Source: Aeromicrobium panaciterrae
Lineage (GTDB): Bacteria; Actinomycetota; Actinomycetes; Propionibacteriales; Nocardioidaceae
NCBI RefSeq assembly: GCF_031457275.1
Contig: NZ_JAVDWH010000001.1
Location: forward strand, 930,001-994,000
DNA: 64,000 bases
Direction of reading: 5' to 3'
This document shows positions 1 to 64,000 of this stretch, piece after piece. Made by a program: the position numbers and the translations under genes. Numbering within the stretch: position 1 is the stretch's first letter; each line of letters starts with the position of its first letter. The notes under the pieces are model-generated. The model was not told the origin of the DNA. It ran no database searches and worked only from the letters and a program-made list of their open reading frames with translations.

Positions 1-696
1 CAGACCCAGCACTGGATGAGCGAAGGCGTCACGATCGTCGATCCGGAGACCACGTGGATTGATTCGGCCGTGACACTCGCACCCGACGTCACGCTGATGC
101 CCGGTACGCAGTTGCTCGGCGCCACCGTTGTCGCCGAGGGCGCGACGATCGGCCCGGACACCACACTCCGCAACGTCGAGGTGGGAGCCAACGCAACCGT
201 CATCCGTACGCACGGCTCCGACGCCGTCATTGGCGCAGACGCAACGGTCGGACCCTTCGCGTACCTCCGCCCGGGCACCGAGCTCGGCACCAAGGGCAAG
301 ATCGGCGCTTTCGTCGAGACCAAGAACGCTCACATCGGCGACGGCGCCAAGGTGCCGCACCTGTCATACGTCGGCGACGCCGAGATCGGTGAGGGCACCA
401 ACATCGGCGCCGGCACGATCTTCGCCAACTACGACGGCGTCAACAAGCACCGCACCACCGTTGGCAAGCACGCCCGTACGGCGTCCAACAATACCTTCGT
501 CGCGCCGGTCGAGATCGGCGATGGCGCGCATACCGGTGCCGGCACGACCGTACGCAAGGACATTCCGCCCGGGGCGCTTGCTGTCAGCAAGGGCGAACAG
601 AGGAACATAGAGGGGTGGGTCGAGCAGAATCGACCTGACACCACCTCCGCCCAGGCAGCGCGTGACGCAAAGAAGGACGACTCAGATGGCGAGTAG
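1..696 (+). CDS. glmU: GlmU, C-terminal acetyltransferase part (5' end outside window)
   Basis: C-terminal part of the bifunctional enzyme that acetylates glucosamine-1-phosphate and then makes UDP-GlcNAc for the cell wall, in the cytosol. The reading frame is already open at base 1, so about 231 residues are visible and the N-terminal uridylyltransferase domain lies outside. Left-handed beta-helix hexapeptides are clear (IGPDTTL, IGADATV, IGDGAKV, IGEGTNI, IGDGAHT). The GlmU-type stretch NIGAGT...NYDGVNKH is present, followed by a charged tail of about 30 residues. The stop codon lies 11 bp inside prs, so the two genes are translationally coupled, the usual glmU-prs pairing in actinobacteria. 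Confidence 0.96.
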
Positions 697-1666
697 CATC
701 TCGAAGCGCGCACCCACCAAGAACCTGATGCTGTTCTCGGGTCGCGCGCATCCCGTGCTCGCACAGGAAGTCGCTGACCTCCTCCAGATCGATCTCGTGC
801 CGACGACGGCATACGACTTCGCCAACGGCGAGATCTACGTCCGCTTCGAAGAGTCCGTACGTGGCTGCGATGCGTTCATCATGCAGAGCCACGCGCAGCC
901 CATCAACGACGCGATCATGGAGCAGCTGCTCATGATCGACGCGCTCAAGCGCGCTTCGGCCAAGCGCATCACCGTGATCCTGCCGTTCTACGGCTACGCC
1001 CGTCAGGACAAGAAGCACCTGGGCCGCGAACCCATCTCCGCCCGCCTGATGGCTGACCTGTTCCTCGCGTCCGGCGCCGACCGACTCATGACGGTCGACC
1101 TCCACACCGCTCAGATCCAGGGCTTCTTCGACGGCCCCGTTGACCACCTGCTGGCAATGCCAATCCTCACGCGCTACGTGAAGAAGAAGTACGGCAAGAA
1201 GCCGCTCGCCGTGGTCTCGCCTGACGCCGGTCGCATCAAGGTGGCCGAGTCGTGGGCCTCTGCCCTCGGTGAAGCGCCGCTGGCATTCATCCACAAGACT
1301 CGTGACGAGACCAAGCCCAATGAGACCAAGGCCAACCGCGTCGTCGGTGAGGTCGAGGGTCGCGTATGCATTCTGGTCGACGACCTCATCGACACCGGCG
1401 GAACGATTGTCCAGGCCGCCGAAGCACTGATGGCGGACGGTGCCGAGGATGTCGTGATCGTCGCAACGCATGCGGTGTTCTCCGGTCCTGCCGTTGATCG
1501 CCTCAAGAACTCGACAGCGTGCGAAGTCATCGTCACCAACACGCTGCCGTTGTCGGATGACCAGCGCTTCGACAAGCTCACGGTTCTCTCGATCGCCCCG
1601 CTGCTTGCGCAGGCCACCGCCGCGGTGTTCGAAGACGGCTCAGTCACCAGCCTCTTCAAGAACTAG
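686..1666 (+). CDS. prs: Ribose-phosphate pyrophosphokinase (PRPP synthetase)
   Basis: Makes PRPP from ribose-5-phosphate and ATP for purine, pyrimidine, histidine, tryptophan and NAD synthesis. The product has 326 residues, a little over the usual 310-320. Visible motifs are [11 protein letters not shown] (metal and ATP region), VVSPDAGR, and the PRPP-binding loop [10 protein letters not shown] at residues about 231-240. I chose ATG 686, preceded by an AAGGAC Shine-Dalgarno sequence at about 673-679. An in-frame GTG at 662 would add eight residues lacking family similarity. The start overlaps the end of glmU by 11 bp. Confidence 0.97.
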
Positions 1667-1702
1667 TCACCCCGAGGCGCGTACCGCGTCATACTGAGCG
1701 GC

Positions 1703-1921
1703 ATGAAGCGCGGAGCCATCATTGGCGCAATCACCGGCGGTGTCCTCGGCGTCATCCTGGGCATCTGCATCGTGTGGATCGGGCTGGTCTTTGACGACAG
1801 CCCCGACGGCATTGCGCCGTTGATCATGTTCGGTCTTTTCGCCGCGCTCATGATGACGGGCTTCGTCGCCACGGTCGGCGCTGTCGTTGGCGCGCTGGCA
1901 AAGGCGATCAGCAAGGCCTGA
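1703..1921 (+). CDS. Small two-helix membrane protein, hypothetical
   Basis: A 72-residue protein of unknown function. It begins with a basic MKR and has two hydrophobic segments (about residues 5-28 and 40-66), joined by a short acidic loop (DDSPDG). This gives a hairpin in the membrane. It lies alone between prs and rplY on the same strand. A CATACT hexamer ends 7 bases before the ATG, so the mRNA could be leaderless, and no clear Shine-Dalgarno is seen. Coding status rests on the plausible membrane topology and the gene-sized gap it fills. Confidence 0.6.
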   Translation: MKRGAIIGAITGGVLGVILGICIVWIGLVFDDSPDGIAPLIMFGLFAALMMTGFVATVGAVVGALAKAISKA

Positions 1922-1927
1922 CTCGAA

Positions 1928-1957
1928 TTGGGCCGAGGGCGCTCGCTGCGATAAGAT
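1928..1957 (+). promoter_or_regulatory. Candidate promoter of rplY
   Basis: TTGGGC at 1928-1933 and TAAGAT at 1952-1957 are separated by 18 bp, a housekeeping-sigma-like arrangement. Transcription would start near 1964 and leave a leader of roughly 125 bases before rplY. This is inferred from spacing and consensus only. Confidence 0.45.
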
Positions 1958-2002
1958 CGCTGAGTTGCCTCGGCGAGGGTTCTTCGGAACCGTGATCGAC
2001 AG

Positions 2003-2043
2003 GGCGCTCCACAGGAGTGCTGTGTTGAGCGCCTGCCTGGGCA
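2003..2043 (+). promoter_or_regulatory. Structured 5' leader of rplY
   Basis: A two-tier hairpin pairs GGCGCTC (2003-2009) with GAGCGCC (2027-2033), with an inner stem CACAG/CTGTG closed by the loop GAGTG. A second small stem CTGCC/GGCAG (about 2032-2043) overlaps its 3' arm, so the two could be alternative folds. It lies about 45 bases before the rplY start. An autogenous ribosomal-protein leader is possible but not shown. Confidence 0.4.
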
Positions 2044-2088
2044 GCCACCAACTTCGCAACCACAACGCATTGAAACGAGAAACTCTTC

Positions 2089-2775
2089 ATGGCTGAGATC
2101 AAGATCGCCGCCGAGGCACGCACAGAGTTCGGCAAGGGCGCGGCCCGCCGCATCCGTCGTGCTGACAACGTCCCGGCCGTCCTTTATGGACACGGCTCCG
2201 ACCCCGTGCACGTCACGCTTCCGGGTCACCAGCTCATGTTGGCTCTCAAGAACTCCAACGCGCTGCTGACGATCGACCTGGGCACCGAACAGCACCTCGC
2301 GATCCCCAAGCAGGTCCAGCGCGACCCGATTCGTGGCTTCATCGAGCACGCAGACCTCCTGATCGTCCGCAAGGGCGAGAAGGTCACGGTCGACGTCCGC
2401 ATCCACGTGGTCGGCGAGGCGATCGGTGGCACGCTGGTCGTGCAGGAGAACAACACCATCGCCGTCGAGGCAGAGGCGACGCACATCCCCGAGTCCTTCG
2501 AGGTCTCGATCCAGGGACTCGACGTCGGCGCCCAGATTCACGCCAGCGACATCGAGCTGCCGTCCGGTTCGACCCTCGCAGTCGACCCCGAGCTCCTCAT
2601 CGTCAACATCACCGCCGCACCCACCGAGGCTCAGCTCGAGGCAGAGCTTGCCGAGGCTGAGGCTGAGGCCGGCATCGAGCACGACGCTCCCGAAGGTGAG
2701 GGCGACGCCCCAGCTGAGGGCGACGCCGAGGCTTCGTCCGAGGGCGATGCGGCGGAGTCTTCCGAGTCAGAGTGA
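2089..2775 (+). CDS. rplY: 50S ribosomal protein L25 / general stress protein Ctc
   Basis: Ribosomal protein of the large subunit that binds 5S rRNA. The product has 228 residues, the long CTC/TL5 form. Residues 1-90 are the L25 beta-barrel ([25 protein letters not shown]). Residues about 95-185 are the TL5 C-terminal domain ([28 protein letters not shown]). The last ~45 residues are an acidic Ala/Glu/Asp-rich tail, common in high-GC actinobacteria. The ATG is preceded by a purine-rich AACGAGAAA. The stop overlaps the GTG of pth by 4 bp. A structured leader precedes it. Confidence 0.96.
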
Positions 2776-3338
2776 CCTGGTTGATCGTCGGGCTCGGCAA
2801 TCCGGGCTCGACGTACGCCGCCACCCGCCACAACGTCGGGTACTTCGTGAACGACGTACTCGCGGAGCGGGTCGGCGGTTCGTGGAAGAAGCACAAGTCC
2901 GGCCTTGCCGACGTCATCGAGGGTCACCTCGCTGGTGAACGAGTCGTGCTCGGGCGCTCGCGTTCCTACATGAACGAGAGCGGCGGGCCTGTGTCGGCGT
3001 TGGCCAAGTTCTACGACGTCCAGCCCGATCACGTCATCGTGATCCACGATGAGCTCGACATCGACTTCGGCATGCTGCGCATCAAGTTCGGTGGCGGCGA
3101 CAACGGCCATAACGGCCTGAAGTCGATCCGCCAGTCGCTCGACACGGGCGACTTCAATCGCGTACGCGTCGGCATCGGTCGTCCGCAGGGACGTCAGAGC
3201 GTGCATGACTTCGTGCTCAAGCCGTTCTCAACTGCTGAGCGGAAGGACGTGCCCACGTACGTCGAGGAAGCCGCCGACGCGATCGAAAGCCTCATCACGC
3301 GGGGACTAGAACCCACCCAGAGTGCGTTCAACCGGTAG
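2772..3338 (+). CDS. pth: Peptidyl-tRNA hydrolase
   Basis: Releases tRNA from prematurely dissociated peptidyl-tRNA. The product has 188 residues, normal for the family. The N-terminus shows [18 protein letters not shown] with the catalytic histidine at residue 20. The loop [11 protein letters not shown] carries the conserved Asp, and [12 protein letters not shown] is the family signature. The GTG start overlaps the rplY stop (GTGA), so it is read from the same mRNA. Confidence 0.97.
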
Positions 3339-3355
3339 ATGACACGGCTCCTAAA

Positions 3356-6300
3356 ATGACGTTGCCCAAACTCGCGACCCTGGTCGCCGCAGAGCCCACC
3401 GTCGCTGGTGCTCTCGCTGACCGTGCTGGCGGACTTGCCGAGCTTGACCTCCAGGCGCCGGAGCCGCTGCGCCCGTTCCTCACCCAAGCGCTGGCCACCC
3501 AGTCGACGGTCCTTGCTGTCACGGCGACTGCTCGTGAAGGCGAGGATCTTGTCGCCCAGCTCGGCGAGCTGCTCGGCAAGGACGCTGTCGTCTACTTCCC
3601 GGCTTGGGAGACGCTTCCCCATGAGCGTCTGTCGCCGCGCTCGGACACGGTCGGCCGCCGCCTGGCTGTACTGCGTCGCCTCGTTCACCCGACGAAGGCG
3701 AGCGAGCTCGACTCCGAGACCGCGACCGGACCGATCAGGGTCATCGTCGCTCCCGTGCGTTCGCTGCTCCAGCCGCAGGCCAAGGGTCTCGCCGATCTTG
3801 AACCCGTTGAGCTTCACAAGGGCGACGAGCTGGGCCTCGACGCAACGGTTGAAGCGCTGGCGGCTGCGGCCTATTCACGCGTTGACCTGGTCGAACGCCG
3901 CGGTGAGTTCGCCGTACGCGGGGGCATCATCGACGTCTTTCCGCCGACTGAGGATCACCCGCTCCGCATTGAGTTCTTCGGTGATGAGGTCGATGAGATC
4001 CGCCGCTTCGCGGTCGCTGACCAGCGCACGCTCGAAGAGGTCACCCACGTATGGGCTCCGCCCTGCCGCGAGCTGCTGCTGACCGGTGAGGTCCGCGTAC
4101 GGGCTTCGGAGCTTGCGGAGCGTCACCCGCGAATGGCCGAGATATTCACCAAGCTCGCTGAGGGTCACGCAGTTGAAGGCATGGAGTCGCTGACTCCGGT
4201 CCTCACTGACGAGATGGAACTGCTTGTCGATCTGCTGCCGGAGAAGTCGGCGATCCTGCTCTGCGACCCTGAGCGCATCCGCGCCCGTGCCGCCGACCTC
4301 GTCGCCACGAGCGAAGAGTTCCTGCAGGCGTCTTGGGCTGCCGCAGCAAGCGGTGGCGAGGCGCCGATCGACCTCGGCTCGGCGGCCTTCCGCACGCTCG
4401 ACGACGTACGACTTGAGACGCTCGGCCTCGGCCACACCTGGTTCACCATCTCTCCGTTCGGTCTGGACGTTGACGAGAAGTCGCGCAGTGTCGATATGGA
4501 GGCCGCTGCGGCATACCGCGGTGACACCACAGCGGCACTGACCGACATTCGTACGTGGGTCGCCGCTGGCATGAAGGTCGTCTTCGTCGCACCGGCTCAC
4601 GGACAGGCACAGCGCGCGGTTGAGTGGCTAGCCGAGAACGACGTGCCGGCATCGCTCGACGACGAGGTCACAGCGCCCTCGCCGGGCGTCGTGCAGATCA
4701 TCCTTGGCGAGCTTGACCACGGCTTCGTGTCGACACCGCTGCAGCTTGCCGTGATGACGTACGACGACCTCGTCGGCCAGCGCGCGGCAGACCGTACCGA
4801 GCGCAAGATGCCGTCGCGCCGACGCAAGCAGGTCGACCCGCTTGAGCTGGCGACCGGCGATCACGTCGTGCACGAGCAGCACGGTGTCGGCCGCTACGTC
4901 GAGCTCATGCAGCGCGTCGTGCAGGGCGCGGCCCGCGAATACCTCGTCATTGAGTACGCACCCTCCAAGCGTGGGCATCCCGCCGACCGGCTATTCGTAC
5001 CGATGGACCAGCTCGACCAGATCAGTCGCTACGTCGGTGGCGAGTCACCGTCGCTCGACAAGCTCGGCGGCGCCGACTGGACCAGTCGCAAGAACAAGGC
5101 CCGCAAGGCCGTACGACAGATCGCCGGTGAGCTGATCAAGCTCTACGCCGCACGTCAGGCGACCAAGGGTCACGCGTTTGGGCCGGACACCCCGTGGCAG
5201 GCCGAGCTCGAGGACGCGTTCGCGTTCGTCGAGACGCCCGACCAGATGGTGACGATCGACGAGGTCAAGCGCGACATGGAGCGCACCGTCCCGATGGATC
5301 GTCTGGTCTGCGGCGATGTGGGCTACGGCAAGACCGAGATCGCCGTACGCGCTGCGTTCAAGGCAATCCAGGACGGCAAGCAGGTCATCCTGCTCGTACC
5401 GACAACGCTTTTGGTGCAGCAGCACTATGCGACCTTCGCCGAGCGATTCGGCCAGTTCCCAGTGACCATCAGGCCGCTCTCGCGGTTCCAGTCCGACAAG
5501 GAGTCGAAGGAGACCCTCGAAGGCTTGGCGAACGGCACGATCGACCTGGTCATCGGCACACATCGCCTGCTGCAACCCGGCGTCAAGATCAAGGACCTCG
5601 GTCTCGTCATCGTCGATGAGGAGCAGCGCTTCGGCGTCGAGCACAAGGAAGCCCTCAAGATGCTGCGCGCTGCCGTCGACGTGCTGTCGATGTCGGCCAC
5701 GCCGATCCCGCGAACCCTCGAGATGGCGATCACCGGAATCCGCGAGATGTCGACGATCGCGACGCCTCCGGAGGAGCGCCACCCGGTGCTGTCGTTTGTC
5801 GGCGCGTACGAGGACGGCCAGATCATCGCCGCCATCCGTCGCGAGCTGCTCCGCGAGGGCCAGGTGTTCTACATCCACAACCGAGTGCAGAGCATCGACA
5901 AGGCTGTCGCCAACATCAAGCGGCTCGTGCCCGAGGCGCGCGTCGCTTCCGCACATGGCCAGATGGGTGAGCACCAGCTTGAGCAGGTGATGGTCGACTT
6001 CTGGGAGAAGCGCATCGACGTGCTCGTCTGCACCACGATCGTCGAGTCGGGCCTGGACGTCTCCAACGCCAACACGATGATCATCGAGCGCGCCGACACC
6101 CTCGGCCTGTCGCAGCTTCACCAGTTGCGCGGCCGCGTCGGTCGATCGCGAGAGCGTGCGTACGCGTACTTCCTCTACCCACCCGAGAAGCCGCTGACGG
6201 AGACTGCTCACGATCGACTCACCACCATCGCCCAGCACTCCGAGCTCGGCGGCGGTATGGCTGTGGCGATGAAGGACCTCGAGATCCGCGGCGCCGGCAA

Positions 6301-6883
6301 CCTGCTCGGTGGCGAGCAGTCGGGCCACATCGCCGATGTTGGCTTTGACCTGTACGTACGACTCGTCGGCGAAGCGGTCGCCGAGTTCCGCGGCGACGCT
6401 TCGCCCGAGCGCGAGGTCAAGATCGAGCTGCCCATCGAGGCGCACTTGCCGCATGACTACGTACAGAGCGAGCGCCTGCGCCTCGAGATGTACAAGCGCC
6501 TGGCTGACGTACGCGTACTCACCGAAGTCGATGAGCTGCGCGCCGAGCTGGTCGACCGCTACGGCGAACCGCCGGAGGCCGTAGACGTACTTCTGGAGGT
6601 GGCGCGACTTCGCGTACGCGTGCGCGATGCCGGAATCGCCGAGGTCACCTCGGCCGGACCCAACATTCGTTTCGCGCCGCTCAAACTGCCTGACTCAGCG
6701 CAGATGCGACTGTCGCGGGTCTACCCGCGCAGTACCTACAAGGTTGCCGCCGAGATCGCGCTCGTACCGCGACCCAAGACGGCGCCGATCGGTGGCGAAC
6801 CGCTGCGCGATCGCGAACTGCTCGAGTGGACTCGTACAGTCATCGACACCTTGGTGCCGGCCGAAGCGCCCGCAACCGCTTAA
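3356..6883 (+). CDS. mfd: Transcription-repair coupling factor Mfd
   Basis: DNA translocase that removes RNA polymerase stalled at lesions and recruits UvrA. The product has 1175 residues, a full-length family member. The order is: UvrB-like N-terminal module; CarD-like RNA-polymerase interaction domain beginning near residue 500 (GDHVVHEQHGVGRY); RecG-like helicase with Walker A GDVGYGKT (653-660), DEEQ box (754-757) and motif VI RGRVGR (925-930); and the C-terminal TRCF domain (QSERLRLEMYKRL). It begins 17 bp after pth. Its stop overlaps, tail to tail, the stop of the next gene on the other strand (shared TTAA). Confidence 0.97.
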   Translation: MTLPKLATLVAAEPTVAGALADRAGGLAELDLQAPEPLRPFLTQALATQSTVLAVTATAREGEDLVAQLGELLGKDAVVYFPAWETLPHERLSPRSDTVGRRLAVLRRLVHPTKASELDSETATGPIRVIVAPVRSLLQPQAKGLADLEPVELHKGDELGLDATVEALAAAAYSRVDLVERRGEFAVRGGIIDVFPPTEDHPLRIEFFGDEVDEIRRFAVADQRTLEEVTHVWAPPCRELLLTGEVRVRASELAERHPRMAEIFTKLAEGHAVEGMESLTPVLTDEMELLVDLLPEKSAILLCDPERIRARAADLVATSEEFLQASWAAAASGGEAPIDLGSAAFRTLDDVRLETLGLGHTWFTISPFGLDVDEKSRSVDMEAAAAYRGDTTAALTDIRTWVAAGMKVVFVAPAHGQAQRAVEWLAENDVPASLDDEVTAPSPGVVQIILGELDHGFVSTPLQLAVMTYDDLVGQRAADRTERKMPSRRRKQVDPLELATGDHVVHEQHGVGRYVELMQRVVQGAAREYLVIEYAPSKRGHPADRLFVPMDQLDQISRYVGGESPSLDKLGGADWTSRKNKARKAVRQIAGELIKLYAARQATKGHAFGPDTPWQAELEDAFAFVETPDQMVTIDEVKRDMERTVPMDRLVCGDVGYGKTEIAVRAAFKAIQDGKQVILLVPTTLLVQQHYATFAERFGQFPVTIRPLSRFQSDKESKETLEGLANGTIDLVIGTHRLLQPGVKIKDLGLVIVDEEQRFGVEHKEALKMLRAAVDVLSMSATPIPRTLEMAITGIREMSTIATPPEERHPVLSFVGAYEDGQIIAAIRRELLREGQVFYIHNRVQSIDKAVANIKRLVPEARVASAHGQMGEHQLEQVMVDFWEKRIDVLVCTTIVESGLDVSNANTMIIERADTLGLSQLHQLRGRVGRSRERAYAYFLYPPEKPLTETAHDRLTTIAQHSELGGGMAVAMKDLEIRGAGNLLGGEQSGHIADVGFDLYVRLVGEAVAEFRGDASPEREVKIELPIEAHLPHDYVQSERLRLEMYKRLADVRVLTEVDELRAELVDRYGEPPEAVDVLLEVARLRVRVRDAGIAEVTSAGPNIRFAPLKLPDSAQMRLSRVYPRSTYKVAAEIALVPRPKTAPIGGEPLRDRELLEWTRTVIDTLVPAEAPATA

Positions 6884-7443
6884 GCGGATTCCTCGCGGAG
6901 CCTGGGCTCCGTTGCGTTCTGGGGGCGGATGCCGTGCTTGTCGGCGAAGAACTCGCGGACGATGTCCATGTCGGCCCCTACGTCATCGGACGCGTGGAAG
7001 GTGGGCCCGAATCCCATCCTCTTGGTCGGCGGGTCAAAGAACGCCAGCGTGATGGGCAGGCCAGTCTCCTTCGACAGCCGCAGGAAGCCTGACTTCCAGT
7101 ACTCGCCCTTACCGCGGGTGCCTTCGGCCGCGATGATCAGCCGGAACGGCTTGCCGGTGCCAGCCTCGGCCACCAGATCCTTCACGACGGTGCTTGCGTT
7201 GTCGCGGTCGAGCGGGACTCCGCCGAATGCCTTGAGCACCCAGCCGAGCGGGCCTTTGAAGAGCTGCTTCTTCACCAGGACGCGAGGGTGCTCGCCGCCG
7301 TGCCACATCACGAGCAGCATCGTGATGAAGTCCCAGTTCGACGTATGAGGTGCGCCGACGAGGATCCCCGTCTGCGGCACCTCGCCGACCATCTTGTAGC
7401 CCATCAGGCGTACAACCGTCCGGGCCAAACCCTTGCGCATCAT
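6880..7443 (-). CDS. PlsC-like 1-acyl-glycerol-phosphate acyltransferase family protein
   Basis: Probable membrane-associated acyltransferase of the PlsC/LPLAT family, acting on phospholipid or glycolipid precursors. The acyltransferase motif HX4D is present as HTSNWD (His33, Asp38) and motif III as EGTRGKGEYWKSGF. At 187 residues it is short, lacking the N-terminal helices of typical PlsC, like the small glycerol acyltransferases found beside mfd. The ATG at 7443 has TAGGGT ending 6 bases upstream, suggesting a leaderless mRNA. The acyl acceptor cannot be told from sequence. Confidence 0.82.
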   Translation of the reverse strand: MMRKGLARTVVRLMGYKMVGEVPQTGILVGAPHTSNWDFITMLLVMWHGGEHPRVLVKKQLFKGPLGWVLKAFGGVPLDRDNASTVVKDLVAEAGTGKPFRLIIAAEGTRGKGEYWKSGFLRLSKETGLPITLAFFDPPTKRMGFGPTFHASDDVGADMDIVREFFADKHGIRPQNATEPRLREESA

Positions 7444-7508
7444 GGCGCAACCCTAGGGGAGAGCATGTGCGGCCTCCGCAGGCATGTGGCCGTGGGTAAT
7501 CTGTGGGC

Positions 7509-8153
7509 ATGCTCAACCGCGCACGCGCAGCTGTCCTCATCGTCGCCGCTCTGACGCTCGCCTCATGCGGGAGCATTCATCCCGGTGATGCAGCCGTCGT
7601 CGACGATCATTCGATCTCCATGACGAAGTTCGACAAGACGGCGCGCATCTACTGCAAGCTCACCCTGCTGTCCGCCCAGGAACAGGGCATGGCGTCGGTT
7701 CCCAATGCGGACGTTCGGCGCCAGACGATCTCCGATCTGGTCACGATTTACGTGGCGCGTGACCTCGCCAAGGAAAAGGGCGTCTCGGTCGACAAGAAGC
7801 AGTACGAGTTGTCGGGAGACCAGGTCAAGGAAGTCGGAACAGCGTTCCCCAAGGGCGACGACGCGGAGCATGTCGAGTTTGCGATTGAGAACTCCCAGGA
7901 GATTGCCGCGATCGCCGTGGCTCTCGCGGAGAAGTCGACCGGCGTCACGGCCACCAACGAGAACTCGAGCCAGCTGGCCGAAGCGGGCCACGCAGCGATC
8001 ATCGCGGCGTTCAAGGACCACGACGTGAAGTTCGCGCCTCGATTCGGCCTGAGCAGTAGCTTGAAGGAACTCGGCCCGACTGGATCCCTGTCGGTGCCCG
8101 AAACGGACGGTCCGGCTGAGGACCAGCTTCCGGCAGACCAGCGCTGCGCCTGA
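7509..8153 (+). CDS. Lipoprotein with SurA N-terminal-like domain
   Basis: Exported lipoprotein of 214 residues. A short basic start and hydrophobic segment end in the lipobox LASC (Cys20). The mature part (SIHPGDAAVVDDHSISMTKF) resembles the N-terminal domain of SurA/PrsA-type chaperones, without a peptidyl-prolyl isomerase domain. I chose ATG 7509 over the in-frame GTG 7503 because TAATCT at 7497-7502 would place the transcription start at the ATG. It overlaps mazG by one base (TGATG). A role in folding secreted proteins is inference. Confidence 0.8.
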   Translation: MLNRARAAVLIVAALTLASCGSIHPGDAAVVDDHSISMTKFDKTARIYCKLTLLSAQEQGMASVPNADVRRQTISDLVTIYVARDLAKEKGVSVDKKQYELSGDQVKEVGTAFPKGDDAEHVEFAIENSQEIAAIAVALAEKSTGVTATNENSSQLAEAGHAAIIAAFKDHDVKFAPRFGLSSSLKELGPTGSLSVPETDGPAEDQLPADQRCA

Positions 8154-8869
8154 TGCGCATTGTCGTGCTGAGCCCTCGGGTCGCTCCGGGCATTCTGACG
8201 CTCGCGACCTGGGACGCTTTGCGCGAGGCATCTCGCGTGGTCGCCACCGAGAAGGATCTGCACGTACACGCGATCATCGCGTCGGGCATTGACGTCGAGA
8301 TCTCCAGCGACGCGCCTACGCTTGAATCAAACACCGTCGTTGATGGTGTCGTATGGATCGCACCAACAGGTGACGCGGAATGGGCGCGTACGGTCGCCGA
8401 CGACCTGATGTCTGGTGACGAGGTCGGCAAGGTCGAGGTCATCTTCGGCTCGTACGACGTGCCCGGCGCGAGCGTGATCGACCTGGTTGAAGTGATGGAT
8501 CGGCTTCGCCGCGAGTGCCCGTGGACTGCCGAGCAAACTCACGCCACCCTGGCTCCATACGTGCTGGAGGAGGCGCAAGAGACGTTTGAGGCGCTGCAGT
8601 CGGGGGACTCAGACCATTTGCGCGAAGAGCTGGGTGACCTCTTGATGCAGGTCGTGTTCCACGCCCGCATTGCTGAGGAAGCGGAAGGCTGGGATGTCGA
8701 CGACGTCACGGCCGGCATTACCGCCAAGCTCGTGCGACGCAATCCGCACGTGTTCGCGCCCGAGACGCTCGACCACCTCCCGACCACGTCAGCAGAGATC
8801 GACGCGCAGTGGCAGCGAATCAAACAGCAAGAGCGTTCAGGCGAGATCTCGCCTCTCCACGATCACTGA
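8153..8869 (+). CDS. mazG: MazG family nucleoside triphosphate pyrophosphohydrolase
   Basis: Hydrolyses (d)NTPs to NMP and pyrophosphate, usually to clear aberrant nucleotides. The product has 238 residues. The first ~100 are an actinobacteria-type N-terminal extension. The MazG domain starts at MDRLRRECPWTAEQTH, with acidic metal-binding helices EEAQE and REELGDLLMQVVFHARIAEE, then KLVRRNPHVF. One MazG domain is present rather than the two of E. coli. The start overlaps the lipoprotein stop. It sits between mfd and eno, the usual actinobacterial position. Confidence 0.93.
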   Translation: MRIVVLSPRVAPGILTLATWDALREASRVVATEKDLHVHAIIASGIDVEISSDAPTLESNTVVDGVVWIAPTGDAEWARTVADDLMSGDEVGKVEVIFGSYDVPGASVIDLVEVMDRLRRECPWTAEQTHATLAPYVLEEAQETFEALQSGDSDHLREELGDLLMQVVFHARIAEEAEGWDVDDVTAGITAKLVRRNPHVFAPETLDHLPTTSAEIDAQWQRIKQQERSGEISPLHDH

Positions 8870-8919
8870 CGCCGTCAGCCCGGGCGAGGCAATCTCCGCC
8901 AGGATTTGGCGACGACTAG

Positions 8920-10236
<1,317 letters not shown>

Positions 10237-10239
10237 CCC

Positions 10240-10797
10240 ATGGCCACAGGTGGACCACGCGGTCCCGGACGGAAGCCGCCCAAGCGCGAGCCGTCTGGGT
10301 CATCGCGTGGGCGCAAGACCACCAGCGCACGAGCGTCTGCTGCAGCCAAGAAGCCCGTCAGCTCGGGCAGTGGCCCGCAGTTGACGACACGTGCGATCGT
10401 CCTGCTGTCGGTCGTCCTGCTGCTTGTCGCCTCCTACACCTCGACGCTGCATGCGTGGTGGGAGCAGCGCGGTGACATCCAGTCGAGCAAGGCAGAGATC
10501 GTGATGCGCAAGCAGGCGATCGCCGACCTCGAGGACGAGAAGGATCGTTGGAACGATCCTGCCTACGTGAAACAGCAGGCGCGTTCGCGCTTTGGTTGGG
10601 TCATGCCCGGAGAGGTCGGCTACCGAGTCATCGGCACGGACGGCAAGGTACGCGGAGACGTACCGACTCTGGACGAGCCGCCAGCGGCCACCACGCCGCA
10701 GTGGTACGACAAGCTCTGGGGCAGCGTGAAGCAGTCCGGAAAGACACCCAAGGCCGTGAAGACCGAAGATCCCAACGCAGTGATCAAGAAGCAATGA
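10240..10797 (+). CDS. ftsB: FtsB/DivIC family septum formation initiator
   Basis: Bitopic membrane protein of the divisome, bridging FtsL and FtsQ. The product has 185 residues. A basic, Pro/Ser-rich cytoplasmic tail (about 1-45) is followed by one transmembrane helix (about 50-70), a coiled coil (SSKAEIVMRKQAIADLEDEK), and the DivIC motif PAYVKQQARSRFGWVMPGE. A Lys-rich C-tail is extra. It starts 3 bp after eno and its stop overlaps the next start (ATGA). The eno-ftsB neighbourhood is widely conserved. Confidence 0.9.
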   Translation: MATGGPRGPGRKPPKREPSGSSRGRKTTSARASAAAKKPVSSGSGPQLTTRAIVLLSVVLLLVASYTSTLHAWWEQRGDIQSSKAEIVMRKQAIADLEDEKDRWNDPAYVKQQARSRFGWVMPGEVGYRVIGTDGKVRGDVPTLDEPPAATTPQWYDKLWGSVKQSGKTPKAVKTEDPNAVIKKQ

Positions 10798-11291
10798 CGA
10801 TCGATCAATCCGACCTCGACGCGATCGAGGAGCAGCTCGGCCGTACGCCCCGCGGGATCCTCGAGATCGCCTCGCGGTGTCCGTCCGGCCACCCCAACGT
10901 CGTCAAGACCGAGCCCCGGCTCGATGACGGGACCCCGTTCCCGACCATGTTCTATCTGACCTGCGATCGGCTGGCCGCCGAAATCGGCACCCTCGAGGCC
11001 TCTGGTCTGATGCGGGAAATGACCGAACGGATCGCGGAGGACGAGGAGCTCGCTGCCCACTACCAACGAGCCCACGACTCCTACCTCGCCGAGCGCGAGG
11101 CTATCGGCCACGTACCCGAGATCGACGGCATCACCGCTGGTGGGATGCCCACGCGCGTGAAGTGCCTCCACGTCCTGGTCGGTCACTCGCTCGCGAAGGG
11201 TCCGGGGGTCAACCCGCTCGGCGACGAAGCGCTCGTGCTGCTCGGTGACTGGTGGAGCGGAAACAGCTGCGGTCCCGTGGCAGATGACTGA
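10794..11291 (+). CDS. DUF501 domain protein
   Basis: A 165-residue protein of the DUF501 family, whose function is not established. Seen are RTPRGILEIASRCPSGHPNVVKTEPRLDDGTPFPT...YLTCDRL and the later Cys/His-bearing GGMPTRVKCLHVLVGHSLAKGPGVNPLGDEA, characteristic of this family. It is sandwiched between ftsB and ppx by a 4-bp and an 8-bp overlap, so the three are almost certainly co-translated. The conserved Cys and His residues could bind metal, which is only an inference. Confidence 0.88.
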   Translation: MTIDQSDLDAIEEQLGRTPRGILEIASRCPSGHPNVVKTEPRLDDGTPFPTMFYLTCDRLAAEIGTLEASGLMREMTERIAEDEELAAHYQRAHDSYLAEREAIGHVPEIDGITAGGMPTRVKCLHVLVGHSLAKGPGVNPLGDEALVLLGDWWSGNSCGPVADD

Positions 11292-12216
11292 ACCGCGGGT
11301 CAGGGTTGCCGCCTTCGACTGCGGCACCAACTCGATCAGGCTGCTGATCTGCGACCTGCAAGGTGACACAAAGACCGATCACCTCCGTGAGATGAAGATC
11401 GTTCGCCTCGGCCAGGACGTCGATCGCACCGGTCGCCTCGCGGATGAAGCGATCGGCCGTACGTTGAGTGCCACCCGCGACTTTGCCGAGCTGATCCCGC
11501 TGCTCGGGGTCGAACGGATCGTCTTCTGCGCGACTTCGGCCGTACGCGACGCGGAGAACGGCGAAGCATTCTGCGATGCAGTTGAGGGGATTCTCGGTGT
11601 GCGGCCGATCGTTCTCGATGGCGCGGCCGAGGCGCGGGCAACATTCCTGGGCGCGACCCGCGAGCTTCCTCCCAAACGGTCTCTCGTCGTCGACATCGGG
11701 GGAGGGTCGACCGAGGTCGTGATCGGCGCTGGCTCGGAGCTGGAGTCTGGGGTGTCGCTCGACATCGGCTCGGTGCGTCTCACCGAGCGCTTCCTGCGCA
11801 ACGATCCGCCGACCCTTGACGAGATGGCCGAGTGCATCGCTTACGTCGACTCGCTCATTGCACCGATCGCCACGTTCGCGCCGGTCGAGCGGTTTGTCGG
11901 CGTCGCCGGCACCATCACCACCGTCGTCGCCCATGCACTAAACCTCGACGCGTACGACTCCGGTGTCATTCATGGCGCCGAGCTCACCCACGACATGCTC
12001 CGTAAGGCATGCCACGAGCTGACGGGCATGTCGGTCGCCGACCGTCGCGAGCTGCCGTTCATGCACCCTGGACGTGCCGACGTCATCGGCGGGGGCGCGC
12101 TGATTCTCCACCGCATTCTCGAGCTGCTGCCTTTCGACACCGAGACGATGGTCGCCAGCGAGCAGGACATCCTCGACGGCATCGCCTGGATGGCTGTCGA
12201 GCCGCCGTTAGGCTGA
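11284..12216 (+). CDS. ppx: Ppx/GppA exopolyphosphatase family protein
   Basis: Hydrolyses inorganic polyphosphate or pppGpp, as a member of the ASKHA sugar-kinase/Hsp70 fold. The product has 310 residues, the short actinobacterial form. Motifs are AFDCGTNSIRLLICD (phosphate 1), VVDIGGGSTEVVIG (phosphate 2) and GVAGTITTVVA (adenosine). ATG 11284 fits the family start and overlaps the DUF501 stop by 8 bp. The penultimate sense codon is the rare Leu codon TTA, just before a tRNA gene with anticodon UAA. Confidence 0.92.
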   Translation: MTEPRVRVAAFDCGTNSIRLLICDLQGDTKTDHLREMKIVRLGQDVDRTGRLADEAIGRTLSATRDFAELIPLLGVERIVFCATSAVRDAENGEAFCDAVEGILGVRPIVLDGAAEARATFLGATRELPPKRSLVVDIGGGSTEVVIGAGSELESGVSLDIGSVRLTERFLRNDPPTLDEMAECIAYVDSLIAPIATFAPVERFVGVAGTITTVVAHALNLDAYDSGVIHGAELTHDMLRKACHELTGMSVADRRELPFMHPGRADVIGGGALILHRILELLPFDTETMVASEQDILDGIAWMAVEPPLG

Positions 12217-12221
12217 GCCTC

Positions 12222-12295
12222 GCTCCCGTAGCCCAATTGGCAGAGGCAGACGACTTAAAATCGTCAAAGTGTGGGTTCGACCCCCACCGGGAGCA
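12222..12295 (+). tRNA. tRNA with anticodon UAA (tRNA-Leu by anticodon), short variable loop
   Basis: A complete cloverleaf. Acceptor GCTCCCG pairs with CGGGAGC, with discriminator A at 12295. The D-arm has a 3-bp GCC/GGC stem and GG in the loop. The anticodon stem GACGA/TCGTC encloses loop CTTAAAA (anticodon TAA). The T-arm is GTGGG/CCCAC with loop TTCGACC. CCA is not encoded. The variable region is only five bases (AAAGT), so this is a class I tRNA, whereas bacterial leucine tRNAs are normally class II with a long variable arm. It lies 5 bp after ppx. Confidence 0.9.
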
Positions 12296-12299
12296 CTAC

Positions 12300-13487
12300 T
12301 TAGGCGTCTTGGACGGCCACGGCGACGAGAGCGATGTCGTCGCTGGCAATGCCGTCCTGGAACTCGAGAACGTCTGCGAGCACGCCGTTGACCATCAGCT
12401 CGGGAGTGCGCGCATGCGTACGAGCCGACTCCCGCAGGCGCTCATCGCCGAAGAACGACGACCCGCGCCGGCCCTCGCTTGAACCGTCGGTGTGCAGCAG
12501 CAGGGCGTCACCGGGAAGCAGCGGGAACGTCGTCGACGCGTAGGCCGCGTCGTCGAATACGCCCATCAGTGAGCCCGGCTCGAATGGCACGTCGGTGATC
12601 TCGCCACCGCGTACGAGCAGCGGGGGAGCGTGACCGCCGGCCGCCATGGAGATGGTCCAGTCGCCGCCGCTGCGAGTGAGTCGGATGAGGATGACAGTGC
12701 AGAACCGGTCGTCGTCACGGCTCTCCAGCATGACGGCGTTCAGCGTATGGAGTGCGCGTGCCGGATCGGCCTCCATGACCGTCACGGCGCGCAGGGTGTG
12801 GCGTACGAGCGAGGTCACGACCGCTGCGCGTACGCCCTTGCCACAGACATCACCGAGTACGACGACCCAGTCGTCGGGGCTGACCTGGAACACGTCGTAG
12901 AAGTCACCGCCAATCTGCGAACCGTCGCCGGCAGGACGGTAGACGGCCGCGAGCCCCAGTCCCGGGATGGACGGAAGGGCCGGAGGTAGAAGGGTGTCTT
13001 GGAGCGTCCGGGCGAGATCGACAGCCTGCTCCTGGGCAACCTCGGCTCGGTGTCGCGCGAGGACCAGCTCGCGTTCGTACTCGCGCCGCTCGGTGGCATC
13101 CATCACCGCAAGCCGGATCAGCCGGGGCGAGCCGTCTTCGTGCCGCGCAAGAGTCGCGTTGACCAGCACCGAGAGTGTCCCCTCCGAAGCCGTACGAACG
13201 TCGAGCGCGATCTCGCGCACCTCGCCCTGACGGTTGAGCAGGGGAACGAGCTGCGTCTCGTAGTACTCCTTGCCATCCGAACGAAGCAGGTCAGGGAAGT
13301 GGCGACGGTCGATCAAGTCGTCGCGAGTGTGACCAGTCCAGCGCAGGAACGTCTGGTTGACCTTGACGATGACTCCGTCCGGCGCGACGGTCAGGTAGCC
13401 GACCGGCGCGTGCTGATAGAGCAGCTCGGCGTCGTCGTCCCGCAACTGCTCATATCCAGCAGCCCACTCGCCAGCGGTGTGCATCAT
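12300..13487 (-). CDS. PAS domain SpoIIE-type PP2C serine phosphatase
   Basis: Probable regulator that dephosphorylates an anti-anti-sigma (STAS) protein in response to a PAS-sensed signal. The product has 395 residues. A PAS fold lies at about 25-145 (LLYQHAPVGYLTVAPDGVIVKVN), then a short coiled linker, then the SpoIIE phosphatase domain (about 165-395) with GGDFYDVF, GDVCGKG, AAGGHAPPLLV and HTDGSSEGR carrying the metal-binding Asp residues. ATG 13487 was chosen because TACGTT ends 6 bases upstream (leaderless). No partner anti-sigma or STAS gene lies nearby, so its target is unknown. Confidence 0.87.
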   Translation of the reverse strand: MMHTAGEWAAGYEQLRDDDAELLYQHAPVGYLTVAPDGVIVKVNQTFLRWTGHTRDDLIDRRHFPDLLRSDGKEYYETQLVPLLNRQGEVREIALDVRTASEGTLSVLVNATLARHEDGSPRLIRLAVMDATERREYERELVLARHRAEVAQEQAVDLARTLQDTLLPPALPSIPGLGLAAVYRPAGDGSQIGGDFYDVFQVSPDDWVVVLGDVCGKGVRAAVVTSLVRHTLRAVTVMEADPARALHTLNAVMLESRDDDRFCTVILIRLTRSGGDWTISMAAGGHAPPLLVRGGEITDVPFEPGSLMGVFDDAAYASTTFPLLPGDALLLHTDGSSEGRRGSSFFGDERLRESARTHARTPELMVNGVLADVLEFQDGIASDDIALVAVAVQDA

Positions 13488-13589
13488 GCTCAAAACGTAA
13501 CCCGCTGGTGGTCCGTTCGTGCCAGGAGGCCCACGTTGAACGGCATACTTGGTGCCAAGCGAGCATCAATCGGAGAGGGTGAGTGAAGC

Positions 13590-14042
13590 GTGATCTTCTC
13601 GTGCCCCGATCCGGCGCTCGATCCCCACTTCGCCGCCAAGCTTCTCAGCCTCCAGCACGAGGCGTACGCGCTTGAGGCCGCGCTGATCGGCGACGATCGG
13701 CTGCCACCGCTCCAGGAGGATCACGAGGCACTCGCCGCTCCTCGGGTGCAATGGTGCACCGCGTGGGAGGGTGTCGATCTGCTCGGAGCTGTGAGCTGGC
13801 ACGAGCACGAGGACCACGTCGATATCGATCGAGTCATGGTGAGTCCGTCGGCGCACCGCCGAGGAATCGCCAGCGAGCTGCTCGCTCACGTACGCGATGA
13901 CGCCCACGGCCGTCAGCTCGTGGTCTCAACGGGTCGCGACAACGCGCCAGCCGTGGAGCTCTACATCAAGCACGGCTTCAAGCCCGTCGAGGAAGAAGAA
14001 GTCCCGCCGGGCATCTGGATCACGCGGTTCAGGTCGAGCTAG
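13590..14042 (+). CDS. GNAT family N-acetyltransferase
   Basis: A 150-residue acetyl-CoA-dependent transferase of unknown substrate. The acetyl-CoA pyrophosphate loop is seen as VSPSAHRRGIASELLAHV, followed by the GNAT C-terminal part STGRDNAPAVELYIKHGFKPVEEE. The start is GTG 13590, with GGAGAGGGTGAG upstream. Its stop shares CTAG with the stop of the next gene on the opposite strand. Confidence 0.87.
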   Translation: MIFSCPDPALDPHFAAKLLSLQHEAYALEAALIGDDRLPPLQEDHEALAAPRVQWCTAWEGVDLLGAVSWHEHEDHVDIDRVMVSPSAHRRGIASELLAHVRDDAHGRQLVVSTGRDNAPAVELYIKHGFKPVEEEEVPPGIWITRFRSS

Positions 14043-14446
14043 GCCTGTTCGAGGCGTACGCCGGACCACGCGTCGTCGAGGGGGACGTGCTCGACGGTGT
14101 GCCAGCCGTAGTCGGCAACCAGATCGCCGATCGTCTCAACGGCGATCTCTGTGCGACCGCCGATCGGGTAGCAGATCCACACGACGGGGATCGAGCCCAG
14201 TTGCGGCAGGAACTCGTCAAGATCGTCGACCAATTGAATGTGACTTTCGACGAACAGAACAGCACCGTCGATCAGCTCGGCCTCGGAGTCTTCGTCGTCT
14301 TCCACTTCCTGGTGACGTTCCTCGATGGCGACAGCGCCTTCGGGCAGCGGGTCGAGCAGGGCGGTCTCTTCGGCCGTCTGACCGATGACCCATACGACAT
14401 AGCCCTCAGTGATGCGGAGCTTCTCGGCGATGCTCGTCTCGGTCAT
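14039..14446 (-). CDS. Hypothetical protein, possibly DUF3052-like
   Basis: A 135-residue soluble, strongly acidic protein. The start (SIAEKLRITEGYVVWVIGQT) and the later IPVVWICYPIGGRTEIA resemble DUF3052-type proteins, but I cannot confirm the family. The middle is unusually acidic (EEDDEDSEAE type). The ATG has TAGGAT ending 6 bases upstream, so it has its own leaderless promoter. No function can be assigned. Confidence 0.72.
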   Translation of the reverse strand: MTETSIAEKLRITEGYVVWVIGQTAEETALLDPLPEGAVAIEERHQEVEDDEDSEAELIDGAVLFVESHIQLVDDLDEFLPQLGSIPVVWICYPIGGRTEIAVETIGDLVADYGWHTVEHVPLDDAWSGVRLEQA

Positions 14447-14455
14447 GCGTCCATC

Positions 14456-15169
14456 CTATGGGGTGGCTGTAGTGGCACTGATGTCGCGAATTTCGCGGTC
14501 GACGTCCATGCCCTTGACCTCAAACCGGGTGAGTGGGCGACCCGGAAATCGGGGTGCGTACGTCCCAGAGCTCACGAGCGCGGGCTCGCCATTGACGACC
14601 TCGAGCATCTGCTCGGCGTAGTCCTCCCAGTCCGTCGCCAGACGCACAGTGCCGCCCGGTTCGAGTACTTGCACGACAAGCTTCGCGAACTCAGGAGTGA
14701 TCAGACGGCGCTTGTGATGGCGCGACTTGTGCCACGGATCAGGGAACCAGATACGCAGCTCGCGTACGGACCCGGCAGGCAGCATGGTTTGCAGCGCCTC
14801 CGGGGCATTGACGACTGCCAAGCGGATGTTGGTGACCCGCTCGTGAAGAGCGGTGACCAGGGTCTGGGCGACGCCGGGCACGTAGACCTCAAGGCCAAGG
14901 AAGTTGAAGTCAGGATGTTCCTTCGCGGCGTGCACCAGCGCTTCGCCACGGCCACTCCCGATCTCGACAATCAAGGGAGCGGAGCGGCCCCACACAGCTG
15001 GGACATCGAGCACGAACGATGGATCAACCGATGTGCTCGGTCCGTTGCCCGGGACATCGATCACGTACGTGTCGGCGGCCTTGTCCCAAGCGTTCTGCTG
15101 ACGCTCGGTGAGGCGCCCACCTCGTCGGGTGAAGGACACCGGGCTGGTGCGATAGGCAGGTGACTCCAC
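14456..15169 (-). CDS. trmB: tRNA (guanine-N7-)-methyltransferase
   Basis: Methylates G46 of tRNAs using S-adenosylmethionine. The product has 237 residues. Motif I is IVEIGSGRGEALVHAAKEHPD, followed by FLGLEVYVPG and the TrmB signature RIWFPDPWHKSRHHKRRL with LEPGGTVRLATDW. The open frame extends upstream to 15211, but GTG 15169 is preferred: TACGCT ends 7 bases upstream and fits a leaderless start. ATG 15196 is the alternative. It is divergent from the DinB-family gene over only 19 bp with a shared -10 region. Confidence 0.93.
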   Translation of the reverse strand: MESPAYRTSPVSFTRRGGRLTERQQNAWDKAADTYVIDVPGNGPSTSVDPSFVLDVPAVWGRSAPLIVEIGSGRGEALVHAAKEHPDFNFLGLEVYVPGVAQTLVTALHERVTNIRLAVVNAPEALQTMLPAGSVRELRIWFPDPWHKSRHHKRRLITPEFAKLVVQVLEPGGTVRLATDWEDYAEQMLEVVNGEPALVSSGTYAPRFPGRPLTRFEVKGMDVDREIRDISATTATP

Positions 15170-15175
15170 GACGGT

Positions 15176-15182
15176 TAGCGTA
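15176..15182. promoter_or_regulatory. Overlapping bidirectional -10 elements between trmB and DinB gene
   Basis: The heptamer TAGCGTA reads TAGCGT (15176-15181) toward the plus-strand GTG at 15189 and TACGCT (15182-15177) toward the minus-strand GTG at 15169. Each hexamer ends 7 bases before its start codon, the spacing of a leaderless start. The whole space between the two start codons is 19 bp, so both polymerases must use nearly the same base pairs. No convincing -35 is seen on either side. Confidence 0.55.
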
Positions 15183-15188
15183 GACGCC

Positions 15189-15707
15189 GTGAGCATCGAA
15201 CCTGACACCAAGGACTGGACCTGGGTCCTTTCGCAGCAGTGCCCCGAGTGCGGCCTGACTGCGAGTGACGTCGTCCCCGTTGAGATCGGTGCGCAGGTGC
15301 GTGCCGATCTACCGCGCTGGGAGGCGGTCCTGACCCGTCCCGACGTGCGCGAACGTCCGTCACCTGACGTCTGGTCGCCGCTCGAGTACGCGTGCCACGT
15401 ACGCGATGTGTACGTGCTCTTCGCGGAGCGCGTGGAGCTGATGCTTGATCAGGACGATCCGCTGTTCGCCAACTGGGATCAGGACGTGACGGCGATCGAG
15501 CATGACTACGCGTCGCAGGATCCTGTCGCTGTCGCCGAGGAGCTCGTGGCCGCCGGCGATGTGATCGCGCGCGTCTTCGACAACGTCGCCGCGGATTCGT
15601 GGGATCGCACCGGCCGTCGTAGCGACGGCTCAACCTTCACGGCTTCGACGCTGGGTCAGTACTTCATGCATGACATCGTCCACCACCTGCACGACGTACA
15701 CGCCTGA
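15189..15707 (+). CDS. DinB superfamily protein
   Basis: A 172-residue four-helix-bundle protein of the DinB/YfiT type, often thiol-dependent enzymes in actinobacteria. The N-terminus has a CPECG cysteine pair (residues about 18-22). Likely metal-binding histidines lie in YACHVRDVY and in the C-terminal HDIVHHLHDVHA. The substrate is unknown. The GTG start follows TAGCGT by 7 bases. Its stop overlaps the mobA start by one base (TGATG), so DinB, MobA and DUF6457 form one operon. Confidence 0.85.
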   Translation: MSIEPDTKDWTWVLSQQCPECGLTASDVVPVEIGAQVRADLPRWEAVLTRPDVRERPSPDVWSPLEYACHVRDVYVLFAERVELMLDQDDPLFANWDQDVTAIEHDYASQDPVAVAEELVAAGDVIARVFDNVAADSWDRTGRRSDGSTFTASTLGQYFMHDIVHHLHDVHA

Positions 15708-16273
15708 TGCAGTGGGATGCGATCGTGCTCGCTGGCGGTCGCGGTTCTCGGCTCGGCGGTGTCGACAAGGCATCGCTCGAGCTTGATGGCGCCACGCTGC
15801 TCTCACGTGTGCTCGAAGCCGTCGCCGGAGCGACACAGATTGTCGTCGTGGGTGAAGCCGATGCGCCGGGCGCGATCGTCGTCCAGGAGGAGCCTCGGTT
15901 CGCTGGCCCGGCCGCAGCAGTCGGCAGCGGGCTTGCCGAAGTGACATCGCCGTATGTCTTGCTCGCCGGGGTCGACCAGCCCTTCTTGGCTGACGCGATC
16001 CCGGTGCTCCTCGATGCCGTGACTGGTGACGGCGTGATCGCCGTTGACGCAGTCGGACACCGCCAGCAGCTGATGAGCGTCATCAGTGCCGACGCCCTCA
16101 GGCAAGCCGTGGCGGCCCAGTCCTCGCTGACTGACCTGTCACTGCGCGCGCTCCTGTCACCCCTCGACCTCGTCGAAGTCGCCGTATCCATTCGATCGAC
16201 CCTCGACATCGATACGTGGAACGATCGTGATCGTGCCTTGGAGTACGGGCAGAACGGAGACCGTGATGACTGA
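15707..16273 (+). CDS. mobA: Molybdenum cofactor guanylyltransferase-like protein
   Basis: Nucleotidyltransferase of the MobA fold that attaches GMP to molybdopterin. The product has 188 residues. It shows the nucleotide-binding LAGGRGSRLGGVDKASLELDG, the acidic metal site in LLAGVDQPFL, and the C-terminal IDTWNDRDRA typical of MobA. The conserved Lys is present (VDKAS). Other molybdopterin genes are absent here, apart from a MOSC protein 21 kb away, so a general NTP-transferase cannot be excluded. It overlaps the downstream DUF6457 start by 8 bp. Confidence 0.87.
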   Translation: MQWDAIVLAGGRGSRLGGVDKASLELDGATLLSRVLEAVAGATQIVVVGEADAPGAIVVQEEPRFAGPAAAVGSGLAEVTSPYVLLAGVDQPFLADAIPVLLDAVTGDGVIAVDAVGHRQQLMSVISADALRQAVAAQSSLTDLSLRALLSPLDLVEVAVSIRSTLDIDTWNDRDRALEYGQNGDRDD

Positions 16274-16502
16274 GCTCGACGACTGGGCTGCGCACGTTGC
16301 GGAGGAGCTCGGCCTCAGCGGTCTCGTCCTCGATGTCGACGCCGTCCTCGATCTCGCGTCGGTCGCAGCGCACAACGTCGTACGCCCCGCAGCGCCGTTG
16401 ACGACGTTCCTTGCCGGGCTCGCCGCCGGTCAGGCTGGGGGATCTGCCGACGACGTCCGCGACGCCATCGCTCGAGCGACTGCCGTCTGCGAGACGCGCT
16501 GA
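16266..16502 (+). CDS. DUF6457 family small protein
   Basis: A 78-residue helical, acidic protein (ELDDWAAHVAEELGL...VDAVLDLASVAAHNVVRPAAPLTTFLAGLAAG) of the DUF6457 type. This family is usually found next to or fused to MobA/FdhD-type molybdenum cofactor genes. ATG 16266 sits inside the end of mobA (8-bp overlap). A longer in-frame extension to 16227 would only duplicate mobA bases. The function is unknown. Its position suggests a helper of molybdopterin nucleotide transfer. Confidence 0.83.
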   Translation: MTELDDWAAHVAEELGLSGLVLDVDAVLDLASVAAHNVVRPAAPLTTFLAGLAAGQAGGSADDVRDAIARATAVCETR

Positions 16503-16597
16503 TCGGTCAGTTCAACACGCTGAAGACCTCGGTGGTCGAGTGCCGCGAGGAACGCGCGGTGTATCGAAACCCGCACTAGTGCGTACTGCGTGGTACT

Positions 16598-16617
16598 GTC
16601 GCATCCATGGATGCGAC
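16598..16617. promoter_or_regulatory. 20-bp perfect palindrome over the padR start codon (candidate operator)
   Basis: Ten-base half-sites GTCGCATCCA and TGGATGCGAC form a perfect dyad centred on the ATG at 16607. It directly overlaps the 3' end of the candidate -10 TACTGT (16594-16599) and the likely transcription start. A protein bound here would block initiation and translation of padR and its membrane-protein partner. Confidence 0.6.
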
Positions 16618-16927
16618 TCAGCTACTCAAGGGAGTACTCGACGTGGCGGTTCTTGCCGTCGTCGAGGACGAAGACGGATATGGCTACGACGTCGTACGCA
16701 GATTGCGTGCGGGCGGTCTTGAAGAGGTCGGCGACGCCTCGGTTTACGGCACGCTGCGGCGGCTCTACACAGCTGGCGCGCTGACTTCGTACGTGGTGCC
16801 GTCCGAAGAAGGGCCGCACCGCAAGTACTACGGCATCAACGCACAGGGGCGAGCGATGCTCGATGTGCAGCGCAAGGTCTGGAACGAGTTCTCAACCACC
16901 ATGAACAACTTGCTGGAGGCATCATGA
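16607..16927 (+). CDS. PadR family transcriptional regulator
   Basis: A 106-residue winged-helix repressor: LLKGVLDVAVLAVVEDEDGYGYDVVRRL, then VYGTLRRLYTAGALTSY and GPHRKYYGINAQG, the PadR core with a short C-terminal dimerisation helix. The ATG lies 7 bases after TACTGT and within a 20-bp palindrome, which suggests autoregulation. Its stop overlaps the start of the HAAS membrane protein (ATGA). PadR plus HAAS-domain protein is a common pair for membrane or envelope stress sensing, and the inducer is unknown. Confidence 0.93.
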   Translation: MDATQLLKGVLDVAVLAVVEDEDGYGYDVVRRLRAGGLEEVGDASVYGTLRRLYTAGALTSYVVPSEEGPHRKYYGINAQGRAMLDVQRKVWNEFSTTMNNLLEAS

Positions 16928-17919
16928 CCACGTCGACTGTCACCCCCGAGATCGCAACATTCGCCCAGGGCGTACGAGCAGCGCTGGCGGACCTGCCGGC
17001 CGATGAGGTCGACGACCTCACCGAAGGCCTCGAGGCGGACCTCGCCGAGGCGTATGCCGAGGACCTGCAGCGCGAGCTTCCCGATCCGGCCGCGTATGCC
17101 GCTGAGCTCAGGCTCGCCGCAGGACTCCCCGTACGTTCGAAGGTCAAGAGCGGGCTGCTCTCCGGTCTCGGCGACGGACTCCGCGACACCAAGCGAGACA
17201 TTGGAATCGCCATCCGCCGCAATCCCGCGCTGGCTGGGATCGCGGACTTCCTCGTCTCACTGCGCCCTGTCTGGTGGGTCCTCCGCGCTTGGCTCGCGAC
17301 CTGGCTCGTCGCCGCATTCTTCGGCGGCGAGCGGGGCTATTGGTTCGGCGGAACAGGGTGGTTCCTCGTTCTGGCTGCCTTCGTCGCCATCAGTGTGCAG
17401 TGGGGGCGTGGCAAGTGGCGCTCGGATCGCGCCCTGCCCCTGATCGCGCTCGGAAACGTCTTCGCGGTCGTCGCACTGCTTCCGGTCATGGCCGCGGCAG
17501 ACGACTGGCAAAGTTCGTATGTCGATGAGGTCTACAGCCCCGCGCCTTCTGGGACATCGATCGATGGAGAACAGGTCAGCAACATCTTCGCGTTCGACGC
17601 GAAAGGCAACCCGCTGACGGGTGTGCAGCTGTTCGATCAGTCGGGACGTCCGCTGAACATGGGCAGCGACACCACCGGACCGGAGTGTGACGTGACGTGC
17701 GAGGTCGACATCGTCCGCCTGCCGAGAATCCTCGACAACGGCCGCACCGCGTGGAACGTCTTCCCGCTGAGCGAGGCGCGAGAAGAGCAGACGACGTATG
17801 ACGAGATGACGAACAGCTACGTGCTCAACAGCGGCGAGAAGGCGAGCGCGCCGACCTCTCCATTCGTCAAGGTTCCCGCCTTGATGCCTGCTCCGAAGGG
17901 TGCAAAGCCGACACCCTAA
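16924..17919 (+). CDS. HAAS-type membrane protein paired with PadR
   Basis: A 331-residue membrane protein. Residues about 10-75 are a helical HAAS-like domain (LADLPADEVDDLTEGLEADLAEAYAEDL...LPDPAAYAAELRLAAGLP). Three hydrophobic helices follow at about 115-137, 140-160 and 170-192. The C-terminal ~130 residues are polar and probably outside, with one Cys pair (CDVTC). It overlaps padR by 4 bp and is probably under its control. The enzymatic role, if any, is unknown. Confidence 0.85.
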   Translation: MTTSTVTPEIATFAQGVRAALADLPADEVDDLTEGLEADLAEAYAEDLQRELPDPAAYAAELRLAAGLPVRSKVKSGLLSGLGDGLRDTKRDIGIAIRRNPALAGIADFLVSLRPVWWVLRAWLATWLVAAFFGGERGYWFGGTGWFLVLAAFVAISVQWGRGKWRSDRALPLIALGNVFAVVALLPVMAAADDWQSSYVDEVYSPAPSGTSIDGEQVSNIFAFDAKGNPLTGVQLFDQSGRPLNMGSDTTGPECDVTCEVDIVRLPRILDNGRTAWNVFPLSEAREEQTTYDEMTNSYVLNSGEKASAPTSPFVKVPALMPAPKGAKPTP

Positions 17920-17966
17920 ATCGGGAGCAAACACGGGTGCTCAGGCGTTGTATACAGTGAAAGTAC

Positions 17967-17985
17967 CGACTCCATAGCGGAGTCG
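17967..17985 (+). promoter_or_regulatory. Hairpin in the leader of the BI-1 family gene
   Basis: CGACTCC and GGAGTCG form a perfect 7-bp stem with a 5-base loop, ending about 10 bases before the Shine-Dalgarno GGAGGG at about 17995-18001. A TACAGT hexamer at 17953-17958 is a possible -10 just upstream, which would put the hairpin at the very 5' end of the mRNA. It could stabilise the message or be an operator. Confidence 0.4.
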
Positions 17986-18004
17986 ATATCCCACGGAGGG
18001 AAAC

Positions 18005-18850
18005 ATGAAGAGCAGTAACCCCGTCTTTGCTCGCAGCGCCGAGTTCAATGGCAAGGGCACCGCCACTGCCAGCGATCCGTCGCAGTGGCAGATCGACCTG
18101 AACGGCGAAGGTTCGCCCACCCACACGGGTCGCGGCACCGGCCGTATGACGCTCGACAACGTCGTGGAGAAGACAGCGATCTCGCTCGGCCTCCTCGCCA
18201 TCGCAGCGGCCATCACCTGGTTTGCCATCGGCAACCTCAACTCCGGTGACGTCACCGCAGACGATGCGGCCTACGGCAAGGCGTTCCTCTTCGCCATGGG
18301 CGGCGCCATCATCGGTCTCGTCCTGTCACTGGTCAACTCGTTCAAGAAGGTCATCAGCCCGCCACTCGTCATCGCATACGCGGTCGTCGAAGGTGTGTTC
18401 GTTGGCGCGTTCTCCAAGGTCGTCGCGAGCTATGTCGGCGATCCGACGGTCGTGTTCCAGGCAATCCTCGCGACGATCGTCGCCTTCGGTGGAACTCTGT
18501 TCGCCTACAAGTTCTTCAACATCCAGGTGACCGACAAGTTCCGCAAGGTCATGACGATTGCGATCTTCAGCTTCGTCGGCGTCATGCTGATCAACTTCGT
18601 TCTGAGCATCACGGGCGTCCTTGATAACGGCGGCCTGCGCGGCTTCACCGGACTCGGACTGGTTGTGTCGGCGATCGCCGTCGTGCTGGCCGTGTTCATG
18701 CTGATCATGGACTTCGACTACGTCGAGCGCGGCATTGCTGCCGGCCTGCCGGAGCGCGAGTCCTGGCGTGCAGCGTTCGGTCTGACCGTCACGCTGGTGT
18801 GGCTCTACATCGAGCTGCTGCGCATCCTCGCGATCCTGCGTGGCGACTGA
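18005..18850 (+). CDS. Bax inhibitor-1 / YccA family membrane protein
   Basis: A 281-residue protein of the BI-1/YccA superfamily, which forms a seven-helix pH-sensitive Ca2+ leak in characterised members. A polar N-terminal ~50 residues is followed by seven hydrophobic helices. The family features are YVGDPTVVFQAILATIVAFGGTLFAYK, the tandem acidic sensor region LIMDFDYVERGIAAGLPERESWRAAFGL and a terminal WLYIELLRIL. It is preceded by GGAGGG and a leader hairpin. A strong terminator follows. Confidence 0.92.
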   Translation: MKSSNPVFARSAEFNGKGTATASDPSQWQIDLNGEGSPTHTGRGTGRMTLDNVVEKTAISLGLLAIAAAITWFAIGNLNSGDVTADDAAYGKAFLFAMGGAIIGLVLSLVNSFKKVISPPLVIAYAVVEGVFVGAFSKVVASYVGDPTVVFQAILATIVAFGGTLFAYKFFNIQVTDKFRKVMTIAIFSFVGVMLINFVLSITGVLDNGGLRGFTGLGLVVSAIAVVLAVFMLIMDFDYVERGIAAGLPERESWRAAFGLTVTLVWLYIELLRILAILRGD

Positions 18851-18864
18851 TACTCAAGCAAGAC

Positions 18865-18900
18865 AAGAATGGCCGGTCCCTTCGGGGCCGGCCATTCTTT
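18865..18900. terminator. Rho-independent terminator (likely bidirectional)
   Basis: A stem of about 15-16 bp pairs AAGAATGGCCGG with CCGGCCATTCTT, capped by a CUUCGG-type tetraloop. It has one G-U pair, and T-rich sequence follows it. It lies between the converging BI-1 and GDSL genes and has A-rich bases on the left, so it may stop transcription from both sides. Confidence 0.9.
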
Positions 18901-18921
18901 GCTTTGTAGGGGCGCTGCGCG

Positions 18922-19848
18922 TTAGGACCTGGTGAGTACGAGGCGTCGGCGACGCAGCACGCTGGCGAAGCGACCGTTGCGTACGACCTGTGTGCCCGGC
19001 TGCTCCGCAGCCTGAGTCGCGGCGTCGCTGAGCGACATGACATCGCGGGGCTGGCCAGAGTCGAGGAATTCCTGTTCTGGATCGTGGAGCGATGCGGCGA
19101 CAGCAGGTATGAGCACCGAGACCATGTTGGCGTAGCCCGCAGCCGATGGGTGAAAACGGTCGTCCCCAAACATCGCGTCCAGCTGCTCCCGGAACAGTCC
19201 GCCAAGCAGGTCGCCCAACGAAACGGCACGACCGCCCGCGCCGACGACGGCCATGGTCTGCTGGCGGGCGAGGCGGCGGCTCCAGTGCATCGCCACCTGG
19301 CGCAGAGGCGGGAGGATCGGTCGCACGGTGCCGAGATCGGGACAGGTGCCAACGACAACCTCGCACCCGTCGTTGGTCAGCTGGGTGACGACATCGGCAA
19401 GTCGGCGTGCCGATGTGCGTGGTGGCACGCGGTGCGTAACGTCGTTGGTGCCAACGATGATGACCGCGACGTCCGGCTTGAAGTCCTTGGCGAGCTCGAG
19501 CTGGGCCTTGAGGTCTGACGTCTGCGCACCGACCACGGCGTGGCAGCGCATTTCGACCTGGGCGTCAAGCATGTGTGCGAGTCCGACGCCAATCAGGCCT
19601 GCCGGCGTGGTGTCGGACGTTGTCATGCCGTAGCCCACGGCGGCGGAATCGCCGATCACGAGACAGCGGATCGTACGTCCGGCCTGCGCCTCACCGTAGA
19701 GGCCGTCTGGTGCCGGCGGGCGTTCGTCAGTCGTACCGATCGCGCGTCGAGCCAGCACCGCTTCGCCCATCAAGGTCGCGTAGAGGCTCGACAAAGTCAC
19801 CGCTCCGCCTCCAAGGGCGAAGGTCGCGACTTTGCGTGTACGTGCCAT
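18922..19848 (-). CDS. SGNH/GDSL hydrolase with N-terminal anchor
   Basis: A 308-residue esterase/lipase-like enzyme. A hydrophobic N-terminal segment (about 8-30) acts as signal anchor. The SGNH blocks are all present: VIGDSAAVGYG (block I, catalytic Ser), GTNDVTHRV (block III, Asn) and DDRFHPSAAGYANM (block V, Asp and His). It is probably exported and active at the envelope, with unknown substrate. The ATG is preceded by GGAGG, and TAGATT further upstream may be its -10. Confidence 0.88.
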   Translation of the reverse strand: MARTRKVATFALGGGAVTLSSLYATLMGEAVLARRAIGTTDERPPAPDGLYGEAQAGRTIRCLVIGDSAAVGYGMTTSDTTPAGLIGVGLAHMLDAQVEMRCHAVVGAQTSDLKAQLELAKDFKPDVAVIIVGTNDVTHRVPPRTSARRLADVVTQLTNDGCEVVVGTCPDLGTVRPILPPLRQVAMHWSRRLARQQTMAVVGAGGRAVSLGDLLGGLFREQLDAMFGDDRFHPSAAGYANMVSVLIPAVAASLHDPEQEFLDSGQPRDVMSLSDAATQAAEQPGTQVVRNGRFASVLRRRRLVLTRS

Positions 19849-19904
19849 ACCTCCAATCTACGTCGGGTCAACAATGAAAATTGTGTATATGGCGAGGTCA
19901 GAAT

Positions 19905-19931
19905 GAACCTTGGTTCAACATAAGGTGAACC
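19905..19931. promoter_or_regulatory. Inverted GGTTCA/TGAACC repeats over the tyrosine phosphatase promoter
   Basis: GAACC-TT-GGTTC (19905-19916) overlaps a second inverted pair, GGTTCA (19912-19917) and TGAACC (19926-19931). TAAGGT (19921-19926) lies inside and ends 6 bases before the GTG at 19933. This is the layout of a repressor site on a leaderless promoter. Confidence 0.4.
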
Positions 19932-19932
19932 T

Positions 19933-20622
19933 GTGCGACACGACTATGTACCCAATTTGCGAGATGTGGGCGGCGTCGTGACGGACGACGGCAGCGAAGT
20001 ACTCACCGGTCGCGTCCTCCGCAGCGCCATGCCGCACGCGAAGGATGCAGTGCCCGAGGGGATTGCCTGGCCCCCGGCTGTGGTGATCGACCTTCGATCC
20101 GACGGCGAGAGCGAATCGATCCACCCGCTTGCTCAGCAGGGATCGCGCATCGTCAATCTTCCGTTGCTGAGTGCGCTGCGCCCCGACCTTGCGCCGCCGG
20201 AGGACCTGCACGGCCTCTATCTGCTGGTGCTCGATCACGCGTCGATGTATCTCGTGGAGCTCGTACGAGAGGTCTCGCTGGCATCTGGCGCGACACTGAT
20301 CCACTGCGCTGCGGGCAAGGACCGCACGGGGATCTCGGTCGCCCTTCTGCTCAGGCTCGTGGGCGTGTCCCGCGAAGACATCCTCGCTGACTATCAGTTG
20401 ACGGAGGATTCGACGAAGGCGATCGGCGCCCGCCTGCACAAGCTTCCGGGCCGCAAGCACCGCGCGTCACTGCCCGCGGCTTTCCTCGAAGTGTCCACGG
20501 AGGCGATCACCGGCGTTCTGGATGTGTGGGATGAGCACGAAGACGGAGTTCAGGGCTGGTTCCGAAGCATCGGCGGCGACGATGAACTCATCGCTCAGCT
20601 GCGCCGTACTCTGGTTCGATGA
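19933..20622 (+). CDS. Tyrosine-protein phosphatase (PtpB-like)
   Basis: A 229-residue protein/lipid tyrosine phosphatase. It starts with the family element PNLRDVGG and carries the P-loop HCAAGKDRTG (His124, Cys125, Arg131), the signature of secreted or cytosolic PtpB/MptpB-like enzymes. No signal peptide is present. The GTG start follows TAAGGT by 6 bases. It is coupled to the pirin gene by an ATGA overlap. The physiological substrate is unknown. Confidence 0.91.
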   Translation: MRHDYVPNLRDVGGVVTDDGSEVLTGRVLRSAMPHAKDAVPEGIAWPPAVVIDLRSDGESESIHPLAQQGSRIVNLPLLSALRPDLAPPEDLHGLYLLVLDHASMYLVELVREVSLASGATLIHCAAGKDRTGISVALLLRLVGVSREDILADYQLTEDSTKAIGARLHKLPGRKHRASLPAAFLEVSTEAITGVLDVWDEHEDGVQGWFRSIGGDDELIAQLRRTLVR

Positions 20623-21533
20623 GCGCGACACCGGGAGTGCGAGATCGCCTCGTGGAATCCCGCATCGTTCCGCTCGGCGGTGTCCGGGGACTGTCGGTGC
20701 ACCGGACGCTTCCACTGCGTGGATTGCCGACCGTCGGGCCTTGGTGCTTCGTGGATCAGTTCGGACCAACGTTCTCGCGTATGGAGGTCATGCCGCACCC
20801 ACATACGGGCCTGCAGACCGTTACGTGGCCGCTGGTCGGTGAGATCCGGCACCGAGACAGTCGCGGCAGCGATGTCGTGCTCAAGCCTGGTGAGCTGAAC
20901 CTGATGACCTCGGGCGATGGCGTCTCTCACTCCGAGTTGTCTGTCGGTACCAAGCCGACCGTGATGCACGGGCTCCAGCTGTGGGTCGCCCTGCCCAACA
21001 GTCGTCGACTCGGTCCTTCGAACTTTGAGCACCACGCCAATCTTCCGCGAGTTGAGCGGGAGGGTTGGCAAGCCACGGTCATGATGGGCGAGTTCGAGGG
21101 CGCGAAGTCGCCAGCCACGACCTATTCGCCGATCGTTGGCGTCGAGTTGCGGCTCGGCCCGGGACGGTCCCGCATCCCTCTGGAGCCGGGCTTTGAGCAC
21201 GCGATCCTCGCGGTGGATGGCATGGTCATCGTGGATGAGCACATCGACGTCGGTCATCGAGAGATGTACTACTTCGAACCAGGCCGCAGGGAAGTGACGA
21301 TCGACGTACGTACCGACACGATCGTGCTGCTCATCGGCGGAGAGCCGTTCACCGAGCAGCTGCTGATGTGGTGGAACTTCATCGGTCGTACGCACGAAGA
21401 CATTGTCGAGGCACGCAACGACTGGGAGGCCGAGAGCGAGCGCTTCGGCTTCGTCGACGGGCACGACGGCGTACGAATTCCGGCGCCGCCAATGCCGAAT
21501 GTGCGTCTCACGCCGCGACGCCGAACGCTCTGA
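20619..21533 (+). CDS. Pirin family protein
   Basis: A 304-residue bicupin. The N-terminal cupin carries the metal ligands in PHPHTGLQTVTWPLVGEIRHRDSRGSD, and the GDGVSHSE motif follows. The C-terminal half ends with WWNFIGRTHEDIVEARNDWE, typical of pirins. Some pirins are quercetinases or redox sensors, and the role here is open. It overlaps the phosphatase gene by 4 bp. Confidence 0.92.
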   Translation: MSATPGVRDRLVESRIVPLGGVRGLSVHRTLPLRGLPTVGPWCFVDQFGPTFSRMEVMPHPHTGLQTVTWPLVGEIRHRDSRGSDVVLKPGELNLMTSGDGVSHSELSVGTKPTVMHGLQLWVALPNSRRLGPSNFEHHANLPRVEREGWQATVMMGEFEGAKSPATTYSPIVGVELRLGPGRSRIPLEPGFEHAILAVDGMVIVDEHIDVGHREMYYFEPGRREVTIDVRTDTIVLLIGGEPFTEQLLMWWNFIGRTHEDIVEARNDWEAESERFGFVDGHDGVRIPAPPMPNVRLTPRRRTL

Positions 21534-21579
21534 GCGCGCCCTGATTCAAGGGATGCGTCACACGGGGTTCCGCGCCGAC

Positions 21580-21612
21580 CAAGTTTCAGATACTGTCAGT
21601 ATCTGAAACTTG
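21580..21612. promoter_or_regulatory. 33-bp near-perfect palindrome upstream of SDR gene (candidate operator)
   Basis: Two 16-base arms (CAAGTTTCAGATACTG and its exact reverse complement) flank one central T at 21596. It lies 22 bp before the SDR start at 21635 and 46 bp after the pirin stop. No T-run follows, so a terminator is unlikely. Its length and symmetry suit a TetR-family repressor, and a TetR gene is 1.6 kb downstream. Confidence 0.65.
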
Positions 21613-21634
21613 AGACGTCCCCAACCCGAATGGA

Positions 21635-22459
21635 ATGGCAATGACTCACTTCACTGGCAAGGTCGCCGTCGTCACCGGAGCAGGCTCCGGCATTGGTCGG
21701 GCCCTGTCCGTCGAGCTCGCCCGCCGCGGCGCCAAGCTCGCCATCTGTGATGTCGACACGGTCGGACTCGCCGAGACTGAAGCGCTGGTCAAGGCTGAGG
21801 GAGCGGACGTCAAGGCCGATCACCTCGATGTGTCTCAGCGCGAGCTGGTTCTCGCCTACGCCGATGGAGTCGCCGCGCACTACGGCAAGGTCAACCTGGT
21901 CTTCAACAACGCCGGCATCGCGTTCACAGGCAACATCGAGGAGATGTCGTTCAAGGACATCGACCGCGTCATGGATGTCGATTTCTGGGGCGTCGTCAGC
22001 GGTACGAAGGCATTCCTCCCGCACCTCGTCGAGTCCGGCGATGGCCACATCATCAACATCTCGAGCATCTTCGGCCTGTTCTCCGTGCCGACGCAGGGTG
22101 CGTACAACGCGGCCAAGTTCGCCGTACGAGGATTCACCGAGGCGCTGCGCATGGAGATGATCCTCAACAAGCGCCCGGTCAAGGTCACCTGTGTTCACCC
22201 AGGCGGCATCAAGACCAATATCGCCAAGAAGCAGGAGCAGGTTGAGGGCGTTGACCACGACCAGCTCGCGAAGCAGTTCGACAAACTGGCGCGGATGTCG
22301 CCAGCCAAGGCAGCCAACATCATTCTCAAGGGTGTCGAGAAGAACAAGGCTCGCGTACTCATCGGTGCGGATGCCTGGGTGCTCGACAAGTTCGTACGGC
22401 TCACCGGTCCGCGCTACGCCCGCGGCGTTGCCGCGTTCAGCAAGCGCAACGGCCTTTAG
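21635..22459 (+). CDS. Short-chain dehydrogenase/reductase (SadH-like)
   Basis: A 274-residue classical SDR. It has Rossmann motif VTGAGSGIGRALS, NNAG, and the catalytic Ser with Tyr-x-x-x-Lys (NISSIFGLF...GAYNAAKFAVRGF). The C-terminal extension (VLDKFVRLTGPRYARGV) resembles the mycobacterial SadH/Rv3085-type alcohol dehydrogenases of lipid metabolism. It stands behind a 33-bp palindrome and so is probably repressible. Only a weak purine stretch precedes ATG 21635, and ATG 21641 is a possible alternative. Confidence 0.88.
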   Translation: MAMTHFTGKVAVVTGAGSGIGRALSVELARRGAKLAICDVDTVGLAETEALVKAEGADVKADHLDVSQRELVLAYADGVAAHYGKVNLVFNNAGIAFTGNIEEMSFKDIDRVMDVDFWGVVSGTKAFLPHLVESGDGHIINISSIFGLFSVPTQGAYNAAKFAVRGFTEALRMEMILNKRPVKVTCVHPGGIKTNIAKKQEQVEGVDHDQLAKQFDKLARMSPAKAANIILKGVEKNKARVLIGADAWVLDKFVRLTGPRYARGVAAFSKRNGL

Positions 22460-22499
22460 CGACCGATTCCGTCTGGTCTGGCCCGAGTAGGATTCGGCC

Positions 22500-23249
22500 A
22501 TGGCGGTTTCGGTGCTTCGAGGGCTTGATCTCCTCGAAGCGGTCGGTATGGGCGAGGTCGGTGTGTCCGAACTCGCTCGCCGTACGGGCTTCGACAAGGC
22601 GAGTGTGTCCCGTACGGTCAAAGCCCTCGTCGAGGCCGGATGGCTGTTCCGTGATGGCGACAAGGTCTCGCTTGGAGCGAAGTCGCTGACGCTTGGCGGC
22701 GCCACACCTCAGCGCGAAGCGGTCAACCGCGCGAACGAGATCGTCCGCATCGTCGGCGGGATCACGATGATGTCGTGTTTCGCCACCCAGCTGTACGGGG
22801 AGCAGCAAGCCATCATGGCTGCCTCTCAGGGCACAGGCATGCCAGTCATCGCGGCAGATGGCAGCCGCTACCCGACGTACGTCACGGTCAGCGGCTTGTG
22901 CCTGTTGGCGGCGCTGCCTCCCGCGGATGCTGACGCCGTTGTCGATGCCGCGGACCTCTCGGTGTTCAGCCCGGGGGCCATCTCGGGAGCAGACCAACTC
23001 AAGCAGGATGTCGCCACCGCGAGAGACGGCTCGATCGTCGTCGACCGGGGTCGCGCTGACCCGTCGTATGGCTGTGTCGCCAAGGTCTGGAACATCGAGG
23101 GCATGTCGACACCGATGTCGTTGTCGGTGTTGGGTCCGCTGACCAGGATCGATGCCGAGCTCGACCTGTGCGAGAGACTGCTGGTTGCCGCCACTGAGCC
23201 GGGGGCCGACCGGCTGTCGATCATGGCGGCATTTGCAGCAGGCAGTTAG
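22500..23249 (+). CDS. IclR-type transcriptional regulator
   Basis: A 249-residue regulator. The N-terminal winged helix is VSVLRGLDLLEAVGMGEVGVSELARRTGFDKASVSRTVKALVEAGWL. The rest is a GAF-like IclR effector domain (TYVTVSGLCLLAALPPADADAVV). TAGGAT ends 6 bases before the ATG, so it is expressed from its own leaderless promoter and not simply with the SDR gene 40 bp upstream. Its stop shares 4 bp with the TetR gene stop on the other strand. Confidence 0.85.
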   Translation: MAVSVLRGLDLLEAVGMGEVGVSELARRTGFDKASVSRTVKALVEAGWLFRDGDKVSLGAKSLTLGGATPQREAVNRANEIVRIVGGITMMSCFATQLYGEQQAIMAASQGTGMPVIAADGSRYPTYVTVSGLCLLAALPPADADAVVDAADLSVFSPGAISGADQLKQDVATARDGSIVVDRGRADPSYGCVAKVWNIEGMSTPMSLSVLGPLTRIDAELDLCERLLVAATEPGADRLSIMAAFAAGS

Positions 23250-23863
23250 CCCAAGAGCTCGGCGACACCCGATGGGCGTGAGGCCTCGGGGAGCGCGAGC
23301 AGTGTGGCCACGAGCGTCTGAGCAGCCAGCTCGCGGATCTCGTCGCGCTTGATGTCGGTGGTGTCGAGCCATTCGTGCGTTGCGCTGCGCAGGAACTGCA
23401 GCCAGCTGCGTACGGCGATCTTGGCCAGCGGTGACGGCTCGCGTACTGGTTCGACGGCGTCGAGGATGCGTTCGCTCTGCACGCGTATGTCGTCTTCGAT
23501 GATCGCCTGGATCTCGGGGTCGGCGGACGCGCCGCCATGGAATACGGCCTTCACTCCCATTTTGTGGCTCTCGCAGTACTCGAGATAGATCTCGATGCCT
23601 TGGTTCAGCTGCTCGAGGATCGGGAGCGCCGGATCGGGCTTGGTCAGCTCAGACATACGCCCGGACTCGCGGCGGACCATGGCGGCGAAGAACGCTCGCT
23701 TGGTCGGGAAGTAGTGATAGAGCAGGCCGCGGGAGACGCCAGCCTCCTCGGCCAGCAGCTCGATGTGGACGTCCTCGTACGACTTGTCGGCGAACAACTC
23801 GGCGCCAAGGTCGAGCAGCTGGTCCTGGCGTGCTTCGCGGCTGAGTCGCGTACGGGTGGCCAT
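23246..23863 (-). CDS. TetR/AcrR family transcriptional regulator
   Basis: A 205-residue repressor. The HTH is at about 15-60: DLGAELFADKSYEDVHIELLAEEAGVSRG with LLYHYFPTKRAFF. The C-terminal ligand-binding domain is all-helical, ending LPEASRPSGVAELLG. It is divergent from the P450 gene, the usual arrangement of a TetR repressor and its target. TAGTCT ends 6 bases before the ATG (leaderless). The ligand is unknown, with a fatty acid or steroid being plausible given the P450. Confidence 0.93.
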   Translation of the reverse strand: MATRTRLSREARQDQLLDLGAELFADKSYEDVHIELLAEEAGVSRGLLYHYFPTKRAFFAAMVRRESGRMSELTKPDPALPILEQLNQGIEIYLEYCESHKMGVKAVFHGGASADPEIQAIIEDDIRVQSERILDAVEPVREPSPLAKIAVRSWLQFLRSATHEWLDTTDIKRDEIRELAAQTLVATLLALPEASRPSGVAELLG

Positions 23864-23883
23864 ATGCCAAGACTACTTGACTT

Positions 23884-23926
23884 CGGTTCAGCACGGGCTA
23901 GGCTGAAACTACTAAATCTCGGTTCA
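23884..23926. promoter_or_regulatory. Repeated CGGTTCA elements between TetR and P450 genes
   Basis: CGGTTCA occurs at 23884-23890 and 23920-23926, with an inverted GCTGAAAC-like element between them. TAGGCT (about 23899-23904), a candidate P450 -10, sits inside. This is a plausible TetR operator zone. Confidence 0.35.
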
Positions 23927-23956
23927 ATAGGAGCCCGGCTTCACAAGGAGCACAGC

Positions 23957-25378
23957 ATGCGCAACGACTGGGGCGGCCAGACCTTCCCGCATCCTGTGGG
24001 CCGCAAGCCAGTCATCGGTGACGTACTTGGCGCAGATGTGAACGCTCCGCTGCAGAGCACCATGCGCCGCGCCGCCGACCTCGGCCCGATCTTCGAGATG
24101 CACATCTTCGACCAGAAGTTCGTGTTCGTCACGGGAGCCGAGCTTGCGGCCGAGATGTGTGACGAGTCGCGGTTCGTCAAAGGGCTTTCGCCGGCGCTCG
24201 TTGCGCTGCGGGAGTTCGCCGGGGAGGGCCTGTTCACGGCCTACAACGATGACACCAACTGGGCCCTCGCCCATGACCTGCTTCGCCCGGCATTCACGAA
24301 GGCGGCGATGCAGAGCTATCACCCGATCATGCTGGCCGCCGCGCAGGAGTTGTTCGATCTGTGGGACTCGCATGGCAAGCCGGTCGACGTATCAGCCGAC
24401 ATGACCAAGCTGACTATGGAGACCATCAGTCGTACGGCGTTCAGCACCGACTTCGGCTCATTCAGCCGAAGCGAGCCGCACCCGTTCATCCCGGCGATGA
24501 TTGCCGCGCTCAAGGCGGGTCAACGCAAGGGGTCGCTCAACGCGATGCCAGGTGCGTCGTTGCTCTCCAAGCGGATCGACAAGAAGAACGCGCACCACCT
24601 CGCGTACGTCGACCAGCTGCTAGACGGCATCATCGCCGAGCGTCGCGCTGGTGAAGTCGACGAGAGCGACCTCCTCGGCATCATGCTGCACACTCCGCAT
24701 CCCGAGACCGGGGCTCGGCTTGATGACGTCAACATCCGCCATCAGATCCTGACGTTCCTCGTCGCCGGACACGAGACGACGTCCGGTGCGCTGTCGTTCG
24801 CGCTCTACTACATCGCGCAGAACCCCGAGATCCTCGCCAAGGCGCAGGCCGAGGTCGACCAGATCCTTGGCCCTGACCGTGACGTCGAGCCGACTTTCGA
24901 GCAGGTCGCAAAATTCCGCTACTTGCGTCGAGTGCTCGACGAGGGTCTGCGACTGTGGCCGACGGCTCCCGCGTTCGCACGCAGCCCGCGCGAGACGACT
25001 GTCCTCAGCACTGGCCACACGATGCGGCCCGAGGACTGGGCCATCGTCATCCTGCCGATGATGCATCGCGACAAGGCGGTGTGGGGTGAAGACGCCGACC
25101 AGTTCGATCCGGACCGGTTCGTCGCCGAGAACGCTCGTGGACGCCAGCCCCACTCGTACAAGCCGTTCGGCACGGGCGAGCGCTCGTGCATCGGCAGACA
25201 GTTCGCCCTGCACGAGGCGATCCTGGTCTTGGCGCGCATGCTGCATCGCTATGACATCGCCGCTGACCCCAATTACGAGCTCGACATTGCCGAGCGACTG
25301 ACGCTGATGCCCAGGGGCTTCGAGCTCACGCTGACCCCGCGGGTACCTGCCGTGGTGCGTGAGCCAAGCGTCGTATGA
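23957..25378 (+). CDS. Cytochrome P450, CYP102-haem-domain-like
   Basis: A 473-residue haem monooxygenase. It has the I-helix AGHETTSG (270-277), the K-helix EGLRLWPT, and the haem loop FGTGERSCIGRQFA with Cys411 as thiolate ligand. The region FAGEGLFTAYNDDTNWALAHDLLRP closely resembles the haem domain of P450 BM3 (fatty-acid hydroxylase), but no reductase domain is fused and no ferredoxin gene lies nearby. ATG 23957 has AAGGAG 6 bases upstream. A longer in-frame extension to 23537 runs antisense through the TetR gene and is rejected. It lies 28 bp before a second SDR. Confidence 0.94.
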   Translation: MRNDWGGQTFPHPVGRKPVIGDVLGADVNAPLQSTMRRAADLGPIFEMHIFDQKFVFVTGAELAAEMCDESRFVKGLSPALVALREFAGEGLFTAYNDDTNWALAHDLLRPAFTKAAMQSYHPIMLAAAQELFDLWDSHGKPVDVSADMTKLTMETISRTAFSTDFGSFSRSEPHPFIPAMIAALKAGQRKGSLNAMPGASLLSKRIDKKNAHHLAYVDQLLDGIIAERRAGEVDESDLLGIMLHTPHPETGARLDDVNIRHQILTFLVAGHETTSGALSFALYYIAQNPEILAKAQAEVDQILGPDRDVEPTFEQVAKFRYLRRVLDEGLRLWPTAPAFARSPRETTVLSTGHTMRPEDWAIVILPMMHRDKAVWGEDADQFDPDRFVAENARGRQPHSYKPFGTGERSCIGRQFALHEAILVLARMLHRYDIAADPNYELDIAERLTLMPRGFELTLTPRVPAVVREPSVV

Positions 25379-25406
25379 CCCTTCCAACCCGTACGAGAGG
25401 ACGACG

Positions 25407-26207
25407 ATGACTCGTCAGACCATCAAGGGCGCCCGCGCGCTCGTCACCGGAGCAACCGGCGGCATTGGCCAGGAGATCGCTCGCGCTCTTCACGCAGAAG
25501 GTGCCGAGCTCGTGCTCAGCGGCCGTCGCGCGGAGATCCTCGAGCCATTGGCCAAGGAACTCGGAGCGCAGGTCGTCATCGCGGACTTGGCTGATCTCGA
25601 CGACGTGGCTCGGCTGCTCAAAGAAGCGGGCCCACTCGACATCCTCGTTGCGAATGCCGCGCTTCCCGCTTCGGGATTGCTGCTCGAGTACACACAGGAG
25701 CAGATCCTCCGTAACGTCTCGGTCAACCTGACGGTGCCGATCCTGATGGCTCGTGAGAGCGCAGCAGGCATGAGCGAGCGCGGGCACGGCCACATCGTCC
25801 TGATTGGCTCGGTGGCCGGCAAAGCTGCCTCAGCCGGCGCGTCGATGTACAACGCTACGAAGTTCGGACTGCGTGGGTTCTCCTTGGCGCTGCGGGAGGA
25901 CCTGGCCTCTGCGAATGTCGGTGTCTCGATCGTCGAGCCAGGATTTGTACGCGAAGCTGGGATGTTCATCGAAGCGGACGGCAAGCTGCCTCCCGGAGTG
26001 CGTACGGTCTCACCCCAGCAAGTTGCCAAGAAGGTCGTCAAAGCGATCAAGCGCAACAAGGGTGAGGTCGTCGTTGCACCGGTCGAGCTCCGCGCAGGTA
26101 CGGCAGTCGCCTCGGTATTCCCTGGAGTCGGCAGCAACGTCCAGAAGCGACTCGGCGGTCACAAGATCTTCGAGACCATGGTCGAAGGCCAACGCGCCAA
26201 ACGCTGA
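25407..26207 (+). CDS. Short-chain dehydrogenase/reductase
   Basis: A 266-residue SDR with VTGATGGIGQEIA (NADP/NAD loop), VANAAL, and the Tyr-Lys pair in GSVAGKAASAGASMYNATKFGLRGF. It shows features of the DltE-like group. ATG 25407 has a GAGAGGAC ribosome site, and the 16 extra residues upstream are not family-like. It follows the P450 by 28 bp in the same direction and probably oxidises or reduces the P450 product. That is inference from position. Confidence 0.9.
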   Translation: MTRQTIKGARALVTGATGGIGQEIARALHAEGAELVLSGRRAEILEPLAKELGAQVVIADLADLDDVARLLKEAGPLDILVANAALPASGLLLEYTQEQILRNVSVNLTVPILMARESAAGMSERGHGHIVLIGSVAGKAASAGASMYNATKFGLRGFSLALREDLASANVGVSIVEPGFVREAGMFIEADGKLPPGVRTVSPQQVAKKVVKAIKRNKGEVVVAPVELRAGTAVASVFPGVGSNVQKRLGGHKIFETMVEGQRAKR

Positions 26208-26209
26208 TC

Positions 26210-26590
26210 TCAGTCTTCGGGCAGTGAGCGGCGGTCTTCTGGAGCGTTCCCGCTGGGGAACGCGAGTGTGTCTGCCGCGATCCACCACTCCATGACCTCG
26301 TACGCGAGCCGTCCGGCGATCACCAGTGGGTCGAGCTCGTTGAGGCGTGCTGCCTCGACGAGATCGCAGGTGAAGATCGACATGCCACGGAGGGACTCGT
26401 CACTCTGCTCAAGGAACGGTCCGTTCGCGACAATCAGACCCTGTTCCCGCAGTTCGGCTCGGTGAGCAAGGTGCAGAGACTGAAGCCGATCGAGCTCTTC
26501 CTCGGGCAGATTCGGCGAATCGGCGGGGCGTCGCAAGATCACCAGCGTGTAGACGTTGAACTCGTCGGGAACGTTGGGATCGCGTGCCAT
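26210..26590 (-). CDS. YciI family protein
   Basis: A 126-residue small protein with the YciI fold (YTLVILRRP...LQSLHLAHRAELREQGLIVANGPFLEQ.DESLRGMSIF), a ferredoxin-like alpha/beta dimer. The conserved His of the family is in LHLAH. The biochemical role is unclear. TAAGAT ends 6 bases before the ATG (leaderless). It lies just after an NTF2-like gene on the same strand. Confidence 0.85.
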   Translation of the reverse strand: MARDPNVPDEFNVYTLVILRRPADSPNLPEEELDRLQSLHLAHRAELREQGLIVANGPFLEQSDESLRGMSIFTCDLVEAARLNELDPLVIAGRLAYEVMEWWIAADTLAFPSGNAPEDRRSLPED

Positions 26591-26599
26591 GAACGGATC

Positions 26600-26992
26600 T
26601 TAGGTCGCGGAAAGCTGTTGCATGACGTCTGGCAGATCCCAGAACGCCCTCAGGTGCGAGATGTCGCCGCTGTCGTCGACTCGGTAGTGGATCGCCGCGT
26701 CGTATTGGGCCGACTCCCCGCCCGGCGTACGGATCGAGATCTCGGCGAGAACGACAGCCTCGCCTGGCGCTTCGTGGATGCGGCGCACGTCGAACTGAAC
26801 GGCCTCGAACATCGCAATGCTCGTGTCCCAGAAGTTGGCGATCGCGTCCGTGCCGGTCAGCCCGGGCGAGCCGTCTACCGGGTCCTCAAGGGTGGCGTCG
26901 GCGGCGAACAGGTTGATCCATTCTTCGCGGGAGCCCTGTTCCACGGCGCCCATCGCGCGCCGAGCCACACCGCTAGGTGATTGGTCAGGCAT
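26600..26992 (-). CDS. NTF2-like / SnoaL-type protein
   Basis: A 130-residue protein of the nuclear-transport-factor-2 fold, a small cone-shaped barrel used by isomerases and hydrolases. Seen: [46 protein letters not shown] and a C-terminal FWDLPDV. It overlaps the end of msrA by 8 bp, so the two are co-translated. The substrate is unknown. Confidence 0.84.
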
Positions 26993-27629
26993 ACGAGACG
27001 CCGGTGGCGTGCAAGGGGCAGTAGCCGTACGGGTTCTTCACCAAGTACTGCTGGTGGTAGTCGTCGGCGTAGTAGTAGGTGTCCAGCGGCAGGATCGATG
27101 TGGTGATCTCGCCGTAGCCGGCGGAGGTCATCTTGACCTGGTACGCCGCGCGTGACGCCTCGGCCTGCTCTTGATGCTCGGGTGTCGTCGTGAGGATGAC
27201 CGAGCGGTACTGCGTGCCGCGGTCGTTGCCCTGGCGCATGCCCTGCGTCGGATCGTGGTTCTCCCAGAACACTTCGAGCAGTTGCTGGTAGGTCACCTTC
27301 GACGGATCGAAGATGACGCGTACGACCTCAGCGTGGCCGGTGCGACCGGTGCAGACCTCTTCGTACGTGGGGTTGGGCGTGGTGCCGCCGGCGTAGCCAA
27401 CGGAGGTCGACCAGACGCCTGGCACTTCCCAGAACGTCTTCTCCTCGCCCCAGAAGCAGCCGAGTCCGAACACCGCGACGCCGAAGCCCTCAGGAGCCTG
27501 GGTCTCGACCGGATTGCCAAGTGTCAGGTGGGTGCCGCCGACTTGGTAGGGACGGCCCGAACGACCGGGAAGCGCCTTGTCGGCAGTCGGGATCTCGGAC
27601 TTGTTCAGGTTGAAGATCATGGGTGCCAC
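26985..27629 (-). CDS. msrA: Peptide-methionine (S)-S-oxide reductase
   Basis: Repairs methionine S-sulfoxide in proteins. The product has 214 residues. The catalytic motif [11 protein letters not shown] (Cys about 58) and [24 protein letters not shown] are clear. It lacks a fused MsrB. The first ~45 residues are the longer N-terminus common in this MsrA group. The start is preceded by GAGAGGTG. It is the first gene of a unit with an NTF2-like gene. Confidence 0.97.
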
Positions 27630-27712
27630 CTCTCACTACAAGTTTACGGATGGGGTCTGTAACAACACGCGGACGACGGCTGATGTTCCCTCCAATGCCA
27701 TAGGCTCCGTGT

Positions 27713-28807
27713 GTGGCCAAGAGTCAACCCAAGCGCACTGAGATTCCCGCTGGTGTGGAGATCGCGACCCAGTGGTCGTGGCGGCTGCTCGTCATCGCCG
27801 CCGCCGGCTTTGTCGGCATCTGGCTGCTGCGCTACTTCTCCGAAATCACCGTGCCGATCGCCGTAGCCATCCTCGGCACCGCGCTCACCGTCGGAGCGGT
27901 CGATTGGCTGGAGAAGAAAGGCCTGCCCCGCATTGCGGCGACGGCCTCGGTTGTCTTGAGCATGCTGGCCGGATTGTTCGGGATGCTGGCACTCGTGGGA
28001 TCGCAGCTGGCGACCCAGGTCTCGGACCTCAAGTCCAATGTTGTTGAGGGCATCGACCAGATTCAGGACTGGGCCAAAACGGGGCCGCTCAACCTCACGG
28101 ACACTCAGATCCAGGATTGGATCGACAGGGCCAAGTCCTCGATCACCAACAGCGATACGTCGATCTTCACGACGGCGTCGAATGTCGGTACGACGCTCAC
28201 CCACCTCGTCGCCGGATTCTTCATCGCGCTGTTCGCCTCGTTCTTCTTCCTGTACGAAGGCGAGCGCATCTGGAGCTGGGTCGTCGCGCTCTTCCCCAAG
28301 GCGGCGCGCGACAAAGTGCACTCTTCGGGCCAGACCGCGTGGGCCTCGCTCACGGCATTCGTACGCGCGACGATCTTCGTGGCTCTGGTCGACGCAATGG
28401 GTATCGCGTTTGGCGCATGGGTGCTCGGGGTTCCACTCACCTTCGCGATCGGCGTGCTGGTGTTCCTTGGTGCGTTCATACCGATTGTCGGTGCGCTCGC
28501 GTCCGGCATGGTGGCGGTCCTTGTAGCGCTGGTCGCACAGGGACCAGTCGTCGCGCTGATCATGCTGGCAGTCGTGATCGCGGTGCAGCAGATCGAGTCG
28601 CACGTACTTCAGCCGTTCCTCATGGGCAAGCTCGTCGCGGTGCACCCGCTCGCGATCATCCTGGCCATTGCCGCCGGTATCGCCGTCGCTGGCATCGTCG
28701 GAGCACTGATCGCCGTTCCGCTGGCAGCGTGCCTCAACGGTGTGGTCAAGCATCTGGTCAACGATGCGCAGCCCTATCAGGACGAGCCCGAGCCAGATCC
28801 GGCATGA
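27713..28807 (+). CDS. AI-2E family transporter
   Basis: A 364-residue polytopic membrane protein of the AI-2E/TqsA/PerM family, with eight predicted hydrophobic helices. The C-terminal family signature is seen as PLTFAIGVLVFLGAFIPIVGALASG and QQIESHVLQPFLMGKLVAVHPLAIIL. Some members are Na+/H+ antiporters or export small molecules, so the name is by family only. The GTG start has TAGGCT ending 6 bases upstream (leaderless). It overlaps the next gene by 4 bp. Confidence 0.92.
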   Translation: MAKSQPKRTEIPAGVEIATQWSWRLLVIAAAGFVGIWLLRYFSEITVPIAVAILGTALTVGAVDWLEKKGLPRIAATASVVLSMLAGLFGMLALVGSQLATQVSDLKSNVVEGIDQIQDWAKTGPLNLTDTQIQDWIDRAKSSITNSDTSIFTTASNVGTTLTHLVAGFFIALFASFFFLYEGERIWSWVVALFPKAARDKVHSSGQTAWASLTAFVRATIFVALVDAMGIAFGAWVLGVPLTFAIGVLVFLGAFIPIVGALASGMVAVLVALVAQGPVVALIMLAVVIAVQQIESHVLQPFLMGKLVAVHPLAIILAIAAGIAVAGIVGALIAVPLAACLNGVVKHLVNDAQPYQDEPEPDPA

Positions 28808-29136
28808 CGGACGTTCACGAGTTCTGCAGCGCCCTGCCGGGTGCTGTGCTGACGTTCCCGTTCGGCGAGGAGACCGCCGTCTACCGCGTAGGCGGCAAGA
28901 TCTTCGCGCTCACCGGGGTCGACAGGGCTACAAGTATCAACCTCAAGGCCGAGCCGGCCGACGTCACGGGACTCGTCGACACGTACGACTCGATCACGCG
29001 CGGCTATCACATGAACAAGAAGCACTGGGTGACCGTACAGCTCGACGGATCGCTGCCCGAAGGGCTGCTCGAAGAGCTGATCGAGGACTCGTACGACCTG
29101 ATCGTCGACAAGCTCCCGGCACGCGACAAGCCCTAG
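28804..29136 (+). CDS. MmcQ/YjbR family DNA-binding-fold protein
   Basis: A 110-residue CyaY-like/YjbR protein: CSALPGAVLTFPFGEETAVYRVGGKIFALTG, then YHMNKKHWVTVQLDGSLPEGLLEELIEDSYDLIV. The family is widespread, with weak evidence for DNA binding. The ATG overlaps the transporter stop (ATGA). Its stop shares CTAG with the stop of the monooxygenase on the other strand. Confidence 0.9.
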   Translation: MTDVHEFCSALPGAVLTFPFGEETAVYRVGGKIFALTGVDRATSINLKAEPADVTGLVDTYDSITRGYHMNKKHWVTVQLDGSLPEGLLEELIEDSYDLIVDKLPARDKP

Positions 29137-30596
29137 CTTGTCTTGATCACGGGGCCTACATGTACGTCGAATCGCTCACCGAGCGTGTCGAGCGCGTGCC
29201 GGTAGCGCTCTCGCTTCCGCTTGTGCCCAGCCAGGAACTTCAACTGCCCGACCAGACGTCGTGGTGCGGGGTACAACCGGTCGAAGTCGAGGCCGAAATC
29301 CTTGAAGACCTTTGCCGGGAGGTGGTCGAACGCGAGGCCCAAGTTGTATTGGGTCAGCGCTAGTGAGCCCAGGACCGTTGCAGGCACCGAATGGCTCAAA
29401 ATGGCGTTGCCGTCGGCCTCATACAAAGGGACCTCCCTGAGCTTGCCGGCGTAAAGGAGGTGGGTCAGGAAGTAGCCGCCGAACGACGTGAACCCGAACA
29501 TCCCCTTGAACCCGATGGTGACGACTCGCCCTCCGGCGGAAACGTACGGGGCCTCTGTGCGTGCACGGGAGACGAAGTGGCTGGTGCAGTTGACGATCCA
29601 GCTCCCAGGGGCGATATCGATCGGGGTTCCCTTGCGCATGTGGATCTGAACGCCATGTTCACCGTGATCGACCACGTCCACCAGGTGGTCCATCACGACC
29701 TGTCCCAGCCCGTCGCGGATGCGTGTCGACTCGCCCTCGGACAAGGCACCCAGGAAGAAATGTTGGGCGTGAGGAATGGGCCCGGTGCCGTAGGTGTCGC
29801 GCATCCAGTTCAAGACATCGACCTCATTCGTGCCGTCGAATCGGTCGGCCATCTCGGTCAGGACATAGTTCGGCCTGACACCTCCCAACCAACGCTTGGT
29901 CCCGCTTGGAAACATGCGGTCGCGGCTCATGAAGAAGCTGCCTGTGCCGGCAACCAGATTGACCTCGCGACCCGGCTGGTGGGTGATCAGCGTGTGCGCG
30001 GTGTCCATTCCGGTCTTGCCACTGCCGATGACCCAGACGGGGTTGTTGTCGCTGGCGATCTCGCCCGTACGCACGTCGCACGTCTCTGGCGAGACGGAAC
30101 GGACCTGAGAACTGGACAGTGACAGCGGCTGCAGCGCGTCTACGTCAAGCGCTGCAGCGTTGATCACGTGGTCGGCGGTGATCGTCGCCAGGGTTCGGTC
30201 GTTGGTCCGGCAGGTCACGCGTACGACATCGTCGGTCTCTTCGATCTCCACCATTTCGTGGCCCAGGAGCTCGGTCACGCCGACGCCCTTCCTGGACTCG
30301 TTGACGCAATGCTGGAAGTGGTCGAGGACCTCGGTCTTGGAGGCGAGGTGCGATGGCTTCTTGCCAAGGGTCCATTTGACGTCGCCAGTGGTGAAGCACG
30401 GGTGGGGCTGATGTAGTCGGACATAGTCGTACGTGTCCACCCACATGCCGCCGACCCGGTCCCTGCGATCGACCAGGGCGATTCGTTGGTCAGGCTTGAG
30501 GTATTGGCTGGCGACATAGAGGGCATTCAGGCCACCGATTCCGGCGCCGATGATGCACAGGTCGTAGTGCTCAGACTGATTCTGTGGATTGGGCAT
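29133..30596 (-). CDS. NAD(P)/FAD-binding monooxygenase-like protein
   Basis: A 487-residue flavoprotein of the flavin-containing monooxygenase/Baeyer-Villiger type. The FAD motif is CIIGAGIGGLNAL and the NADP motif is VWVIGSGKTGMDTA. The start region RRDRVGGMWVDTYDYVRLHQPHP replaces the usual FMO fingerprint, so the exact subgroup is unsure. It stands alone, with GAGCGGAG before the ATG. It could act on ketones, amines or sulfides. No neighbour fixes the substrate. Confidence 0.85.
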   Translation of the reverse strand: MPNPQNQSEHYDLCIIGAGIGGLNALYVASQYLKPDQRIALVDRRDRVGGMWVDTYDYVRLHQPHPCFTTGDVKWTLGKKPSHLASKTEVLDHFQHCVNESRKGVGVTELLGHEMVEIEETDDVVRVTCRTNDRTLATITADHVINAAALDVDALQPLSLSSSQVRSVSPETCDVRTGEIASDNNPVWVIGSGKTGMDTAHTLITHQPGREVNLVAGTGSFFMSRDRMFPSGTKRWLGGVRPNYVLTEMADRFDGTNEVDVLNWMRDTYGTGPIPHAQHFFLGALSEGESTRIRDGLGQVVMDHLVDVVDHGEHGVQIHMRKGTPIDIAPGSWIVNCTSHFVSRARTEAPYVSAGGRVVTIGFKGMFGFTSFGGYFLTHLLYAGKLREVPLYEADGNAILSHSVPATVLGSLALTQYNLGLAFDHLPAKVFKDFGLDFDRLYPAPRRLVGQLKFLAGHKRKRERYRHALDTLGERFDVHVGPVIKTS

Positions 30597-30680
30597 GGCG
30601 GACTCCGCTCACGTGTGCCACCCAGCCTAGTTTTGGAGCAATAGCCCAACAATGGCCCGAAATGACGGTAAAACTGGCCC

Positions 30681-32219
30681 CTAGAGTTCAGTCGCCTCGG
30701 CAGGCATCGGGGTGCTGCGCGAACGCAGCGGAAGCTCCTTGATGAACAGGGCGAGGATGAACGCGATGCCGACGAACGGAAGAGCGGTCAGGAACACCTC
30801 GTGCAGCGATAACGCAAACGCATCGATGACCTTGACGCGTACCGGCTCGGGCAGGTGGCGAATCGCTGTCGCATCGTTGGTGTTGACCGATGTGCCGGCT
30901 CCGGGCCCGAACGACGTCTCGAGGTGATGCGCGAGACGGCTGTTGAGCACCGCTCCGAACACGGCCGTACCGAACGCACCACCGAGATTGCGGAAGAACG
31001 TCACGGTGCTGGTGGCGACTCCCATGTGGCGTACGTCGACCGAGTTCTGCACGATCAGGGTCAGCAGCTGCATCGTCAGGCCGAGTCCAAACCCGAGCGC
31101 GAACATGCCGATGCCGACATTCAGATAGGAGCTGTCGGCATCGAGCGTCGACAGCAGGAGAAGTGCGCCGGCGACGAAAATCGTGCTGGCGATCGGAAAG
31201 AACCGGTAGTGGCCCGTCTTGGATACGTAGTTGCCGGTCGGAATCGATGCCGAGAACATGCCCGCGACCATCGGGACCATGCCCAGTCCGGACTTGGTCG
31301 GCGACATGCCCATCACGATCTGCAGGTAGAGCGGCACGAAGATGATCGCGCCGAACATCGCGATGCCGAACACCATGCCGAGGGCGTTGGTGATCGAGAA
31401 CACCGAGTTGTTGAAGAGCTCCATGGGGAGAATCGGCTCGGAGGCTCGTCGTTCGATCAGGATGAAGAAGACGGCAAGCAGCAGTCCTCCGCCGAGCAGG
31501 CTGAGGCTCATCGAGTCGAGCCAGCCGTGCTCAGGTCCAGCCCAGGCCGTGTAGAGCAAGACCGAGGAGACGGCCGAGACGAGAACGGCTGCGCCGAGCC
31601 AGTCGATCGTGTGCTCGCGGCGTACGTGGGGGAGCTTGAGAACGTATGACGTCACGACGAGCGCGACGATGCCGATCGGCACGTTGAGCCAGAAGATCCA
31701 CTCCCAGCCGGGACCATCTGCGAGCGTGCCGCCGAGCACCGGGCCGAGGACGCTGGCTGAGCCGAACACGGCGCCCATGTAGCCCATGTAGCGACCGCGT
31801 TCGCGGGGCGGGATGACATCGCCGAGGGTGGCAAGAGCGAGGGCCATCAGGCCACCACCGCCGATGCCTTGGAGTGCCCGGAACGCGATGAGTTGATCGA
31901 TATTGCTCGCGAAGCCGCACAAGAGCGAGCCGACGAGGAACGTGATGATCGCTGCCTGGAAGATCAGTCGGCGACCGTACAGGTCGGAGATCTTGCCCCA
32001 CAGAGGCGTGGCGGCGGTCGAGGCGAGCAGGTACGCCGTGACGACCCAGCTGAGCTTGTTGAGCCCATGGAGCTCGGAGGTGATTCGGGGGAGCGCGGTT
32101 CCGACGATGCTCTGGTCAAGGGCGGCAAGGAACATGCCGGTCATCAGGCCGGCAAGGATCACCAGGATCTGGCGGTGCGAGAAGTAGACGGGCTCTGTGC
32201 TGGTCTGGGTGTCGGTCAT
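30681..32219 (-). CDS. MFS drug exporter, DHA2 (EmrB/QacA) family
   Basis: A 512-residue, 14-helix drug:H+ antiporter. Motif A occurs as GKISDLYGRRLIF, and motif C lies in LGPVLGGTLADGPGWEWIFWLNVPIG. The N-terminus reads HRQILVILAGLMTGMFLAALDQSIVGTALP, typical of EmrB/QacA. ATG 32219 overlaps the marR stop by 4 bp. The longer in-frame extension to 32291 lies inside marR and is rejected. It is almost certainly repressed by the MarR protein from the shared promoter. Confidence 0.95.
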   Translation of the reverse strand: MTDTQTSTEPVYFSHRQILVILAGLMTGMFLAALDQSIVGTALPRITSELHGLNKLSWVVTAYLLASTAATPLWGKISDLYGRRLIFQAAIITFLVGSLLCGFASNIDQLIAFRALQGIGGGGLMALALATLGDVIPPRERGRYMGYMGAVFGSASVLGPVLGGTLADGPGWEWIFWLNVPIGIVALVVTSYVLKLPHVRREHTIDWLGAAVLVSAVSSVLLYTAWAGPEHGWLDSMSLSLLGGGLLLAVFFILIERRASEPILPMELFNNSVFSITNALGMVFGIAMFGAIIFVPLYLQIVMGMSPTKSGLGMVPMVAGMFSASIPTGNYVSKTGHYRFFPIASTIFVAGALLLLSTLDADSSYLNVGIGMFALGFGLGLTMQLLTLIVQNSVDVRHMGVATSTVTFFRNLGGAFGTAVFGAVLNSRLAHHLETSFGPGAGTSVNTNDATAIRHLPEPVRVKVIDAFALSLHEVFLTALPFVGIAFILALFIKELPLRSRSTPMPAEATEL

Positions 32220-32671
32220 GCGGGTTCTCCGAGCGATGCTGCTAGGCGGATGAGTTGGGCGCGGAGCAGTTCGCGGTCTTCGTCGTTCCAATCGGCGATG
32301 GCTTCGGCGAGGATGTCGCGGCGTTGCTCGAAGGAGGATGTGAGCCCGGCGCTGCCTTCGTCGGTCAGGCTGATGATGCTGGCTCGCCCGTCTTCGGGAT
32401 CGGGTCCGCGTTCGATGAATCCGCGGTCGCCGAGCTGCTGCACGTGGCGGCTGACGGTCGATGCGTCGAGCTTCATGGCCTCGGCGATGTCACCGAGGCG
32501 CAGCGCGCCACGGATCTTGAGCGTGTAGAGCAGAGCCGCCTGCGAGGGGTCGACGGCGTCACCGTCGAGGCGGGCGCGGAAGCGTCGGCCGACCATCATC
32601 ATCAGCCGAGCGAGGGCGTCTTCGGCGGTCGCCGGCTCCTCCGTGCGGATCTCCGCGTTATTTACTTGCAT
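32216..32671 (-). CDS. MarR family transcriptional regulator
   Basis: A 151-residue winged-helix repressor (LRLGDIAEAMKLDASTVSRHVQQLGDRGFIERGPDPEDGRASIISLTDEG). ATG 32671 is chosen over TTG 32689: a TATATG hexamer lies about 7 bases upstream and a palindromic site covers the ATG itself. It is co-transcribed with the MFS exporter, giving a classic self-regulated drug-efflux operon. Confidence 0.93.
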   Translation of the reverse strand: MQVNNAEIRTEEPATAEDALARLMMMVGRRFRARLDGDAVDPSQAALLYTLKIRGALRLGDIAEAMKLDASTVSRHVQQLGDRGFIERGPDPEDGRASIISLTDEGSAGLTSSFEQRRDILAEAIADWNDEDRELLRAQLIRLAASLGEPA

Positions 32672-32704
32672 GATGCAAGCATATAACAACGTGCATCATG
32701 CAAG
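32665..32704. promoter_or_regulatory. Twin palindromes, candidate MarR operators
   Basis: CTTGCAT-G-ATGCAAG (32665-32679, perfect 7-bp arms) covers the marR start codon. CGTGCAT-C-ATGCAAG (32690-32704) has one mismatch. Centres at 32672 and 32697 are 25 bp apart, and the candidate -10 lies between them. Confidence 0.7.
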
Positions 32705-32742
32705 CAATCTTGGTGACGCGCTCTCGGCGTTAGTCTGATCAC

Positions 32743-33933
32743 GTGGATCTGAACGATGTGAGGGAAGCCCGCAAGCTACTCGACGGCGTCACCGAGCTGA
32801 CGCCGATGGCGCACTCGCGATGGCTCAGCAACATTGCGTCGACGCCGGTCTACCTGAAGGCGGAGAACCTCCAGCGAACAGGATCATTCAAGATCCGCGG
32901 CGCGTACGTACGCATTGCGCGGCTCAGCGAGGAGGAGCGCGCCAACGGCGTCGTCGCTGCGAGCGCCGGTAACCACGCCCAGGGCGTTGCGTTGGCCGCG
33001 TCGATGCTCGGTACGAAAGCCACGATCTTCATGCCGGAAGGTGCAGCGCTCCCGAAGGTCGCAGCGACCGAGGGCTATGGGGCTGACATCAAGTTCCATG
33101 GGTCAGGCGTCACCGAGGCGCTGGTGCCTGCGCGCGAGTTCGCCAAGGAGACTGGCGCCGTCCTGATCCACCCGTTCGACCATGAAGACATCCTTGTCGG
33201 CCAGGGCACGGTCGGGCTCGAGATCCTCGAGCAGTGCCCCGACGTCAAGACGATCCTCGTGCCGGTCGGCGGTGGCGGTCTGGCCGCGGGCATTGGACTG
33301 CTCCGTACAGAACGCCCTGACATCCGCATCATCGGCGTGCAGGCTGAGGACGCTGCGGCCTACCCCGCTTCGCTCAAGGCCGGCCATCCGATCTCACAGG
33401 CGATGGGCCTGACCATGGCCGACGGCATCTCGGTGGCTGAGCCGGGCGGCATACCGTTCAAGGTCATCGCGGATCTGCTGGACGACGTCATCACCGTCAG
33501 CGAAGAGACGATGAGTCGCGCGCTGATCTCCCTGCTTGAGCGAGCCAAGATGCTCGTCGAGCCAGCTGGCACCGCCGGAGTCGCCGCGATCCTCGAGAAG
33601 CCGGATGCGTTCGAAGGGCCAGTTGTTTCAGTACTGTCCGGCGGCAACATCGACGCTCTGGTCCTGCTGGACGTCATCCGCCACGGCCTCGCCGCAGCAG
33701 GCCGGTTCCTGCTGTTCCGAGCTCGCATCACCGACCGCCCGGGTGCGCTGATGGGTTTGCTGACGGACCTCGCCGAGATGCAGGTCAACGTTCTCAACGT
33801 CAACCATGACCGCGCATCGGAGTCGCTCGGCGTACGTCAGGTTGACGTCGACATGCAGGTGGCGACACGTGGACCGCAGCACCGAGCCGAGGTCAGGAAG
33901 CGCCTGACCGAGCTCGGCTACGAACTCATGTGA
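32743..33933 (+). CDS. ilvA: Threonine ammonia-lyase (biosynthetic or catabolic)
   Basis: PLP enzyme converting threonine to 2-oxobutyrate and ammonia for isoleucine synthesis. The product has 396 residues. PLP Lys is in LQRTGSFKIRGAY, followed by GNHAQGVALAA and the phosphate-binding VGGGGLAAG. The last ~75 residues form a single ACT-like domain (LFRARITDRPGALMGLLTDLAEMQVNVLNV). The short one-ACT form is common in actinobacteria, and allosteric properties cannot be predicted. The GTG start has TAGTCT ending 6 bases upstream. Its stop abuts the greA stop. Confidence 0.94.
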   Translation: MDLNDVREARKLLDGVTELTPMAHSRWLSNIASTPVYLKAENLQRTGSFKIRGAYVRIARLSEEERANGVVAASAGNHAQGVALAASMLGTKATIFMPEGAALPKVAATEGYGADIKFHGSGVTEALVPAREFAKETGAVLIHPFDHEDILVGQGTVGLEILEQCPDVKTILVPVGGGGLAAGIGLLRTERPDIRIIGVQAEDAAAYPASLKAGHPISQAMGLTMADGISVAEPGGIPFKVIADLLDDVITVSEETMSRALISLLERAKMLVEPAGTAGVAAILEKPDAFEGPVVSVLSGGNIDALVLLDVIRHGLAAAGRFLLFRARITDRPGALMGLLTDLAEMQVNVLNVNHDRASESLGVRQVDVDMQVATRGPQHRAEVRKRLTELGYELM

Positions 33934-34437
33934 CTAGAACGGCTTGGTGTCGACGATTTCGACGGTGATGTTCTTGCCGTTGGGCGTCTCGTACGAGACG
34001 GAGTCACCCTTCTTCTTGCCGAGTACGGCAGCACCGAGGGGTGAGGTCGGCGAGTAGACGTCGATCTCGACGCTGGAGTCCATGCTCAGCAACTCACGCG
34101 AACCCAGCAGGAACTGCTCGGTGTCGGTGTCACCCGTGAAGCGGATCGTGACGATCATGCCGTTGCCGACGACGCCATCGTCTGCAGGCTTGTCGCCGAC
34201 TTCGGCGCGGCGAAGCATTTCTTCCAGCTGGCGGATGCGGGCTTCGGTCTTGCCCTGCTCCTCGCGCGCAGCGTGGTAGCCGCCGTTCTCCTTGAGGTCG
34301 CCCTCTTCGCGGGCGGAGGCGATCTTGGCGGTGATGTCCGCGCGTACTTCGCCGGCAAGGTGCTCGAGCTCCTGCTTGAGGCGGTCGTACGCCTCCTGGG
34401 TCACCCAGATGGTCTCTGTCTCAGTTGGCTGAGTCAT
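33934..34437 (-). CDS. greA: Transcription elongation factor GreA
   Basis: Rescues backtracked RNA polymerase by stimulating transcript cleavage. The product has 167 residues. An N-terminal coiled coil (about 10-80, with the acidic tip region EGDLKENGGYHAAREEQGKTEARI) is followed by the FKBP-like C-domain (YSPTSPLGAAVLGKKKGDSVSYETPNG). ATG 34437 has AAGGAGCTCC upstream, while an ORF extension to 34518 is not family-like. An 81-base leader with hairpins separates it from DUF4307. Confidence 0.97.
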   Translation of the reverse strand: MTQPTETETIWVTQEAYDRLKQELEHLAGEVRADITAKIASAREEGDLKENGGYHAAREEQGKTEARIRQLEEMLRRAEVGDKPADDGVVGNGMIVTIRFTGDTDTEQFLLGSRELLSMDSSVEIDVYSPTSPLGAAVLGKKKGDSVSYETPNGKNITVEIVDTKPF

Positions 34438-34460
34438 GACGGAGCTCCTTCCCAATGAAT

Positions 34461-34500
34461 GCGGTGATACGTACCGCACCCCAGGCCGCTGCCCGGGGTG
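34461..34500 (-). promoter_or_regulatory. Leader hairpins before greA
   Basis: On the greA strand, CACCCC pairs with GGGGTG (34500-34477), followed directly by GCGGT/ACCGC (34477-34461). Both stand just before the AAGGAGCT ribosome site. No T-run follows either. They could be remnants of a terminator-antiterminator or simply secondary structure. Confidence 0.3.
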
Positions 34501-34518
34501 AATGGTCCAATTTACCAC

Positions 34519-34896
34519 TCATTCAGCCGCCACACACGTCCTCAAGACACCTGTGACGGCTCGTCGCTCGGTCTCGATGTCGACCTCTAGACGGATCTCT
34601 TCTTCGTCAATTGCAGGCAATTCGACCGTCTTCTCGCCGACGATCGAGTGGTCGGCGGCCTGCGCGTAGACCGTGCATTCGATGTCGAGAGGGTCAGGTC
34701 GTACGACGTCGAGCTTGATGGTGATGTTGTGGTCGTCGACCACGTCATAGCCCCACACGCGAGCGGTGATGGGCTTGTCCTGGAAGCCGACCCAGGCCGC
34801 GAATGCGATGCCGATCGTGATGCCGATGGCAGCGATCAGCGGCCAAAACCAGCGAGGCCGGTTGCTGGTTCCGTAGCGCGCTCCGAGGTCAGTCAC
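34519..34896 (-). CDS. DUF4307 membrane protein
   Basis: A 125-residue protein of the DUF4307 family, in its usual place beside greA and mca. A short cytoplasmic N-terminus (RYGTSNRPRW) is followed by one transmembrane helix (about 17-38) and an extracytoplasmic beta-rich domain (VWGYDVVDDHNITIKLDVVRPDPLDIECTVYA). The start is GTG 34896. The function is unknown. Confidence 0.87.
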   Translation of the reverse strand: MTDLGARYGTSNRPRWFWPLIAAIGITIGIAFAAWVGFQDKPITARVWGYDVVDDHNITIKLDVVRPDPLDIECTVYAQAADHSIVGEKTVELPAIDEEEIRLEVDIETERRAVTGVLRTCVAAE

Positions 34897-34908
34897 CTCG
34901 ACATCTTC

Positions 34909-35751
34909 TCAGCCCTTGGCAATCTCCTTGAGTACGGCCTTGTCGAACGTTCGGTACGGCAGCAGGTTCGACGCGGTCGCCATCATCTTGGCCTCGGTGC
35001 CGATGAGGTACTCCGCCTTCGGGCGACGCGAGAACAGTGCGTGATGCGCGGCTTCGGCAACCTTGGACGCCGGGATGCCTCCCGTACGAGCACCCTTCGC
35101 CATCCCGCGCATCGACTCGATGGTTCCGCCGTACAGCTCCATGGCTCGCGGCGAAAGAGTGCCCGTGATCTCGTCGATCTGGTCTCCGGCCTTGTCCCAG
35201 ATCGGCGTGGCGACACTGGCCGGCGCGAGCACCGAGACACCCATGCCCCACGGCTTGAGCTCGCGTCGAAGTGACTCGGCCATCCCGTTGAGGGCGTGCT
35301 TCGATGCTGCATACGGACCAATGAACGGTGCGGCGACGCGACCGCCGATCGAGCTGGTGAACACGATGCGTGCCTTGCCGTGCTCGCGGAGCAGCGGGAG
35401 GAATGCCTGGGTCACGGCGAGCTGGCCGATGACGTTGACCTCCAGTTGCTTGCGGAACTCGTCGAGCTCGACGAACTCGAGTGGTCCACCGACGGCGATG
35501 CCGGCGTTGTTGATCAGGCCTCGGAGCTTCGTATCTCCGAGAGCAGCGCGTACGGTCTCCGCCGCCTCCAGCGCCTCCGCGGCCGAGGTGACGTCGAGGC
35601 GTACGGGCGTGACCAGTGGATGCTCGGCGACGCTGGAAAGGTCGCGTACGGCGGCGAACACGCGGATGTTGTTGTCTGCGAGGTTCTCGACCATCGCTTC
35701 GCCGATGCCGGTCGATGCGCCGGTGACGAGCACTGCTTCGGTGGGAGTCAT
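34909..35751 (-). CDS. Short-chain dehydrogenase/reductase
   Basis: A 280-residue classical SDR. It has VTGASTGIGEAM, NNAGIAVGGP, the catalytic SSIGGRVAAPFIGPYAASKHALNGM, and a C-terminal part rich in basic residues (KMMATASNLLPYRTFDKAV). ATG 35751 fits the family. The open frame continues upstream antisense through mca but is not coding. The substrate is unknown. It lies upstream of DUF4307 on the same strand (12-bp gap). Confidence 0.9.
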   Translation of the reverse strand: MTPTEAVLVTGASTGIGEAMVENLADNNIRVFAAVRDLSSVAEHPLVTPVRLDVTSAAEALEAAETVRAALGDTKLRGLINNAGIAVGGPLEFVELDEFRKQLEVNVIGQLAVTQAFLPLLREHGKARIVFTSSIGGRVAAPFIGPYAASKHALNGMAESLRRELKPWGMGVSVLAPASVATPIWDKAGDQIDEITGTLSPRAMELYGGTIESMRGMAKGARTGGIPASKVAEAAHHALFSRRPKAEYLIGTEAKMMATASNLLPYRTFDKAVLKEIAKG

Positions 35752-35835
35752 GGCTCCATCGTGGCAGGGAACACCCACTCCCTGACCGTTGTTGCCTGAG
35801 TGCGAGGATTTCCGAAGAGTCATTGAAGGAGAACT

Positions 35836-36708
35836 GTGGCCGACAAGCTGCGCCTCATGCATGTGCACGCGCACCCCGACGACGAGTCGAGCAAGGGTGC
35901 CGCGTCCACAGCCAAGTACGTCGCCGAGGGAGTCGACGTGCACGTTGCCACCTGCACGGGTGGCGAGCGCGGATCGATCCTCAACCCGGGGTTCAAGCAC
36001 CCGGGCATCGAGGACAACCCCGAACTGATCACCGAGATCCGTCGCGAAGAGATGGACCGGGCCCGCGAGATCCTCGGCGTGACCCAGGACTGGCTCGGCT
36101 TCGTGGACTCCGGCTGGCCAGAAGGCGACCCCAAGCCGCCGCTCCCCGAGGGCTGCTTCGCGTTGGTGCCGATCGAAGAGGCCGCCGAACCCCTTGTACG
36201 ACTCATCCGGTCGTTCAAGCCGCAGGTGCTGACGACGTATGACGAGAACGGCGGCTACCCGCACCCCGATCACATCAAGTGCCATGAGATCAGCGTCTAC
36301 GCATTCGAGGCGGCTGCCGATCCGACGCGCTACCCCGACGCTGGCGAGGCCTGGCAAGTCTCAAAGCTCTACTACCAACTCGGGTGGAGCTGGCAGCGCA
36401 TGGATGCCATCGCCAAGGGCATGGAGAAGCACGGACTCGAGAACCCGTACGCCGAGCGTTTCAAGGACTGGGAGCGCAAGCCCGAGGACGAGGAACGCCT
36501 GACGACGCGGGTGGAGTGCGCCGAGTACTTCCCCGTACGCGATGCGGCGCTACTGGCCCACGCAACGCAGATCGATCCCGATGGGTTCTGGTTCGCGATC
36601 CCGCACGAGGTGCAAGCCGAGGCCTGGCCGACCGAGGACTACCAGCTCGTCACCTCGCACGTTGAGACCAGCGTTCCCGAGACGGACCTGTTCGCCGGTC
36701 TGCGCTAA
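35836..36708 (+). CDS. mca: Mycothiol S-conjugate amidase
   Basis: Zn amidase that cleaves mycothiol conjugates of toxins to GlcN-Ins and a mercapturic acid for export. The product has 290 residues, matching Mca rather than the shorter-range MshB profile. The zinc site is HAHPDDESSKG, with the later His in GGYPHPDHIKCHE. The long insertion YQLGWSWQRMDAIAKGMEKHGLENPY is typical of Mca. The start is GTG 35836, with GAAGGAGAA upstream. It shows that the organism uses mycothiol. Confidence 0.96.
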   Translation: MADKLRLMHVHAHPDDESSKGAASTAKYVAEGVDVHVATCTGGERGSILNPGFKHPGIEDNPELITEIRREEMDRAREILGVTQDWLGFVDSGWPEGDPKPPLPEGCFALVPIEEAAEPLVRLIRSFKPQVLTTYDENGGYPHPDHIKCHEISVYAFEAAADPTRYPDAGEAWQVSKLYYQLGWSWQRMDAIAKGMEKHGLENPYAERFKDWERKPEDEERLTTRVECAEYFPVRDAALLAHATQIDPDGFWFAIPHEVQAEAWPTEDYQLVTSHVETSVPETDLFAGLR

Positions 36709-36732
36709 AAACCCGACAGTTAGGCTGAGGGC

Positions 36733-36924
36733 ATGAACTCGTACGTCTTCGCAGCCCTCGTCGCCGCCGAAAAGCCGCTCACCCCTGAGAACGTCCGGCC
36801 GGGGTGGATCGCGATGGTGACGGTGCTGGCACTGGTCGTCGCGACGTACTTCCTCGCGCGGTCATTCCTCAAGCATTCGCGCAAGGCCCAGGAGCCCTGG
36901 GAAGGCGAAGACCCGACTGACTGA
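36733..36924 (+). CDS. Small single-helix membrane protein downstream of mca
   Basis: A 63-residue protein with one transmembrane helix (WIAMVTVLALVVATYFLARSF) and a basic then acidic tail. A protein of this kind follows mca in many actinobacteria. TAGGCT at 36721-36726 ends 6 bases before the ATG, giving a leaderless mRNA of its own. No function is known. Confidence 0.8.
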   Translation: MNSYVFAALVAAEKPLTPENVRPGWIAMVTVLALVVATYFLARSFLKHSRKAQEPWEGEDPTD

Positions 36925-36931
36925 CCTTCGC

Positions 36932-37906
36932 TCAGTGAGCGCGGCCTTTGGGCATCAACTTGTTGCCGGCCCTGATCGTGTTGATTCGTAGACGGTCAGC
37001 GAGTCTGCCCATCGCCGCACTGGCGGCGCCTTCTTCGGCGGAAGGCTCATAGGTGACGGCGTCACCGACGCGTACCGTTCCCGCGTCGACGATGTCGGTG
37101 TAGACACCGAAGCAGCGATCGCCATGACGAGCGACGGTGCGAGAGACTTCCGGGTCGGCCACGACGCCGGGCTGCTCCCGCATCGGCACCGAGCACCGTA
37201 CGGCTGGGATCTCGACACTCAGGGCCATGTCGCCGGCTCGCAGTGTTCCGCCAACCCAGTCCTGCTCGATCAGCCCATCGCCTTCGGTGTCGACGACGAT
37301 ATTGGGACGGAACCGGCGAGGCTGGAAGTCTCCGCCGATGGCGGCCATTGTCCGCAGGCTCGAGGTGGTGAGGACGTGCACCGCGTATGCATCGGCAAAG
37401 ATCCCGATCGGCGTGGCGTAGATCGAGAGCTGGAGAAGCTTGCGGATCGGAAACATCGAGAAGTCCGGCAGTGGCTCGTCATCCGTGAGTGCCCACTGCG
37501 AGCGGATGTCGCGCTTCGATGCCAGCACCCCTCGATAGCCAGCCTTGTCGTTCATGGGCGGCAGCGGGACGAGGGCCACGGACTTGCCGACCAACTCCGT
37601 GAGTTTCGCGTTGAGCCGTTCGCGGTCGTCGCTGGTGATCTCGGTGCCATCCGGGAAGGTGACCCGTACGTCGGCGACATCGCCGGGACCAACACCGGCA
37701 GGAGGCTCCTCAACGAACCGCGCGCTGCATCCGAGCAGTGCTGGGAGTCGGCGGGCGGTGGTGACAGCGCCCAGCTCGAGGTCGCGAACTGCCCACATGC
37801 GGTCGCCATGGAAGGCACGGAGGTCGAGCGTGGAGCTCTGGAGCTCTTCACCGCCCATGGATTTCACTGGATAACGCCATAGGGCGGCCACGCTGCCAAC
37901 GGTCAT
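36932..37906 (-). CDS. MOSC domain protein with N-terminal beta-barrel
   Basis: A 324-residue member of the mARC-like group. The MOSC N-terminal barrel starts VAALWRYPVKSMGGEELQSSTLD. The MOSC sulfur-carrier domain shows PRRFRPNIVVDTEG, the conserved Cys in PAVRCSVPMREQP, and DRCFGVYTDIVDAGTVRVGD. Such proteins bind molybdenum cofactor and reduce N-oxygenated compounds, and partner reductases are not visible here. TAACGT ends 6 bases before the ATG (leaderless). Confidence 0.9.
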   Translation of the reverse strand: MTVGSVAALWRYPVKSMGGEELQSSTLDLRAFHGDRMWAVRDLELGAVTTARRLPALLGCSARFVEEPPAGVGPGDVADVRVTFPDGTEITSDDRERLNAKLTELVGKSVALVPLPPMNDKAGYRGVLASKRDIRSQWALTDDEPLPDFSMFPIRKLLQLSIYATPIGIFADAYAVHVLTTSSLRTMAAIGGDFQPRRFRPNIVVDTEGDGLIEQDWVGGTLRAGDMALSVEIPAVRCSVPMREQPGVVADPEVSRTVARHGDRCFGVYTDIVDAGTVRVGDAVTYEPSAEEGAASAAMGRLADRLRINTIRAGNKLMPKGRAH

Positions 37907-38053
37907 CCGTCGACGTTAGCCCTGAAATGCCAGCAAACTTGCGGATCTTCAAAGTTCGTCCGCTCTTTGGCGTCATGGAGTGACCCGTCGCGCGTCTAAT
38001 TTGTCGTGTGCGCCTCGGAGGGAGGCGGCTCCCGACCGAAGGCGACAGCACGA

Positions 38054-40312
38054 ATGAACCATGCACGTTCCGCGCGCAAGCGCTTTGCAGCAGCCCTGGC
38101 GACACTCGTCGCCGCGACCAGCCTTGTTGCGATCGGCGCCGTTGTAGCCGCGCCAGCCCAGGCCGCCACAAGCACCACTGTGGTCAAGACCGTCACGTAC
38201 AACGGCAAGACGCTGACGCTGCGCATGAAGCCGGTCAAGGTGCGTTCCTCGAGCTATCGGGTTGACGTCCAGCAAGCCGACGGCACGCTCAAGCCGTATG
38301 CGGCAGCGGCGTCGAAGGCCTACATCGGAAGTGTTGACGGCGACGCTGCCGCGATCGCCGAAGGCATCATCAACTCCTCGGGTGATTTCGTAGGTCAGGT
38401 CGTGTTTGACCGCGGCAGCACGATCTACGTCAAGAACAACGCCGTCACTGGCAACCGCGGCCTGACTCAGCCGACGACGTACAAATGGCCGTCGTCTGGC
38501 AACGCATCGCGAAATGCCACGACCACCAGCGGTCAGTTCGGTAGCGGCAGCTACGAATGGAACATCGGTTACGACGTTGCCAACGCGGTGTTTGCTGACG
38601 CCCCTATCAGTGGTTCTGTCGCCAAAGCGGTCGAGCAGATGGATTTGAACGCTGTGGCAATGCTTGGCGCGTACGCGACCAACATCGGGGTCCGACCCAT
38701 GATCGGGCGCGTGATCATCCGGGCAAACGCAGCTCAGGATCCGTACCTCAACAAGGGCCCAGGTGAGAGCCTCCCCAAGATTCAGCCCGAGTGGGACGGG
38801 AAGGGCTACACGTACGCCGGAATGGACTCCGCCATGGTGCTGAGCCAAGGCGGCGGCGGCGTCGCTCAGCTCGGCAACGTTGGAGGCCCCGCGTGGGGAG
38901 CTTCGGGTGGCCCCGCATGGGGAAGCATCGTCGTGCAGCGTCACGAGTTCGGCCACAACTGGGGTGCGGACGACAATCACACGAACGGCCCCGAAGGCGC
39001 GACCATCAACTCGGGCAACCAGTACGACCGTTGGGACGGCACCGAGGTTCGCTCGATGCTGAACACCCGGAACGGGCGACTAGCCAAGTTCCCCAGCCTC
39101 GGCACGTTCAGCATTCCGCTGCCGCCGTACGCCTCGCTCGACTTGGTCGACAGCCAGATGTCGAAGGTCAAGTTCACCTTCAATCCGATCGCGAACGATC
39201 ACGACGTCAACGGTGGGTCGCTGGCCCTGCTGTCGGTCAAGCCGACCAGCAAGCTCGGCGGCACCCTGACCAAGTCGGGGAATGCGGTCACCTACACGCC
39301 GCCGACCGTCTCGACCAAGCAGACCGTCGACTGGGCGCAGTACGTCGTCAAGGATTCGACGGGCAAGAAGGCGACCGGCGTGATGTTGTTCCGCGTCGAT
39401 CCGTACGTGGCTCCGCCCGCTTCAAGCACGTGGAAGCGACACGACCCGGCTGCCGCCACGGGATACCAGCTGACGAACAAGCAGTCCGGTCTGGTCGCCG
39501 CTGTCCCCGTCGGCAGCACCGGCCGCCAGTACCTGCGCCAGCGCAAGGGAATCGACACTCGCTCCGTATGGGTGTTCAAGCCCAGCGGTTCGAACCTCAA
39601 GATCGTCAACAAGTCGAGCAAGCTGTGTGTCGGTATCGACAAGACGTCGACCGCCTCGGGCGCCCGAGCAGTGCAGAGCACGTGCAGCGGCAAGGCGCAT
39701 CAGCAGTGGAAGGTCGTCGACCACCCCAATGGGGACCGGGCGCTGATCAACGTCGCCAGCAAGCGTTGCCTGTCGGTCAAGGGCAGTTCAATCAGCTCCA
39801 ACGCGTACTTGATCCAGACGACCTGTGGCCTGTCATCGGCTCAGATCTGGAAGATCGGATTCCTCCCGATGTCCTCGTGGGCTGCGTACACGCCGCCGAC
39901 GACGGGCAAGTACGAGCTGGTCAACGCCAGCAGCAACCTGCACGTCGGCACCGCACCTGGTGCGAGCTGGAGTGCGCCGTTCGTACAGCGCGCTGCGGGC
40001 ACTGAGACCGCGGTCAACTTCCTGGCGAATGCAGACGGTAGCTATCGAGTTCGTCAGGTCTCATCCAACAAGTGCTTCAACGATGAAGCCGGATCGCACG
40101 CTCGAGTCGTGCTCTGGGACTGCAACGAGGGCACAGGCGGCGCCAAGGTGCGATTCCGCAAGCACCCCGCTGGCGGCATCGTCATGCTCGGCGTCATCGC
40201 CAACGAGTGCATCGGGATCAAGGACAACTCGAACGCGGTTGACGCGCTGCTCGACTTCGCGCCGTGCACGAGCAACGACATCCAGCGCTGGAAGGTCGTC
40301 GCGACCCCCTGA
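38054..40312 (+). CDS. Secreted metzincin-like metalloprotease with two ricin-type lectin domains
   Basis: A 752-residue exported protein. A twin-basic signal peptide ends near residue 37 (APAQA). Residues about 60-345 hold a zinc-protease-like domain with HEFGHNWGADD: His297, Glu298, His301 and, at the metzincin third-ligand position, Asp307. A short beta-sandwich at about 365-450 (NPIANDHDVNGG...AQYVVKDSTGKKATG) resembles bacterial Ig/cadherin-like modules. Two ricin-B beta-trefoils follow (about 457-620 and 640-752, with QQW and QRW repeats and Cys pairs). ATG 38054 has GAAGGCG upstream. The target carbohydrate or protein is unknown. Confidence 0.87.
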   Translation: MNHARSARKRFAAALATLVAATSLVAIGAVVAAPAQAATSTTVVKTVTYNGKTLTLRMKPVKVRSSSYRVDVQQADGTLKPYAAAASKAYIGSVDGDAAAIAEGIINSSGDFVGQVVFDRGSTIYVKNNAVTGNRGLTQPTTYKWPSSGNASRNATTTSGQFGSGSYEWNIGYDVANAVFADAPISGSVAKAVEQMDLNAVAMLGAYATNIGVRPMIGRVIIRANAAQDPYLNKGPGESLPKIQPEWDGKGYTYAGMDSAMVLSQGGGGVAQLGNVGGPAWGASGGPAWGSIVVQRHEFGHNWGADDNHTNGPEGATINSGNQYDRWDGTEVRSMLNTRNGRLAKFPSLGTFSIPLPPYASLDLVDSQMSKVKFTFNPIANDHDVNGGSLALLSVKPTSKLGGTLTKSGNAVTYTPPTVSTKQTVDWAQYVVKDSTGKKATGVMLFRVDPYVAPPASSTWKRHDPAAATGYQLTNKQSGLVAAVPVGSTGRQYLRQRKGIDTRSVWVFKPSGSNLKIVNKSSKLCVGIDKTSTASGARAVQSTCSGKAHQQWKVVDHPNGDRALINVASKRCLSVKGSSISSNAYLIQTTCGLSSAQIWKIGFLPMSSWAAYTPPTTGKYELVNASSNLHVGTAPGASWSAPFVQRAAGTETAVNFLANADGSYRVRQVSSNKCFNDEAGSHARVVLWDCNEGTGGAKVRFRKHPAGGIVMLGVIANECIGIKDNSNAVDALLDFAPCTSNDIQRWKVVATP

Positions 40313-40331
40313 GCTCGGGAGGGAGAGCGAG

Positions 40332-40366
40332 AGGGCCAGGCGACTTCACCGCCTGGCCCTTTCGTT
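40332..40366 (+). terminator. Rho-independent terminator
   Basis: An 11-bp stem AGGGCCAGGCG/CGCCTGGCCCT with a 7-base loop (40332-40360) is followed by TTCGTT. It lies 20 bp after the metalloprotease stop and before the converging membrane-protein gene. Confidence 0.88.
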
Positions 40367-40379
40367 GTCTAGTCCAGTC

Positions 40380-40829
40380 TCAAAGACTCAACTGCTGGAG
40401 TGATCGCCAGACGAACCAGCTGGCAATGATGGCGCCAGCGAAGAGTCCTCCGGCGACCAATACGTCAGTTGAGGTCGAGAACCCTGCGGTGACAGATCCT
40501 TCGTTCTTGTACCTGGCGCTGATGATCGAGCCGACTCCGACGGCCAGAAGGTTTGTGGCAAGGCTGACGCTGAGGGTGAGCTTCGCAGCATTCGGCACCG
40601 TGAGTCGTGACGCGTTCTTGATCAACGGAATGGACAACGTGGCCGCAACCAATGCCACTCCGCCGACCAGCATGAGGAACGCCAGGTGGTTGGCAGCAAC
40701 GATTTCATCCCTGAACCCGTAGGCGAACAGAAACGCGACGAAGTACCCGAAGAATCCTACGAGGAGGTTCATTCCGATGGTCAAACCAACCGCGGCAGTC
40801 GCGCGTCCCGCATCTCGTCTGGGTGTCAC
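40380..40829 (-). CDS. Hypothetical membrane protein
   Basis: A protein of about 149 residues with four hydrophobic helices (NLLVGFFGYFVAFLFAYGF; LAFLMLVGGVALVAATLSI; LTLSVSLATNLLAVGVG; LVAGGLFAGAIIASWFVW). GTG 40829 is preferred, since residues further upstream are Arg/Pro-rich and atypical. No family is recognised. It is convergent with the protease gene and divergent from the DUF255 gene. Confidence 0.6.
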   Translation of the reverse strand: MTPRRDAGRATAAVGLTIGMNLLVGFFGYFVAFLFAYGFRDEIVAANHLAFLMLVGGVALVAATLSIPLIKNASRLTVPNAAKLTLSVSLATNLLAVGVGSIISARYKNEGSVTAGFSTSTDVLVAGGLFAGAIIASWFVWRSLQQLSL

Positions 40830-40873
40830 CCGGCCATAGTTCCACGCCGAAAGCGCAGGCCTAGGCTGGCGGC

Positions 40874-42840
<1,967 letters not shown>

Positions 42841-42844
<4 letters not shown>

Positions 42845-43542
42845 TACTGCTGGTAGGCCAGCAGAGAGACACCGATGTAGTGGACGATGAATGCGGCGAT
42901 CGTCAGGGTATGGAAGATCTCGTGGAAGCCGTACCAGTTGGGCCAGGGGTCGGGCTTCTTGAAGCCGTAGACGACCGCGCCCAGGGTGTAGAGCCCGCCG
43001 CCGACCGCGAGCAGCACGATGACGGCAGTTGAGCCGTTCTCCTTGAACTCCGGCAGCCAGAACACCGCTGCCCAGCCGAGCGCGATGTAGATCGGCACGT
43101 ACAGCCAGCGCGGAGCGCCGACCCAGAACACCCGGAACAGCAGGCCGAGGATCGCGCCACCCCATACGAGCGACAAGAGGAGCCAGGCGTCCTTGGTGTC
43201 GAGCAGCAACAGGGCGAACGGCGTGTAGGAGCCAGCGATCAGTACGAAGATGTTGGCGTGGTCGAAGCGCTTCCAGCGTGCTTTGGCCGCCGCTGACCAG
43301 CGGCCGGCGTGATAGACCGCGCTCACACCGAATAGCAGTAGGGCGCTGACCATGAACACGGCTACGCCGGCGCGAACCTTGACGCTGTCCGCGACGACCA
43401 ACATGACGAGGAAGCCGAAGAACGCCAATGGCCACGTGGCGGCATGGAGCCACCCGCGAAGCTTGGGCTTGATCTCCTGCGCCGTCTCCCTGAGACGCTC
43501 GCTCACCTCTTGGACAATGCCTTCAGGCTCGCGCTCGCTCAT
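42841..43542 (-). CDS. Hemolysin III / PAQR family membrane protein
   Basis: A 233-residue protein with seven hydrophobic helices. The family features are [36 protein letters not shown] and a C-terminal [20 protein letters not shown], giving the conserved His and Asp metal ligands of PAQR (TrhA-like) proteins. The role may be membrane lipid homeostasis, with hemolysis being doubtful. TAGGGT ends 6 bases before the ATG and overlaps the uppS -10 on the other strand. Confidence 0.91.
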
Positions 43543-43547
43543 GCGAT

Positions 43548-43554
43548 TACCCTA
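43548..43554. promoter_or_regulatory. Overlapping bidirectional -10 elements between hemolysin III and uppS
   Basis: TACCCTA reads TACCCT (43548-43553) toward uppS (ATG 43560) and TAGGGT (43554-43549) toward the hemolysin III gene (ATG 43542). Both leave exactly 6 bases before the start codon. The two ATGs are 17 bp apart, so there is no room for separate promoters. Confidence 0.6.
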
Positions 43555-43559
43555 GCCGC

Positions 43560-44321
43560 ATGGCACTGAGCGACTTGGTCTACGGGGCGTACGAGAGACG
43601 GCTCGCCAAGCGACTCGATCCCACGCGACTCCCGCACCACGTCGGAGCCATCGTCGATGGCAACCGCAGGTGGGCCAAGCGCGGCGGTGCGAAGTTTGAG
43701 CACGGCTACAAAGCCGGTGCAGACAAGATCTCCGAGTTCGCCACCTGGTGCGATGACCTGGGCGTCGAGATCGTCACCTTGTGGCTACTTTCGACCGACA
43801 ATCTGCAGCGGCCGGCCGAAGAAGTCGGCAGCATCCTCGCGGCCGTCGAGAACCTCATGGAACGGCTCGCTGGTGAAGGTCGCTGGTCGCTCGCCGTCAT
43901 CGGAAACCTCGACATGTTGCCCTCGGAGTCCGCCGGTCGTATGAAGAAGCTCGCCGACTCCACGTCGGCTGTGCAGGGCATGCGCGTCAACATCTGCGTC
44001 GGCTATGGCGGACGCCAGGAACTCACCGACGCCATGCGGTCTCTGCTGCTTGAGCAGGCTGCTGCTGGTCGCTCGCTCGAAGAAGTCGCCTCGACTCTCG
44101 AGGTCGACGACATCGCCGAACACCTCTACACGAAGGGTCAGCCCGATCCGGATCTCGTGATCCGTACGTCGGGTGAGCAGCGCCTCTCGGGATTCCTGCT
44201 GTGGCAGAGCGTGCACTCGGAGTTCTACTTCAGCGATGCCCTGTGGCCCGCATTCCGCCACGTCGACTTCCTCCGTGCGATGCGCTCGTACGCCCTGCGC
44301 GAGCGCCGCTTCGGCGCCTGA
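43560..44321 (+). CDS. uppS: Isoprenyl (cis-prenyl) diphosphate synthase
   Basis: Condenses isopentenyl diphosphate into Z-polyprenyl chains for lipid carriers of wall synthesis. The product has 253 residues. The diphosphate site HHVGAIVDGNRRWAK, the IPP region TLWLLSTDNLQRP and the C-terminal signature PDLVIRTSGEQRLSGFLLWQSVHSEFYFSD are clear. Position next to hemolysin III matches the mycobacterial short-chain Z-farnesyl diphosphate synthase Rv1086, so product length could be C15 rather than C50. This cannot be fixed from sequence alone. It is leaderless (TACCCT, 6-base gap). Confidence 0.94.
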   Translation: MALSDLVYGAYERRLAKRLDPTRLPHHVGAIVDGNRRWAKRGGAKFEHGYKAGADKISEFATWCDDLGVEIVTLWLLSTDNLQRPAEEVGSILAAVENLMERLAGEGRWSLAVIGNLDMLPSESAGRMKKLADSTSAVQGMRVNICVGYGGRQELTDAMRSLLLEQAAAGRSLEEVASTLEVDDIAEHLYTKGQPDPDLVIRTSGEQRLSGFLLWQSVHSEFYFSDALWPAFRHVDFLRAMRSYALRERRFGA

Positions 44322-44389
44322 GCGGCCAAGCTTGTCTATGTTCACACGGTGCCGTTAGGTGGCGTGCCGGCGGGCCGCCGGACGTTGGG

Positions 44390-45643
44390 TCAGGCGGCTT
44401 GGCGGTAGTGGTTTCTTCGTCGTCGGAGTGGGTGGTTGTGGCGGTTGGTGAATTGGAAGCCGTCGACGGCGTTGCCGGTGATGTTGAGTAGGCCTCGGTG
44501 GAGCAGGTGGTGGCATCTCACGCAGAGTCCGACGAGGAGGTCGAGGTCGGTGGGTCCTCCGAGTGACCACCAAATGGTGTGGTGGATTTCGAGGTGGGTG
44601 TGGTTGCAACCTGGTGTGGCGCAGACACCCTTCTGTCGGGCGATGACTGAACGGCGCTGCAACAGAGTGGGTTGGTAGCGCTCGGTGCCGGCGTTGAGGA
44701 TCTGTGCCTGACGGGCGCCGCCGTGTTGTTTCATCAGGAATGCGGTGAAGTCGGACACGCACAGGAAGTACATGAGCAGGTTGGGGCCGATGGCACCGTG
44801 TCCGGCGAGCTTGGCTGGTTCAAGCCGTGGCATTGGTTCGGGGATCAGGTGTGGTTGCTCGGTTTTGGCTTTCACGTGTTCGACAGAAGCTTGCAGGGTG
44901 TCGGCATCCACGAACACTGACATGTGAGGCCGTACGCCCTTGTCCGATGGGAGACCGCCCGCGAGGACCGCGGTCAGCAGGTCATCAAGGCCCTGAACCC
45001 GACGTTCAGACCCAGAGCGGACATCGTCTTTGTCTCGGGGTGCTGACACCGAATCGAGGACCTTCTTGAGCTTCGACCCGGTGACGGTGTTGAGGAAACC
45101 ACTCACATGCCAACCGTCGGGGACGGCGTCGACGGTGAAGTCTTCGCGGTCCATGCCTCGTTCCCAGGCCGCGTCGAGATCCTCGGGATGGACTGTGTCC
45201 TTCAAATGTTTGACAGCCTCGAACAACTCGCCTGGTTCGTGATCTTTGGCGACTTGGACGAAGACGTCCTCAAACTGTCGCATCGGCTCCAACCCGACGT
45301 GCCTAAGCCCGTAGACGAACACCCGTACGTGCGCGGCGCTGACTTCTCCTGTCAGGGCAGCATCAGCCAACAGCGGCAGATCACGGAGGGCGGTCACGTT
45401 CTTGACCAGGGCAGTGGCTTGGCCGGCGTTCATCCGCAGCTCGTTGCGCACCCAGGTGTTGAGGGTCGACGCGCCGTCGAGCTCGAAATCCTTGGACGAC
45501 TCCAGCTTGGCCAGGAGCACAGCCTCCTGAGCATCAATTGCGTCTCGTGCTGCATGTAGTGCAAGAAGCTGAGAGCGCGTGTCACCCGAGACGAGCGTCT
45601 GCGCGGCGGTACGCATCGCGTCGATCGTCGGCTGCGGAGTCAT
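44390..45643 (-). CDS. DUF222 / HNH endonuclease signature protein (13E12 family)
   Basis: A 417-residue protein. The N-terminal ~300 residues are the helical DUF222 domain (QLLALHAARDAIDAQEAVLLAKLESS...STLNTWVRNELRMNAGQATALV). The C-terminus is an HNH nuclease: CATPGCNHTHLEIHHTIWWSLGGPTDLDLLVGLCVRCHHLLHRG, with two CxxC pairs and the histidines. ATG 45643 has TACGGT ending 6 bases upstream. Such genes exist in many copies in actinobacteria, some tied to REP13E12 elements, but no repeat ends or recombinase are seen. The last ~15 residues are Arg-rich. Confidence 0.9.
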   Translation of the reverse strand: MTPQPTIDAMRTAAQTLVSGDTRSQLLALHAARDAIDAQEAVLLAKLESSKDFELDGASTLNTWVRNELRMNAGQATALVKNVTALRDLPLLADAALTGEVSAAHVRVFVYGLRHVGLEPMRQFEDVFVQVAKDHEPGELFEAVKHLKDTVHPEDLDAAWERGMDREDFTVDAVPDGWHVSGFLNTVTGSKLKKVLDSVSAPRDKDDVRSGSERRVQGLDDLLTAVLAGGLPSDKGVRPHMSVFVDADTLQASVEHVKAKTEQPHLIPEPMPRLEPAKLAGHGAIGPNLLMYFLCVSDFTAFLMKQHGGARQAQILNAGTERYQPTLLQRRSVIARQKGVCATPGCNHTHLEIHHTIWWSLGGPTDLDLLVGLCVRCHHLLHRGLLNITGNAVDGFQFTNRHNHPLRRRRNHYRQAA

Positions 45644-45975
45644 GCTCCAACCGTACTCGAACGGGTGTTCGATGACCAGTGGAAAACCCTGTGAATTCAG
45701 TGAAAAGCAAAGATTCTTATCCACAAATGGAGCCGCCGTCGGGACTGTCCACAGAACCAGCCGGCGCCCTTGTGTGTGCGCCCTTCGGCGAAGCCGACGA
45801 CACACAACAAGAGACCCATTGTTAACACGGGGTCGGGCGTGTCTTCCCCAAAAAGTCGGTTTCGCAGGCATACGTTCGAAGTGTGTTGACGCTCGCCCCT
45901 GAGCAACGAGATCTGGCCCTTTCCGCCGAGTAAGAGCCGGCGCAGGGCGCGCGCGGGCTCGTATGGGAGACAGCT
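45644..45975. other. 332-bp intergenic region between DUF222 gene and phoH
   Basis: No gene is visible. It contains a perfect TTATCCACA DnaA-type box (45717-45725), two near-matches (about 45679-45687 on the minus strand and 45745-45753), and a long stem (TTGTGTGT 45770-45777 with ACACACAA 45800-45807). The left part is AT-richer than its surroundings. TTGACG near 45896 could be the -35 of a phoH promoter. Confidence 0.5.
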
Positions 45976-47292
45976 GTGGCTGCTAAGAAGAGCACGAGCC
46001 CGGACCGCCGCACGTACGTCCTGGACACCAGTGTCCTGTTGGCGGACCCCAATGCGGTCAATCGTTTCCATGAGCACGAAGTGGTCATACCCGTCGTGGT
46101 GATCACCGAGCTCGAAGGCAAACGGCACGACCCGGAACTCGGCTACTTCGCCCGCAGCGCGCTGCGCTTCCTCGACGATCTGCGCGTCCAACACGGAACG
46201 CTCGACAAGCCGTTGCCGATCGGTGACGAAGGCGGAACGATCCGCGTCGAGCTCAACCACACTGATTCCTCATCGCTGCCGTCCGGCTTCCGCCTCGGCG
46301 ACAACGACACACGGATCCTCTCCGTCGCCAAGAACCTCGCTGACGAGGGCTGCATTGTCACGATCGTGTCCAAGGACCTGCCGATGCGCGTCAAGGCATC
46401 GGCCGTGGGCCTGGTTGCGGAGGAATACCGCGCCGAGCTCGCTCTCGAGTCTGGCTGGACCGGAATGCGCGAGATCGAGGTCGAGAGCGTCGACCTCGAC
46501 ACGTTGTACGAGACCGGCATCCTTGAACTTGATGAGGCACGCGAACTGCCGTGTCACACCGGCCTCGTTCTCGTCTCCGACAAGGGCAGCGGCCTCGGTC
46601 GGATGACGGCTGACAAGCAGATCCAGCTCGTACGCGGCGATCGCGATGCGTTCGGCATCCATGGCCGCTCGGCCGAGCAGCGTGTTGCTCTCGACCTGCT
46701 GCTTGATCCCGAGATCGGGATCGTGTCTCTCGGCGGTCGAGCCGGCACCGGCAAGTCCGCCATGGCTCTCTGCGCAGGGCTTGAAGCAACGATGGAACGC
46801 GGTCAGCACAAGAAGGTCGTCATCTTCCGACCCCTGTACGCGGTGGGCGGCCAAGAGCTTGGCTACCTCCCGGGAAGCGAGTCCGAGAAGATGGGGCCGT
46901 GGGGCCAGGCTGTCTTCGACACGCTCGGCGCCGTCGCCGCGCCGGCCGTCATCGAGGAGATCCTCGACCGCGGAATGCTCGAAGTGCTCCCGTTGACTCA
47001 CATCCGCGGCCGTTCGTTGCACGACTCTTTCGTCATCGTCGACGAAGCACAGTCGCTGGAGCGCAATGTGCTCCTGACGGTGCTCTCGCGAATCGGTGCC
47101 AACTCCAAGGTCGTGCTCACCCACGATGTGGCTCAGCGCGACAACCTTCGAGTCGGTCGCCACGACGGTGTCGTCGCGGTGGTCGAGAAGCTCAAGGGTC
47201 ACCCGCTCTTTGCCCATGTCACGCTGACTCGCTCCGAGCGCTCGCCGGTCGCCGCTTTGGTGACCGAAATGCTCGAAGACGTCACTCTCTGA
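45976..47292 (+). CDS. phoH2: PhoH family protein with N-terminal PIN domain (PhoH2)
   Basis: A 438-residue PIN-PhoH fusion. The N-terminal PIN RNase domain shows [15 protein letters not shown] and the later acidic residues in [14 protein letters not shown]. The C-terminal RNA helicase/ATPase domain has Walker A GRAGTGKS (254-261), Walker B region [11 protein letters not shown], and HDVAQRDNL. Such proteins act as sequence-specific RNases/helicases in mycobacteria. The start is GTG 45976, with GGGAGA upstream. No separate antitoxin PhoAT-like ORF is obvious directly before it. Confidence 0.94.
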
Positions 47293-47355
47293 CAGAGGGG
47301 TCCAAGAACGCGATATCCGCCTGAACGCTGCCCTCTCCTGTGGCAGAGTGACGGC

Positions 47356-48579
47356 GTGAGCGTTCGAGGGAGACGAACCGCGGCCTTCGGCCTCGTGTTT
47401 GCCCTGCTCGCAGCATGTGGCGGCAACGCGAAGCCGGAGTCCACGGTCACGCTCAATTGGTATGTCGGCCCGGATCGGATCGACGCTCAGGCGTTGGCGA
47501 CGTCGTGCAACACCGCTGACTACCGGATTGTCGTCCAGGAACTGCCGAGGGACGTCGACGACCGGCACCAGACTCTCGTACGACGGCTGGTCGCCAAGGA
47601 CACCTCAATCGACCTTTTGAGCCTTGATTCTGCATTCACGGCGGAGTTCGCCGAGGCGCAGTTCCTGGCGCCTGTTCCCGAGGACCTGATCCCGATCTAC
47701 AGCAAGGACATCGTGCCTGCCGCCCTTCAGGCTGCTACGTACGAGGAGGCGCTCGTGGTCGCGCCCTGGTGGTTCGACCCGCAACTCCTTTGGTACCGCG
47801 GCAACATCGCCGAGCGGGCTGGCCTCGACACGACCAAGGCAGTGACCTGGGACGCGCTGATCGCCGGCGCCCAGCGCCTGGGAGTCACAGTGCAGTTTGA
47901 CGACCAAGACGGGTCGGGGCTCAGCGAGTGGGTCAACGCCCTCATTGCGGGCAGCGACGGAGAGCTCATCGCCGGTACGGGTCGCAACGCCAAGGTCGGC
48001 CTAGATTCTGACGCAGGCCGCTCGGCCGCTGGCGTCGTGAAGTTCTACAACGAAGCCAAAGTCGGACCCGGTCCTTCGCGCAGTGCTCTCGAAGCCTTTG
48101 CGGCCCCAAATGGTGGCTTCCTCCTGGCACCCAGCTCGGTCATCTCCGATCCCGCCGTCGCCGGAGTTGCGGCAGACATGGGCTGGGCGCCGTACCCGAT
48201 GACGGGCACGACGAGCGTCTCGCCGTTGGCCGGAGTCGGGCTCTCCGTGCCGTTGTACGCACCGCATACCGATCTCTCCTACAAAGCCATCTCGTGCCTG
48301 ACCGCTCCTTCGGTCATGCGGGCGATCATGAGCAGCGCGGGCCACAGCTCGAGCCGAATCACGACGTACGACGATCCGGCCCTGGGCACGACCTTCCCGA
48401 TGGCGCAGGTGGCCAAGGCAGCCGTGACGTCAGGTCGCGCCGTACCCACAACGCCTTACTGGAATCTCGTTCGACGTGCGATCGATGACTCCTGGCTACC
48501 GTTGGCCGGCGTCAACGACGAGACCCCCAAGAGCTCTCAACGGATGGCCGCTGCGAGCCTGCGAGGTGATCTCCCGTGA
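47356..48579 (+). CDS. ABC importer solute-binding lipoprotein
   Basis: A 407-residue family 1 extracellular binding protein. A signal ends in lipobox LAAC (Cys21). The mature part has WYVGPDR, the typical FDPQLLWYRGNIAERAGL and NDETPKSSQRMAAA, like sugar-binding LpqY/MalE proteins. The start GTG 47356 has CAGAGT ending 6 bases upstream. It is coupled by GTGA to the first permease. The substrate is probably a sugar or disaccharide by family, which is inference. Confidence 0.9.
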   Translation: MSVRGRRTAAFGLVFALLAACGGNAKPESTVTLNWYVGPDRIDAQALATSCNTADYRIVVQELPRDVDDRHQTLVRRLVAKDTSIDLLSLDSAFTAEFAEAQFLAPVPEDLIPIYSKDIVPAALQAATYEEALVVAPWWFDPQLLWYRGNIAERAGLDTTKAVTWDALIAGAQRLGVTVQFDDQDGSGLSEWVNALIAGSDGELIAGTGRNAKVGLDSDAGRSAAGVVKFYNEAKVGPGPSRSALEAFAAPNGGFLLAPSSVISDPAVAGVAADMGWAPYPMTGTTSVSPLAGVGLSVPLYAPHTDLSYKAISCLTAPSVMRAIMSSAGHSSSRITTYDDPALGTTFPMAQVAKAAVTSGRAVPTTPYWNLVRRAIDDSWLPLAGVNDETPKSSQRMAAASLRGDLP

Positions 48580-49499
48580 AGTTCGTGAAGAAGCCGGCTT
48601 TCGTGAGAATGCCGAGCGTGAAGAAGCCAGCTGGCCTGAAGATGCCGGCGTTCAGTCTGCCGGCAGGGCCGAGGTCGTTGGCGGGATGGACGTGGCTCGC
48701 GCCGGCAATGGTGGTGCTCCTCGCGATCACTGCCTGGCCCATTGGACGTGCCCTGTGGCTGTCGATGTCGTCGTACTCGCTCACCAACCCCGAAGCGCGA
48801 AAGTCCGTGGTATTCGACAACTACGCGGAGATCCTGACCAACAAGACCTGGTGGTTCGCCATTGCGACGAGCCTCATCATCGTGGTCCTGGTTGTCGCAG
48901 TGCAGCTGGCACTCGGTTTCGCGTTCGCCCTGGTCCTGCGTCGCCTGTCGATTCTCTGGCCTGTCACTCGCGTGCTGGTGCTGCTGCCGTTCGCCCTGGC
49001 CTCCTTCGTCACCGCCGTTGTCTGGCGCGACGCGGCGACCACGGGATTCCTCGCGAGCTGGTTCCGGCTCGACAGCGTGGGCCAGCTCGACCAGCTCGCG
49101 GCGGTCAGTCTGGGCGAGATCTGGCGCGGTACGGGGATCGTCGCGGTCATCCTCCTGGCGGGCCTCACCCAGGTATCAAGCCGGCTGCACGCAGCCGCAG
49201 TCGCCGACGGTGCAACCGGCTGGCAACGCTTGCAGCGCGTGATCCTTCCGGTCATGGGACCCGCGTTCGCCGTGGCAACCGCCTATCGCGCCTTGGACGC
49301 CTTCCGTGCCATCGAGGGCCCCTTGCTCGTGGATGAGCCGGGTGCCGACGTTCATACGGCTCCCCAGCTCATCTGGGACACCACGTTCTCGTCCTTTGAG
49401 CTCGGACTCGGCGCTGCGATGTCGGTCGTGCTGCTCGCCATCACCGCGGTGCTCGGTGTGCTCCTCGTACAGCTGTTCCGCGTGAGGAGGGTCGTATGA
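48576..49499 (+). CDS. ABC sugar-type permease 1
   Basis: A 307-residue inner-membrane permease of the MalF/SugA type with six predicted helices and the EAA loop ADGATGWQRLQRVILPVMGP. The first ~31 residues carry an unusual tandem repeat (KKPAFVRMPSV and KKPAGLKMPAF), a basic, proline-rich cytoplasmic tail. It overlaps the binding-protein gene and the second permease by 4 bp each, so the genes are co-translated. Confidence 0.92.
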   Translation: MKFVKKPAFVRMPSVKKPAGLKMPAFSLPAGPRSLAGWTWLAPAMVVLLAITAWPIGRALWLSMSSYSLTNPEARKSVVFDNYAEILTNKTWWFAIATSLIIVVLVVAVQLALGFAFALVLRRLSILWPVTRVLVLLPFALASFVTAVVWRDAATTGFLASWFRLDSVGQLDQLAAVSLGEIWRGTGIVAVILLAGLTQVSSRLHAAAVADGATGWQRLQRVILPVMGPAFAVATAYRALDAFRAIEGPLLVDEPGADVHTAPQLIWDTTFSSFELGLGAAMSVVLLAITAVLGVLLVQLFRVRRVV

Positions 49500-50488
49500 G
49501 CACCGTCGCCTTCGTCCCGTCCGTCCGGTCGCGCCTATGGGCCTCAGGCATCTCATTCGCGCTCGGCTTCACCCTCGCCAACTACGGCATCCTGATGGTG
49601 GTTCGCCCCGACCAGTGGTTGTGGCTCGCAGCGGCTGCCGTGCTGATGCTCACGGGTGCTGCCGGCATCCTGTTTGCGGATACCAACCGCTCAGTCTCGT
49701 TCTGGGCCGTGCTGGGCCTCGAAGTGTTCGCGATGTTCACGCTGTTGCCCCTGCTGTGGACCTTCACGGTCGCCACGACGCCGGCCGAGCTGACAGCCCG
49801 ATCGCTGTGGCCGAACGAGGTCTCGTGGGAGACGTTTGGCGATGTGCTCGGCTCGAGCAGCATGCGGCGGGCCGCGCTCACCTCAGTATTGGTCTCAGGT
49901 GTGGCGACGCTGATCTCGATCCCATTGGCCATCGCCGCGGCGTACGCGCTCACGCGACTCAAGGTCAAGGGTGGCCGTGTTGCGTACGCGTTCGTCATCT
50001 CGGTGCTGCTCATCCCGCTAGTCGCCCTCGCTGGACCGATCGCCGACCAGGTGATCTCCCTCGATCGCTTTGGATCTCGCCTCGCGCTCATTCCGCCGGC
50101 ACTGCTGATCACCCTTCCGCTGTCCATCTGGTTGTTCGTGACGTTGTTCAAGCGAGCACCCTGGACGCTTGGTGACGCCGTACGTGCCGACGGTGCGAGT
50201 CGCCGCCAGTGGTTCACACGTTTTGTCGTGCCTGCTCTCGGCCCCGGCATCCTCCTGATCGCCATGCTCGTGTTCGTGGTCGGCTGTCAGGACTACGTAC
50301 TCGGTGCCGCCCTGTCGACGACGGATGCGCCGCTGCCAGCATCGCTGCTGACGGCTCGTGGCGATCTCGACACGGCCTCGTCGGCGACGATTGCCGCTGC
50401 GGGATTGCTCTGGGCTGTGCTGCCGGTGATTTTGCTTCTCGTGGCACCGCGCAGGATCCACCAACTTCTGGGAAGGTCATACCGATGA
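49496..50488 (+). CDS. ABC sugar-type permease 2
   Basis: A 330-residue permease of the MalG/SugB type. The EAA loop is VRADGASRRQWFTRFVVPALGP. It has extra N-terminal helices (three hydrophobic segments before residue 90) in addition to the six core helices, so it is longer than typical MalG by about 50 residues. It overlaps its neighbours by 4 bp each (ATGA). Confidence 0.92.
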   Translation: MSTVAFVPSVRSRLWASGISFALGFTLANYGILMVVRPDQWLWLAAAAVLMLTGAAGILFADTNRSVSFWAVLGLEVFAMFTLLPLLWTFTVATTPAELTARSLWPNEVSWETFGDVLGSSSMRRAALTSVLVSGVATLISIPLAIAAAYALTRLKVKGGRVAYAFVISVLLIPLVALAGPIADQVISLDRFGSRLALIPPALLITLPLSIWLFVTLFKRAPWTLGDAVRADGASRRQWFTRFVVPALGPGILLIAMLVFVVGCQDYVLGAALSTTDAPLPASLLTARGDLDTASSATIAAAGLLWAVLPVILLLVAPRRIHQLLGRSYR

Positions 50489-51684
50489 CGTCGATCGAGC
50501 TCCGCAATCTGACAGTGGCTGGCCGTGGTGCCCGCCCGCTGCTCGACGACGTCAGCATCACCGTCCCGTCGGGCTCGACGTTGGCGATCATCGGGCCCTC
50601 AGGCGCAGGCAAGAGTCTGCTGTTGCGCGTGCTGGTCGGACTCGAAGATCAGTCGTTCGGCGAGATCCTGCTGGACGGTGTCGACGTCACCAAGGCCAAC
50701 CCGCGAACCCGTGACCTGTCCATGGTGTTTCAGGACTATTCGCTCCATCCGCAGCTCGACGCGTTCGACAATCTCGCATTCTCGTCGACTCTGAGACGCG
50801 AGAAGTCAGTGCAGAGGTTCCGTCGCGGCACCCTCGACAAGAGGGCCATCTCGGACCGGGTCAACTCCGTCAGCGAGTTCCTGGCACTGACTGACCTGCT
50901 TGAGCTCAAGCCCGCCGATCTTGATGAGGCGCAGCGCCAGCGCGTTGCCCTCGGACGTGCTCTCGTACGCGATGCGGCTGCGTACCTGTTCGACGACCCG
51001 TTCTCCAAGCAGGCGCCTCGCTCGCGCCCGCACGTACGTTCTGTGACGTCGCAGTGGCAGACCGAGGCGGGCCGTACGTCGATCTTCACGACGTCGGACA
51101 TCGCTGAGGCGCTGACCCTCGCGGATCGCGTTGCCGTTCTGCACCAGGGGTTTGTGCACCAAGTTGGCACTCCGCGCGAGCTCTACGAAGCGCCTAAGGA
51201 CATGTTCGTAGCCGGATTCCTCGGCTCGCCGCCGATGAACCTCGTGCCGGCCCGGCCGAGCGGAAGTCAGCTGGTCATGCCGCTGGCGACGATGTATCTC
51301 GACGACGAGCTGGCCAAGCGAATCGGCGACCGCGACCTTGTGGTCGTGGGCATCCGCCCGGAGGACTGCCAGGAGTCGTCGAGCCCGGCAGCCGCAACCG
51401 TCACCGACAAGGTCGAGTTCACCACCCGTATCGACGACGTCGAGTGGCAAGGCAGCACCCAGCTCGCGTACCTCGGCTATGACACCGATCCAGAGGTCGA
51501 AGCGCGCTTGAGCGAAGTCGAGGATCTGCTGGACTTCGACCTGTTCCAGAGCTTCGTCGTCGCTGAGCTTGCGGCGGAGAGCACGCTGAAGGCCGGTATG
51601 TCGATCCGCGTCGTGATCCCGCGATCGAAGATCAACGTGTTCGATCCTGAGACGGGCGAAAACCTCTCGCTCCCCCAAGACTGA
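50485..51684 (+). CDS. MalK/UgpC-like ABC ATPase with degenerate catalytic motifs
   Basis: A 399-residue ATPase subunit of the importer. The N-terminal NBD has an intact Walker A GPSGAGKS (37-44) and Q-loop (Gln83). The signature LSGGQ is replaced (ADLDEAQ, 144-150). Walker B has DD (170-171) where DE is usual, the D-loop reads SKQAP, and the switch His is Ser204 (TTSD). The C-terminal half keeps the MalK-type regulatory/TOBE region (ELYEAPKDMFVAGFLGSPPMNLVPA). ATG 50485 overlaps the permease stop. The longer frame from 50209 is not coding. Confidence 0.88.
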   Translation: MTSIELRNLTVAGRGARPLLDDVSITVPSGSTLAIIGPSGAGKSLLLRVLVGLEDQSFGEILLDGVDVTKANPRTRDLSMVFQDYSLHPQLDAFDNLAFSSTLRREKSVQRFRRGTLDKRAISDRVNSVSEFLALTDLLELKPADLDEAQRQRVALGRALVRDAAAYLFDDPFSKQAPRSRPHVRSVTSQWQTEAGRTSIFTTSDIAEALTLADRVAVLHQGFVHQVGTPRELYEAPKDMFVAGFLGSPPMNLVPARPSGSQLVMPLATMYLDDELAKRIGDRDLVVVGIRPEDCQESSSPAAATVTDKVEFTTRIDDVEWQGSTQLAYLGYDTDPEVEARLSEVEDLLDFDLFQSFVVAELAAESTLKAGMSIRVVIPRSKINVFDPETGENLSLPQD

Positions 51685-51686
51685 GC

Positions 51687-53018
51687 ATGGATCGCCGACT
51701 CTATTCGTCGCGAATGGGGATCCCGGCGGGTCTCGGCGTGGTGTTCGGATTCGCCTACGGCGTCATTTCGCTCGCACGGTTTAACCAGTTCGCGCTCTCA
51801 TCCTGGGACAACGCCATCTTCGAGCAGGCGGTTCGGGGATATGCACATTTCGGTGCGCCGACGATTGACGTACGCGGCGCCGGGTTCAACCAGCTCGGTG
51901 ATCACTTCTCGCCGATTCTGGTGTTGATCGCACCGTTCTACCGGCTGTTCCCGTCGGCGCAGACGATCCTGATCGCCCAAGCTGTCTTGCTGGCAGTCTC
52001 CGTCGCGATCATCGCGGCGCTGGCGATCCGTCATCTCGGCATGCTCGTCGGGGTGGCGATTGGCCTCGCGTACGGCGCGTCATTCGGCCTGCTTGCCGCC
52101 GTTGAGGTCGACTTTCACGAGGTCGCCTTCGCAGCACCATTGCTCGCCTTGGCGGGTGCCGCATACGTGGAGCGGCGCTTCGATGCGGTCGTCGTCTGGT
52201 CCTTGCCGCTGATCCTGGTCAAGGAGGAGTTCGGGCTCACGGTCGCGGTGATCGGTGGCGTGCTGTGGCTCGCGGGCGAACACCGGCGCGGGGTGGTTCT
52301 CGGCGCCGTCGGCCTGATCTCCGCGGTGTTCATCATCTTCGTGCTGATGCCCTCAATTGCTCCGGACGGCTCCTACACACACGCTGGTTCGCTCGGCGGT
52401 GAGCGCGGCATCTTCCCTACATTGTTCGACGAGGTCGACCGCAAGGCCGCGACTGTGCTGCTGACTATCGCCATCACGGGTCTTGCTGCCCTGTTCTCGC
52501 CGTGGCTACTGCTGGTGCTGCCAACGTTCGCATGGCGGTTCGCGGGTGACAACGCGTACTACTGGGGCACCGAGTGGCACTACTCGCTCGTGCTGATGCC
52601 GATCGTGTTTGTCGCGATGATCGACGCGATGAAGCGCTGGCCGCAGCTGCGCTGGGCGACGCTCCCGGCGCTGGTGGTCACGGGATTCATGCTGGTCAAC
52701 TCGCCGTTGGTCGCGCTGACCGAGTCGGAGACGTATGCCGAGTCGCAGCGTGGCACCGAGGCTCGCGCTGTGCTTGCGCTGATTCCCAAGGGAGCGAGCG
52801 TCGAGACCGACATCGGACTGATGACTCATCTGACGACCGACAACACGGTCTACTGGCTCGGCACACCCGGCAACCCGCCGCCGGAGTACGTCCTGTTCGA
52901 CACGGCGTCCAACATCGGCTCGCCCGTGGACGCCGTCGCGTACGCGCAGGACAAGTACGGCGGAGAGTACGAGCTGCTGTTCGGCGGGGGCGGCTACTTT
53001 CTGGCACATCGGCTCTAG
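51687..53018 (+). CDS. DUF2079 polytopic membrane protein
   Basis: A 443-residue protein with about ten hydrophobic helices. The family start (LARFNQFALSSWDNAIFEQAVRGYAHFGAPTIDVRGAGFNQLGDHFSPIL) and the acidic VEVDFHEVAFAAPLLALA mark DUF2079, a group with a GT-C glycosyltransferase-like layout. It starts 2 bp after the ABC ATPase stop, so it belongs to the same transcript. Its link to transport is unknown. Its stop shares CTAG with the LLM gene. Confidence 0.87.
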   Translation: MDRRLYSSRMGIPAGLGVVFGFAYGVISLARFNQFALSSWDNAIFEQAVRGYAHFGAPTIDVRGAGFNQLGDHFSPILVLIAPFYRLFPSAQTILIAQAVLLAVSVAIIAALAIRHLGMLVGVAIGLAYGASFGLLAAVEVDFHEVAFAAPLLALAGAAYVERRFDAVVVWSLPLILVKEEFGLTVAVIGGVLWLAGEHRRGVVLGAVGLISAVFIIFVLMPSIAPDGSYTHAGSLGGERGIFPTLFDEVDRKAATVLLTIAITGLAALFSPWLLLVLPTFAWRFAGDNAYYWGTEWHYSLVLMPIVFVAMIDAMKRWPQLRWATLPALVVTGFMLVNSPLVALTESETYAESQRGTEARAVLALIPKGASVETDIGLMTHLTTDNTVYWLGTPGNPPPEYVLFDTASNIGSPVDAVAYAQDKYGGEYELLFGGGGYFLAHRL

Positions 53019-53890
53019 AGCTTCGCGGCCTCCAGCGGCTTGAGTACGTCGTTGGCAAAGCGCTGGATACCGTCCACTTTCTGCTCCAGGCTGCACTCGA
53101 GCCCGTGGTAGTACGCCCACGGCATCGTCCACACATCCGTGACTCCGACCTCCTCGGCGGCGGCGAACTGCTCGGGGAGGAACGCGTCGGTGAGTGCCGT
53201 GATGAAGCGGAAGTCGCCGTCACGACCGAGTTCGTCGCGGATCTCCGACAGCCGGCGGGCGTGCTTGCCGGCCTCTTCGGTCGAGTACAGGTCCCCGATC
53301 CAGCCGTCGTGGCGGGCGGCTCGACGCATCCCTGCCTCGGAGAGGCCTCCGACGTAGATCGGGATCCGCGCCGTCGGCGTCGGCTCCATCACCAGCCGCG
53401 GCGTCGGATAGAAAGTGCCCTCGAACGAGTTCCACCCCGGCGACCACAGCTCGGCGAGTAGGTCGAGTGCCTCGTCGGTGCGCTTGCCTCGGGTGCCGAA
53501 GTCCTGACCCATGAGCTCGAACTCCTCGCGGCACCAGCCGACGCCCACTCCGAAGGCCACCCGATTGCCGGACAGAGCCGCGACCGTGCCGACCGCCTTC
53601 GCGACCTGATACGGACTGCGTAGCGCCGTCACGTACACAGAGGTGTAGAAGTGGATGTCCGTGGTCACCGCAGCCATCGCACCTGCCAGCACCCATGGGT
53701 CTGGCCATTCAGCCGAGTGTTCCCAGCGTCGCTTGCCGTCCGGGGTGTACGGGTAGGGCGTGGAGAGCGTCTCCAGGTCGACCACATGGTCGGGGATCGA
53801 GATGGCGTCGTACCCGCATTCGTCGGCGACTCGGGCGAGGGTCAGGAGCTCGTCAACGGGCTGAAAGGCGACCGTGATGGAGAAGCGCAT
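53015..53890 (-). CDS. LLM class F420-dependent oxidoreductase
   Basis: A 291-residue TIM-barrel oxidoreductase of the luciferase-like family: EHSAEWPDPWVLAGAMAAVTTDIHFYTSVYVTALRSPYQVAKAVGTVAALSGNRVAFGVGVGWCREEFELMG is characteristic. F420 dependence is inferred from the actinobacterial subgroup. The substrate is unknown. TAGTGT ends 6 bases before the ATG (leaderless). Confidence 0.9.
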   Translation of the reverse strand: MRFSITVAFQPVDELLTLARVADECGYDAISIPDHVVDLETLSTPYPYTPDGKRRWEHSAEWPDPWVLAGAMAAVTTDIHFYTSVYVTALRSPYQVAKAVGTVAALSGNRVAFGVGVGWCREEFELMGQDFGTRGKRTDEALDLLAELWSPGWNSFEGTFYPTPRLVMEPTPTARIPIYVGGLSEAGMRRAARHDGWIGDLYSTEEAGKHARRLSEIRDELGRDGDFRFITALTDAFLPEQFAAAEEVGVTDVWTMPWAYYHGLECSLEQKVDGIQRFANDVLKPLEAAKL

Positions 53891-53915
53891 GGCTCGACAC
53901 TAGAGCGCATCCGTT

Positions 53916-54401
53916 CTAGAGGGGCAGGTACATGACGTGGAGACCGACCAGACCGAGCTCGCGGTGGTCGAATGCCTCGGGCACCGTTCCGATGATCTGG
54001 AAGCCCAGGTTTTGCCAGAGCTTGACCGCCGAAGTGTTGGTCTCGACGACCGCGTTGAACTGGATCGCACGATAGCCCTCGGCGCGCGCCCATTCGACCA
54101 TGTGCACGCCGAGCAGCCTGCCAGCGCCCCTGCCTCGGGCGGCGGGATCGACCATGAAGCTTGCCGTTGCGACATGTGCTCCGCGACCGGGCCGATTCGG
54201 GCCCATCTTGGCTGAGCCCAGCACCACATCGTCCTCGACAGCGACCACCGCGTGGCCAGGAGCTGGTTCAAGCCACAACGGCTTGGCGGTGTCGATCGTC
54301 AGGTCGTTCGGGTACGCGTATGTCTGGCCGTCCTTGACGATGGAGTCGAAGAACGGCCAGATCAGCGGCCAGTCAGTGTCGGTCGCAGAGCGAATGATCA
54401 A
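53916..54401 (-). CDS. GNAT family N-acetyltransferase
   Basis: A 161-residue acetyltransferase. It has [17 protein letters not shown], the acetyl-CoA loop [22 protein letters not shown], and a C-terminal [25 protein letters not shown]. The TTG start overlaps the fumC stop (TTGA), so it follows fumC in one operon. The substrate is unknown. Confidence 0.87.
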
Positions 54402-55783
54402 GGGTGCGTCATGGACATGACGTCGAGCGCCTTGTCCAGGTCAGCCTCGCTGATGTCACCGCGCTCCACGAAGCCCATCTCGATGACGACCTGACGGATC
54501 GTCTTCTTCTCCTTGACCGCTGTCTTGGCGATCTTCGCGGCGTTCTCGTAGCCGATGAAGCGGTTGAGCGGCGTGACAACCGACGGCGACGACTCGGCGA
54601 GCTCGAGGCACCGCTCTTCGTTCGCCGTGATGCCGTCGATGCAGCGATCCGCGAGGACCTTGGAGGAGTTGCCGAGCAGACGCATCGACTCAAGCAGGTT
54701 GCGGCCGATGACGGGCAACATGACGTTGAGCTCGAAGGCACCCGAGGCGCCAGCGGTGGCGATCGTGGCGTCATTGCCGATGACCTGGGCGCACACCATC
54801 AGGGTGGCCTCCGGTAGGACTGGGTTGACCTTGCCGGGCATGATGCTCGAGCCGGGCTGGAGGTCGGGGAGGTTGATCTCGCCGAGTCCCGTACGCGGTC
54901 CCGAGCCCATCCAACGAAGGTCGTTGCAGATCTTGGTCAGGCTGACGGCGATCGTACGAAGCTGGCCGGACATCTCGACGAGTCCGTCGCGGGCGCCCTG
55001 CGCTTCGAAGTGGTCAACTGCTTCGGTGACCGGAAGGCCGCTGCCCTCGGCGAGCAGCTCGATGACGCGCTGCGGGAAGCCGATCGGGGTGTTGATGCCG
55101 GTGCCGACGGCGGTGCCGCCGAGGGGGACTTCAGCCGTACGGGGGAGCGATGCCTCGATGCGCTCGATACCGCGGCGCACCTGCATGGCGTAGCCAGCGA
55201 ACTCCTGGCCGAGGGTGACCGGGGTGGCGTCCATGAGGTGGGTGCGGCCGGACTTCACGACCTGGGCGAACTCCTTGGCCTTGCGCTCAAGCGACTGGGC
55301 CAGGTGGTCGAGCGCCGGGATCAGCTCGTTGGTGGCCGACGCGGTCGCGGCAACGTGGATCGACGTCGGGAAGACATCGTTCGACGACTGCGACGCGTTG
55401 ACGTGATCGTTGGGGTGAACGGGCTTGCCGAGCTTGCTGGTGGCGAGGTTGGCGAGCACTTCGTTGGTGTTCATGTTGCTCGAGGTGCCGGAGCCGGTCT
55501 GGAACACGTCGATGGGGAACTGCGCATCGTGCTGGCCGGTGGCGACCTCGTCAGCAGCAGCGACGATCGCGTCAGCCATGTCCTGCTCGAGGATGCCGAG
55601 CTCGGCGTTGGCCTTGGCGCAGGCTGCCTTGATCTGAGCGAGAGCGCGGATCTGCGCGGACTCGATCGGGGTGCCGGAGATCGGGAAGTTCTCGATGGCA
55701 CGCTGGGTCTGGGCGCTCCACAAGGCGTCAACAGGCACCTTGACCTCGCCCATGGTGTCGTGCTCGATGCGGTATTCGGTCAT
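54398..55783 (-). CDS. fumC: Fumarate hydratase, class II
   Basis: TCA-cycle enzyme converting fumarate to malate. The product has 461 residues, the normal length. The superfamily signature [12 protein letters not shown] is present with [14 protein letters not shown] and [18 protein letters not shown]. The C-terminal part reads [17 protein letters not shown] 55783 follows TATCGT by 7 bases, and a longer frame to 55996 is not family-like. It is translationally coupled to a GNAT gene. Confidence 0.97.
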
Positions 55784-55826
55784 GAGGCTGACGATATCGC
55801 TGCGGCCTCTGCCGCTTTCATACGGC

Positions 55827-56468
55827 CTAGAACGCGGAGATCGAGCTTGGTGCGCGCTGAGGACGACTGAGTCCTCGTACGATCGCTTCCTGCCCGTGAC
55901 GTCGCAGCGACACCCCGGCAAGCAGGTGGACGACGTGCTCCACGATGTTGTCGGGGAACTCCGGCAGTGGCAGGCCGACGCTCGCTGCCAAGTCATCGGA
56001 GTGCACCACGATCTCCATCGATCTGGTCACGAGGAAGTCATCGGTGGTGAGCGACCAGCCCTGCCACGGGATGTGGATGCAGTCAGGGGAGCGAGGGGCG
56101 GCGAGCACCTCGGGCAGGTGTGCCAGCGCTCTAGCGGCCTGGGCGAGCACGGTTGCGTGCCCGTCGGTCGCGGATTCATCGGCCGCGTGCCTGATGGAGA
56201 GGTTGGCCTCGTCGTCAGGACCAGCCTTGACCCAGTCGGCCCGCGCATAGTGATCGAGAAGTGCGATGGGAGCTTCGGTAGTTGGAGGCGTGTCGAGCGC
56301 TCTGACAACACTGCTGGCCTGCGCCAACAGGTGGTGGGCGAGCCCGCCGACGGTCATCCCGGCGCACGCGCTTTCGTTGTTCCACGCCTTGGCGACTGCG
56401 CTGTGACTCGCCAGTGAGAACGCATCGTGGCACGCGTTGACGAACGCCGCGCGATCGATCGGATCCAT
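55827..56468 (-). CDS. Mycothiol-dependent maleylpyruvate isomerase-like protein
   Basis: A 213-residue protein of the DinB/MDMPI superfamily: [35 protein letters not shown] and [19 protein letters not shown], which are the TIGR03083-type N- and C-parts. Metal-binding His residues occur in GLAHHLL and VVHSDD. The substrate is unknown. It may use mycothiol, consistent with mca. TAGGCT lies 8 bases before the ATG. Confidence 0.83.
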
Positions 56469-56513
56469 GCTTACGGAGCCTAATAGGGCTCTGGTTGCAG
56501 GCGTGTTTCGTGC

Positions 56514-57149
56514 TCAGCCCTTGGTTGGGTAGCCGATGCCTTCGGTACGCGCACGCTCCATGTCGTCGGCGAGGTACGGCTGGTTGTACGGCCCAGGCTC
56601 ACGCAGTCGGTCAATCACGTTCTGGACGGTGACCGGATCCTTGTCCTGGCTCATCTTGACCTTGCAGGTGAATCGGTCGATCGGGATGCGCAGACCCACC
56701 GTGCCCCGGGCAATCGGCGGTGCCCATTGTTGGTCGAGCCACATGGGGTCATCGACGTGTTGCTCGAAGTGTGCGACCAGCTTGGTCAGCACGGCCAGGT
56801 TGGCGTCGGCATCGAGGATCTCGGGCGTCCCGTGACAGTGGACTGCGCTGAAGTTCCACGTTGGAGCCTTCACGGATCCGGGCTCGTACCAACTGGGCGA
56901 CACGTACCCGTGCTGTCCCTGGAACACGATGAGCACGTCTCGGTCGGCGAAGTCGTGCAGCTTGTCGTCCGGTCGACCGACGTGGGTCACCAGTACGAGC
57001 TCGTCTGTCGTGTCGTCGAGCAAGAACGGGTAGTGCGATGCAACGAACTCGCCCTCGTTGTTGCTGACGATGGTCGCCCAGGGATTGTCGGCGATGATCT
57101 GCCGTACGACGGCGACATCGGTCGTCGCGTGGAAGTCGTTGTGCCTCAT
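56514..57149 (-). CDS. PaiB-type FMN-binding protein
   Basis: A 211-residue member of the PaiB family (FMN-binding negative transcriptional regulator): NDFHATTDVAVVRQIIADNPWATIVSN, HYPFLLD, FQGQHGYVSPSWYEPGSVKAPTWNFSAVHCHG, QQWAPPIARGTVGLRI. It is a split-barrel flavoprotein. The ATG overlaps the alpha/beta hydrolase stop by 4 bp, so they form an operon. Confidence 0.91.
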   Translation of the reverse strand: MRHNDFHATTDVAVVRQIIADNPWATIVSNNEGEFVASHYPFLLDDTTDELVLVTHVGRPDDKLHDFADRDVLIVFQGQHGYVSPSWYEPGSVKAPTWNFSAVHCHGTPEILDADANLAVLTKLVAHFEQHVDDPMWLDQQWAPPIARGTVGLRIPIDRFTCKVKMSQDKDPVTVQNVIDRLREPGPYNQPYLADDMERARTEGIGYPTKG

Positions 57150-58045
57150 GAGGACACAGAGCGCTTGGTGTTGCGCTCGATCGCGTTGATGAACGTGTCG
57201 TAGAGCTCGGGCGGCAGGTCGTGGCCCATGCCACCGATCTCGATGTGTTCGGCTCCGGGGATGGCGGCCGCGGTGGCCTTGCCTCCCGATCGATGGACAA
57301 GTGGGTCCTTCATGCCGTGGATGACAGTGACAGGCAGGTCGAGCTTGGCGAGATCGCTGGTGCGATCCGTCGCACTGAGCACGGCCAGCATGTGACGTAC
57401 GGTTCCGCTTGCCGACCAGCCACGCTCGTACGTCTCAGTGGCGCGAGCGCGAGTCGCCTCTTCTGCGGCTGGAAAGTTTGGCGACCCGATGACGGCCGAA
57501 GCCCGCAGAGACCGAGCGATATAGGTGTCGATGGTGTTGCCAGCCGACGACATGAGCGCCGGGATGACGCGGGGGTTCTGCCAGCCGACCGTACGCTTGC
57601 CCGTCGTCGACATGATCGACGTCAGGGACTGGACGCGCTCAGGGTGGGAGATGCAGATCGTCTGCGCGATCATGCCGCCCATCGAGACACCCACCATGTT
57701 GACCCGGTCGAGCCCGAGGTGGTCGAGGAGTCCGAGTGCATCCTCGGCGAAGTCATCCAATCCGTACGGAGGGGCGACACGGCCGAGGTAGGCCTTGTAG
57801 ACCGACGACTTGGAGACTCGATGCTGATCGAGTTTGGTCGAGCGACCGGTGTCGCGGTTGTCGTAGCGGATGACGAAGAAGCCCCGAGCTGCAAGGCGCT
57901 CGCAGAAGTCGACGGACCACCAGTTCATCGGTCCGCCCATGCCCATGATGAGAAGCAGCGGAGGATCCTCGGCGTTGCCGAAGGTCTCGTAACAGATGTC
58001 GATGCCCGAGGGCAGCGACGCAAACAACTCTCCCGATGAAGTCAT
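57146..58045 (-). CDS. Alpha/beta hydrolase
   Basis: A 299-residue hydrolase. The oxyanion region is LLIMGMGGPMNWW, the nucleophile elbow GVSMGG, and the His loop GGMGHDLPPEL. It resembles the TesE/DhbA-like esterases and hydrolases such as Rv0183-type groups, but the substrate is not defined. ATG 58045 has AGAGGACGC upstream. The longer frame to 58252 lies antisense in glpX. It is followed by paiB with a 4-bp overlap. Confidence 0.89.
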   Translation of the reverse strand: MTSSGELFASLPSGIDICYETFGNAEDPPLLLIMGMGGPMNWWSVDFCERLAARGFFVIRYDNRDTGRSTKLDQHRVSKSSVYKAYLGRVAPPYGLDDFAEDALGLLDHLGLDRVNMVGVSMGGMIAQTICISHPERVQSLTSIMSTTGKRTVGWQNPRVIPALMSSAGNTIDTYIARSLRASAVIGSPNFPAAEEATRARATETYERGWSASGTVRHMLAVLSATDRTSDLAKLDLPVTVIHGMKDPLVHRSGGKATAAAIPGAEHIEIGGMGHDLPPELYDTFINAIERNTKRSVSS

Positions 58046-58064
58046 GCGTCCTCTGTGTGGTTGC

Positions 58065-59072
58065 TCAGTGTTCGTAGTCGATCGCGGAGTACGCCTGAAG
58101 CTTCTCCAGGCTGTGCTCGCTGGTGATCTTGCGGATCGTACCGCTGCGGGAGCGCATGACGATCGACTCTGTGTAGGCCTTGCCGGCGCCGTAGCGGACT
58201 CCGTGCATGAGCTCGCCGTCGGTGATGCCGGTCGCCACGAAGAAGCAGTCATCGGCGTTGACCAGGTCGTTGGTCAGCAGGACGCGGTCGAGGTCGTGAC
58301 CTGCGTCGATGGCGCGCTGGCGCTCGTCGTCGTCAATCGGCCACAGCTTGCCCTGGATCGTTCCGCCGATCGCCTTGATCGCGCAGGCGGTGATGATCCC
58401 TTCGGGGGTGCCGCCGATACCGATCAGCAGGTCGACTCCCGTGTCGGGGCGTGCTGCGGTGATGCCGCCGGCGACATCGCCGTCGATGATGAACTTGATG
58501 CGTGCTCCGGCGGCGCGGATCTCGTCGACGATGCCCTGGTGGCGCGGACGGTCGAGTACGCAGACTGTGACGTCACTGACGGAGATGCCCTTGGCCTTGG
58601 CGACGAGTGAGATGTTCTCGGCAACTGGCAGGCGGATGTCGACGACATCTGCGGCCTCGGGGCCGGCAATGAGCTTCTCCATGTAGAACACGGCCGACGG
58701 GTCGTACATCGAGCCGCGAGGTGCGACCGCCATGACGGACACCGCATTGGGCAGGCTCTTGGCAGTCAGCGTCGTTCCGTCGATCGGGTCGACGGCCACG
58801 TCGGTCTCGGCACCTGTGCCGTCACCGACCTGCTCGCCGTTGAACAGCATGGGGGCTTCGTCCTTCTCGCCCTCGCCGATCACGACGATGCCGTTCATCG
58901 GTACGGTGTTGATGAGCTTGCGCATCGCGTTGACCGCGACGCCATCGGCACCGTTCTTGTCACCGCGACCGACCCAGCGGCCGGCGGCCATGGCTCCCGC
59001 CTCGGTGACTCGTACGAGATCGAGTGCGAGGTTGCGGTCGGGGGCTTGAGAGTCTGGCTGGAGGCGGTCCAC
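58065..59072 (-). CDS. glpX: Fructose-1,6-bisphosphatase class II
   Basis: Gluconeogenic phosphatase of the GlpX type. The product has 335 residues, typical. Motifs: [37 protein letters not shown] (metal/substrate site), [20 protein letters not shown], and [22 protein letters not shown]. The GTG start follows TAAGAT by 6 bases. In mycobacteria it also neighbours fumC and DUF4245, and that order is kept here. Confidence 0.96.
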
Positions 59073-59158
59073 GGCCGCATCTTACCGGTACGCCGTGGGG
59101 GCCCGCGAAGTCAGGAACGTAGGGTGACAGCGCTGAAACCCAACCAAGGAGCAAGAGC

Positions 59159-59683
59159 ATGAGCTCGACCGGATCGTCGCGTGGCAATCCCTCGATGGGT
59201 GACATCGTGCGGTCGGTTGCGGTGCTCGGCGCACTGGTCCTCGCGCTGTGGGGATTTGGCCAGCTCTTCACCAAGACACCGGACTCGAACGTCAAGCCGA
59301 TTGACTATGTGTCGACGGTTCGCAGCGCACGACCTGCTGCAGAGTTCGCGCTGTTGGCTCCGGCGACGCTGCCCAAGGGCTGGGTCGCCACCTCCGCACA
59401 GTTCACTCCGACCACTTGGCACCTTGGAGTCGTGACAGATGACGAGGAGTACGTCGGCCTCGAGCAACGCACGGGCGACGCCAAGCAGCTCGTCGCGACC
59501 TACGCGAAGGACAGCACGGCTGCGGGCGAGGTCACGATCGACGGCGAGACGTGGAACCTTCGCGAAGGCCCAGACGGCGAGGTGACATTCGTACGAACCG
59601 AGTCGGGTCTGACGACCCTCGTGACCGGTGAGGCACCGAGGGCCGAGGTCGAGGCCTACGTGGCCTCGCTCTCTGCGTCCTGA
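59159..59683 (+). CDS. DUF4245 membrane-anchored protein
   Basis: A 174-residue protein with one N-terminal hydrophobic helix (about 16-34) and an extracytoplasmic domain (VDYVSTVRSARPAAEFALLAPATLPKGW) of the DUF4245 family. AAGGAGCAAGAGC precedes the ATG. It runs opposite to glpX and overlaps the end of xseB by 28 bp, tail to tail. The function is unknown. Confidence 0.88.
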   Translation: MSSTGSSRGNPSMGDIVRSVAVLGALVLALWGFGQLFTKTPDSNVKPIDYVSTVRSARPAAEFALLAPATLPKGWVATSAQFTPTTWHLGVVTDDEEYVGLEQRTGDAKQLVATYAKDSTAAGEVTIDGETWNLREGPDGEVTFVRTESGLTTLVTGEAPRAEVEAYVASLSAS

Positions 59684-59880
59684 TCGGGCAGTCCAGCCGC
59701 AGCAGCCAAGCGCGAGCGAGCACCGTCGAGCCACTGCTGGCAGATCTTGGCGAGGACCTCGCCGCGTTCCCAGAGGGCCAATGACTCGTCGAGGCTGGTG
59801 CCGCCGACCTCAAGCTTCTGCACCACAGAGATGAGCTCGTCGCGGGCCTGCTCGTAGGGGATCTCGGGAGTCTCAGCCAT
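59656..59880 (-). CDS. xseB: Exodeoxyribonuclease VII small subunit
   Basis: A 74-residue coiled-coil subunit that regulates the large subunit: PYEQARDELISVVQKLEVGGTSLDESLALWERGEVLAKICQQWLDGARSRL is the family core. ATG 59880 is preferred (59886 would add two residues). It overlaps the xseA stop by 8 bp. Its end overlaps the DUF4245 gene. Confidence 0.94.
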   Translation of the reverse strand: MAETPEIPYEQARDELISVVQKLEVGGTSLDESLALWERGEVLAKICQQWLDGARSRLAAAAGLPDQDAESEAT

Positions 59881-61096
59881 GTTCATCCTCAGTGGTGGTG
59901 GTCGTGCGTACGCCGACGTTGCCGTCAGCGAGCCGAACGGTGAACTCGGAGTCGGGAGCAACCTGCGCGATCGAGCGTACGACGGTGCCATCGGGCAGCT
60001 GTGCCACGGCATAGCCGCGCTCCAGGGTGGCCAGTGGCGAAAGGGCACGTACGCGCGCCAAGTGGTGTCCAATCTCATCGCTTGAGCGGTCGAGTCGATG
60101 ACCGAAGGAGCGGCGCGCTCTGTCACGCAGCTCGTGGACGACGCCCTGCTGCATGTCGACGACAGTCAACGGGTTGGCCATGACCGGGCGTGAGCGAATC
60201 TCGGCCAGTCCGCGTGACTCGCGATCAAGAATCGACCGGATCGCCAGGTTGGCGCGCTCGCGCATCGACGCGACTCCGGCGAGCTCCTCGCGTACGTCGG
60301 GGACGATGCGCTTGGCTGCGTCGGTCGGCGTCGAGGCGCGGAGATCTGCGACCAGGTCGAGCAGCGGGGTGTCGGGTTCGTGGCCGATGGCGCTCACCAC
60401 AGGCTTGGCGACAGCGAACACGGCGCGAATGAGTCCCTCGTCGGAGAACGGAAGCAGGTCCTCGACCGAGCCGCCGCCGCGAGCGATCACGATCAGGTCG
60501 ACTGAGTCGTCGCGCGAGAGCTCTTTGAGGGCGTCCATCACATCTGCGGCGGAGTTGGCACCCTGCATCAGCGCATGACGGACGACGAACCGTACGTCCG
60601 GCCAGCGCAGACGGGCGTTCTTGAGGATGTCGCGCTCGGCGGCTGATGCTTTGCCAGTGATCAGGCCGATGCCGCGGGGGAGGAGCGGGAGGGGCTTCTT
60701 GAGGCGTGGGTCGAACAGGCCCTCGGCCGCGAGGAGTTGCTTGCGGCGCTCCAGCTGAGCGAGAAGCTCCCCCTCGCCCTGAGGGCGGATCTCACGCAAC
60801 TCGAGAGACAGGCTGCCGCGGGGGGAGTAGAACGTCGGCTTGGCGTGCACGATGACGCGCGCACCTTCGGTGATCGGCGTGGGTGAGGCATCGAGAATGA
60901 CCGAACTGCACGTCGCATCGATCGAAATCTTGGCTGTGAGGTCGCGCAGCGTCAGGAAGCAGACGCCCTGGCGACGGGTGAGCTGGGCGATTTCGGCTTC
61001 GACCCAGACGGCGCCGAGTCGGGCGATGTAGCCGTCGAGGAGCTGCGAGATCTGCCGCAGCGGTGCCGGCTTCTCAGCCGACGTCTCGAGTGCCAT
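59873..61096 (-). CDS. xseA: Exodeoxyribonuclease VII large subunit
   Basis: Catalytic subunit degrading single-stranded DNA to small acid-soluble oligonucleotides. The product has 407 residues. The N-terminal OB fold (VWVEAEIAQLTRRQGVCFLTLRDL) precedes the exonuclease domain (GLITGKASAAERDILKNARLRWPDVRFVVRHALMQG, IVIARGGGSVEDLLPFSDEGLIRAVFA, KPVVSAIGHEPDTPLLDLVADLRASTPTDAA). TAGGGT ends 6 bases before ATG 61096 (leaderless). It is followed by xseB. Confidence 0.97.
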   Translation of the reverse strand: MALETSAEKPAPLRQISQLLDGYIARLGAVWVEAEIAQLTRRQGVCFLTLRDLTAKISIDATCSSVILDASPTPITEGARVIVHAKPTFYSPRGSLSLELREIRPQGEGELLAQLERRKQLLAAEGLFDPRLKKPLPLLPRGIGLITGKASAAERDILKNARLRWPDVRFVVRHALMQGANSAADVMDALKELSRDDSVDLIVIARGGGSVEDLLPFSDEGLIRAVFAVAKPVVSAIGHEPDTPLLDLVADLRASTPTDAAKRIVPDVREELAGVASMRERANLAIRSILDRESRGLAEIRSRPVMANPLTVVDMQQGVVHELRDRARRSFGHRLDRSSDEIGHHLARVRALSPLATLERGYAVAQLPDGTVVRSIAQVAPDSEFTVRLADGNVGVRTTTTTEDEHG

Positions 61097-61173
61097 ACGC
61101 ACACCCTAGGGGGACGGAACGACAGCGCGACCCCTCACCGGTGGTGAAGGGCCGCGCTGGATGGCGATGTGAA

Positions 61174-61749
61174 TCAGGGGCGGCGTACGACGTACCCGCT
61201 GCTCCAGATCTTGTGCTTGCCGACGCGGGTGCCCGACTTCTGGGCTTCCCACATCTTGCCGCCACCGGCGTAGATCGCCGAGTGGTAGGCGCGACCATTG
61301 CTGATGAAGATCAGGATGTCGCCCTTCTTCTTCTTGCTCTTCGAGATGTGCTTGCCCTTGAGCTGAGCTCCCGACGTGCGACCGACCTTCTTGCCGGACT
61401 TCTTGTAGACGTACTGGACGAGTCCAGCGCAGTCAAAGGAGCCGGGGCCGTTGGCGCCGTACTTGTACGGGTCGCCCTTCTGCTTGCTGGCCCACTTGAT
61501 GACTTTCTGGGCACGCGTGGGCTTCGGCTTGGGCTTCGGCTTGGGCTTCGGCTTGGGCGTCGGCTCATCCGTCTCGGCTGGAGGCGGTGCCGGTTCCGTC
61601 GCTTCCGACGCGGACGCCGGAGTCAGGAGTGCGGAGATGAGGTTGGGCGACGCAGGAGCGGTCTCGGCTGAAGCGGGTCCAGTGAGGCCAACAAATGCGA
61701 TGGACGATGCCAGCAGAGCGCAGGCAAGAGTACGTGAACTGTTGCGCAT
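61174..61749 (-). CDS. NlpC/P60 peptidoglycan endopeptidase
   Basis: A 191-residue secreted Cys peptidase. The signal peptide ends near residue 27 (GPASAE). An Ala/Pro/Glu-rich linker and a Lys-Pro repeat (KPKPKPKPKPKP) precede the NlpC/P60 domain: VIKWASKQKGDPYKYGANGPGSFDCAGLVQYVYKKSG with catalytic Cys in DCAG, and HSAIYAGGGKMW with the His. The putative ydaO riboswitch is directly upstream, tying wall remodelling to c-di-AMP. The ATG 61749 is preferred over 61764. Confidence 0.93.
   Translation of the reverse strand: MRNSSRTLACALLASSIAFVGLTGPASAETAPASPNLISALLTPASASEATEPAPPPAETDEPTPKPKPKPKPKPKPTRAQKVIKWASKQKGDPYKYGANGPGSFDCAGLVQYVYKKSGKKVGRTSGAQLKGKHISKSKKKKGDILIFISNGRAYHSAIYAGGGKMWEAQKSGTRVGKHKIWSSGYVVRRP
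61519..61566. repeat. 12-bp tandem repeat encoding the Lys-Pro linker
   Basis: The unit GGGCTTCGGCTT occurs three times exactly (61519-61554), followed by a diverged fourth copy. On the minus strand it encodes Lys-Pro pairs in the linker of the NlpC/P60 protein. Repeat number may vary between strains by slippage. Confidence 0.85.
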
Positions 61750-61756
61750 GGATTCC

Positions 61757-61900
61757 TCAAGCACGCTTGCGAAAGATGACCTGTCGGGTTCAGGCGCGAG
61801 GTTGCCTGTCGAATTCGATTCACCCCAAGGCTCCGAGGAGCCGAACTGCCGGGTCTTCCGTGCCCATCACGGGTTCGATTTCTGCGGTCCTGATGGGCCT
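61757..61900 (-). promoter_or_regulatory. ydaO-type (c-di-AMP) riboswitch candidate
   Basis: On the strand of the NlpC/P60 gene the leader reads, in order, AAATCGAACCCG..., GGAAGACCCGGCAGTTCGGC, TTGGGGTGAATC, CGCGCCTGAACCCGACAGG and TCATCTTTCGCAAGCGTGC. These are the conserved blocks of actinobacterial ydaO-yuaA riboswitches, which sit before rpf and NlpC/P60 genes. It ends about 8 bases before the ATG. The exact 5' end is uncertain and may reach ~61960. Confidence 0.85.
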
Positions 61901-62058
61901 CAGCGTGGCCGCAGGTCGGCCCCGGTGGGGGTCAACGGGCCTAGACATTACCGGGAGGAGAGCGAATTTCTCGTATTCAAAGTCACAGATCGAGCGTGAC
62001 TTGCGTCGCAGGACAGCGCTCTCAGAAGGGGACTGTGACGGTCGCCTAGGATGGAGTC

Positions 62059-63051
62059 ATGACTGAAGTGTCGCTCGGTATGCCGTCTGTTGGTGGCAGC
62101 GTTCTGCTCGCTGATCCCCGCGGCTACTGCGCCGGAGTTGACCGTGCGGTGATCACGGTTGAGAAGGCTCTCGACCTCTACGGCTCGCCGGTCTACGTGC
62201 GCAAGGAGATCGTGCACAACAAGCATGTCGTCAACAACCTGCGTGACCGCGGCGCGATTTTCGTCGAAGAGCTCGACGAGGTGCCCGAGGGCGCAACTGT
62301 CGTGTTCTCGGCGCACGGTGTTTCGCCGATGGTGCACGCCGAAGCCGCCGAGCGCAGCCTCAAGACAATCGATGCCACCTGCCCGCTGGTGACGAAGGTG
62401 CACCACGAGGCTCGCCGCTTCGCCAGCGAGGGCTACAGCATCTTGCTGATCGGGCACGAAGGTCACGAAGAGGTTGAGGGCACTGCAGGCGAGGCACCTG
62501 ACCACATCACGTTGGTGCAGACCCCCGACGATGTCGACGCGCTCGAGTTCCCCGAAGGCACCCGCCTCTCCTGGCTGTCACAGACGACGCTGAGTGTCGA
62601 CGAAACGATGGAGACCGTACGTCGGTTGCGCCAGAAGTTCCCGCAGCTCGAAGATCCGCCCAGCGACGACATTTGCTACGCGACCCAGAACCGCCAGGTC
62701 GCGGTCAAGGAGATCGCCAAGAACGCCGATCTCGTGATTGTCGTCGGCTCGGCCAACTCCTCCAACTCGGTGCGCCTGGTCGAGGTTGCACTCGAGGCTG
62801 GCGCCAAAGCGTCCTACCGCATCGATGACATCTCCGAGATCGACGAGACGTGGCTCGATGGTGTCGAGAACGTTGGTGTCACCTCGGGCGCCTCTGTACC
62901 GGATGACCTGGTCCAGGAAGTGCTGGCTTATCTCGCAGAGCGCGGCCACCCTGGTGCTGAGGCCGTACGCACGGCTGACGAGAGCCTGATCTTCGCCCTG
63001 CCGCCCGAGCTCCGCAAGGACATGAAGAAGGCCGGCGTTCCCTACAAGTAG
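62059..63051 (+). CDS. ispH: 4-hydroxy-3-methylbut-2-enyl diphosphate reductase
   Basis: Last step of the MEP isoprenoid pathway, with a [4Fe-4S] enzyme making IPP and DMAPP. The product has 330 residues. The three cluster cysteines lie in [25 protein letters not shown] and [11 protein letters not shown]. Also present are [18 protein letters not shown] and [20 protein letters not shown] ends 6 bases before the ATG (leaderless). uppS lies in the same window, so both ends of polyprenol supply are here. Confidence 0.97.
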
Positions 63052-63087
63052 GTCCGTCCGCGTGGCGTCTGGTGACAGACTCTTCCC

Positions 63088-64000
63088 GTGGACATTGCGC
63101 TAACCCTCGTCACCCTGCTGGCGATCGCAGTTGCCGTGAGCGCAGCCGCCGGTCGGCTGGGGATGTCGGCGCCGCTCGTACTGATCGTCGTCGGGATCGT
63201 CGGGTCCTATCTGCCGTTCGTACCGGACTTCGAGCTGACTCCTGAGCTCGTGTTGATCGGGCTGTTGCCGCCGCTGTTGTATGCCGCCTCGATTCAGACC
63301 TCGCTGGTTGATTTCCGCGCCAACCGGCGGCCGATTGCGCTGCTCAGCGTTGGCTTGGTCCTGTTCACCACTGCCGGCGTTGGTTTGCTCGTGTGGTGGC
63401 TGCTCGACGTACCGCTGGCGGTCGCGCTTGCACTCGGTGCGGTCGTCGCGCCGCCGGATGCCGTGGCTGCGACGTCGATTGCTCGCCGCGTGGGACTCCC
63501 GCGCCGAGTCGTCACGATCCTTGAGGGCGAGAGCCTCGTGAACGACGCGACCGCGATCGTCACCTTGCGCGCGTCGATCGCTGCGATCGGCGGAACGGTC
63601 AGTGTCTGGGAGGTCGGCGCAAGCTTCGTGCTGTCCGCGATTGGAGGGGCGCTGATCGGCCTTCTTGTCGCGATCGTTGTCGGCAAAATCCGCAAGCTGA
63701 TTCAGGACGACGTCACCGATGTCGCTGTCTCGCTGCTGACGCCCTGGATCGCCTATCTCCCCGCGGAGGAGATTCACATCCCCGGAGTCGAGGGCCACCC
63801 ATCAGGTGTGCTCGCCGTGGTGGTCGCCGGAATCATCCTTGGCCACAAGTCACCGATCATTCAGTCGGCATCGTCTCGGCTCTTCGAGCGTACGAATTGG
63901 TCCACCATCTCGTACGTACTCGAGAACGCCATCTTCCTTCTGATCGGGCTGCAAGTGCGCTCGATCGTGGACGACCTTGGTGAGAGCACCGTGTCGGGCC
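63088..64000 (+). CDS. CPA1 family Na+/H+ antiporter, N-terminal part (3' end outside window)
   Basis: The open frame runs to the end of the window, so about 304 residues are visible and the C-terminus is missing. The start is GTG 63088, with CAGACT about 5 bases upstream. Hydrophobic helices follow one another throughout. Typical CPA1 motifs are LPPLLYAASIQTS, ALGAVVAPPDAVAATSIARRVGLP and EGESLVNDATA (ion-binding Asp). It is 36 bp after ispH on the same strand. Ion specificity is inferred from the family. Confidence 0.9.
   Translation, partial: MDIALTLVTLLAIAVAVSAAAGRLGMSAPLVLIVVGIVGSYLPFVPDFELTPELVLIGLLPPLLYAASIQTSLVDFRANRRPIALLSVGLVLFTTAGVGLLVWWLLDVPLAVALALGAVVAPPDAVAATSIARRVGLPRRVVTILEGESLVNDATAIVTLRASIAAIGGTVSVWEVGASFVLSAIGGALIGLLVAIVVGKIRKLIQDDVTDVAVSLLTPWIAYLPAEEIHIPGVEGHPSGVLAVVVAGIILGHKSPIIQSASSRLFERTNWSTISYVLENAIFLLIGLQVRSIVDDLGESTVSG

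Follow-up and report, generated by a model that had tools for sequence, protein, structure and literature searches.

A putative pseudo-ATPase under selection in an LpqY-SugABC-like operon of Aeromicrobium, probably retained for sensing or scaffolding

The window analyzed here is a stretch of 64,000 nucleotides from Aeromicrobium panaciterrae (NZ_JAVDWH010000001.1, positions 930,001 to 994,000), and its source genome is a single contig of 2.82 Mb that is 98.6% complete. Within the window lies an operon encoding a binding lipoprotein, two permeases and an ATPase, with searches of the binding protein, the first permease (PermA) and the ATPase against solved structures leading to LpqY-SugABC (Table 1). 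Each gene of the four overlaps the next by 4 bases, the start ATG of the ATPase gene overlapping the stop codon of the upstream permease gene, and a DUF2079 gene follows 2 bases on; given these overlaps and this gap, a single transcript is likely. A search for a sigma-70-like promoter in 47200-53200, which carries little weight, found none. The earlier note, made from the sequence alone, had described an operon with a binding lipoprotein and two permeases, which we confirmed and extended by the DUF2079 gene. The order phoH-SBP-PermA-PermB-ATPase-DUF2079 recurs in 21/21 named loci, and fumC lies behind the operon in 19 of them, the contigs of the other two ending sooner. Between uppS and phoH, the window also contains an HNH/DUF222-like gene, recognized by eye (44390-45871, minus strand); it was matched in only two of the 21 named loci, L060 (67%) and L067 (76%), and may therefore be mobile. 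Farther downstream, a c-di-AMP riboswitch match (Rfam RF00379, 41.5 bits; 61749-61896, minus strand) stands at the 5' end of an open reading frame (61174-61764, minus strand) that by eye encodes a cell-wall hydrolase of the NlpC/P60 type; such an arrangement is usual in actinobacteria.

Table 1. Features of the operon, by window position
Feature	Position	Strand	Evidence or remark
LpqY-like solute-binding lipoprotein (Pfam SBP_bac_1)	47356..48579	+	7cae_E of LpqY-SugABC complex, 6.5e-31
SugA-like permease (PermA)	48576..49499	+	7cad_A, 2.4e-48; BPD_transp_1 26.1 bits, cut-off 26.4
Second CUT1-type permease (PermB)	49496..50488	+	BPD_transp_1 24.6 bits, under cut-off
Degenerate SugC/MalK-type ATPase (pseudo-ATPase), 399 aa	50485..51684	+	Pfam, solved-chain search, ortholog alignment, model
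Walker A GPSGAGKS, residues 37-44, kept in window copy	50593..50616	+	Lys absent in 5/33 orthologs
ADLDEAQ (residues 144-150) replacing LSGGQ region	50914..50934	+	Ser-Gly-Gly in 0/33 orthologs; Ser alone in one row
Walker B Asp170 kept; Asp171 for catalytic Glu; D-loop changed to SKQAP (174-178)	50992..51018	+	Residues 170-178
Ser204 for switch (H-loop) His	51094..51096	+	His in 0/33 orthologs
DUF2079 membrane protein, 2 bases after ATPase gene	51687..53018	+	Pfam 8.4e-49; predicted GT-C glycosyltransferase fold

The ATPase belongs by descent to the MalK/SugC (CUT1) type, combining an ABC ATPase domain (ABC_tran, PF00005, 2.6e-25) with a MalK-type OB/regulatory domain (OB_MalK, PF17912, 6.6e-8), both above the Pfam cut-offs; the NCBIfam UgpC model scored 271 bits, below its cut-off of 432. 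The nearest solved chain by sequence was SugC (8ja7, 2.9e-95), and the structural model (pLDDT 88.4, pTM 0.86), which predicts an intact fold, was also closest to SugC (TM 0.86). The protein had previously been labeled MalK-like; its domains justify this label, but the nearest solved relative is SugC of LpqY-SugABC rather than MalK. Of the residues that define an active ABC ATPase, the window copy has the Walker A Lys and the Walker B Asp and lacks the LSGGQ signature, the catalytic Glu, the switch His and the D-loop Asp. Since it keeps this Lys and Asp, it may bind nucleotide, a point against the pseudo-ATPase reading. It also retains the Q-loop Gln at Q83. These residues agree with those listed in the earlier note, which had further argued for substitution and against misalignment or a frameshift. 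This argument is borne out by alignment with canonical relatives (25 in one alignment), where the altered residues occupy the canonical motif columns, and by 33 orthologs sharing the loss of the signature and the His. Furthermore, the A-loop aromatic is absent: position 13, a Tyr in the solved SugC chain that we take to be the A-loop residue, has no Tyr, Phe or Trp in 33/33 orthologs (Gly 22, Ala 6, Thr 2, His 1, Ser 1 and one gap). The window copy also has a 10-residue insertion at about residues 106-115 (50800-50829), modeled with pLDDT <50, that none of the 16 further members of alignment A1 has.

In a profile search covering 294 family genomes taken from a larger group, the degenerate type (scoring at least 541 bits, the next match being 404 bits) was present in 32/49 Aeromicrobium genomes and in one other (G052), which is filed under another genus and was taken as the same lineage. 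With two peptide patterns we also scanned one genome each of 84,980 species and obtained 43 loci, of which 21 were of the degenerate type (52-78% identity) and the other 22 were weaker matches (at most 43%), mostly from Bacillota. The 61 sequences collected reduced to 33 distinct orthologs, each 379-405 aa long and with an open frame, on which all motif counts are based. None has the signature Gly-Gly or the switch His, the latter being replaced by Ser in 21, Asn in nine, and Thr, Gly or Ala in one each; thus the intact motifs in relatives that would have suggested an artefact were not found among them. The D-loop Asp occurs in one ortholog (L156) and the catalytic Glu in five, where it may have been retained or regained; these five count against the pseudo-ATPase reading. 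The Q-loop Gln is present in 21/33 and absent in 12, the Walker A Lys is present in 28/33 and the Walker B Asp in 32/33. In the five orthologs L025, L026, L027, L119 and L031, Arg replaces the Walker A Lys, and the four of these included in the tree form one clade. In this tree of 46 rows, the 21 degenerate sequences make a single clade (100/100) whose stem is 1.4 changes per site long. The first branch within it is L156, where the D-loop SxLD and the signature Ser are preserved. This position would match the expectation of stepwise decay, with a root that is unsure given the long stem. A sequencing artefact, frameshift or pseudogene, for which nothing speaks except the odd motifs, has a negligible probability and was rejected on the 33 distinct orthologs with open frames, their single clade and a dN/dS well below 1.

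To quantify selection, dN/dS was calculated by the Nei-Gojobori method. Among the 528 pairs of degenerate-ATPase orthologs, the 60 closest gave 0.05-0.30, and the window ATPase compared with its nearest ortholog (80% identical) gave a dN/dS of 0.147/0.999. The binding protein and the permeases are also constrained (0.04-0.39 in nine pairs). In aligned blocks, dN/dS of the ATPase fell below that of the binding protein and of PermB in 9/9 pairs, and below that of PermA in 6/9, the exceptions being L067/L069, L061/L062 and L077/L078; this order argues against a vestigial subunit. The values for DUF2079 (0.07-0.24) are similar to those of the ATPase, and those for phoH (0.01-0.17) are below them in 9/9 pairs. 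In three genome pairs, canonical SugC was lower in all (0.064, 0.081 and 0.118 vs 0.130, 0.156 and 0.237 for the degenerate ATPase). The pairs compared are non-independent. The higher values relative to phoH and canonical SugC count against our favored reading. The constraint is also visible in individual columns. Of 153 columns that are invariant in the canonical proteins, 64 are unchanged in 30 or more of the 33 degenerate rows, and at 27 no degenerate row has the canonical residue. Conversely, 29 columns are fixed (at least 32/33) for a residue present in at most two of the 25 canonical rows; many of these are mild changes, and they include Gln176 in the D-loop, Trp191 and most of a C-terminal FDLFQxF stretch. 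Judged from its sequences, the degenerate ATPase reflects neither an error nor gene decay, and reads as a selected pseudo-ATPase that has spread through much of the genus.

The variability of the nucleotide-binding site bears on whether the protein could still hydrolyze ATP. For a hand-chosen set of 23 nucleotide-contact columns, the 33 degenerate rows had a mean entropy of 1.07 and the 25 canonical rows one of 0.00. The remaining columns of the ATPase domain gave 0.88 vs 0.45, and the C-terminal part 1.06 vs 1.05. As the canonical set is less diverse, the comparison within each set is the one that counts, and by that comparison the slowest columns of the family have turned faster than average in the degenerate type. 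The earlier note had offered a new hydrolysis mode as one option. In such a mode, the homodimer would hydrolyze ATP or at least cycle it slowly, with Asp171 or another residue as the base. The window copy would supply Walker A, Q83 and Walker B Asp170 for such a mode, and Glu stands at 171 in 5/33 orthologs. However, the signature Gly-Gly, the His and the aromatic at position 13 are gone in 33/33, Q83 is lost in 12 orthologs, and we consider the option quite improbable, given that variability in the domain is higher at the nucleotide-contact columns than elsewhere and that five orthologs lack the Walker A Lys (Lys43). The losses hit the two halves of the composite site in the same chain, the Walker B Glu and the His on one side and the signature on the other, so a homodimer would have no intact site. 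This agrees with the earlier expectation of a poorly active homodimer, and normal ATP hydrolysis is very probably absent.

The same geometry bears on an asymmetric heterodimer of one degenerate and one canonical subunit. One-sided degeneracy is well known in exporters, as described in the available text of PMC7756269, and in the fused importer ATPases RbsA and NupO, in that of PMC11466899. Here, by contrast, both halves of the site are damaged in one and the same chain, so no partner completes a whole canonical site; pairing with a canonical subunit would also leave none. Together with the absence of a canonical SugC partner from three genomes, this makes the heterodimer highly improbable. With no intact site in either the homodimer or the mixed pair, the complex most likely no longer pumps by ATP hydrolysis.

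We then considered other ATPases that could power the permeases, using canonical SugC as the query with matches at E <= 1e-60 and calling canonical SugC at 1e-160 or better. Canonical SugC was present in 29/32 genus genomes carrying the degenerate gene, so borrowing could happen in most species; G016 and G182 have a partial canonical SugC only. In the two regions inspected (L158 in G008, and L180 in G009, a genome without the degenerate gene), the canonical gene belongs to an operon of four genes, the proteins of which share 31-41% identity with those of the degenerate operon. In G117, the canonical SugC gene (G117:C15:112409-113569, minus strand) has one in-frame TAG and the degenerate paralog is open; the TAG is possibly a canonical gene loss in progress or an assembly error. 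The SugC query did not find canonical SugC in the window genome (G000), G014 or G164. G164 has another CUT1-like ATPase (57%). In G014, with 39 of 67 candidates scored, the degenerate gene was the only match at E <= 1e-60, and this copy also lacks the Walker A Lys. In the window genome, the query matched the degenerate gene and one ATPase, L002 (49% identity), which lies beside its own permease pair; the 17 permease-domain matches of this genome, read from coordinates, form nine sets, and every set has an ABC ATPase match no farther than about 2 kb away. Of the 17 Aeromicrobium genomes that lack the degenerate gene, five carry canonical SugC, nine have a 55-57% identical SugC and three gave no match.

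These distributions weigh on the possibility that a canonical ATPase from another locus drives the permeases, leaving the degenerate protein as a vestigial or regulatory extra subunit. Multitask ATPases such as MsmX are known to serve several CUT1 importers, according to the available text of PMC8603345 and PMC11466899, and the EAA-loop D, G and P of both permeases are kept in 24/24 loci. These residues and the conserved lipobox Cys of the binding protein (24/24 operon loci) are expected of a working importer and also count against a non-pumping role. On the other hand, G000 and G014 have no canonical SugC-type ATPase, and a lent ATPase is therefore no general answer. We regard a multitask lender as unlikely; going by gene content, a lender would not be needed in general, and borrowing of an L002-like or more distant ATPase is a possibility. 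The option in the earlier note that the importer works with another ATPase is weakened by the lack of a canonical SugC-type ATPase in the window genome and G014. Of the three options in the earlier note, a non-pumping regulator fits best. The missing EAA-loop Glu of PermA was also weighed as evidence of decay, and discounted because this Glu is not conserved in canonical relatives either (E in 2/5).

The binding protein has changed at its ligand site. We mapped the trehalose-contact columns Asp80, Asn134 and Arg404 through an LpqY alignment. The equivalent of Asp80 is kept in 22/24 binding proteins of the degenerate operon; Asn134 is replaced by Asp or Glu, and Arg404 is absent, in 24/24. The trehalose-contact set Asp80, Asn134 and Arg404 is retained in five canonical paralogs and is not complete in the degenerate operon. 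In mycobacterial LpqY, Ala at Arg404 abolished and Ala at Asn134 strongly weakened trehalose binding, as reported in the available text of PMC7949145. From these changes and the alanine effects, the ligand has probably changed, and the lipoprotein probably binds something other than trehalose.

The DUF2079 neighbor is predicted to be a GT-C glycosyltransferase. Its model (pLDDT 85.9) has a GT-C membrane fold, and all 10 Foldseek matches at E <= 0.001 were GT-C enzymes (TM by query 0.43-0.54, 10-14% identity), including ALG12, AftA, the C-mannosyltransferase DPY19 and oligosaccharyltransferase (OST) subunits. No paper was found for the term DUF2079 in the open-access literature searched. The protein is present in 48/49 genus genomes, whether or not the operon is, and can therefore do without the operon, which counts against the favored reading; on a DUF2079 tree of 29 rows, operon presence needs two changes, in line with one gain and one loss. 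We compared the DUF2079 regions of nine operon-lacking genomes for phoH and importer neighbors. In four of them (L176, L177, L178 and L182), phoH and DUF2079 are neighbors 0.6-2.9 kb apart. Four others (L173, L174, L175 and L179) have no phoH near; in these, DUF2079 and a canonical SugABC-type importer are divergently oriented and about 4.6 kb apart; the ninth (L181) is a short stretch. In L176 (G009), an open reading frame between phoH and DUF2079, divergent to DUF2079 (7359-9305, minus strand), is by eye a second GT-C/ArnT-type glycosyltransferase. Within 4013-14067 of L173, alpha-glucosidase-like and CotH-like genes, assigned by eye, stand between the canonical importer and DUF2079. A functional link between canonical importer and DUF2079 in the four regions was rejected: with what by eye is an alpha-glucosidase-like gene beside the importer in L173, the DUF2079 neighborhood may be incidental.

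Taken together, we favor the following course of events. The importer operon of LpqY-SugABC type would be a second, paralogous operon in an Aeromicrobium subclade, acquired via duplication or transfer. The signature, the switch His and the adenine-stacking aromatic would have disappeared from its ATPase before the divergence of the known orthologs. The catalytic Glu, the D-loop Asp, the Q-loop Gln and the Walker A Lys are gone from most or some of the lineages. Purifying selection has meanwhile continued to act on the fold and on the C-terminal regulatory domain. The lipoprotein would bind an extracellular ligand, and the permease/pseudo-ATPase core would relay the ligand state or hold the complex together, with the GT-C glycosyltransferase encoded directly behind as a possible partner. 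That the complex has a non-pumping function we consider probable on balance, and, with similar moderate confidence, that the fixed pseudo-ATPase works in a ligand-sensing or scaffolding complex. A direct partnership with DUF2079, suggested by gene order and tight spacing, is less likely than not. We also entertain, as a speculative and rather doubtful extension, that the dead importer acts as a transmembrane receptor or scaffold controlling DUF2079 as a polyprenyl-phosphate-sugar glycosyltransferase, so that an extracellular ligand would regulate envelope glycosylation.

In ABC proteins, a degenerate ATP site is usually interpreted as the inactive member of a pair that functions as a whole. 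In Aeromicrobium, the sole ATPase subunit of a whole importer operon appears dead on both sides, yet the operon is kept across much of the genus, and two genomes keep it without a canonical SugC-type ATPase. This retention suggests a job other than sugar pumping, and the operon offers a natural setting for finding out what the other parts of an ABC importer can do without ATP hydrolysis, in a complex whose genes stand beside a DUF2079 membrane protein. No paper on a complete sugar importer with its sole ATPase degenerate was found among the open-access papers listed, judged by title and opening of the abstract (in two of the searches 20 of 504 and 15 of 27 matches), which is weak evidence of novelty as most subscription papers lay outside the search. 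Compared with known systems, the closest is the LpqY-SugABC trehalose importer (8ja7, 7cad), which gave the best solved match by sequence of the binding protein, PermA and the ATPase, and whose SugC is the nearest fold to the ATPase model. Unlike it, the Aeromicrobium operon has an ATPase without the catalytic and signature residues and a binding protein with Asp/Glu for Asn134 and without Arg404; it is most likely a retooled LpqY-SugABC-like operon that carries a selected pseudo-ATPase, with sensing or scaffolding as the favored role. ABC transporters with one degenerate site (exporters, and RbsA and NupO of Bacillus subtilis) similarly show loss of the signature and of Walker B/His residues in a conserved protein, but they keep one canonical site, whereas a single ATPase gene in Aeromicrobium would give two sites degenerate to the same extent. 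CUT1 importers that lack an ATPase of their own (UspABC and MsmX clients), as described in the available text of PMC8603345 and PMC11466899, share operon permeases that lack a working ATPase; in contrast to these, Aeromicrobium keeps a full-length dead ATPase under selection, also where a lender is not obvious. Finally, the protein resembles pseudoenzymes in general, as characterized in the available text of PMC10211241, in that the fold is kept, catalytic residues are lost and clade-specific positions are conserved.
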